Positions 1 to 35,802 of a stretch of 35,802 nt of DNA are shown piece after piece. Each line of letters starts with the position of its first letter. The first letter of the stretch is position 1. The notes beneath the pieces were generated by a model. The model was not told the origin of the DNA. It saw only the letters and a list, made by a program, of their open reading frames with translations, and did no database searches. The stretch lies in NCBI GenBank assembly GCA_022712815.1, contig JAFLJW010000404.1, positions 1 to 35,802 on the forward strand, in the 5' to 3' direction. The position numbers and the translations under genes are program-made. This DNA is from Pseudodesulfovibrio sp. (GTDB lineage Bacteria; Desulfobacterota; Desulfovibrionia; Desulfovibrionales; Desulfovibrionaceae).

Positions 1-210
1 GAACTGACAAGGCTCATTGCCGAATCCGTCACCATTCCGGTCATCGCCTCCGGCGGTGCAGGCTCTCCTCAGCACATGGTCGAGGCTGTGACTGAAGGCC
101 GCGCCACAGCAGCCCTCATCGCATCCATCGTGCATTACGGAGAATACACCATCACGGACTTGAAAAAATACATGTCCGATGCAGGCGTGCAAACCCGGTC
201 TATCTGGTAG
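1..210 (+). CDS. hisF: Imidazole glycerol phosphate synthase subunit HisF, C-terminal part (5' truncated by window edge)
   Basis: Open frame from base 1 reads [51 protein letters not shown]..., the typical HisF C-terminus; stop TAG at 208-210. Confidence 0.9.
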
Positions 211-228
211 TCGCCTGCTGACAAACAA

Positions 229-260
229 AAAGCCGCTTCCTGTGAGGGAGGCGGCTTTTC
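229..260 (+). terminator. Rho-independent terminator after hisF
   Basis: AAAGCCGCTTCC-tgtga-GGGAGGCGGCTTTT stem-loop with T-run. Confidence 0.8.
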
Positions 261-294
261 TGTTTTGAAACAATATTTTTGCTCAGAATACTGA

Positions 295-440
295 CAAAAT
301 CATTCTGGCAGATTGTTGAAAAAGGTTCGAGTGCCAGGCGCAATAAAAGTTCAAAACCAAAGCGTACTTCCTGTACGTTAGGATTTGAACTTTTTGCAGC
401 GGACCTAGGGCATAAGTTCTTGTAAGCCTTGAAGACTCGG
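295..440. repeat. Putative intergenic hairpin/repeat element
   Basis: Nested inverted repeats AAAGTTCAAA (346-355)/TTTGAACTTT (384-393) around CGTAC (363-367)/GTACG (373-377); noncoding; single copy in the window. Confidence 0.4.
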
Positions 441-486
441 CAACAAATCACTTAACGACGCAATCGGGCCTTTATCAGCAACCTGT

Positions 487-966
487 TTATTCAGCTCGAA
501 AGGTTCCGCTCTTGCCTCCGCTCTTGAAAACCAGACGGCAATTGTCGATGATGATATCTTTCTGAACGGCCTTGCACATGTCGTAGATAGTTGCGGCAGC
601 CACTTGAGCCCCAATCAGAGCCTCCATCTCGATACCGGTCTTGTACGTGGTCCGAACCTCTGCCTCCAACTCGATGGTGGAATCTGCATCATCAACGCTG
701 AACCGGATGTCCACATAGCTGATGGGCAAAGGATGACACATGGGAATCATGTCAGCAGTCCGCTTGGCGGCCTGGATACCGGCGATCTTGGCTGTTGTCA
801 GCACATCGCCCTTGGGAAGGGCATTTTCCTTGAGCAAGGACAGGGTCTCGGGTGACAGGCGAACAAGGCAACGGACTATGGCCGTGCGTTGTGAGTCCTT
901 TTTAGCGGAGACATCAACCATCCGGGCATTGCCGTCACTGTCCATATGAGAAAATCCGTCACTCAT
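487..966 (-). CDS. moaC: Cyclic pyranopterin monophosphate synthase MoaC
   Basis: 159 aa with typical MoaC sequence ([47 protein letters not shown]). Confidence 0.95.
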
Positions 967-969
967 ACT

Positions 970-2088
970 CTATTCTCCCATGACCTTGTCTTTGGCCTTT
1001 TTGAAGAAATCCTTGGCCTTGGTGGTCAATTTGCTCGCCTCAATATTGGCGAATTCCTCAAGAAGCTCTTCCTGTCGCGAATTGAGTCGAGTCGGCGTCT
1101 TGACCTTGATCTCTATGAGCAAATCACCCTCGTGCGCACTTCCCAAATGGGGAAGGCCAAGACCACGAAGTCGGAACACCTCTCCACTCTGTGTACCCTT
1201 GGGTATATCCAGCTTCACAGGATCATCCAGAGTCGGAACCTCCAGACGATGACCAAGAGCAGCTTCCACAAAGGAAATTTCACGACCGAGGATCAGATTC
1301 TGTCCCTGGCGGGCAAAGGTATCATCGGGTTCGACACGGATAACAACGTAGAGATCACCCGGAGGCCCTCCATTGATACCACCCTCTCCTTCGCCCCGAA
1401 GACGAAGACGGGAATTATTATCCACACCTGCCGGAATCCGAACATTCAGCTCTTTATCCGTAATAACTGAACCCCGTCCCATGCATTCGGAACAAGGATC
1501 AATGATAGTCTGCCCGACACCACGGCATTGCGGACAGGTCACGGAAATACGAAAGAATCCCTGAGCCTGCTGCATGGTGCCGGAACCACCGCATTGGGAA
1601 CATGTCACAGGCTCGGTGCCAGGGGCAGATCCACTTCCATCGCAGGTGGGACAGGAAATCTCGACCGGAATTTGAATCTCGACTTCAGCACCTTTGGCAG
1701 CTTCCCTGAATGAAATATCAAGGTTGTACCTCAGGTCCGAGCCAGCCCGAGGACGATTTGCGCCCCCCCGGCCTCTGGATGAAAACCCGAAAACTTCGCC
1801 GAAAATATCACTGAATGATCCAAAAATATCCTCGTTGCTGGAAAACCCGGAAAAACCGTTACCGCTCATACCTTCGTGACCGAAATGATCATAGGTCTGA
1901 CGCTTTTCAGCTTTACCGAGAACTTCATACGCTTCGGCGGCTTCCTTGAATTTTGACTCGGCGTCGGGATCATCCTGATTGCGATCAGGATGAAACTCGA
2001 ATGCCCGTTTGCGATAGGCCGATTTGATCTCATCCTGCGAAGCGTTTCGCTCAACACCGAGGACGTCATAATAATCGAGTTTGGCCAT
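970..2088 (-). CDS. dnaJ: Chaperone protein DnaJ
   Basis: J-domain with HPD (EFHPDRN), G/F region, four CxxCxGxG zinc motifs. Confidence 0.97.
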
Positions 2089-2090
2089 GA

Positions 2091-2327
2091 TTACTTATCG
2101 GTATCCTCTGGAAACTCGATATCCACATTGGCCTCGGGAATCGGACGAGCAGGAAGAATCTTGCCCGCAGCGACTTCACGCAGGGAACTGACGATTTCCT
2201 TGTTGTCGCACTCGACCAAAGGCTCGTAACCTTCACGATACTGCTTGACCCGCCTGATGCTCATCTGGGTAATGAGAAAGCGGTTGCTCACCTTTGCCAG
2301 ACAATCTTCAACTGTGATCCGTGCCAT
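2091..2327 (-). CDS. rpoZ: DNA-directed RNA polymerase omega subunit
   Basis: [20 protein letters not shown]... omega signature; start set at 2327 rather than ORF start 2351. Confidence 0.85.
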
Positions 2328-2357
2328 GATATTCTCCTTAACTACGTTCAAAAAATA

Positions 2358-3764
2358 CTATTGTTTGTTGTTTCCACCAGGATTGGCTGGAAACATACCT
2401 TGTAAATCTTTCAATAATCTGCTCGAAACGGGATAATACATCCCGCCATCATTTTTCATCCAGCACTGCCCCTGAGGCAATTGAGGGTCCGCATAGAACG
2501 TCATCGCCGTCAACTTCACGCCTTTTTCATCCAGAAGCATGCAATACATGAGTTCAATGGCAGAGTCAGGTAAATTGTTGAGCGGCAATGCTTCGAACTG
2601 TAGTTCAGTAAATCGCCAAAGCGCCATGTCAATACCAGGAACGTCTTTTTGTCCGCTATCAATACGCCAGCCTGTCTTGCCTCGTTCAATCGAGTACAAT
2701 TTATCACCATGGGCAACAACAAAACGAGCTACGATCCCGATATCAAGCTTAACCACAGTCCGCCCCTGAATATCAAACGCGCTGCGAACCAGTTCCCCGA
2801 CACTTTCCGCATCCAGCAGAAACGGAACAGTAAGCCAGGAAGATTTGCCAAGATACATACCGGGATCATCTTTTACGGCAAAAAAATCGACCTGAGCCGG
2901 CGTCTCATCTTTTCCCACCCAGAGCTTGATGGTCAGGGCGGGCATTTTCGTGTCCGCTACCACGGGTTCCAGAACAAGATTAGTGGCACGAAGCAATGCC
3001 AACGCATGCAGATACAGCTTCAACTCGGAATCAGATGCTGGCTTCTCCTTGAGATATCCGGGCAGAGCAAAGAAAAAACCTTGCTTGCGTTTTTCCACAA
3101 GCCAATTGGAACCAAAAAGTTGCATCAGTTGCAGCTTGCTGACAACCTCTTCATCGAAATGAAAAACTCTGGTGTCAAAAAAATGTGTTGCGGGCAGACC
3201 AAGCTGCCCCATGGTTTTCTTGTCAAATTCATAGACAAGACCAGGGTTGTCAGAACTCCATCCATAGACGGTGCCAGCCTCATCAGAAGTGAGCTTCAAC
3301 GTCAGAGATTTATTCGTTTCCCCTTCAAAATTGACGATAATCTTGAGTTCCGGGGCATCCAATCCGTACTCTTCCGGACCACCCTGATCAAAACCGCCAA
3401 TGGAACGATAGGGTGTCAAATCAGCCAACTGGGCCAGATAACCCGAGACTCTGTCCGGAAGCACTCGTGCGGTGATATTCCAGGAGGCTCCGGGAACCTG
3501 AGCTTCCCACCCGTCCGTGAGTGCCTTCAGCATGTATGTTCCTTTGGCCGCCTGAACATGAATGGACCGGGTGCCATCAAAGGAACGCGACAACCAACGC
3601 GTGTTGTCGAAGCTCTTCTTGTCTAATGACTTGTACCAATAGATGCCACCGGCCAAGCTTGCCAGCAGTACTAGTGTTATCAAGGACATTACATATTTCA
3701 ATGGGGTATCCCTCCAAAGGAACACGAAGACGGACATGCTGACACAAAGGCAATTCCATACCAC
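2358..3764 (-). CDS. DUF4340-like membrane-anchored protein
   Basis: N-terminal TM segment then a long beta-rich domain with YGLDAPELKIIVNF-like motif; true start may be ~3701. Confidence 0.6.
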   Translation of the reverse strand: MVWNCLCVSMSVFVFLWRDTPLKYVMSLITLVLLASLAGGIYWYKSLDKKSFDNTRWLSRSFDGTRSIHVQAAKGTYMLKALTDGWEAQVPGASWNITARVLPDRVSGYLAQLADLTPYRSIGGFDQGGPEEYGLDAPELKIIVNFEGETNKSLTLKLTSDEAGTVYGWSSDNPGLVYEFDKKTMGQLGLPATHFFDTRVFHFDEEVVSKLQLMQLFGSNWLVEKRKQGFFFALPGYLKEKPASDSELKLYLHALALLRATNLVLEPVVADTKMPALTIKLWVGKDETPAQVDFFAVKDDPGMYLGKSSWLTVPFLLDAESVGELVRSAFDIQGRTVVKLDIGIVARFVVAHGDKLYSIERGKTGWRIDSGQKDVPGIDMALWRFTELQFEALPLNNLPDSAIELMYCMLLDEKGVKLTAMTFYADPQLPQGQCWMKNDGGMYYPVSSRLLKDLQGMFPANPGGNNKQ

Positions 3765-3880
3765 AACCGGTGAGGAAGCTTGCTAAGCTGCCCCAAGCCC
3801 TCTTGCAAGTCAAGCAAGAATAATCTATCAGCCTCACCGGGTCTGCATCCTATAACAAAAAAAGGGCGGGATAAAAACAT

Positions 3881-4630
3881 ATGGCATCATGGGGCAAACT
3901 TACCTACGCACAAAAAAAATGCGTCTCAGCCACAGGCAAACTCATGCAGCAAACCGACATGGTCTCAAGAGGGGCACGCATCGGCATTGCCGCCTCTGGA
4001 GGAGTCGACAGTTTCCTGATGCTCAAGGTGCTGACAATAAGGAAAGCCATCATGCCTTTTCCTGTCGAATTGATGGCATTGCATGTCAATGCAGGGTTTG
4101 ACAAGGAGTCCCATCTTCCCCTCGTCGACTGGTGTGCGGACCACGGGGTACCGGCACATATTGAAATGACAGAATATGGACCACGCGCCCATTCTGACGA
4201 AAACAGGAGAAACTCTCCCTGTTTCTATTGTAGTATGCTCCGCAGAAAACGGCTCTTTGAACTTTGCCGCGACTACAACCTCACCCATTTGGCCTTCGGA
4301 CACAATGCAGATGACAATGTCACCACCTTTTTCATGAATATTCTTCAAAACGGTCGCGTTGCCGGCCTGTCTGTCAACGAACCTTTCTTTGACGGCACGC
4401 TCAACGTCATTCGTCCCACGCTGCTGCTTGATAAAAAAACCGTCCTCACAGCCTCCAGACAATGGAAACTGCCGGTATGGGAAAATATCTGCCCGTCCAA
4501 TGGATATACAAAACGTGACGAAATTCAGAATTGGTTGCGTCTGGCCTGGAAAAAAGATAAGCATATAAAAAACAACGTGTTCAATGCGATAACTCGTCAA
4601 CAGGTTGACTTGACAAGTAAAAAAGTCTAG
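3881..4630 (+). CDS. PP-loop ATPase, TtcA/TilS-like tRNA thiolation family
   Basis: SGGVDSF PP-loop, CFYC motif, GHNADD motif, ICPSNG. Confidence 0.8.
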   Translation: MASWGKLTYAQKKCVSATGKLMQQTDMVSRGARIGIAASGGVDSFLMLKVLTIRKAIMPFPVELMALHVNAGFDKESHLPLVDWCADHGVPAHIEMTEYGPRAHSDENRRNSPCFYCSMLRRKRLFELCRDYNLTHLAFGHNADDNVTTFFMNILQNGRVAGLSVNEPFFDGTLNVIRPTLLLDKKTVLTASRQWKLPVWENICPSNGYTKRDEIQNWLRLAWKKDKHIKNNVFNAITRQQVDLTSKKV

Positions 4631-4638
4631 ACTATTAA
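4610..4638 (+). promoter_or_regulatory. Sigma-70-type promoter for the M23 peptidase gene
   Basis: TTGACA (4610-4615), 17 bp spacer, TATTAA (4633-4638); overlaps 3' end of the upstream CDS. Confidence 0.6.
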
Positions 4639-4692
4639 AGTTATCGTTGAGGCCGAGGTGCCTCTTTAATACTCTAAACGACTGGAAAGGCT

Positions 4693-5598
4693 ATGCTTTT
4701 CAGAAAATATCAGATTGTTGTCTTTAAAGACAAACAGGGTTCTTGCAAAAAATTCCAGTTGCGAGGCTGGTTTATTATTACCTTTTTCTTTGTCATGGTT
4801 GGTATGGCCGCAGGAAATGCTATCCTCTGGGAAAAATATAATAACCATTCGCGTGTTGAAAAAGGTCTGAATATTGCTGAAAAAACCGTTCAGGAACAAA
4901 AGACTCAACTTCTAAGCCTTTCCCAAAAAATAACCGCCCTGCAAAAAAATCTTGGCCGCATCAGGGATTTTGACTCCAAATTGAGAGTCATGATCAATCT
5001 GGATCAGGATGGCGGTCAGGCGGCGTCTTCCAAGGGTGGCCCGACCAACGAGAATTTCTCCAAGGGTTATCTCCCTTTGTATCGCCAGGAACTCCTTGCT
5101 CGCAAGATGCACGAATTCCTGAGTCAGCTGAATGTCGAAGCCAGACTTGAAGAAGTCAGGCAGCAGGAAATCATGCATACCCTGCGCAATAATCAGAATA
5201 TTCTGGAAGCGACTCCCTCCATCTGGCCCACGTCTGGATGGGTAACTTCTGGATTTGCTTGGAGAACTTCACCATTCACCGGTAAGCGTGAATTTCATAA
5301 GGGTATCGACATTTCCGCCCCAAGAGGGACACCTATATATGCACCTGCACGCGGCACCATTACTTTCTCTGGCCGCGATGGTTCCTACGGACTCAGCATA
5401 CGCCTGAAACACAATGCCAGTCTGGCCACTCGTTTTGCCCACCTTCACCGCATCGCCATCAAGAGTGGTCAGGTCGTAACAAGGGGTGAATTGATCGGAT
5501 ATGTGGGCAATACAGGCCGCAGCACTGGTCCGCATCTTCATTATGAAGTTCGTCTAAATGGTGTACCGGTCAACCCGAAACGCTATATTCTGAACTAA
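4693..5598 (+). CDS. M23 family metallopeptidase (LytM/NlpD-like), membrane anchored with coiled coil
   Basis: TM + coiled coil + M23 domain (FHKGIDISAPRGTPIYAPARGTI..., GNTGRSTGPHLHYEVR). Confidence 0.92.
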   Translation: MLFRKYQIVVFKDKQGSCKKFQLRGWFIITFFFVMVGMAAGNAILWEKYNNHSRVEKGLNIAEKTVQEQKTQLLSLSQKITALQKNLGRIRDFDSKLRVMINLDQDGGQAASSKGGPTNENFSKGYLPLYRQELLARKMHEFLSQLNVEARLEEVRQQEIMHTLRNNQNILEATPSIWPTSGWVTSGFAWRTSPFTGKREFHKGIDISAPRGTPIYAPARGTITFSGRDGSYGLSIRLKHNASLATRFAHLHRIAIKSGQVVTRGELIGYVGNTGRSTGPHLHYEVRLNGVPVNPKRYILN

Positions 5599-5621
5599 CC
5601 GGCTTGAAAACAGTGTATTTG

Positions 5622-5664
5622 AATGGCCCTTTTGGAACCAGACTTTCCAAAAGGGCCATTTTTT
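5622..5664 (+). terminator. Rho-independent terminator
   Basis: AATGGCCCTTTTGGAA-ccagac-TTTCCAAAAGGGCCATT followed by TTTTT. Confidence 0.9.
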
Positions 5665-5725
5665 ATTATTATAAAACAAGCAAGCCCTGCCCAACCTTGA
5701 AAAACCTTTTGCTCTCACATTCACT

Positions 5726-5741
5726 TGGTTCAGGTTTTGCA
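5726..5741 (+). promoter_or_regulatory. Candidate sigma-54 -24/-12 element upstream of fliR
   Basis: TGGTTCAGGTTTTGCA: GG-N10-GC, one mismatch to TGGYAC-N5-TTGCW. Confidence 0.4.
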
Positions 5742-5752
5742 AAGACTATCTA

Positions 5753-6541
5753 ATGAATATTTTCGGATTCAGCCCAAATGATCTTCTCAGCTACTTTCTG
5801 ACGCTCTTTCGTATTAGCGTTATCCTGTTCCTGCTGCCTTTTTTTGGTGGCAGAACAATCCCCAATCCAGTCAAGGGAGCCCTCCTTCTGGTCCTCTCGC
5901 TGGCGCTGTGGCCACACCTTTCCTTTCCCGGAACAATGATGCCTGTCGGTTGGAACATAGCCTTGATGTTCTTCGGGGAACTCATGCTGGGACTCATTCT
6001 CGGCATGATGATTCAGTTTCTTTTCGGAGCAGTCCAGTTGGGCGGTCAGATCATCGGCTTTCAGATGGGGTTTGCAATGGTCAATGTTATTGACCCAATT
6101 ACTGGTGTCAGCAACGCCGTGACCGCACATTTTCTTTATATGTGTACCATGTTGACCTTCCTGGTCTTGAATGGTCACCTTTTATTATTGAAAACTGTCG
6201 CCCTCAGTTTCGAATACATCCCTCCTGGAGGGCTATTGCTGACACCCGGGCTTGCCAACCATCTCTTTGAATTTTCGAATATAATGTTTGTTCTGGCAAT
6301 CAAGATAGCTGCCCCGGTCATGGCCGCACTGTTTCTTGTTGATCTCGCCCTGGCTCTTATTTCACGGGCAGCTCCGCAAATGCATGTCCTTGTCCTCGGC
6401 TTTCCGATCAAGATTACTGTCGGATTTTTTTTCCTCGGCTTCCTCTTTACACTCATGTCCACTTATGTTGGTGATTTTCTTCGTGAATTGGACCCTATTT
6501 ACAGGGCTGTCATGAAACTTGGGTCTCCCAATATTTTTTAA
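5753..6541 (+). CDS. fliR: Flagellar biosynthetic protein FliR
   Basis: 262 aa polytopic protein; FliR-type sequence; followed by flhB and flhA. Confidence 0.93.
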   Translation: MNIFGFSPNDLLSYFLTLFRISVILFLLPFFGGRTIPNPVKGALLLVLSLALWPHLSFPGTMMPVGWNIALMFFGELMLGLILGMMIQFLFGAVQLGGQIIGFQMGFAMVNVIDPITGVSNAVTAHFLYMCTMLTFLVLNGHLLLLKTVALSFEYIPPGGLLLTPGLANHLFEFSNIMFVLAIKIAAPVMAALFLVDLALALISRAAPQMHVLVLGFPIKITVGFFFLGFLFTLMSTYVGDFLRELDPIYRAVMKLGSPNIF

Positions 6542-6553
6542 GAGGATGCTCAA

Positions 6554-7621
6554 ATGATCGGCCAGGAAGATCCAAGTAAAACAGAAAAAGCCACCCCAAA
6601 GCGGCGAGACAAACAAAGGGAAGAGGGGAGTGTTGCGAAAAGTGAAGAAATCACCAAAGCAATGGTCCTTCTATCCGGCGTGCTAGCCCTTCGATTCATG
6701 ATGGGATATTATCAGGAACAATTTACTGAGATATATCAATGGACTTTCCGGGAAGCCATATTCATTGAGATCAATAAATCAAGTGCATATGCCCTGTTCG
6801 CATGGAGCATAAAAAAAATGGCTCTCCTTGTTTTGCCTTTCCTGCTGGTTCTTTTCTTTACCAGTTACATGACCATGCGACTACAAGTCGGCAAACTCTG
6901 GACACTAAAGCCGCTCAAGCCAAAATTCGCCAAGCTGTTCAACATCATGGCGGGACTTAAAAAGATCATGATCAGTCCGGATGCCTTTGTCAAACTGGCC
7001 AAAAGCCTCCTTCAGGCAATCGCTGTCGGTATTGCCCCCTATATTGTCATCAAACAGGAAATGCACAATCTGCTTCCACTCTTTCATGCAGATGTCCGGG
7101 GAATTATCACTTTTCTCCTCACTGTCGGATACAGGATGGCCTGCTATGCCCTTATCCCCATGATGCTCATCGCCATTGTAGATCTGTGGTATCAGCGATG
7201 GAATCATGAAGAAGGTTTGAAAATGACAAAAGAAGAAATCAAAGATGAAAGAAAACAGGCGGAAGGCGATCCGAAGGTAAAGCAGCAACAGCAACAGAAA
7301 ATGATGGAAATGATGATGAGTCATATGTTCAAGGATATTCCAAAAGCAGACGTCGTCATCACCAACCCCACCCACTACGCAATCGCTCTGCAATACGATG
7401 CAATGGTTGCTCCCGCTCCGCTCGTTCTCGCCAAAGGCGTAAACAGAGTTGCTGAACGAATCAAAGAAGTTGCCAAGGAAAACAACATCCCCATCGAACA
7501 GAATGCCCCCTTGGCACAGGCTTTGTATAAGCAAGTGGAAATCGGGGAGACCATCCCGGAGGAACTGTTCCAGGCTGTAGCCGCGATTCTGGCAAAACTT
7601 ACGAAGTTCAAGAATCAATAG
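6554..7621 (+). CDS. flhB: Flagellar biosynthesis protein FlhB
   Basis: KTEKATPKRRDKQREEG N-terminus; autocleavage motif NPTH (VVITNPTHYAIAL). Confidence 0.97.
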   Translation: MIGQEDPSKTEKATPKRRDKQREEGSVAKSEEITKAMVLLSGVLALRFMMGYYQEQFTEIYQWTFREAIFIEINKSSAYALFAWSIKKMALLVLPFLLVLFFTSYMTMRLQVGKLWTLKPLKPKFAKLFNIMAGLKKIMISPDAFVKLAKSLLQAIAVGIAPYIVIKQEMHNLLPLFHADVRGIITFLLTVGYRMACYALIPMMLIAIVDLWYQRWNHEEGLKMTKEEIKDERKQAEGDPKVKQQQQQKMMEMMMSHMFKDIPKADVVITNPTHYAIALQYDAMVAPAPLVLAKGVNRVAERIKEVAKENNIPIEQNAPLAQALYKQVEIGETIPEELFQAVAAILAKLTKFKNQ

Positions 7622-7685
7622 GGGTTACGAAAGGTTAAACACACCTCCGGATTACCGACAAAACAGTCCAAGGGGTGTCAAAAAC

Positions 7686-9785
7686 ATGGCTCAGTCCTCC
7701 ACCAAGTCCTTGCTTCCAAAAATAGACTATTCCAAATTTTCCAAACAGGGCGATATACTTCTTGCTGGTGGCGTTGTGGTCATCCTCTTCGTGATGCTCA
7801 TTCCTTTGCCGACTCCATTCCTTGATTTCATGCTTTCCATCAGTATTTCCTTGGCGTTTGTCATCCTGATCACTTCCATGTTCATGATATCTCCTCTGGA
7901 ATTCTCTATTTTCCCATCCCTGCTGCTGGTCACGACCCTGCTCAGGCTGGCCCTTAACGTTGCAACAACTCGTGCCATCCTTTTGCATGGAGACGAGGGA
8001 ACCAGTGCGGCCGGGTCAGTCATTCAAAGTTTTGGTGAATTCGTTGTCGGCGGCAACTACGCCGTTGGTCTGGTCATTTTCATGATTTTGTACATCTTGA
8101 ACAAGACAGTCATCGTAGCAGGTACCACACGTATTGCAGAAGTCGCTGCCCGCTTCACCCTGGATGCCATGCCAGGCAAGCAGATGGCCGTCGAAGCAGA
8201 CCTCAACGCTGGCCTGATCACCGAAGAAGAAGCAAAAGAGCAACGCAATTACATGCGGCGTGAGGCAGATTTCTATGGAGCCATGGACGGTGCCGGCAAG
8301 TTCGTTTCCGGTGATGTCAAAGCTGGCCTTATTATCACTTCCATCAATATTGTCGGTGGCTTCCTCATCGGTGTTATCCAAAAAGACATGGGATGGATGG
8401 ATGCTGCCCATACATACACCCTGCTGACAATCGGTGATGGTCTGGTCGCAACCATTCCGTCCCTGATTATCTCCACCTCGGCTGGTATCATTGTTTCACG
8501 CGCCGCGGCAGAAGCCAAGATGGGTGAAGAATTCATCGGCCAGTTGACTTACCACCACCGGGCACTGAAGCTGGTTTCGGTGATTCTGGTCATCTTCGGA
8601 ATAGTTCCAGGAATGCCGACAATCCCCTTCCTCTCTCTCGCGCTTATCACCTATACAATTGGATACTTTTCCGCCAAGCAACAAGCTGGATTAGATGTTG
8701 ATGACGAGGAAGTCAGTAAGTCCGAAGCATCCACACTTGACACACCGGAAGAAGTGCAGGCCCTGCTCCCTCTCGACCAGTTGGAACTTGAAGTCGGATA
8801 TGGCCTCATCCCATTGGTGGATGAAGAACAAAATGGCAACCTGCTTTCAAGAATCAGGTCCATCCGCCGTCAGTTCGCACTGGACATGGGTGTGGTTGTC
8901 CCTTCCCTGCACCTCAGAGACAATCTCCAGCTCAAACCGGGCGAATACCGTGTGCTCATCAAGGGCAACCCGGTCGCCAACGCAGAACTGCTCATAGATC
9001 ATTTTCTGGCCATGGATCCCGGCGATGCCAAACACCGTATCGAAGGTGTCGATACCGTGGAACCGGCTTTCAATCTCCCAGCCGTCTGGATTCCGGAAGC
9101 ACAAAAAGAAGAAGCCATGCTGGCTGGCTACACAGTGGTTGATCCGTCCACTGTCATCGCCACCCACCTCACCGAGGTATTTCGGCAAAACCTGCACGAA
9201 TTCCTTGGTCGCCAAGAGATTCAGGAACTGCTGGACAACCTTGCCAAACGCGCTCCCAAGGCAGTGGAAAGCCTCGTGCCAGCAGTTCTCAGCATCGGAG
9301 GTGTCCAGAAAGTCTTACAAGCTCTGGTGCAGGAAAATGTCTCCATCCGTGATCTGCTCACCATAGTGGAAACCATGGCGGACTATGCCACAACAACTCA
9401 AGACCCGGTCCAGCTCACCGAATATGTCCGGGCCAAAATGGCACGTACCATTGTCAGACCCTATGTTGGAGAGGAAGGCGTTCTGCCAATCATCACCATG
9501 AGTCAGCAAATTGACGAAATCCTGTCCGGTGCCATGCGCCCTGCCGAACAAGGTGGATATCTGGCTCTGGAACCCGGCACTGCCCAACAGCTTATCCAGG
9601 CGATCAACAAAGCAACTGAAGACGCGATGGTAGCGGATGGTCAGCCCATCCTGCTGGTCACCCCCCAGATCAGGCCGCAACTGGCTCAACTGTTAACTCG
9701 GTTCATCCCAACCCTGCCGGTTATCTCACAGGCTGAAATTCCCGCAGATATTAAAATTCAATCCGCTGCAACTGTAGAACTGTAG
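7686..9785 (+). CDS. flhA: Flagellar biosynthesis protein FlhA
   Basis: 699 aa, conserved FHIPEP family sequence (MPGKQMAVEADLNAGLI). Confidence 0.97.
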   Translation: MAQSSTKSLLPKIDYSKFSKQGDILLAGGVVVILFVMLIPLPTPFLDFMLSISISLAFVILITSMFMISPLEFSIFPSLLLVTTLLRLALNVATTRAILLHGDEGTSAAGSVIQSFGEFVVGGNYAVGLVIFMILYILNKTVIVAGTTRIAEVAARFTLDAMPGKQMAVEADLNAGLITEEEAKEQRNYMRREADFYGAMDGAGKFVSGDVKAGLIITSINIVGGFLIGVIQKDMGWMDAAHTYTLLTIGDGLVATIPSLIISTSAGIIVSRAAAEAKMGEEFIGQLTYHHRALKLVSVILVIFGIVPGMPTIPFLSLALITYTIGYFSAKQQAGLDVDDEEVSKSEASTLDTPEEVQALLPLDQLELEVGYGLIPLVDEEQNGNLLSRIRSIRRQFALDMGVVVPSLHLRDNLQLKPGEYRVLIKGNPVANAELLIDHFLAMDPGDAKHRIEGVDTVEPAFNLPAVWIPEAQKEEAMLAGYTVVDPSTVIATHLTEVFRQNLHEFLGRQEIQELLDNLAKRAPKAVESLVPAVLSIGGVQKVLQALVQENVSIRDLLTIVETMADYATTTQDPVQLTEYVRAKMARTIVRPYVGEEGVLPIITMSQQIDEILSGAMRPAEQGGYLALEPGTAQQLIQAINKATEDAMVADGQPILLVTPQIRPQLAQLLTRFIPTLPVISQAEIPADIKIQSAATVEL

Positions 9786-9794
9786 GATCACACT

Positions 9795-10865
9795 ATGAGA
9801 ATGAAGACGTTCAGGGCCGCCAACTCTACTGCGGCATTCGCCAAGGTCAAAGCGGAACTCGGTTCAGACGCAGTCATCCTGTCCAACAAGACAGTGACTG
9901 AAAATGGCTGCAAAGGTTGTGAAATAGTAGCTGCCATCGACGCTGATCCTGTAACACTCAAGCGGTCCACCAGGGAAAATGTGATCGAAGACGCCCTGCA
10001 AGACAGCATTGGCTGGCAGCGTGAATGGAGTCAGATCAAGGGTCATATCCTGGCACTTATGAAGCCTCAGATGGATCTCGATTCTCTTACTCCCAAACAA
10101 AAACTTGCCCTTGAATACCTGGAACGAGAGGATGTGGATGGAAAAGCCCTTACCAAAGTCTATTGCGAACTCAGAGAAGACAGGGACTGTTCAATAATTA
10201 CAGCTCTTGATTCCATGGTTGATACGACTCCGTTTGGCTCAAAGAACTGGTCCGGAAAATTTCACGCATTTGCCGGGCCTGGCGGTGCAGGAAAAACATC
10301 CAGTCTGGTCCGCTTGGCACTCAAAGAAAAAAAAGCACATCCCAAAACTCGCATCTGCCTGGCTACGGCAGATGGAGGGCGAGGCAAAGGACGGCTGGTA
10401 CTCAAGCATTATGCAGAGCTTGCCGGTCTTGCTTTCAGAGAGATTATCACCAAGGACGATTTTATTCTTTTACAGAAGGAATCCAACCAGTTCGATATGA
10501 TCCTGATTGATTTGCCGGGCCTGCCCGGACAAATATTACTTGAAGAATGGATGGTTCTTTACGGGATGCATAAATGTTCGGATCTGGCAATTCACCTTGT
10601 TCTGAACCCCTACTATAGCACGGCCCAATTTGAACGTTTCATCGAAAAATATAAAAGTGAACAACTTGCAAGCGTTATCTGGACGAAACTCGACGAAGCC
10701 TGTACATTCGGAGCAATATTGAACATGGCGTTCGCCAGTAAGCTGCCGGTTTCCGCTCTTTCGTATGGTTCCGGCCTGAAAAATAGCATCGCTCCAGCCA
10801 CCAAGGAGATGATCTGGCGACTTTTGTTCATGCGCAAATTGCCCGGCGGCGATATTCAACCTTAA
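9795..10865 (+). CDS. flhF: Flagellar SRP-like GTPase FlhF (divergent G motifs)
   Basis: FlhF B-domain N-terminus; P-loop GPGGAGKT; between flhA and flhG. Confidence 0.85.
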   Translation: MRMKTFRAANSTAAFAKVKAELGSDAVILSNKTVTENGCKGCEIVAAIDADPVTLKRSTRENVIEDALQDSIGWQREWSQIKGHILALMKPQMDLDSLTPKQKLALEYLEREDVDGKALTKVYCELREDRDCSIITALDSMVDTTPFGSKNWSGKFHAFAGPGGAGKTSSLVRLALKEKKAHPKTRICLATADGGRGKGRLVLKHYAELAGLAFREIITKDDFILLQKESNQFDMILIDLPGLPGQILLEEWMVLYGMHKCSDLAIHLVLNPYYSTAQFERFIEKYKSEQLASVIWTKLDEACTFGAILNMAFASKLPVSALSYGSGLKNSIAPATKEMIWRLLFMRKLPGGDIQP

Positions 10866-10881
10866 GGAGAAAACAAGCGCC

Positions 10882-11709
10882 ATGAGTTCCAACCTACCCC
10901 AAGTCATTTCCGTCACATCCGGCAAAGGTGGCGTCGGCAAAACCAATATGTCAGTCAATCTGGCGTACTCCCTGAGTGCGGCAGGCAAAAAGGTCGTCCT
11001 GCTCGATGCTGACCTTGGTCTGGCCAATGTCGATGTCATTCTGGGCCTTGCCCCGGAACATAATCTTTTTCATCTCTTCAATGAAGATGTGACACTGGAC
11101 ACCATACTTTTCGACACCCCGTACGGATTCAGAATACTGCCCGCCTCTTCCGGTGTCAGCGACATGGTCAATCTGGACAGAGGCCAAAAACTCGATCTGC
11201 TGGACGCCATGGATTCCCTTGAAGAAGACATTGATTTTCTGATTGTCGATACTGGTGCCGGAATCAACGACAATGTCCTCTATTTCAATCTGGCCGTTCA
11301 GGAACGACTCCTGGTGATCACACCCGAACCAACATCATTGACCGATGCCTACGCCCTGATCAAAGTGCTCAAGCTGCAACACGGCGTCGAACGCTTTCGC
11401 GTTTTGGTAAACATGGTGGAAGATCAAAAGGTCGCCAAAGATGTTTACATAAAATTACTCAATGCTTGTGACCACTTTCTTGACGGAATTTCCCTTGATC
11501 TGGTAGGCTTTATTCCCTTTGATCTCAATGTTCGCAATTCGGTTATTGCCCAGATACCATTTTGTCACAAATTTCCCAAAACTCCGGCGAGCATGGCTGT
11601 TCGCCAGACTGCACAGAAAATCAACGCATGGCAGGTAGCATCCAATTCCGATGGCAATATTAAATTCTTCTGGAAAAAACTCCTCTTCCAAGAACGCTCC
11701 GTGGCGTGA
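10882..11709 (+). CDS. flhG: MinD/ParA-like ATPase FlhG (FleN)
   Basis: SGKGGVGKTNMSVNLA deviant Walker A, LLDADLGLANVDV. Confidence 0.93.
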   Translation: MSSNLPQVISVTSGKGGVGKTNMSVNLAYSLSAAGKKVVLLDADLGLANVDVILGLAPEHNLFHLFNEDVTLDTILFDTPYGFRILPASSGVSDMVNLDRGQKLDLLDAMDSLEEDIDFLIVDTGAGINDNVLYFNLAVQERLLVITPEPTSLTDAYALIKVLKLQHGVERFRVLVNMVEDQKVAKDVYIKLLNACDHFLDGISLDLVGFIPFDLNVRNSVIAQIPFCHKFPKTPASMAVRQTAQKINAWQVASNSDGNIKFFWKKLLFQERSVA

Positions 11710-12436
11710 GCTGGAAAAAGGCGTAAAACACTGGGACGAATTCTCACCGAGGGATCGTGAGAACATCGTTCGATTCTACGCGCCCAAAATCCGGATTCTC
11801 GCCCTGCGTCTCAAATCAAAGCTGCCCCAAAGCGTTGAGCTCAACGAACTCATCAGCGCGGGCAGCCTTGGCCTTTTGGATGCGTTGGGAAAATTCAAAC
11901 CGAAACTCGGAATAAAGTTTGATACATATTCCGAGAACCGGATCAAAGGGTCCATGCTCGACGAACTACGACGCATGGATTGGTTTTCCAGAGGCCTCAG
12001 GCAAAAAGTCAAAGTACTTGAGGATGCCATACGTCAAATTGAGCACGAGACCGGATTTCCCGCAACGCCGGAACAATTGCAAGATCACACCGGTTTATCC
12101 CAGAAGGAAGTGCAACATGGACTTGAAGCACTGAACAATCAGGTTTGTCTCAGTCTCGACAGTTTTCACGAAAATCTCATTGGTCGAAAAAACATGTCTG
12201 ACGACGAACCATTCCAGTCTACAGCCTTTCAGGAGATTGTTGACAAAGTAGCCAATCTCATTGAAGAATTGACGCCACGGGAAAAATTGGTCATATCTCT
12301 ATATTATGGTGAGGAGTTGAATATGAAAGAAACAGCCGAGGTCATGGATATCACCGAAGGCCGAGTCTCCCAACTCCATTCCCAGGCATTGAAAAAATTG
12401 AGAAAAACGTTCAGAGAACGCTACGAAAACGAATAG
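11651..12436 (+). CDS. fliA: RNA polymerase sigma factor FliA (sigma-28 family)
   Basis: Region 2 (LISAGSLGLLDALGKF...IKGSMLDELRRMDW) and region 4 HTH (MKETAEVMDITEGRVSQLHSQAL). Confidence 0.93.
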   Translation: MAILNSSGKNSSSKNAPWRELEKGVKHWDEFSPRDRENIVRFYAPKIRILALRLKSKLPQSVELNELISAGSLGLLDALGKFKPKLGIKFDTYSENRIKGSMLDELRRMDWFSRGLRQKVKVLEDAIRQIEHETGFPATPEQLQDHTGLSQKEVQHGLEALNNQVCLSLDSFHENLIGRKNMSDDEPFQSTAFQEIVDKVANLIEELTPREKLVISLYYGEELNMKETAEVMDITEGRVSQLHSQALKKLRKTFRERYENE

Positions 12437-12457
12437 AACAGAATAAAGGAGATACAA

Positions 12458-12838
12458 ATGACATACGATAAAGGCATGAGAGTTCTGGTTGTTGACGATT
12501 TCTCCACCATGCGCAAAATCATCAAGAACATCCTTCGCCAACTTGGCTTCACCAACATAGTCGAAGCTGATGACGGCTCCACCGCATGGGAAACGCTCAA
12601 TAAAGACAACATCGAATTCATCGTTTCCGACTGGAATATGCCGATTATGACTGGCATTGAACTGCTCCGCAAGGTGCGTGGAAGCGAAGAATACGCAGAC
12701 CTGCCCTTCCTGATGGTTACCGCTGAAGCACAACAGGAAAATATTATTGAAGCTGTTCAGGCAAAAGTGTCCAACTACATTGTCAAGCCGTTCACTCCCG
12801 AAACCCTGGGCCAGAAGATCGACAAAATCTTCGCCTAG
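12458..12838 (+). CDS. cheY: Chemotaxis response regulator CheY
   Basis: VVDDFSTMR, SDWNMP, VTAEA, VKPF: canonical receiver. Confidence 0.93.
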   Translation: MTYDKGMRVLVVDDFSTMRKIIKNILRQLGFTNIVEADDGSTAWETLNKDNIEFIVSDWNMPIMTGIELLRKVRGSEEYADLPFLMVTAEAQQENIIEAVQAKVSNYIVKPFTPETLGQKIDKIFA

Positions 12839-12868
12839 CCCATACTAATTGCCGATTAGGCGTATATT

Positions 12869-13585
12869 ATGGTCTTACTTGTCCCGGATGATGCCGAAGA
12901 AATAACAGAAGATGTTACGGATGACTCCACGTCCGGACAGCCCAAGGCTCAACTTGACGACAGTGAGGCCAGCAAAGCCACGCAAAAAGTCGATCTGGAC
13001 CTTGACGATGCTCCCTTCCTCGAAGATGAAGAGGAAGAGGAAGAGATAGAATTTGAAGACGAAACGCCTCTTATTCAGGAATCAGAAGAAAAAAAACATT
13101 TTGACTTCTCGGCTCTCTTCAAAAACAAGCTTTTCCTGATCAGCCTCGGTGTTATCGCCCTGCTGGCTGTCGTGATTGTCATCCTGCTTATGCGCGAGCC
13201 TGAGGCTCCGCCACCACCGCCACCGACAGTAGAAAAAGTTCAGCCAGAAGAAAAAGCTCCTGAAGCTGTCGAAGAAGTTCCTGAAATTCTCATTCGTCTT
13301 GATCCATTTCTCGTCGAACAAACAGATTCAAAAGGCCAAATCAGATTTCTGGAAGTACGTATCGTGGTCAGTACCCCTGATGATGGGCTTGCAAGGCAGT
13401 TCAAGCAGGAAACGTATGCTGTCCGTAATGCCTTATACTACTACCTGAAGAATAAGGATTTACAGTTCTTGTCCGATAAAGAGAATAGCGACAAATTAAA
13501 AAACGAGTTATTGGCAATTATCAACCAGTACATGGGGTTTGGTCAGTTCGAGGCAATCATGTTCGAACAATATCTTGTGAGGTAA
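12869..13585 (+). CDS. fliL: Flagellar basal body-associated protein FliL-like
   Basis: Acidic N-terminus, single TM, periplasmic FliL-like domain (LDPFLVE...RFLEVRIVV). Confidence 0.8.
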   Translation: MVLLVPDDAEEITEDVTDDSTSGQPKAQLDDSEASKATQKVDLDLDDAPFLEDEEEEEEIEFEDETPLIQESEEKKHFDFSALFKNKLFLISLGVIALLAVVIVILLMREPEAPPPPPPTVEKVQPEEKAPEAVEEVPEILIRLDPFLVEQTDSKGQIRFLEVRIVVSTPDDGLARQFKQETYAVRNALYYYLKNKDLQFLSDKENSDKLKNELLAIINQYMGFGQFEAIMFEQYLVR

Positions 13586-13588
13586 GTC

Positions 13589-13918
13589 ATGGGTACAACT
13601 CCGCTGGATCTCCCGATCCTCATATCGCAACTGCCTTTCGTGCAGAAGATAGCTCATGCGGAAAAGGCCAAACCCGAAATCCAGAAACTACTCTTCGGTC
13701 CGCTCATCGCTGAACACCTCAGAAAAAACAAAGACAAAGTCCAGGAAGTCGAAAAAAAAGAACAGACCAACCCTGTAGACCGCGACGGCAAACAAGATGA
13801 ACAGCACCACGCCGCATCGGACAGAAAGGAAAAAAAGAAGGACGATGAAGGCTCTTCGGAGACTGGTCCTTCCAATGCTTCCCCATGGTCCGGCAACATA
13901 GTCAACGTTAAGATCTAA
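13589..13918 (+). CDS. Hypothetical protein in flagellar operon
   Basis: 109 aa, highly charged; starts just after the fliL stop. Confidence 0.6.
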   Translation: MGTTPLDLPILISQLPFVQKIAHAEKAKPEIQKLLFGPLIAEHLRKNKDKVQEVEKKEQTNPVDRDGKQDEQHHAASDRKEKKKDDEGSSETGPSNASPWSGNIVNVKI

Positions 13919-13983
13919 CACACTTTTTTATGTAGTCCATGAACATTACGTCATCTGCCGCCCAACAAATGAGGAAGATATAA

Positions 13984-14391
13984 ATGTCCGATCTGCTCAT
14001 CATCCTCTTCACTGTCAGCGAAGTTGTTCTTCTTGTCATTGTCATCCTCTTCTTCCTTCGCCTGAAGAAATCGGAAGCACTGCTTTCCGGCATACAGGCA
14101 AATCAGGAAGGATTTATCAAACGACTTCAGTTCAACACCCAATTGGAAAATGAACTGGTCGCGACATTTGAACAACGGCAGCAGGAGTTGGTTGCTCTGA
14201 ACAATGAGCTAGAAAAAAAGGCAGCTGAATTGAAAAAGCTTATCGATCTTGCCAGTGAATACTGTCAATCCCCTCAATTCATGCGAGAAATCATCATCAA
14301 AGGTCATCGTGCCGGGAAATCACCTATCCAGTTAGCCAAATCCACGGGCTTGAGTCTCGAAGAAATTGAACTCATAATCGACCAGTTCTGA
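13984..14391 (+). CDS. DUF2802-like protein, N-terminal TM plus coiled coil and C-terminal helical motif
   Basis: 135 aa; TM; SPIQLAKSTGLSLEEIELII C-terminal HTH-like segment. Confidence 0.6.
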   Translation: MSDLLIILFTVSEVVLLVIVILFFLRLKKSEALLSGIQANQEGFIKRLQFNTQLENELVATFEQRQQELVALNNELEKKAAELKKLIDLASEYCQSPQFMREIIIKGHRAGKSPIQLAKSTGLSLEEIELIIDQF

Positions 14392-14405
14392 CAAGGCCAA
14401 ATCCC

Positions 14406-15239
14406 ATGCGTATCCGTAATTCAGGCGCAGGTTTCAGAGGCTTTGGCGGCAAAAGCCGCTCTGATTCTTTCAAGCAAAAACATAAACTTGGGGGGAAAAT
14501 CAAAGGAAAACTCCTCAAGCGGGTCTCTGATGATATGGCCTGGGTCTCCATTGACGGAGACAAACTTCTTGCGCAGTTGCACTCAGCACATAAGGAAGGT
14601 GCGAGCCTGACATTCATCATCAAACAACTCACGCCTGACATTATCTTAAAAGAAGTCTTTGAATTCAGTTCAGGCAGTGCCAACGCTCTTGATCTGGCAA
14701 ACAATTTCAATACGGCCAGAACTCTTTTTGAAAACAGATTCAGATCAGTTCAGCAGACACTGAAGGGAAACAATACGACCTCAAAGGTCAAAAAATTCCT
14801 TGAATTACTCGCAAACAATCCCGCCTTGTACGCTAGCTTCAAAGACGCAACAATCTGTGCTCAAACCATATCAACCCATCTTGAAACGACCACGACCGGC
14901 CATATCTTATACCAACCATGGCTCGCGCCAGAAGGCCGCAGACAAACAACCTTTATCCGCAACTTCCCGCAGCAAAAGCCGAATCCGCTCATCGAAACCA
15001 TAGTGGAGTTCGAACATTCAAGCTGGGGAATGGTACGAGTAGAATTTCTCTATAAAAGACCCAAGGCAGGATTCAAGCTGAAATTGCAGCACCCGGCCCA
15101 AAGCGACTCCCTTTTGCACTACCTCACAACCCGCTCATATCCTGACCTGACTACAAAAATGGAATGTCTGGGTGTAAAGAAACTCCCGCAAAATAAGCAT
15201 GGCGGTATCCTGACCGAACTGATGTTCGGCAAATCATAA
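14406..15239 (+). CDS. Uncharacterised protein, possibly FliK-C-terminal-like
   Basis: 277 aa; oligo-binding-like G..L.RV..D.A.VSIDGDKLLA..HS..KEG..L.F.I..L.P.IIL, C-term WGMVRVEFLYKR. Confidence 0.5.
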   Translation: MRIRNSGAGFRGFGGKSRSDSFKQKHKLGGKIKGKLLKRVSDDMAWVSIDGDKLLAQLHSAHKEGASLTFIIKQLTPDIILKEVFEFSSGSANALDLANNFNTARTLFENRFRSVQQTLKGNNTTSKVKKFLELLANNPALYASFKDATICAQTISTHLETTTTGHILYQPWLAPEGRRQTTFIRNFPQQKPNPLIETIVEFEHSSWGMVRVEFLYKRPKAGFKLKLQHPAQSDSLLHYLTTRSYPDLTTKMECLGVKKLPQNKHGGILTELMFGKS

Positions 15240-15240
15240 A

Positions 15241-15267
15241 AAAAAACCGTCTCGTGACGGTTTTTTA
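15241..15267. terminator. Bidirectional rho-independent terminator between convergent genes
   Basis: AAAAAACCGTC-tcgt-GACGGTTTTTT. Confidence 0.85.
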
Positions 15268-15296
15268 AATTTATGCAGTAAAGAATGTACCGAAAG

Positions 15297-16217
15297 TTAT
15301 GCGACAGCGGGGATAGGCTGCAACCGGCCTTCCCGAACAGCCTTACCCGAAGCTGAAGGTATGGGCAAAGTCTTGGCTTCAAGATAGAGTTCACGATTCT
15401 CATCCAAGTGCCGCAAAAAGGCATTGTTCAAAGCATGGCCGGAGGCAAAGACCTCGAAGTGACCCTGAATTGGAGCACCAAGGATAGCCATGTCGCCAAC
15501 GAAATCAAGCAACTTGTGGCGAACGAACTCATCCTTGAAACGAAGGCCTTCTGCGTTGAGAACACCATATTCATCCAAAACGATAGCATTATCCAGCGAC
15601 CCGCCAAGAGCCAATCCGTTGGCATGCAGGTAATCAACTTCCTTGAGGAAACCGAATGTACGCGCCTTGGCTATTTCTCTGGTGAAATTCTCGGGAGTGA
15701 TTTCGAGATCCATCTGCTGTCTTCCGATAAGCGGATGAGTGAACTCGATGGTGTAATCGACGCGAAAGCCATTATACGGACGGGCCTTGATGAACTTGCC
15801 GTCCTGTTCGAAATCAATATCTTTCTTGATGGCCATAACCTGACGGGCCTTATCCAGCTTGCGAACACCTGCCTGCTTGAGCAGGTACACGAAAGAAGCG
15901 GCGCTGCCATCCATGATGGGCAGTTCCTTGCCAGTCACTTCGATATGGATATTGTCAATCCCCATGCCGCTGACTGCTGCGAGCAGGTGCTCAACAGTCG
16001 CCACGGTTTCACGACCGTCACCAAGGACAGTAGCCAGACCGGTCGCGATAACCAGAGATGGAGCAGGAGTCAGGAATGTGGAACCGGAACCGTTACGAAG
16101 CGAAAAAAGAATTCCGGTATCCTCAGTGGCAGGGCGCAGAACAAGTTCCACCTGCTTTCCACTGTGGAGTCCGATCCCTGCGCAACGCACTGTTTTATGT
16201 ATTGTAGTCTGTAGCAT
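15297..16217 (-). CDS. lpxC: UDP-3-O-acyl-N-acetylglucosamine deacetylase
   Basis: MLQTTIHKTVRCAGIGLHSGKQVELVLRPA; TVEHLLAAVSGMGIDN; HKLLDFVGDMAILG. Confidence 0.96.
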   Translation of the reverse strand: MLQTTIHKTVRCAGIGLHSGKQVELVLRPATEDTGILFSLRNGSGSTFLTPAPSLVIATGLATVLGDGRETVATVEHLLAAVSGMGIDNIHIEVTGKELPIMDGSAASFVYLLKQAGVRKLDKARQVMAIKKDIDFEQDGKFIKARPYNGFRVDYTIEFTHPLIGRQQMDLEITPENFTREIAKARTFGFLKEVDYLHANGLALGGSLDNAIVLDEYGVLNAEGLRFKDEFVRHKLLDFVGDMAILGAPIQGHFEVFASGHALNNAFLRHLDENRELYLEAKTLPIPSASGKAVREGRLQPIPAVA

Positions 16218-16237
16218 GGTTCCTCCGGTTAAAACCA

Positions 16238-16263
16238 TTATAACTAAAGCAAAAATAGTGCCA
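16238..16263 (-). promoter_or_regulatory. Sigma-54-type promoter (TGGCAC-N5-TTGCT) with overlapping TATAAT upstream of lpxC
   Basis: On the - strand TGGCACTATTTTTGCT (16263..16248), GG-N10-GC, exact match to the -24/-12 core; TATAAT at 16243..16238; SD GGAGGA then ATG at 16217. Confidence 0.6.
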
Positions 16264-16373
16264 CCCACGACCATAGAGATAAGATGCTGTAATTAATGAA
16301 CTTATCAGTCGAGACTTTTTCCAGAGAAGTGTTGCATTCTCGCAACTAGTTGTATTTCTACGACAACAAATCA

Positions 16374-17249
16374 TTAAAATTGTGGTTTTTTTGCAACTAT
16401 TTTTTTCAAAAGAACCACACGATCGAGGTCGGCAAGATCCTTTATGACCATAACATCCCAAAATTCCGGGAATTGGTCGCGGATGATTTTTTTCACCCCA
16501 TCCCCCTGTCCACAACCAATCTCCATCAAAAAACAACCGTCAGGTCGCAAAGACCGGGCAACATGCCTGAGCATAGCCCGGACGTGATCAAGACCGTCAG
16601 GACCGCTTACGAGTGCGCCCACAGGCTCAAAGGAGGTCACCTCACGGCTGGCCATGGCGTACTCTTTCTCTGTCACATATGGGGGGTTCGAAACGATGAG
16701 ATCAAATTCTGCCTCACCAAAAAGTGAAGTAGTGAAGTCACCTGACATGAATTTCAGCCTGTCAGTGACTCCATGGAACTCTGCATTACCTGATGCCACA
16801 CTCAATGCGGCAGGACTGATATCCACGGCCACACCTGTGGCTTTGGGAAAAAGAACGGCGATAACTACCGCCAAAATACCGGAACCTGTGCCTAAATCGG
16901 CATAAGAAAAGGAGTCGTTACCGGAATAAATCTTTTCGACTTCTTCAATTATATGCTCTGTTTCTGGACGCGGAATAAGAACATCCTGCGTCACCTGAAA
17001 ATCAAGACCATAAAATTCCTTCACTCCGAAAATATAGGCGATAGGCTCACCCGTAGCTCGACGTGAAACAAGTTCATGGACCTGCTCAAGTTCATAGGCC
17101 GAAAACTGACGATCCTGATTGATAACCAGAGTCAGACGAGAGCACCCAAGGACCTTTGCCAGCAACAGTTCGGCACTCAGACGCGGAGAATCCACCCCTT
17201 GCAAACGGGCTTCACTCTCTCGCAGGATATCCTTGACGGTAGGAGCCAT
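16374..17249 (-). CDS. prmC: Peptide chain release factor N5-glutamine methyltransferase PrmC
   Basis: ADLGTGSGILAVVIA, SNPPYV motif; adjacent to prfA. Confidence 0.95.
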   Translation of the reverse strand: MAPTVKDILRESEARLQGVDSPRLSAELLLAKVLGCSRLTLVINQDRQFSAYELEQVHELVSRRATGEPIAYIFGVKEFYGLDFQVTQDVLIPRPETEHIIEEVEKIYSGNDSFSYADLGTGSGILAVVIAVLFPKATGVAVDISPAALSVASGNAEFHGVTDRLKFMSGDFTTSLFGEAEFDLIVSNPPYVTEKEYAMASREVTSFEPVGALVSGPDGLDHVRAMLRHVARSLRPDGCFLMEIGCGQGDGVKKIIRDQFPEFWDVMVIKDLADLDRVVLLKKIVAKKPQF

Positions 17250-17273
17250 GGCGATATCCCCGGGACTCGGCGT

Positions 17274-18341
17274 TTAATCGCCCTGCCGCTTCAAGGCTTC
17301 GGACTGGAAATGATTAATCAAGGCATCAGTCATTTCTTCGAGTTCGCCTTCCATGATCTGAGGCAATTTGTGGAGCGTCAGATTGATACGATGATCCGAG
17401 ACACGCCCCTGAGGGAAATTATAGGTACGGATGCGTTCCGAGCGATCACCGCTTCCAATCTGGCTGCGACGGGTGGCATCTTCCTCGGCCTTGGCTTTAT
17501 CTTGTTCCAGTTGCAACAAACGGGAACGCAGAACCTTCATGGCCTTGGCCTTGTTCTTGTGCTGGGATTTTTCATCCTGACAGATGACTACCAGACCGGT
17601 AGGCACATGCGTAACACGAATCGCCGAGTCAGTCGTATTGACCGACTGACCGCCGGGACCGGAAGCACGGAAAACATCCACACGAACATCTTCGGTGCGA
17701 ATATTGACATCAACTTCCTCTGCTTCGGCCATAATTGCCACGGTGACGGCAGAAGTATGGATGCGTCCCTGCGACTCGGTAGCGGGAACACGCTGCACCC
17801 GGTGAGTGCCGGATTCATATTTGAGTTTGCTATAAACCTTCTCGCCCGAAATCGAAGCAATGACTTCCTTGAGACCACCTGAACCGGTGGTATTGGAACT
17901 CATTTCCTCAACCTTCCATTTGTTTGATTCAGCGTAGCGAGTATACATGCGGTAGAGGTTTGCACCAAAAAGCGCGGCCTCGTCTCCGCCGGTCCCAGCC
18001 CGGATTTCAAGAATGATATTCTTGTCGTCCATGGGGTCCTTGGGCAGAAGCAAAACCTTGAGCCGTTCCTCAAGATCTGGCAATTTTCCTTCAATTTCAG
18101 AAATCTCGGCCTTGGCCATTTCCTGAATTTCAGGATCAGAATCGCTCAACATTTCACGATTGTCTTCCATATCCTGAGAAAATTGCTTGTATTCACGATA
18201 AAGATTGACCACATCACCAAGATCGGCATGGGCTTTGGAGACCTTCTTGTAGCGTTCCTGATCATTAAAAATATCAGGCTGGGCAAGTTCCTGCTCCAAT
18301 TCCTCGTATTTAACTTCTATTTCTTCCAGCTTGCCAAACAT
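17274..18341 (-). CDS. prfA: Peptide chain release factor 1
   Basis: [26 protein letters not shown] motif ([22 protein letters not shown]). Confidence 0.97.
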
Positions 18342-18343
18342 GA

Positions 18344-19270
18344 TTAGCACTCCTCGGCATTGACAGCGCACCGCAAGGCAGCGATGGCTACTTCGATCTG
18401 ACTGTCGTCAGGTTCTTTGGTGGTCAGCAACTGCATCATCAGGCCAGGCCAGCACATGATCTTGCAAACAAAACTCTTGTTATGCTTGCCAGCGAACTTG
18501 ATCATCTCATAAGCCACACAACTGACCGGAATCATCAGAAAAAGTTTCATTCCGACAATATACAGATGTTTTACAATAAAGCTTTCAGGAGAATAAAATG
18601 TAAGCAGGTAGGGAACAAGCACGGCATACAGGGCGATGGACACCACCAAAACGAAAAGCAAAAATGCGGTCCCACAACGCGGGTGCAGCCGGCTGTAGAA
18701 ATGAGTGGCTTCAGGTGTCAGCTCCTTGCCCTCTTCCCAGGTCCAGATGACCTTATGCTCAGCTCCATGATACTGAAAGACGCGACGAATATCCGGAATA
18801 AATGAAATAGCCAAAATATATGATACGAAAATGACCATCTTGATGACACCGTCCCAAGCGTGGAAACTCAGGGAATCGACATCTCCGGCCCAATCGAGCT
18901 GGGCCATGCCAACCGACAGAAAATGCGGTAAAATGACAAAGAGTCCAAGGGCGGCTCCAAGAGCCAGCACCATGGTCAAAACCAGATGCCAGGTGCTCAG
19001 TTCTCCGCCGTCTTCTTCCTCTTCTTCAGCAGCCTGCACGGCCGAAAAATTGAGAGCCTTGATACCGTTGACCATGGTTTCCATGAGTACGGGAAATCCG
19101 CGAAGAAAAGGCTTTTTGAGCCAAGGGTGACGGACAAGGGAAAACCACGGTCTGATCTCGGTCACAATCTCGCCACTGGGTTTTCTGATGGCAATGGCCA
19201 AATTGTCCTTGGCACGCATCATAACACCTTCGATCACGGCCTGGCCGCCGACAGCCTGAGGTGCGGCCAT
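18344..19270 (-). CDS. DUF1385 family membrane protein
   Basis: [20 protein letters not shown]..., [12 protein letters not shown] motifs. Confidence 0.9.
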
Positions 19271-19412
19271 CGTCAAAAGTCCTCGCAGATTCAATTAGTT
19301 ACCCTCCGCTAGACAAAATATGGGTATAAAAATTTCCCTGATCGCGACAACGCTGTCGCCGCTTCCCGCTGGACACAGAATTAAGGATTACGCAAGCATT
19401 GTAAAGCCCGTA

Positions 19413-19459
19413 GAAAAAAACAATATGCCTCCGCGGGGGATTACCCCTACGAAGGCATA
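19413..19459 (-). terminator. Rho-independent terminator downstream of rpmE
   Basis: - strand TATGCCTTCGTAGGGG-taat-CCCCCGCGGAGGCATA followed by TTGTTTTTTT. Confidence 0.7.
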
Positions 19460-19485
19460 CAATCGCGGCTTGCGCCGGGAAATAG

Positions 19486-19713
19486 CTACTCTGCGGCTTT
19501 TTTCAAAGCGTCAAGATTACCATACTTCTTGCGGAAGCGATCAATACGACCGGCGGTATCAACAAAACGCTGCTTACCGGTGTAGAAAGGATGGCAATTA
19601 GAACAAATTTCGACCTCAAGCTCTTCGCCCTTGGTGGTCATCAGTTCGGACTCGTAGCCGCAATGGCAATGAATTTTGGCCTTGAAGGTCTTGGGATGAA
19701 TATCTTGTTTCAT
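19486..19713 (-). CDS. rpmE: 50S ribosomal protein L31
   Basis: [21 protein letters not shown]...[30 protein letters not shown]. Confidence 0.95.
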
Positions 19714-19750
19714 GACGATCTCCTGTCATTCTTTTTATGTGGAACTCGGT

Positions 19751-19779
19751 CTTATACTCGGTGAGACTGAGCTTGGCAA
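19751..19779 (-). promoter_or_regulatory. Sigma-70-type promoter for rpmE
   Basis: - strand TTGCCA-N17-TATAAG, ~40 bp upstream of the start codon. Confidence 0.55.
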
Positions 19780-19887
19780 GAAAAATATCAAGGCTTTTTC
19801 CAGACATTCTTCTTCACCCATGTTGACCAAACCCGGCACTCTTTTCTCACAAAGCGGAAGCAAGGGCAATAGGAGGCCGAAAATAAA

Positions 19888-19915
19888 AAAGGCGAGTACC
19901 GAAGCACTCGCCTTT
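19888..19915 (-). terminator. Terminator downstream of dsrC
   Basis: AAAGGCGAGT-accgaagc-ACTCGCCTTT; T-run on - strand. Confidence 0.75.
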
Positions 19916-19938
19916 GATAATCAAGCGTAGATTGCGAA

Positions 19939-20256
19939 CTAGACGCAGCCTGTGGGCTTGGGCAGGCCAGCCATCTTACAGGCTCCCTTACCAGGTCCGG
20001 ACGGGAACAGCTCGTAGATCTGCTTCAGCTTGAAGCCAGTGACCTTGGAGAGGATGCGAACCATGGGTGCGATACCGTTCTTCTTGTAGTAGTCCTGCAA
20101 GAAGTCGATAACTTTCTGGTGATCAGCGGTGATGTCTTTGATACCTTCAGATTCTTTGACGAAATCGACCCACATCGGAGTCCAATCTTCAAACTTCTGC
20201 AGGAAACCGTCTTCATCAACTTCAAAAGAAGAGCCCTGAAATTCAACAACAGCCAT
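19939..20256 (-). CDS. dsrC: DsrC, dissimilatory sulfite reductase-associated sulfur-trafficking protein (TusE/DsrC family)
   Basis: 105 aa; GFKLKQIYELFPSGPGKGACKMAGLPKPTGCV with both C-terminal cysteines. Confidence 0.97.
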   Translation of the reverse strand: MAVVEFQGSSFEVDEDGFLQKFEDWTPMWVDFVKESEGIKDITADHQKVIDFLQDYYKKNGIAPMVRILSKVTGFKLKQIYELFPSGPGKGACKMAGLPKPTGCV

Positions 20257-20291
20257 AGTATCCTCCTAAGTGGGATGTTTTTCTTGCTGTA

Positions 20292-20311
20292 GTCTCGAAA
20301 CTTTTCGAGAC
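20292..20311. promoter_or_regulatory. Perfect inverted repeat in dsrC 5' region
   Basis: GTCTCGAAA-ct-TTTCGAGAC, 36 bp upstream of dsrC ATG. Confidence 0.6.
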
Positions 20312-20383
20312 AACCTTATCCATTTAAACAGCGATCCGCTGCTTGATACCAACGTCTATCTGCGGCTTAAAAACCGTGGAGGG

Positions 20384-20412
20384 ACAGTACGACCAGACCT
20401 CCATCTTGTCAA
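20384..20412 (-). promoter_or_regulatory. Sigma-70-type promoter for dsrC
   Basis: - strand TTGACA (20412..20407), 17 bp spacer, TACTGT (20389..20384). Confidence 0.5.
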
Positions 20413-20474
20413 GACCAGAACAAAGATCAATTCAACAAATTTTACGCACAATAAATAGACCTAACTACCTGAAA

Positions 20475-22196
20475 TTACTTTAATTCATCGTAGTGAGCCT
20501 GGGCATACTCCAAGCTTGGGTCCATCTTGAGTGCAGCACCGAGATAGTCAAGAGCCTCTTCCGTATTGCCCATGAATTTATGGCACAGACCCAGATTAGC
20601 CAGATCGTGCGGAGAGCCGCTATCGATATCAAGGGACGCCTGAAAATCCCTGGCCGCGTTCTTGTACTTCTCACCCTTGAAATGAGCAACGCCCCTGAGG
20701 TTAAAGAACTCCTTGCATTCCTGATCCAGCTCAATGGCGCGCCCGAGAGGAGAAATGGTCTCTTCCCAAAGTTCTTCCTGAGACAAGGCATACGCCTGAT
20801 AAAATGCAGCCAAAGCACGTTCCTGATTGGCGGGTTGCAGCGGCTCGGCTTCTGCAAACTGGGCAACGGCATACATGGGGTCGTCCATACGCAATGCGAG
20901 CAGCCCTCTGAAAAACGGAAGAAAATAGGCATCAGGATATATTCCCCCGATCACGTCAAGCCCTTCCAAAGCCTCATCAAAATCAACATCCTCCGCCAAA
21001 ATACGGCCCACGAACAGCCCTATGCTCCGGTTGGGTGTACGCTCACGAAAATCAAAACCGGGAACAAAATTATAGTTGGTGGTCACCATCAGATCAGGAT
21101 GTCGAGTATCCACTGCATAGAGCGACGTACCTTTCTCATCCAGCCCTTTGGCCAGTGCCATCAATTCCTTATATATATTATCATGCTCGACTGACGGCAG
21201 AGTATCCAGCGCGACCACAGGTCCCTCTTTCAGCCACCTGACCTGCTCCAGATCGGTAAACTTGGGAAGACCGGATGCTTCGTACACCCGGCTGGTCTCG
21301 AAGTCGCCGGCCAACTGGGCGACCTCAGTGATGGCGCGAATGGCCGCCTTGGCCGGAGATGCAGCCGTACCCGCGGTAAAAACGATCTCGCTCAATGCCG
21401 GGAATGTCCTGGTGTCCCAAGCGATAGCGGCAACAGTGGGAACCGGGTATCCCAAGGTAAAATCCTTCAGAATCAGCGTAATGCCGTTCTTCTCGAAACA
21501 TTCGACCAGACGATTCAGGATAACATCGTCCGAAGATTTCGGATCAATGGTCGGCATGACCTGCCGCGTACGGTCAATAACGGCGCAGACATGCCGCTCG
21601 ACCAACTCGCATCCACCTTGGGAAATGGATTCTTCAAAAGTATTCCCAGCCGATGATCCATTGAATTCGTTCAGCTTCTTGAACCAATCAAGCGGAACAT
21701 ACTCATGCTCGTTTGTGACGATATTCAACGCAGGATGAAATCTCCAACGATTCAGATTCATGACCCTGATCGCTTTTTCATCTGAAATTTCTTCATCCAC
21801 GGAACAAATGATCTTCTTGATATCAATGACCTTTCCCGGCCATTTGGCCTGAGCCTCGGACCAGGTCAATTCCGTGAAGTTGTCGCCATCGGACCAAAAA
21901 CTGAAATAGGAAAATCGTTCCACCAATTCCATGAGAGCGGAGGCCTCAGCCTGCTCCGGGGATGCGCCCTTGCCCATCTGCTTTCGAGTAGGCATGATCT
22001 TTTGAGCTTCAGGGCCACACGTGCTCACGAAAACAGGAATACCAAGCCTCCCGGTATCGACACGGTCGGTCTCGGCCAGCACTCCGGTACATTTCTCGGC
22101 CAGAAGTCCCTTGACCCGATTGACGGTATCCACAGGGTCACAGGCCTTGTCCTGATCAGTGGTATATTCCTTGAAACAATCCTTGAGTTCGATCAC
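20475..22196 (-). CDS. YcaO domain protein with C-terminal TPR region
   Basis: GKGASPEQAEASALMELVERFSYF and NGSSAGNTFEESISQGGCELVERH YcaO motifs; TPR repeats in last ~150 aa; E. coli YcaO-like length. Confidence 0.88.
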   Translation of the reverse strand: MIELKDCFKEYTTDQDKACDPVDTVNRVKGLLAEKCTGVLAETDRVDTGRLGIPVFVSTCGPEAQKIMPTRKQMGKGASPEQAEASALMELVERFSYFSFWSDGDNFTELTWSEAQAKWPGKVIDIKKIICSVDEEISDEKAIRVMNLNRWRFHPALNIVTNEHEYVPLDWFKKLNEFNGSSAGNTFEESISQGGCELVERHVCAVIDRTRQVMPTIDPKSSDDVILNRLVECFEKNGITLILKDFTLGYPVPTVAAIAWDTRTFPALSEIVFTAGTAASPAKAAIRAITEVAQLAGDFETSRVYEASGLPKFTDLEQVRWLKEGPVVALDTLPSVEHDNIYKELMALAKGLDEKGTSLYAVDTRHPDLMVTTNYNFVPGFDFRERTPNRSIGLFVGRILAEDVDFDEALEGLDVIGGIYPDAYFLPFFRGLLALRMDDPMYAVAQFAEAEPLQPANQERALAAFYQAYALSQEELWEETISPLGRAIELDQECKEFFNLRGVAHFKGEKYKNAARDFQASLDIDSGSPHDLANLGLCHKFMGNTEEALDYLGAALKMDPSLEYAQAHYDELK

Positions 22197-22945
22197 TTAT
22201 TCTTCCTCTTGAGACGAAACAGGTTGATGACATTCTCATCACCGGTCTTTTCTTCCCTGTACCTGGCACTGGATTTCATCATTGCGAACCGGTCGTTTGC
22301 AAGTTCAAAGAACCTGCGAGCCTGACGTTTCTGGTCAATGGCAAGAATGACTTCCGCCGAATCCCCTTCTGCAAGATGATCCACCAGAAAATCCACCAGA
22401 AGCTCAAACCCCATCTCATCGTACAAAACTTCACAGCCCACGATATACTCGAAACAACACCCAAGGCTGTCGCGGGTAAAGTCACTGCGAACGATCGTAA
22501 CGGAATCACCCAAATCGTTTTTCAATGCATTGATTTTGCTGAAAAGCAGTGCGTCCGCATCAACGTCAGTAATTGTCACGTCAAATCCGCGCTTTGCCAG
22601 CACAAGTCCATTAACGGCACTACCGGCACCGACTTCCAGAATTTTACTCCCTTTCTTGATGGGAAACTTGGTCAATGTATAGCCAAGCATCAGGCTGGAA
22701 GGCCAGACTTTGGCCCACAGAGGCAGCGAAATTTTCTTTCCCGCTCTGGTTTTGTCCATTAATTTATTGATATATTGCTGCATCTTCTTGATTTGCAGCA
22801 CCTCAAGGGACACATCGCCTACAACGACTTTCTCAAACTCGACCTCACCGAATTTCCTGACAGCGAGATCAATGAGCACGTCCATAGGCCGGTCCAGATC
22901 GTAATCTTTAACCGCCACTATACCCTCCGAAATAAAAGCCCTCAA
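22193..22945 (-). CDS. Class I SAM-dependent methyltransferase (METTL21/NNMT-like)
   Basis: PLWAKVWPSSLMLGYTL, ILEVGAGSAVNGLVLAKRGFDVTITDVD; ATGA overlap with the YcaO gene. Confidence 0.82.
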   Translation of the reverse strand: MRAFISEGIVAVKDYDLDRPMDVLIDLAVRKFGEVEFEKVVVGDVSLEVLQIKKMQQYINKLMDKTRAGKKISLPLWAKVWPSSLMLGYTLTKFPIKKGSKILEVGAGSAVNGLVLAKRGFDVTITDVDADALLFSKINALKNDLGDSVTIVRSDFTRDSLGCCFEYIVGCEVLYDEMGFELLVDFLVDHLAEGDSAEVILAIDQKRQARRFFELANDRFAMMKSSARYREEKTGDENVINLFRLKRKNK

Positions 22946-22951
22946 TCAGGG

Positions 22952-23680
22952 CTATTGGTCTACTTTGTTGATTTTTTCCAGAATCCACAGCGCATTCGAG
23001 GTTGTATCGTCGCGGGAAAACTCCCATACGGTACGGACGTGAACCGGCTGTTCCCCGGAGTCACCCCTACGAATCTGCGCATCATAGAAAACCGTGGTAG
23101 AGGTTCGCCCACCTTCGGTTTTCATATCCATAAGCCGGATGTTAAGCAGTACAGTCTCAGTATTTCCCTGCACCAAATTACGCTGGCCCTCGGCCACTGC
23201 ATCGGCATAGACTTCATCAGAAATGAATCCTCTGATGTCTTGCAATTCACGGGAATCACGAGCCTGCTGAAAACGTGTGAAAAAGAGCCTGGCTCCCTCC
23301 AGAAATTCAGCTTCGTCAAAACCGCCAACCGGAACAACAGAAGGCCGGACAATCACCGGCTTACCAGTGTCCGAGCTCAAAACGCTCCAGGCCTGACGAG
23401 CCGCCTCGTGCTTGTCCACGGGGCTTTCCGGGGAACGCCCATTCTGTGTGTCACTGTCTTTATGCCGATTGTCCTGGCGCGGTTTGTCTCCGCCACCGGA
23501 ACGACGTCGGAACGACCGGACAAGGAAATAGGCAATGCATCCGAGAAGCAAAATGTTTAGCACACCACCACTGCGACTGTCTGGTGCTTCCTGACTCGCC
23601 AGAGCTGGTAATGCATGGAGCATGAAGAACGCCAGTGATGCAATAAGCAAAGCACACTTACGATCAAGACAACTACCCAT
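22952..23680 (-). CDS. Tim44-like domain protein (TM, secreted/membrane)
   Basis: Signal/TM segment, then Tim44-like C-terminal domain (ARLFFTRFQQARDSRELQDIRGFISDEVYADAV); ORF extends to 23731. Confidence 0.8.
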   Translation of the reverse strand: MGSCLDRKCALLIASLAFFMLHALPALASQEAPDSRSGGVLNILLLGCIAYFLVRSFRRRSGGGDKPRQDNRHKDSDTQNGRSPESPVDKHEAARQAWSVLSSDTGKPVIVRPSVVPVGGFDEAEFLEGARLFFTRFQQARDSRELQDIRGFISDEVYADAVAEGQRNLVQGNTETVLLNIRLMDMKTEGGRTSTTVFYDAQIRRGDSGEQPVHVRTVWEFSRDDTTSNALWILEKINKVDQ

Positions 23681-23742
23681 AATTTTTATGATAAATGATA
23701 TTTTCATACGTGTTTGGTAAGACCGGATCAACGCATAACGGA

Positions 23743-24141
23743 TCAGTCTATGAGAGCGAGATCGCGCAAAATGGCATGAAGGCTTTCCACCTCAATGGGC
23801 TTGGGAAGGTATGCCGCAGCTCCGCCTTTATAATAGGCTTTGACCACTGTCTTGGGGTCATTGAGAGCTGTGACCATAATTACCTTGACCTCATCTGACG
23901 GCATGACTTCAAACTCCTGCTCAATACCGCGAATCTCCTTGAGGGCCTGATGTCCATCTTTATTGGGCATCATGATATCCATGCAAACCAGATCGTAGGG
24001 AAGTCCATCATCAAGAGCCTTCCTGAACGTATCAACACATTCGACTCCATCGGATGCAGTATCACATTCACCATGATCAGCCAAAAGAGCAGTCAATAAC
24101 TTGCGGCTGGTAAATTCATCTTCAACGATCAGGATACGCAT
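23743..24141 (-). CDS. Single-domain response regulator
   Basis: MRILIVEDEF, DLVCMDIMMPNKDG, VTAL, LPKPIE; canonical receiver. Confidence 0.92.
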   Translation of the reverse strand: MRILIVEDEFTSRKLLTALLADHGECDTASDGVECVDTFRKALDDGLPYDLVCMDIMMPNKDGHQALKEIRGIEQEFEVMPSDEVKVIMVTALNDPKTVVKAYYKGGAAAYLPKPIEVESLHAILRDLALID

Positions 24142-24341
24142 GATTCCTCCCAGAATAATCTGGAGCCCTCCTACACTATTCACAGAAGAAGCTCAATGCG
24201 TAGCATAGTCCCTATATGACCTGAACACAAGCGGATGAAACTGGTCTCAACACCCTTTTCCAAACAGCTTGCCAGTACGCTGTTTGCTACGTAGGAAAGG
24301 ACCACCGGTCACAATCAAGACCGATTCTGGAGGATAAAAAC

Positions 24342-24665
24342 ATGACAATATACGACCTGCCAACCTTCCTGTCCGGTTTCTTCGACTTCATGGACAGCCC
24401 GCAATGGCGTGCCTGGCCGTTCAATTCCGGGTATGGAGAGCACATACTTCCCGCCATTGCCCGCCTCGCCTTCGTGACAATCATCATGGGCGGTATCATC
24501 CTTTTCCTGCGCGTCATGTTCGGCCCAAACGGATACTTCAGGGACGAGGAAATGGACCGCGAAGCAGAAGAACAGACACAACGCGAAAAAGCCCAACTCG
24601 ATGAACTGCTTGCCAAAGGCGAAATCACTGAAAACGAACACACGATTCGAGTCAAACGCCTTTAA
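24342..24665 (+). CDS. Small single-TM protein with SHOCT-like C-terminal segment
   Basis: 107 aa; TM (LAFVTIIMGGIILFLRVMF); AQLDELLAKGEITENEHTIRVKRL. Confidence 0.65.
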   Translation: MTIYDLPTFLSGFFDFMDSPQWRAWPFNSGYGEHILPAIARLAFVTIIMGGIILFLRVMFGPNGYFRDEEMDREAEEQTQREKAQLDELLAKGEITENEHTIRVKRL

Positions 24666-24673
24666 GGATCACG

Positions 24674-25456
24674 ATGCCCCTCTCCCACCATATTGAAGCG
24701 TTCACAACTTTTGCATCAAGCCACCTGACTGGTGATCCGGAGCACGATTATCATATCCAGTTGAAAATTGATCACTCCCTGCGAGTGCTCGACAACGCAC
24801 GCGCAATACTAGACGGGGAAAAGATCACAGGCCACGTTGCCACGCTGACACTGCTGGCCGCCCTTTATCACGACATCGGCCGTTTCCCCCAATATTCCAG
24901 ATACGGCACTTTCAAGGACATGGATTCGATAAACCACGGTCGACTCGGGGTCCTCACCCTGCGAGAGCTTAACCTCCCCGCCGGGCTATCCAGAAAAGAC
25001 CTGAGAGCTGTCCGCGCAACTGTCGCCCTGCACAACGTCAAGGAAATTCGTCCGACAACTCCCGCCCCGCTCGCGGGCATGGTCAATGTCGTTCGTGATG
25101 CGGACAAGCTCGATATCTACCCGATCGTACTCGACCACTTGGGTAAAAATTCCGATTCAAAACCAGTTGTCATCCACAGTCTTGAAGACAATCCGGAAGC
25201 GTATTCAGATGCAGTATTCGAGGCTGTCGTGTCACAAATAACATGTGATTACAGCCTGATGAGATACAGCAATGACTTCATCCTTCTCATCACGGGCTGG
25301 CTTTTCACTCTCAATTTCAAGACCTCAATCAGGTTATTCGCACAAAGTGGACTGGTTGAGGAGGCCTTCTCTATCTTACCCAAAGACGATAAAATAAAAA
25401 AACTTGAAGAAAAGATTTTTACATTTATGCGTTATAATAATCTCCCAGCCTCTTGA
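24674..25456 (+). CDS. HD domain phosphohydrolase
   Basis: HD motif ALYHDIGRFPQYSRYGTFKDMDSINHGRLG...VALHN. Confidence 0.85.
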   Translation: MPLSHHIEAFTTFASSHLTGDPEHDYHIQLKIDHSLRVLDNARAILDGEKITGHVATLTLLAALYHDIGRFPQYSRYGTFKDMDSINHGRLGVLTLRELNLPAGLSRKDLRAVRATVALHNVKEIRPTTPAPLAGMVNVVRDADKLDIYPIVLDHLGKNSDSKPVVIHSLEDNPEAYSDAVFEAVVSQITCDYSLMRYSNDFILLITGWLFTLNFKTSIRLFAQSGLVEEAFSILPKDDKIKKLEEKIFTFMRYNNLPAS

Positions 25457-25510
25457 TATAATTGATCCGAGACATTAGACACAAGTATCAAGGAAAACAA
25501 ATACAGAACC

Positions 25511-26623
25511 ATGGATCAAAAAAAAGACAGCAAAGCATACGGTGTTTACAAGAACATCGTCATTCTGACCAATATCGAGGTACACGCCAAGCGCGACCTT
25601 GCGACCATAAAGACGTTTGGCCCCACGAATGTAAAACAATTCACTATGGGTGTTGATGCCATTGACTACATGGCCGAGAATCATGTTGACCTGATTTTAT
25701 GCGATTCATCCTTAAATGATATGAGCGGTATAAAATTCGCCCAGATCGTTCGCAAGAATATGAGCGGCAGGCCGCTTCCCATCATCATGGTCACCTTGGA
25801 AAACAAGAAAGACCATGTTCTTGATTCCATTGCCGCAGGATGCATCGGATATATTCTAAGGCCATATTCCCTTGACACTTTCGAGAAATATCTCATCCTC
25901 GCCAATCAATTGGATTGCTACCCGGAAATCGAGGAAATGGAGCTTCAGGAAGCCAAAGACATGGTTGAACGTGGCGACTTTGACGATGCCATCGAGGCGT
26001 TTGAAGAACTCATCTCCTATCAGGACGAGGCGCAGAAATACTACGATATGGGCTGTCAGTTCATGGTTCAGAGTAAATTTGGAAAAGCCATTGTCTCGTA
26101 CAAGAAAGCAGTCAAGATCAATGATCTTTTCGCCGAGGCCTACAAAGGGCTGGCCGATGCCTACAAAGGCAAAAAGGATCTGGAAGCTTGCAAAAAATAT
26201 CTCAAAAAAGCCGCTGATGTACACGCTCAATTCGACCGTCTCGAAGAGACCAAGGCTTTGTTCATCGAAATTCTCAAATATGAAGCAGACACCCCGAATC
26301 CATTCAACTCCCTTGGAGTCACCCTTCGCAAGCAAGGGGATTATCCCGGTGCCATTCATGCCTACCGGCAGGCTCTGGAACTCACGCCAAATGATGAAAA
26401 CATCTACTTTAACATGGCCAAGGCATTGTATTTTATGGGCAAGCTGGACGAGGCCTCAAAGGAAGTCGATATGTCCTTGAAAATGAACCCTGAATTCAGG
26501 GAAGCAAACAAGCTGTACCAGCGAATCCACGGCAAGCCCTGGACTCCGGTCAGGGGCAGTATTGTCCACCCTCGCCCCATTGCCGAAGGCGCCAAGGAAT
26601 CTGTCAAGGATATTGATCCATAG
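25511..26623 (+). CDS. Receiver-like domain plus TPR repeat protein
   Basis: N-terminal CheY-like fold (LILCDSSLNDMSG) then multiple TPRs. Confidence 0.88.
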   Translation: MDQKKDSKAYGVYKNIVILTNIEVHAKRDLATIKTFGPTNVKQFTMGVDAIDYMAENHVDLILCDSSLNDMSGIKFAQIVRKNMSGRPLPIIMVTLENKKDHVLDSIAAGCIGYILRPYSLDTFEKYLILANQLDCYPEIEEMELQEAKDMVERGDFDDAIEAFEELISYQDEAQKYYDMGCQFMVQSKFGKAIVSYKKAVKINDLFAEAYKGLADAYKGKKDLEACKKYLKKAADVHAQFDRLEETKALFIEILKYEADTPNPFNSLGVTLRKQGDYPGAIHAYRQALELTPNDENIYFNMAKALYFMGKLDEASKEVDMSLKMNPEFREANKLYQRIHGKPWTPVRGSIVHPRPIAEGAKESVKDIDP

Positions 26624-26642
26624 CCATTTTTCAGGAGCATAC

Positions 26643-27425
26643 ATGACTTCGGAAGCCACTATCCGCCTTGGCTCATTTGTTTTCATGCTCGTAGTCATGG
26701 GGGTGGCCGAAACCCTGTGGCCCCGCCGCACGCTTGATATTTCAAAGAGACACAGATGGTTTTCCAACATCTCGGTCTCCATTCTTTCCACCCTGCTGAT
26801 TCGTCTCTTTATCCCGGTCATTCCAACGGCCCTGGCACTCTATTGTCAGGAAAACAACCTTGGACTGTTCAATCTCATCCTGCTTCCCGGTTGGGTGACA
26901 ATCCCCCTTTGCGTCTTGCTCCTCGACATGATCATATACTGGCAACACGTTGCGTTTCATAAACAACGACTGCTGTGGCGCATTCACCGCATGCACCATG
27001 CCGATACCAATATCGATGCCAGCACCGGCATTCGCTTTCACCCCATTGAAATAGTGCTGTCCATGTTCATCAAGCTGACATTCATCTTCCTGCTCGGCCC
27101 GCCCGCCGTAGCCGTGATCATTTTTGAAATTCTTCTCAATAGCTGCGCACTCTTCAACCATGCCAATGTCCGCTTCCCCCTGGCCGTGGACTCCATCCTC
27201 AGGCTCCTTGTGGTCACACCTGATATGCACCGCGTTCACCATTCAACAGACATGCGCGAAGCAAACATGAACTACGGCTTCAATTTCCCGTGGTGGGACA
27301 GATTATTCGGTACATACAAGGCCCAGCCAGACCTGGGACATGGCAACATGATCATCGGGCTGAATATTTTCAGGGACACCGCTTTTGTACGTCTGCACAA
27401 GATGCTGACCATCCCCTTCTTGTAA
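26643..27425 (+). CDS. Sterol desaturase / fatty acid hydroxylase family protein
   Basis: Histidine boxes: WQHVAFHKQRLLWRIHRMHHAD and MHRVHHS. Confidence 0.9.
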   Translation: MTSEATIRLGSFVFMLVVMGVAETLWPRRTLDISKRHRWFSNISVSILSTLLIRLFIPVIPTALALYCQENNLGLFNLILLPGWVTIPLCVLLLDMIIYWQHVAFHKQRLLWRIHRMHHADTNIDASTGIRFHPIEIVLSMFIKLTFIFLLGPPAVAVIIFEILLNSCALFNHANVRFPLAVDSILRLLVVTPDMHRVHHSTDMREANMNYGFNFPWWDRLFGTYKAQPDLGHGNMIIGLNIFRDTAFVRLHKMLTIPFL

Positions 27426-27436
27426 AAAGCCAGGAC

Positions 27437-27553
27437 ACTCATGCCGCTGGCGATATCTGCGGTCCGCCTCTGCAAATGGCGAAGGCTGTTGGCGAAGGGT
27501 GTGTCGCAGGCATTGAAGCCGCCACCTACGCGAAAAAATTGAAGTTGAACTAA
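27437..27553 (+). pseudogene. C-terminal remnant of a thioredoxin reductase (TrxB-like)
   Basis: Frame reads THAAGDICGPPLQMAKAVGEGCVAGIEAATYAKKLKLN*, matching the TrxR C-terminal FAD-binding motif; rest of the gene absent. Confidence 0.75.
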
Positions 27554-28179
27554 ATCCGGGGAATACCGCAGCAAACCTGCGCTTCAATAAATCTGGCTAT
27601 CCGTTTGCGAACGTCTTTTTCTCCCTTGTTGAACTCCAAAACAGCATAGCTCGTACCATCTTTCATGAAAGCATTTTTGACTATACACCCAACAGAATAT
27701 CCGTCTCCCTGGATGTCAAAGGGATGAAAAGTCAGCTGAACTTCACTTTCTCTATTTTCACTCAACGGGAAATTATCTTCGTTGAGAAAACGGATACGCG
27801 AACAGCTTGAGGACATATCCTCCACGACAGCTTGTGTGGCTCTGTCTCCCTCGACGACCACCGCCGGAAAGCGACAGGAACACCGAGGCTCGCTACGATC
27901 CTCTGCGTCATAACAAGTATCCGGCTTTGCCAACTCTATGAAAGAACGGGGAGCTTCGGCCGCATTCAAAACCCTGGTGGAAAACCCCATGAGCCGACCA
28001 TCGTAAGCATACTTGACGCAAGCGAATTGATCAGTCTTGAGCCGTTCCACAATAGGGGCTGTGATTGGAGAATAGACGATCAGCCGACCATCATCCTCCA
28101 CCTTGGCCACAACGCTCAGAAACCTGTCGCCAAAGGTCGAAAATTCGACCAAAATATTATCGCCAACAGATAGATCCAT
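27550..28179 (-). CDS. PilZ-domain / YcgR-like flagellar brake family protein
   Basis: YcgR-type N-terminal domain (VGDNILVEF...); RSEPRCSCRFPAVV resembles RxxxR PilZ motif, then VVEDMSSSCSRI (D/NxSxxG-like, degenerate). Confidence 0.65.
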   Translation of the reverse strand: MDLSVGDNILVEFSTFGDRFLSVVAKVEDDGRLIVYSPITAPIVERLKTDQFACVKYAYDGRLMGFSTRVLNAAEAPRSFIELAKPDTCYDAEDRSEPRCSCRFPAVVVEGDRATQAVVEDMSSSCSRIRFLNEDNFPLSENRESEVQLTFHPFDIQGDGYSVGCIVKNAFMKDGTSYAVLEFNKGEKDVRKRIARFIEAQVCCGIPRI

Positions 28180-28215
28180 ACGAGTTTTTCCCCAAGTTTG
28201 TATTGACAATACACC

Positions 28216-28536
28216 ATGGAAATTTTCACAGCTATTATATATACCACTTGTATGTTCAAAACACTCGGAATAATTGCCTGGTTCTGTTGTCTGCTCGTTC
28301 TGGGCTATCAGGGCGTATACTGGATACTGTATGCCTCATGGCCTTCTGTGACGCTCTTTGATGCTACACAAAAGCTTGGCATCGACCTTGTCTATCTTGT
28401 CCAGTCACTCTCACTTGAAATAGCTGCAAAAACGGCCTATATCTGCTTCACAACTGAACTTTCACTCTTTTTCTGGTGGACAGGCATTGCCTTGTTTGCC
28501 TTGGTATTCGTAAGTAAAGTCCTCTTGAAAAAGTGA
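28216..28536 (+). CDS. Hypothetical small membrane protein
   Basis: 106 aa with two predicted TM segments. Confidence 0.5.
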   Translation: MEIFTAIIYTTCMFKTLGIIAWFCCLLVLGYQGVYWILYASWPSVTLFDATQKLGIDLVYLVQSLSLEIAAKTAYICFTTELSLFFWWTGIALFALVFVSKVLLKK

Positions 28537-28737
28537 CTCTTTCGTTAAAGAAAGACGAGACGAGTCAAATCTGTTAGAAAATAATACTACACACGGCCCA
28601 ATTAAAGTACTCCACAGGTGCATTTATTTGACCGGCCAGCTGGCACTTGATGCCCAATCGATATAATATTGATATGGACTTACCCCTGTTTTTCCAGCTA
28701 CAAGGGCTTAATACGTCAAAATTCAGAGGATGATTCA

Positions 28738-29481
28738 TTGCAAAGACGATATATCCCTATCACCATACTGACCGGAATCCTGTTCATCGCAGCCCTCGTT
28801 GGCTATCTGGCCCCGGCTGGGTCTGATGGCCCACCAGTGCGTGTCCTCCTTGCCAACAAGGGTGGCAAGATCCTTTTTGCCCATGAAGCGCACGCCAAGC
28901 GAGAGAAAGAAAACTGTACATCATGCCATCATACGTCCGGGGATGAACAAACGCCTCCGGCCTGTTCCGACTGTCACGTAAAGAAATTCGATGAGATTTT
29001 CATTGCCAGTCACCAGGAGAACATTGACGAAAAACAATGTACATCCTGTCATCATCCGGGCGCGACTATCGAAAAATTCTCTCACGAGCGGCACCAAACT
29101 GAATATGCCGAGGATGATTGTCAGGCCTGCCATCACGACACGGACATAGAGCCTGAACCACAGGCGTGTTCCGATTGCCACGAAAAAGAAGACACCAAGG
29201 ATATTGTGAGCCTGAAAAAGGCAAACCATGCCAAATGCGGTGATTGCCACGAAGATCTGTATGACGAGGGCATCAAGGGATGCACCAATTGCCACACCCG
29301 CGACAAAAGCGTGGCAAAAGAGTCGGAGCCGCAACCCTGTTCAGACTGCCATTCCGAACCCGTGGATCAACTCGTGCCAACCACGATGAATGCGTTCCAC
29401 GGCCAGTGCATGTCCTGCCATGAAAAACAGGGCAAAGGACCGTTTAGTGACGATGCCTGCTACCAATGTCATATGAAATAG
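28738..29481 (+). CDS. Decaheme cytochrome c, membrane-anchored, rnf-associated
   Basis: Ten CXXCH motifs after an N-terminal TM; likely TTG start at 28738 (ORF track starts at 28669). Confidence 0.9.
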   Translation: MQRRYIPITILTGILFIAALVGYLAPAGSDGPPVRVLLANKGGKILFAHEAHAKREKENCTSCHHTSGDEQTPPACSDCHVKKFDEIFIASHQENIDEKQCTSCHHPGATIEKFSHERHQTEYAEDDCQACHHDTDIEPEPQACSDCHEKEDTKDIVSLKKANHAKCGDCHEDLYDEGIKGCTNCHTRDKSVAKESEPQPCSDCHSEPVDQLVPTTMNAFHGQCMSCHEKQGKGPFSDDACYQCHMK

Positions 29482-29494
29482 GGGACCGATAGAT

Positions 29495-30700
29495 ATGACC
29501 ACGTTCAGTTTCAGCCTGCACATCGGAGAAACCGGCCCCCTTGTAAAAGGGTCCGAACCAGACCGACTGCGCATCCCCATCCCATGCCATACTCCTATCC
29601 TCGCCGAAGGCGATCAGGTACTGGCCGGAACCAAAATAGCCATTGCCAACCATGACGGCAGCGGTGATATGCATGCTCCGCTGGCAGGAACCATCAAGGA
29701 TATCCTGCCCGAGTCCATGCTCATCAAAGTCAGCGGTAAAGACAGGGCCAAAGCGAAAAAACCACCGGCAGAAGACGGAGAAACCATCAGAGAATGGCTT
29801 CGTGATCTGGGTGTTTCTGTCAAGAATATTACGCGAAGCACAACCCTGATCATCAATGCGGTTCCGCCCGAACCGGGTATTTCCATCTATGAACCATTGC
29901 TGAGGGACTATCGCAAAACCCTGGAACTGGGACTGGAAACCGTTCAGCGCATTGTGGAATCCTCCAAGATATTCCTGGCAGCAGCCAAGGGCAACCGGGC
30001 TAATGCGTTTGCCAATTGCACAGTCCTGCATGTCACGCCCATCTATCCCAACGGCCTTGATGAAATAGTAGTCAAGACAGTCACCGGTCAGGAAATGCTA
30101 CCTGGCACCCTACCGGATGATACCACCATTCTTTCCGTCAAAGATCTGTATTTCATCGGACGTGTCATGGAAACTGGCCGCCCCATAACCGAAACCATCC
30201 TTACCATCGACAATCAGAACCACTTGATCCGCGTTGGAACGCCTGTGGGTTTTCTGGTCGCAGAGTCCGGTACCATGGTCCAACCAGGCGATAGAATAGT
30301 AATGGATGGCTTGATGCGCGGACTCACCGCCATCAATCTTGAGCAAGGGGTGGATAAGGACACAACCAGTCTCCAGCTTATCCGCGAAGACAAAGGGTTG
30401 AAACCCACTGACAATTTCTGTCTCGGTTGTGGAGAATGTGAACGCCATTGCCCGGCCCGCATCATGCCCGGCATGATCAGCCGCTGTGCCGAGTTCAAGC
30501 AATTCGAACGCGCCGAGAATTTTCATATCCACTCATGCATCGAGTGTGGCATCTGCGGATACTGGTGCAAAGCCCAGCGACCGCTCCTGCAATACATACG
30601 CCTTGCCAAATACGAACTCGCCCTTCTCAGGGAGACAAAAACTCCGTCACAACCACTGGTCGAATTCATTGAAACCGGACAGAACGGAGAGAAAGAATGA
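29495..30700 (+). CDS. rnfC: Electron transport complex subunit RnfC (divergent)
   Basis: RnfC-like barrel sandwich and YPNG...TVTGQEMLPG; two 4Fe-4S motifs CLGCGECERHCP, CIECGICGYWCK. Confidence 0.9.
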   Translation: MTTFSFSLHIGETGPLVKGSEPDRLRIPIPCHTPILAEGDQVLAGTKIAIANHDGSGDMHAPLAGTIKDILPESMLIKVSGKDRAKAKKPPAEDGETIREWLRDLGVSVKNITRSTTLIINAVPPEPGISIYEPLLRDYRKTLELGLETVQRIVESSKIFLAAAKGNRANAFANCTVLHVTPIYPNGLDEIVVKTVTGQEMLPGTLPDDTTILSVKDLYFIGRVMETGRPITETILTIDNQNHLIRVGTPVGFLVAESGTMVQPGDRIVMDGLMRGLTAINLEQGVDKDTTSLQLIREDKGLKPTDNFCLGCGECERHCPARIMPGMISRCAEFKQFERAENFHIHSCIECGICGYWCKAQRPLLQYIRLAKYELALLRETKTPSQPLVEFIETGQNGEKE

Positions 30701-31683
30701 TCCAGCAACTTGAGCCGATACTGACAGTCTCTCCCCCCCCACATGTCCATTGTGGGCGGTCCATAAAAGGCTACATGTCCGAGACCCTTATGGCACTCTT
30801 GCCCGCCGTGGTCATGGCAATCTACATCTTCGGCATTGATGCACTCAGAGTCATGGCCCTTGCATGCACTGTGGCCGTGATCACCGAGACCATCTGTAGC
30901 AAGCTCATGAAACGCGAACAAGCCATCGACGATTTCAGCGCGTTGCTTACCGGATTGCTCTTCGCCTTCCTGCTCCCGGCCTCTTCCCCATGGTGGCTGG
31001 TGACCATCGGCGCAGCTTCAGCCATTTTCCTCGGCAAGATGATCTTTGGCGGTCTGGGAGCCAACCCGCTCAGCTCTCCCCTCGTGGGCTGGGCAATTTG
31101 CCGCATATCATGGGGCGGATTCATGGACACCAACGCAACCATGCTGACATCCAGTCTCGCGGCACCGTTGCAGCAGTTGAAATATTTCGGCCTCCAGTCC
31201 ATTCAATCCATTCAATCATCAAGCCTGATTCTGGGCGAACAACTCGGTGGACTGGGTGAAGTCCAGATTGCCGCCCTGCTGGCCGGTGGTGTATTTCTGC
31301 TCATCCGCCGCCACATCAGATGGGAAATCCCGACCGGATTCATCGCAGGAATCCTGGTCACAGCCTGGATATACCAACTGATCGATCCGACCACATATGC
31401 ATCGCCTCTGTTCCATCTTCTGGCTGGCGGTACACTCTTCGGAGCCTTTTTCCTTGCTACCGACCCGGCATCCTCACCCATCGGATGCATCCCGTCCGTC
31501 CTGTTCGGACTGACTGCCGGGGCCATGGTTATTATCATTCGCGTATATGGCATCTATCCGGACGGCGTTCCGTTCGCCATACTGCTGACAAACCTGTTCA
31601 CACCGCTGTTTGACCGCATCCGCCCAAAACCGTTTGGCGGTCCTCACAAACTCATGCAGAAAGGTATGGAGGACGCAACATGA
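30697..31683 (+). CDS. rnfD: Electron transport complex subunit RnfD
   Basis: Polytopic; SPPPHVHCGRS N-terminus, LGANPLSSPLVGWA, FLATDPASSP motifs. Confidence 0.93.
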   Translation: MIQQLEPILTVSPPPHVHCGRSIKGYMSETLMALLPAVVMAIYIFGIDALRVMALACTVAVITETICSKLMKREQAIDDFSALLTGLLFAFLLPASSPWWLVTIGAASAIFLGKMIFGGLGANPLSSPLVGWAICRISWGGFMDTNATMLTSSLAAPLQQLKYFGLQSIQSIQSSSLILGEQLGGLGEVQIAALLAGGVFLLIRRHIRWEIPTGFIAGILVTAWIYQLIDPTTYASPLFHLLAGGTLFGAFFLATDPASSPIGCIPSVLFGLTAGAMVIIIRVYGIYPDGVPFAILLTNLFTPLFDRIRPKPFGGPHKLMQKGMEDAT

Positions 31684-32258
31684 GAGAAATGCTGCGGATG
31701 ATCTTCGTCCTCTCCCTGATCTGCGGCCTGTCCGGCCTGACCCTCGCCACAGTGCGTCAGGCCACCAGCGAGCGTATTGAAGAGCAGGTCATGACCTTTG
31801 TGCAAGGGCCAGCCCTTGAACAGATTTTCAGCGATCATGACAATAACCCGGTCAAAGACCGTAGAATTTTCAATTTACCAAACGGCCCTGTAACGGTCTT
31901 TCCGGCCCTGAAAGACGGCAAGCTCACAGGTGTGGCCATCGAAACCTTTGGCAAGGGCTACGGCGGCAACATCGGCGTCATGGTCGGATTCACCACCGAT
32001 GGCAGCAAGCTGGAAGGCATTGGCATCACCACCATGAAGGAAACACCCGGTCTGGGTGCCCGCCTTGTCGAACCTCAATACCGCGACCAGTTCAAGGGCC
32101 ACTCCACAGACAAGATCGCCCTGAAAAAACAAGGCGGCGACATCGCTGCCATCTCCGGGGCGACCATCTCATCCACCGGCTCGGTGGCTGCGGTCAATGA
32201 TGCACTTAAGATATTCAATCAAATCAAGGACAAGCTCCCCACTGCCTGGGGTTCCTAG
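31680..32258 (+). CDS. rnfG: Electron transport complex subunit RnfG
   Basis: TM plus FMN-binding domain with SGATIS flavinylation motif. Confidence 0.93.
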   Translation: MREMLRMIFVLSLICGLSGLTLATVRQATSERIEEQVMTFVQGPALEQIFSDHDNNPVKDRRIFNLPNGPVTVFPALKDGKLTGVAIETFGKGYGGNIGVMVGFTTDGSKLEGIGITTMKETPGLGARLVEPQYRDQFKGHSTDKIALKKQGGDIAAISGATISSTGSVAAVNDALKIFNQIKDKLPTAWGS

Positions 32259-32267
32259 GATACGACT

Positions 32268-32945
32268 ATGAGCAGATTGTGGAAAGAATTCTCGAAAGGT
32301 CTCTGGAAAGACCTGCCCCCGTTCAAGCTGGTGCTCGGCCTCTGCCCGGTGCTGGCAGTGACAAAGACCGCTGACAACGGCCTTGGCATGGGACTGGCAG
32401 TCATCTTCGTCCTGACCATGTCCAACATGCTGGTTTCGATGATACGCAAACTCATCCCCACCAAGGTCCGCATCGCCTGCTTCATCGTGGTCGCCGCATC
32501 GCTGGTTGTCTGCGTCGAGCTTCTCATGCAGGCCTATGCATACCCGCTCTATCTGCAACTCGGAATTTTCGTCCCGCTCATCGTGGTCAACTGCATCATC
32601 CTGGGCCGGGCCGAGGCCTTTGCCTCCAAGAACCCGGTCTATCTGGCCGTGGCCGACGGACTCGGCATGGGCATTGGCTTTACCATCTCCCTGACCTTTC
32701 TCGGTTCCATCCGTGAACTTTTCGGATACGGCACATTGTTCGGCACGCAGATCATGGGCGACTGGTTCCAGCCCGTCACCTTCATGGTCGAGGCCCCCGG
32801 CGCATTCGTCTGTCTTGGCCTCATCCTGGCCGGAATGAATGCCCTGACCAACTGGCAGCGCAAGAGCAAGGGACTGGAAGCCATTGAGGGACCGGTTCAC
32901 GATTGCAAGACGTGTGGCATGTGCGCCACCAAGCCGGGAGCATAA
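32268..32945 (+). CDS. rnfE: Electron transport complex subunit RnfE
   Basis: GLCPVLAVT and VVNCIILGRAEAFA motifs; extra CKTCGMC tail. Confidence 0.95.
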   Translation: MSRLWKEFSKGLWKDLPPFKLVLGLCPVLAVTKTADNGLGMGLAVIFVLTMSNMLVSMIRKLIPTKVRIACFIVVAASLVVCVELLMQAYAYPLYLQLGIFVPLIVVNCIILGRAEAFASKNPVYLAVADGLGMGIGFTISLTFLGSIRELFGYGTLFGTQIMGDWFQPVTFMVEAPGAFVCLGLILAGMNALTNWQRKSKGLEAIEGPVHDCKTCGMCATKPGA

Positions 32946-32954
32946 GGGAACGTC

Positions 32955-33530
32955 ATGGATTATTTCGTACTCGTCATAGCCGCCATATTCGTCAACAACA
33001 TCGTGTTGGCGCAATATCTGGGCAACTGCCCGTTCGTTGGCACATCCAAGGAATCAAGCGTGGCCATGGGCATGGGGCTGGCCGTTGTTTTTGTTGCGAC
33101 CCTGGCCGCGGTCATTACCTGGTGCGTCCAGAAATTCCTGCTGGCCCCCAACAATCTTGGATATCTCCAGACCATCACATTCATTCTGGTCATTGCCGCA
33201 CTGGTCCAATTCGTCGAGATGTTCCTGAAAAAAGTCATACCGCCGCTCTATAAATCTCTGGGTATCTTCCTGCCCCTGATCACCACCAACTGTGCGGTGC
33301 TCGGTATCGCCATCATCTGCCAGCGCGAAGAATTCACACTGATCGAAACCATCTTGTTTTCCATTGCATCCGGTGTTGGTTTCCTGCTCGCCCTCGTGGT
33401 CCTTGCCAGCATCCGGGAACGACTCGATCTGGCGCATGTCCCTGTCAGCCTCAAGGGAACTCCACTGGCATTGATTCTGGCCGGACTCATGTCCCTTGCA
33501 TTCTTCGCCTTCAAAGGCATGGCCTCTTAG
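32955..33530 (+). CDS. rnfA: Electron transport complex subunit RnfA
   Basis: NNIVLAQYLGNCPFVGTSK, TTNCAVLG motifs. Confidence 0.95.
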   Translation: MDYFVLVIAAIFVNNIVLAQYLGNCPFVGTSKESSVAMGMGLAVVFVATLAAVITWCVQKFLLAPNNLGYLQTITFILVIAALVQFVEMFLKKVIPPLYKSLGIFLPLITTNCAVLGIAIICQREEFTLIETILFSIASGVGFLLALVVLASIRERLDLAHVPVSLKGTPLALILAGLMSLAFFAFKGMAS

Positions 33531-33536
33531 GAGTTT

Positions 33537-35648
33537 ATGGATATGATCACTGCATCGGTACTCATCCTTCTCGGCATCGGATTCACGGCGGCTGTCATTC
33601 TGGCCGTGGCATCCAAGGTGCTCTATGTCTATGAAGATCCCCGCATCGCCGAAGTGGAAAGCGTGCTGGCCGGAGCCAACTGCGGCGGTTGCGGATATCC
33701 CGGTTGCGCCGGAGCCGCCCAAGGTGTTGTCGAGGGCAAGGCCGGAGCCACGGTCTGCGTCATCGGCGGCGAAGAAGTCGCCACAAATGTGGCGGCAATC
33801 ATGGGCCTTGAATTTTCGACCATGGAAAAACAAATCGCCTTTGTGGATTGTACCGGCGGAACCCGTGCCGAAGATGCCTATATTTATGAAGGAGCGAAAG
33901 ACTGCCGCGCACAGCACTTGCTGTACAACGGTTCAAAGCTATGCCCTGAGGGATGCCTCGGCTACGGCACCTGCGTTGGAGCATGTCAGTTCGGAGCCAT
34001 CGAAATGGGTCCCAACGGCTACCCGGTAGTCGATCCCGACCTCTGCACCGCTTGCGGCGGCTGCGCACAAGTCTGCCCACGCGGTGTCATCACCATCTGG
34101 GGCATGTCCGCCCGGATCACGCATCTTAACGAAACCACCGACTGCCTTGCCCCGTGCCGCCAACGCTGCCCCGGGCAGATCAATATCCCCCGCTACATCG
34201 AACAGACGTCTCGCGGCGACTATGCCGGAGCACTCGAAACCATCCGCGAACGAATTCCCATGCCCCTGTCCATTGGCCGCATTTGCCCGCATCCCTGCGA
34301 GGACGTCTGCCGCCGTGATCATGTGGATGAGTCAGTCGGCATCAATATGATCAAACGCTTTGTTGCCGATTGGGAAATGAACTCCGGTGAACGGCTGCCA
34401 ATTTCATGCGCACCGGATACCGGCCGCAAAATCGCGGTTGTCGGCGGTGGTCCGGCCGGACTCTCCTGCGCCTTTTTCCTGCGCCGCCTCGGACACAGCC
34501 CGACTATCTTTGAATCCATGCCCAAACTGGGCGGTCAGCTCAGGTACGGCATACCCGAATACCGCCTGCCAAAGGCTGTTCTGGATTGGGAAATAGAAGG
34601 TATCCTGAATCTCGGTATCGACGTGGTGTATGAAAAATCCTTTGGCATCGACTACGATCTCGACTCCCTGAATACAGACGGATTCGAGGCTACCTTCCTC
34701 GGCATCGGCGCATGGATGAACATGACCCTCCGCATCGACAAAGAGGACGCCGAAGGTGTTGAAACCGGAACAGAATTCCTGACCAAGGTTGGTCTTGGAA
34801 TTGATACGGGCATAGGCAAAAAAGTCGTTGTCATCGGCGGCGGAAATACCGCCATCGACACAGCGCGTACCAGTGTTCGCCTGGGGTCGCATGTGACACT
34901 CATGTACCGCCGGACCAGAAACGAAATGCCCGCCAACATGGAAGAGATCCTTGCCGCAGAGGAAGAAAACGTAAACTACCTCTACCTCGCGGCCCCGACC
35001 AGAGTCATCACCGATGACTCCAACAAGGTCACCCATATCGAATACATCAAGATGGAATTGGGAGAGCCTGATGCCTCGGGCAGACGCAGTCCTAAGCCCA
35101 TCGAAGGCTCAGAGACGCTTCTCGAAGCAGACAGCATCTACACGGCCATCGGTCAAAAACCTGAGCTTTCCTGTCTGTATGATGAATCCGGCTCTTGCTC
35201 TCTCAAAGAAACCAAATGGCGCACACTGGACGCCAACCCGGACACGCTCCAGACCGCACTGCCCAATGTCTTTACCGGCGGAGACATGCACACCGGCCCA
35301 TCTCTTGTCATCACCGCCCTTGGCGAAGGCAGAAAGGCGGCCCGGTCCATCCACCAGTACCTGAATGAAGACCAGCCATATGTATCGCACAAGACACAGC
35401 GGGAAATGATTCCGTACACGATGTTCACCCATGTTCCCGATGTCGGACTTCGGACCAGATCAAAAATGCCAGATCTCGTGGAATGTGACGAGCGAATCTG
35501 CACTTTCAAGGAAGTCGAAGGCGCACTGAACGCCGAAGAAGCCAAGCACGAGACATGCCGATGCCTCCGCTGCGGACTAACATGCTACAACCGCGATATG
35601 GTTGACGGGCAGGAGTGCGTGAGTGAGGAGTGCGTTAAAAATCCATAA
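33537..35648 (+). CDS. rnfB: RnfB fused to GltD/NfnB-like FAD-dependent NAD(P) oxidoreductase
   Basis: RnfB N-terminus (GANCGGCGYPGCAGAA; two 4Fe-4S motifs) then GltD-type VVGGGPAGLSCA and VVIGGGNTAIDTARTS...YRRTRNEMPA. Confidence 0.93.
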   Translation: MDMITASVLILLGIGFTAAVILAVASKVLYVYEDPRIAEVESVLAGANCGGCGYPGCAGAAQGVVEGKAGATVCVIGGEEVATNVAAIMGLEFSTMEKQIAFVDCTGGTRAEDAYIYEGAKDCRAQHLLYNGSKLCPEGCLGYGTCVGACQFGAIEMGPNGYPVVDPDLCTACGGCAQVCPRGVITIWGMSARITHLNETTDCLAPCRQRCPGQINIPRYIEQTSRGDYAGALETIRERIPMPLSIGRICPHPCEDVCRRDHVDESVGINMIKRFVADWEMNSGERLPISCAPDTGRKIAVVGGGPAGLSCAFFLRRLGHSPTIFESMPKLGGQLRYGIPEYRLPKAVLDWEIEGILNLGIDVVYEKSFGIDYDLDSLNTDGFEATFLGIGAWMNMTLRIDKEDAEGVETGTEFLTKVGLGIDTGIGKKVVVIGGGNTAIDTARTSVRLGSHVTLMYRRTRNEMPANMEEILAAEEENVNYLYLAAPTRVITDDSNKVTHIEYIKMELGEPDASGRRSPKPIEGSETLLEADSIYTAIGQKPELSCLYDESGSCSLKETKWRTLDANPDTLQTALPNVFTGGDMHTGPSLVITALGEGRKAARSIHQYLNEDQPYVSHKTQREMIPYTMFTHVPDVGLRTRSKMPDLVECDERICTFKEVEGALNAEEAKHETCRCLRCGLTCYNRDMVDGQECVSEECVKNP

Positions 35649-35722
35649 AAAGACTTGCAAACAGAAAGCCTTGCCGATATATCTTTTTTCCCTTCGGGTG
35701 CAAGCCTCAAGGGAGACCACAA

Positions 35723-35798
35723 GGTCGGTTAGCTCAGTTGGGAGAGCACCGCATTCACACTGCGGGGGTCGTTGGTTCAAGCCCAATACCGACCACCA
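35723..35798 (+). tRNA. tRNA-Val (anticodon CAC), CCA encoded
   Basis: GGTCGGT/ACCGACC acceptor stem, TAGCTCAGTTGGGAGAGCA D-arm, CCGCA-TTCACAC-TGCGG anticodon arm, GGTTCAAGCC T-arm. Confidence 0.93.
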
Positions 35799-35802
35799 AA
35801 AG

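Follow-up and report, generated by a model that had tools for sequence, protein, structure and literature searches.

In the canonical Rnf complex, electrons take a U-shaped path, which runs from RnfB through RnfA/E to the FMN on RnfG, and from there by way of the FMN on RnfD, a riboflavin, the RnfC clusters and the RnfC FMN to NAD+ (PMC11889175). RnfC holds FMN in Clostridium tetanomorphum (PMC9588780) and in Acetobacterium woodii, where it has also been seen with NADH (PMC11889175). The FMN on RnfD is bound covalently to a threonine, which is Thr153 in C. tetanomorphum (PMC9588780) and T156 in A. woodii (PMC11889175). The Rnf of Desulfovibrio vulgaris and D. alaskensis, encoded by dhcA-rnfCDGEABF, is usually described as a ferredoxin:NADH oxidoreductase (PMC4215793, PMC4841214). 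An RnfC without the NADH domain, together with an RnfB of ~700 aa that carries an NAD-binding domain, has already been reported from Desulfobacula toluolica Tol2 and for Rnf2 of Desulfococcus multivorans (PMC5109826).

We analyzed a stretch of 35,802 nucleotides from Pseudodesulfovibrio sp. (contig JAFLJW010000404.1), which is called the window throughout. The best named relatives of the genome are Pseudodesulfovibrio MAGs (67-81% identity). The window contains the six-subunit Rnf core (RnfABCDGE) in one operon, with the RnfA/E cysteines, the RnfG SGAT and the RnfB cysteine motifs. The features are as follows.

28669 to 29481, plus strand: decahaem c-type cytochrome with 10 CXXCH, which opens the operon and has a hydrophobic segment at its N-terminus (Pfam Cytochrom_CIII; motif count).
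29495 to 30700, plus strand: rnfC, 401 aa, FMN/NADH site lost, Fe-S domain intact (profiles, alignments, AlphaFold model).
29788 to 29880, plus strand: stretch of the loop loss in RnfC; G-x-GGA-x-FPT-x-VKL should follow about codon 107 (29813-29815) but is absent (alignments).
30419 to 30451, plus strand: first 4Fe-4S motif of RnfC, C309-x2-C-x2-C-x3-C319-P, kept (invariant in a 41-sequence alignment).
30536 to 30568, plus strand: second 4Fe-4S motif of RnfC, C348-x2-C-x2-C-x3-C358, kept (invariant in the same alignment).
30697 to 31683, plus strand: rnfD, 328 aa (TIGR01946, 278.9 bits).
31162 to 31164, plus strand: A156 of RnfD, within SSLAAPLQQ, where canonical RnfD has its FMN-anchoring threonine (alignment).
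31680 to 32258, plus strand: rnfG, DVU2794 subfamily, SGATIS FMN anchor intact with Thr162 at 32163-32165 (NF045876 RnfG_DVU2794, 296.5 bits, cut-off 205).
32268 to 32945, plus strand: rnfE, conserved cysteines kept (profile match; column audit).
32955 to 33530, plus strand: rnfA, conserved cysteines kept (profile match; column audit).
33537 to 34106, plus strand: RnfB part of a fused gene, residues about 1-190, all conserved cysteines kept (TIGR01944, above cut-off).
34131 to 35645, plus strand: C-terminal fusion partner of RnfB, an NfnB/GltD-like FAD-NAD(P) domain (Fer4_20, Pyr_redox_2).

The gene order, the decahaem cytochrome in first position (the counterpart of Desulfovibrio dhcA) and the RnfG subfamily are those of the D. 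vulgaris and D. alaskensis operon (PMC4215793, PMC4841214). That operon ends with rnfF/ApbE, whereas a tRNA-Val (cac, 35723-35798) follows directly after rnfB in the window, so that apbE (rnfF in D. alaskensis) does not adjoin the operon. The only ApbE flavin transferase found in the genome is located on another contig (C314), in an open frame of 757 codons. Outside the rnf operon, at 20475-22196, the window encodes a YcaO-domain protein with C-terminal TPR repeats. A second Rnf operon of the same genome (G000:C8; L053, L002) has a multihaem cytochrome, a loopless RnfC, which is 36% identical to the RnfC of the window, and a fused RnfB.

The fused RnfB of the window has 703 aa, with Pyr_redox_2 and Fer4_20, and resembles in this respect the RnfB of about 700 aa with NAD-binding sites in Tol2-type Rnf (PMC5109826). 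Its FAD motif (GGGPAG), its NAD(P) motif (GGGNTAID...YRR) and its Fe-S cysteines are all intact, and the domain matches chains of Nfn, formate dehydrogenase and glutamate synthase (best E 3e-121). In D. multivorans the rnf2 cluster includes a cytochrome gene (PMC5109826); the window shares this feature, but its cytochrome has 10 haem motifs and is not the small 15-kDa protein found there. Desulfovibrionaceae operons that contain a decahaem cytochrome, and in which an 'FAD-dependent oxidoreductase' occupies the position of rnfB, were described in PMC11434368, which calls rnfB lost. In the window, however, RnfB is the N-terminal part of this same oxidoreductase, with a complete set of conserved cysteines.

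An earlier note on this DNA had claimed that RnfC lacks the GLGGAGFPT-type loop at 29788-29880. Translation, profiles and alignments bear this out, and the letters and coordinates that it quoted are correct. Where canonical RnfC reads GIVGMGGATFPTHVKL ... IINGAECEPY, the window protein (residues about 98-140, 29788-29914: IREWLRDLGVSVKNITRSTTLIINAVPPEPGISIYEPLLRD) has no counterpart of the first part and continues with IINAVPPEPG. The V-G-x-GG-A-x-F-P-T-x-V-K-L of canonical RnfC, the loop of which is mostly GGAAFP or GGATFP, falls into a clean gap between G106 and the strand with N121. This asparagine is retained, and AECEPY has become AVPPEPG, an alteration that the note had also recognized. 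An equivalent Gly-rich loop elsewhere in the protein, named in the note as speaking against its claim, was not found; there is not even a GG dipeptide in all 401 residues. The profile searches agree with this picture. Pfam Complex1_51K scores 20 bits against a cut-off of 31.2, with a match that starts at profile position 27, so that the first 26 positions of this FMN-binding domain are unmatched. NCBIfam rnfC scores 159.7 bits against a cut-off of 245.95 and matches only from model position 149. An SLBB (soluble-ligand-binding) domain has no Pfam match at E <= 0.001. The absence of both the NADH-ubiquinone oxidoreductase domain and SLBB is what PMC5109826 describes for the RnfC of Tol2-type Rnf.

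The loss extends well beyond the loop. QGAEKQ has become NGLDEI, and while the note had counted YPNG...TVTG among the conserved parts, only YP and part of the helix are retained. IEDNK and the asparagine of VQNV are also gone, so that none of the canonical NuoF-like site (G-x-GGA-x-FPT, AECEPY, IEDNK, YPQGAEKQL, VQNV) persists in its usual form. We audited 45 loop-containing and 103 loopless RnfC sequences over all columns that are at least 93% conserved in the loop-containing set. The loopless proteins lose VGxGGAxFP, VK, EC (of AECEPY), E-NK (of IEDNK), Q-EK (of YPQGAEK) and N (of VQNV), and retain all eight Fe-S cysteines. We take the lost segments, going by structures of NuoF and RnfC, to line the FMN/NADH pocket. 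Because QGAEKQ, IEDNK and the VQNV asparagine are changed or lost besides the loop, what these alignments indicate is the loss of the whole pocket and not of one loop only.

As the note had stated, both 4Fe-4S motifs are kept: C309/312/315/319 and C348/351/354/358 are invariant in 41 sequences, in which N121 and P185 with Y184 are conserved as well. An AlphaFold model computed from this alignment has a pLDDT of 89.7. Its best PDB matches are the RnfC proteins of Azotobacter vinelandii, A. woodii and C. tetanomorphum (TM-score about 0.8 to 8rbq, 9eri and 7zc6), which identifies the RnfC fold; NqrA follows next. In a phmmer search the only close solved relatives were the same three RnfC proteins, and NqrA is a weak sequence match. 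The dN/dS of about 0.11-0.15 against four relatives indicates purifying selection. The note was thus right to see a specific loss and not general decay, with the intact Fe-S domain as further evidence. The loss is wider than the loop, it is shared by a whole clade, and this kind of RnfC was described before in PMC5109826. The low scores of RnfC below the curated family cut-offs are accordingly due to the lost FMN/NADH site, without decay. Judged by these residues, the RnfC of the window is very probably not an NAD+ reductase.

RnfD has changed together with RnfC. The threonine of D-x-x-S/T-x-A-T-P-L is present in all 44 loop-type operons with letters at this position, and in only 5 of 103 loopless ones. 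In the window its place is taken by A156, the preceding loop is shortened and ATPL is absent. At the probable counterpart of N123, the asparagine that binds riboflavin in A. woodii, the window has a serine; the asparagine is rarely retained in Desulfovibrionales, and the RnfD aspartate mostly is. The same column audit showed that loopless operons keep the RnfG SGAT, the RnfA/E cysteines and all RnfB cysteines. A third arrangement, with a loopless RnfC and an RnfD that has the canonical ATPL threonine, occurs at six loci (L142, L145, L150, L170, L182, L183; families f25, f40, f46); rnfB is located upstream of rnfC in this arrangement wherever it was found.

The complex thus shares with the canonical Rnf of A. 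woodii, C. tetanomorphum and A. vinelandii the six-subunit core, the cofactor residues of RnfA/E, RnfB and RnfG and the RnfC fold. It differs from them in lacking the FMN/NADH site of RnfC and the covalent-FMN threonine of RnfD, and in having a cytochrome and a fused RnfB. The phylum sample of Desulfobacterota comprised 45 loop-containing operons from 28 families and 109 loopless operons, likewise from 28 families. A multihaem cytochrome adjoins rnfC in none of the 45 loop-containing operons vs 87 of the 109 loopless ones; by family the numbers are 0/28 and 18/28 (Fisher p = 1.2e-7). These cytochromes lie just upstream of rnfC and have 4-10 CXXCH. RnfB is fused to an NfnB/GltD-like flavoprotein in 0/45 loop-containing and 55/109 loopless operons (0/28 and 12/28 by family, p = 1e-4), a count from a search limited to the RnfB domain, which leaves stand-alone GltD-like genes uncounted. 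The families are not fully independent: three changes of type suffice on the RnfD tree, which points to a few old events and not to many. Eight families and eleven genomes contain both types of RnfC, and the rule of co-occurrence holds in each of the eleven genomes. As an outside control we used 30 operons from another phylum; all 30 have the loop and ATPL, and no multihaem gene lies within 1.5 kb.

In the two best-sampled Desulfovibrionales families all 59 cytochrome-linked RnfC proteins lack the loop, and the cytochrome is located beside rnfC in 59/59. On this sample the loss is a property of the whole clade and not a peculiarity of the window gene. RnfB is unfused in 24 of these 59 Desulfovibrionaceae-type loopless operons, and we therefore rejected the fusion alone as the cause of the loop loss. 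Neither cytochrome nor fusion was found in 13 loopless operons, some of which are truncated.

Several further arrangements were observed. In the Desulfovibrionales relatives L097, L098 (f5) and L180 (f3) the loop is replaced, e.g. by VDFDKDTVPLAVKL, and not deleted; their RnfC is loopless, no cytochrome is present and RnfB is unfused. Fusions with a degraded NAD(P) motif (GGGNTAID...YRR) and a retained FAD motif occur at L061, L065, L068, L070, L072, L079, L080 and several f54/f39 loci, which suggests that the fused domain may have lost the use of NAD(P)H in those clades. A stand-alone GltD/NfnB-like gene is located on the same strand a few kb downstream of the canonical rnf operons at L193, L196, L197, L201, L204, L206, L208 and L212; these genes are possibly related to the source of the RnfB fusion.

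Going by the conserved residues, only the return half of the U-shaped path is dismantled, and the outward half, with the RnfB clusters, the iron-sulfur centre of RnfA/E and the FMN of RnfG, is intact. From the sequence features and their co-occurrence we infer the absence of bound flavins, the direction of electron flow and the acceptor. We give an even chance to the reading that the Rnf of the window is a cytochrome-linked pump, from which electrons of ferredoxin, and perhaps of NAD(P)H, would exit via RnfG to a periplasmic cytochrome c. A little short of even is our confidence that this holds in general for the commonest Rnf of the Desulfovibrionales, a deep Desulfobacterota branch: it would then not be a ferredoxin:NAD+ oxidoreductase, but a one-way transmembrane pump that has lost the RnfC and RnfD flavins, makes no U-turn and passes electrons from ferredoxin or NAD(P)H via RnfG to periplasmic cytochrome c. 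RnfB would receive its electrons from reduced ferredoxin and possibly, by way of the fused flavoprotein, from NAD(P)H. They would cross the membrane via RnfA/E, where ion transport would be coupled, to the FMN on RnfG, and from RnfG they would enter the periplasmic cytochrome c pool (the decahaem cytochrome of the operon or type I c3) without returning through RnfD and RnfC. RnfC would be retained as a structural or accessory Fe-S subunit. The system might also run in reverse, with periplasmic electrons and the ion gradient producing reduced ferredoxin.

The multihaem cytochrome beside the rnf genes makes an exit from RnfG to periplasmic cytochrome c the simplest reading. From the A. woodii structure ion pumping was assigned to RnfA/E, and electron transfer only to RnfD (PMC11889175), so that the coupling step could survive the loss of the RnfD flavin. 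For two-subunit Nqr/Rnf-like complexes, in which the flavin threonine of NqrB/RnfD is also missing, a one-way flow of NAD(P)H electrons to extracytosolic acceptors was proposed (PMC11334425). The Rnf of Methanosarcina acetivorans is likewise encoded with a c-type cytochrome, a multihaem one, and was reported not to use NAD(P) (PMC4023990); unlike that of the window, it is archaeal and linked to methanophenazine. Attempts to demonstrate gradient-coupled ferredoxin:NAD+ activity in D. alaskensis vesicles were unsuccessful, and the proton-motive force was reduced in an rnfA mutant (PMC4841214). D. alaskensis needs Rnf on H2, formate and ethanol (PMC4215793). Under most conditions, however, it can do without dhcA (PMC4215793); this dispensability counts against an exit via RnfG in so far as the DhcA cytochrome is not the sole acceptor. 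The 13 loopless operons without cytochrome and fusion and the five loopless RnfD proteins with threonine also speak against it. The strict conservation of the eight RnfC cysteines suggests that electrons still pass through RnfC, which an exit via RnfG leaves unexplained. We know of no measurement of electrons passing from RnfG to a cytochrome in these bacteria.

The conserved cysteines would be accounted for if the NAD(P) site had moved. Electrons would then still make the U-turn to the RnfC clusters and continue to the FAD/NAD(P) domain that RnfB carries as a fusion, and the complex would remain a ferredoxin:NAD(P)+ oxidoreductase. In Rnf structures RnfB lies next to RnfC (PMC9588780), the fusion is found only with loopless RnfC, the FAD and NAD(P) motifs of the fused domain are intact in the window, and the physiology of D. 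alaskensis is compatible with a moved site as well as with an exit via RnfG. However, the RnfD that is needed as return carrier has no FMN threonine, and a reductase on the ferredoxin-binding subunit could bypass the pump. Furthermore, the 24 unfused operons among 59 have no such domain on RnfB, and the degraded NAD(P) motifs of several fused clades weaken the relocation as a general rule. We consider it unlikely, but worth keeping in view.

The fused domain could also be an entry and not an exit. NAD(P)H would come in there, as NADH does at NqrF, and its electrons would finally reduce menaquinone or another carrier, while RnfC would serve as an NqrA-like scaffold. In Na+-NQR the homologue of RnfC, NqrA, has lost both FMN and Fe-S, and NqrF puts a flavin NADH module on the input side, at the position of RnfB (PMC11889175; PMC4014512). 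NqrA is also the next-best fold match of our RnfC model, besides the weak match in sequence. But both RnfC clusters and the ferredoxin-binding RnfB with all its cysteines are kept in the window, while Na+-NQR and the two-subunit Nqr/Rnf-like complexes have neither RnfB nor RnfC clusters; the quinone-binding NqrB keeps the FMN threonine that the window RnfD lacks, and many operons have no fusion. This layout is somewhat less likely than a moved site.

The RnfC clusters may instead pass single electrons to a soluble cytoplasmic partner other than NAD+, such as a ferredoxin-like protein, Nfn or Hdr-Flox. This would agree with conserved clusters and the loss of FMN, the converter between one and two electrons, and PMC5109826 calls for the identification of an acceptor that is not NAD+. 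The missing RnfD flavin anchor, and the fact that the sole constant partner gene in the operons is a cytochrome of periplasmic type, make it improbable. Continued binding of FMN and NAD(H) by RnfC at a diverged site that escapes sequence comparison is very improbable; the RnfC fold and N121, P185 and Y184 are kept, but the conserved FMN/NADH segments have all disappeared together, and 59/59 Desulfovibrionaceae-type operons have the loop deleted. An assembly error, a frameshift, chance or a decaying copy can practically be discounted and was rejected, since, even though the source assembly is fragmented (467 contigs, 82% complete), all related operons sampled share the gap, the frame is open and dN/dS is as low as about 0.11.

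An RnfC without the NADH domain is, as PMC5109826 reports, already known from related bacteria. What the present comparison of sequences adds is the co-occurrence rule across the phylum, the loss of the RnfD threonine and the persistence of RnfB inside the 'FAD-dependent oxidoreductase'. The description of Tol2-type Rnf in the text of PMC5109826 compared here does not mention the loss of the RnfD threonine, which the window shows. Among the papers compared we found no earlier report of this loss or of the clade-wide rule; the RnfD change may have been mentioned elsewhere before. In models of how Desulfovibrio conserves energy, Rnf is a ferredoxin:NADH oxidoreductase. If RnfC cannot bind NADH and RnfD has no flavin anchor, another acceptor, probably the periplasmic cytochrome pool, would be needed to balance electrons and ions when cells grow on H2, formate and ethanol. 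The rule that the loop never occurs together with an adjacent cytochrome or an RnfB fusion makes this idea testable from a handful of features in each genome.
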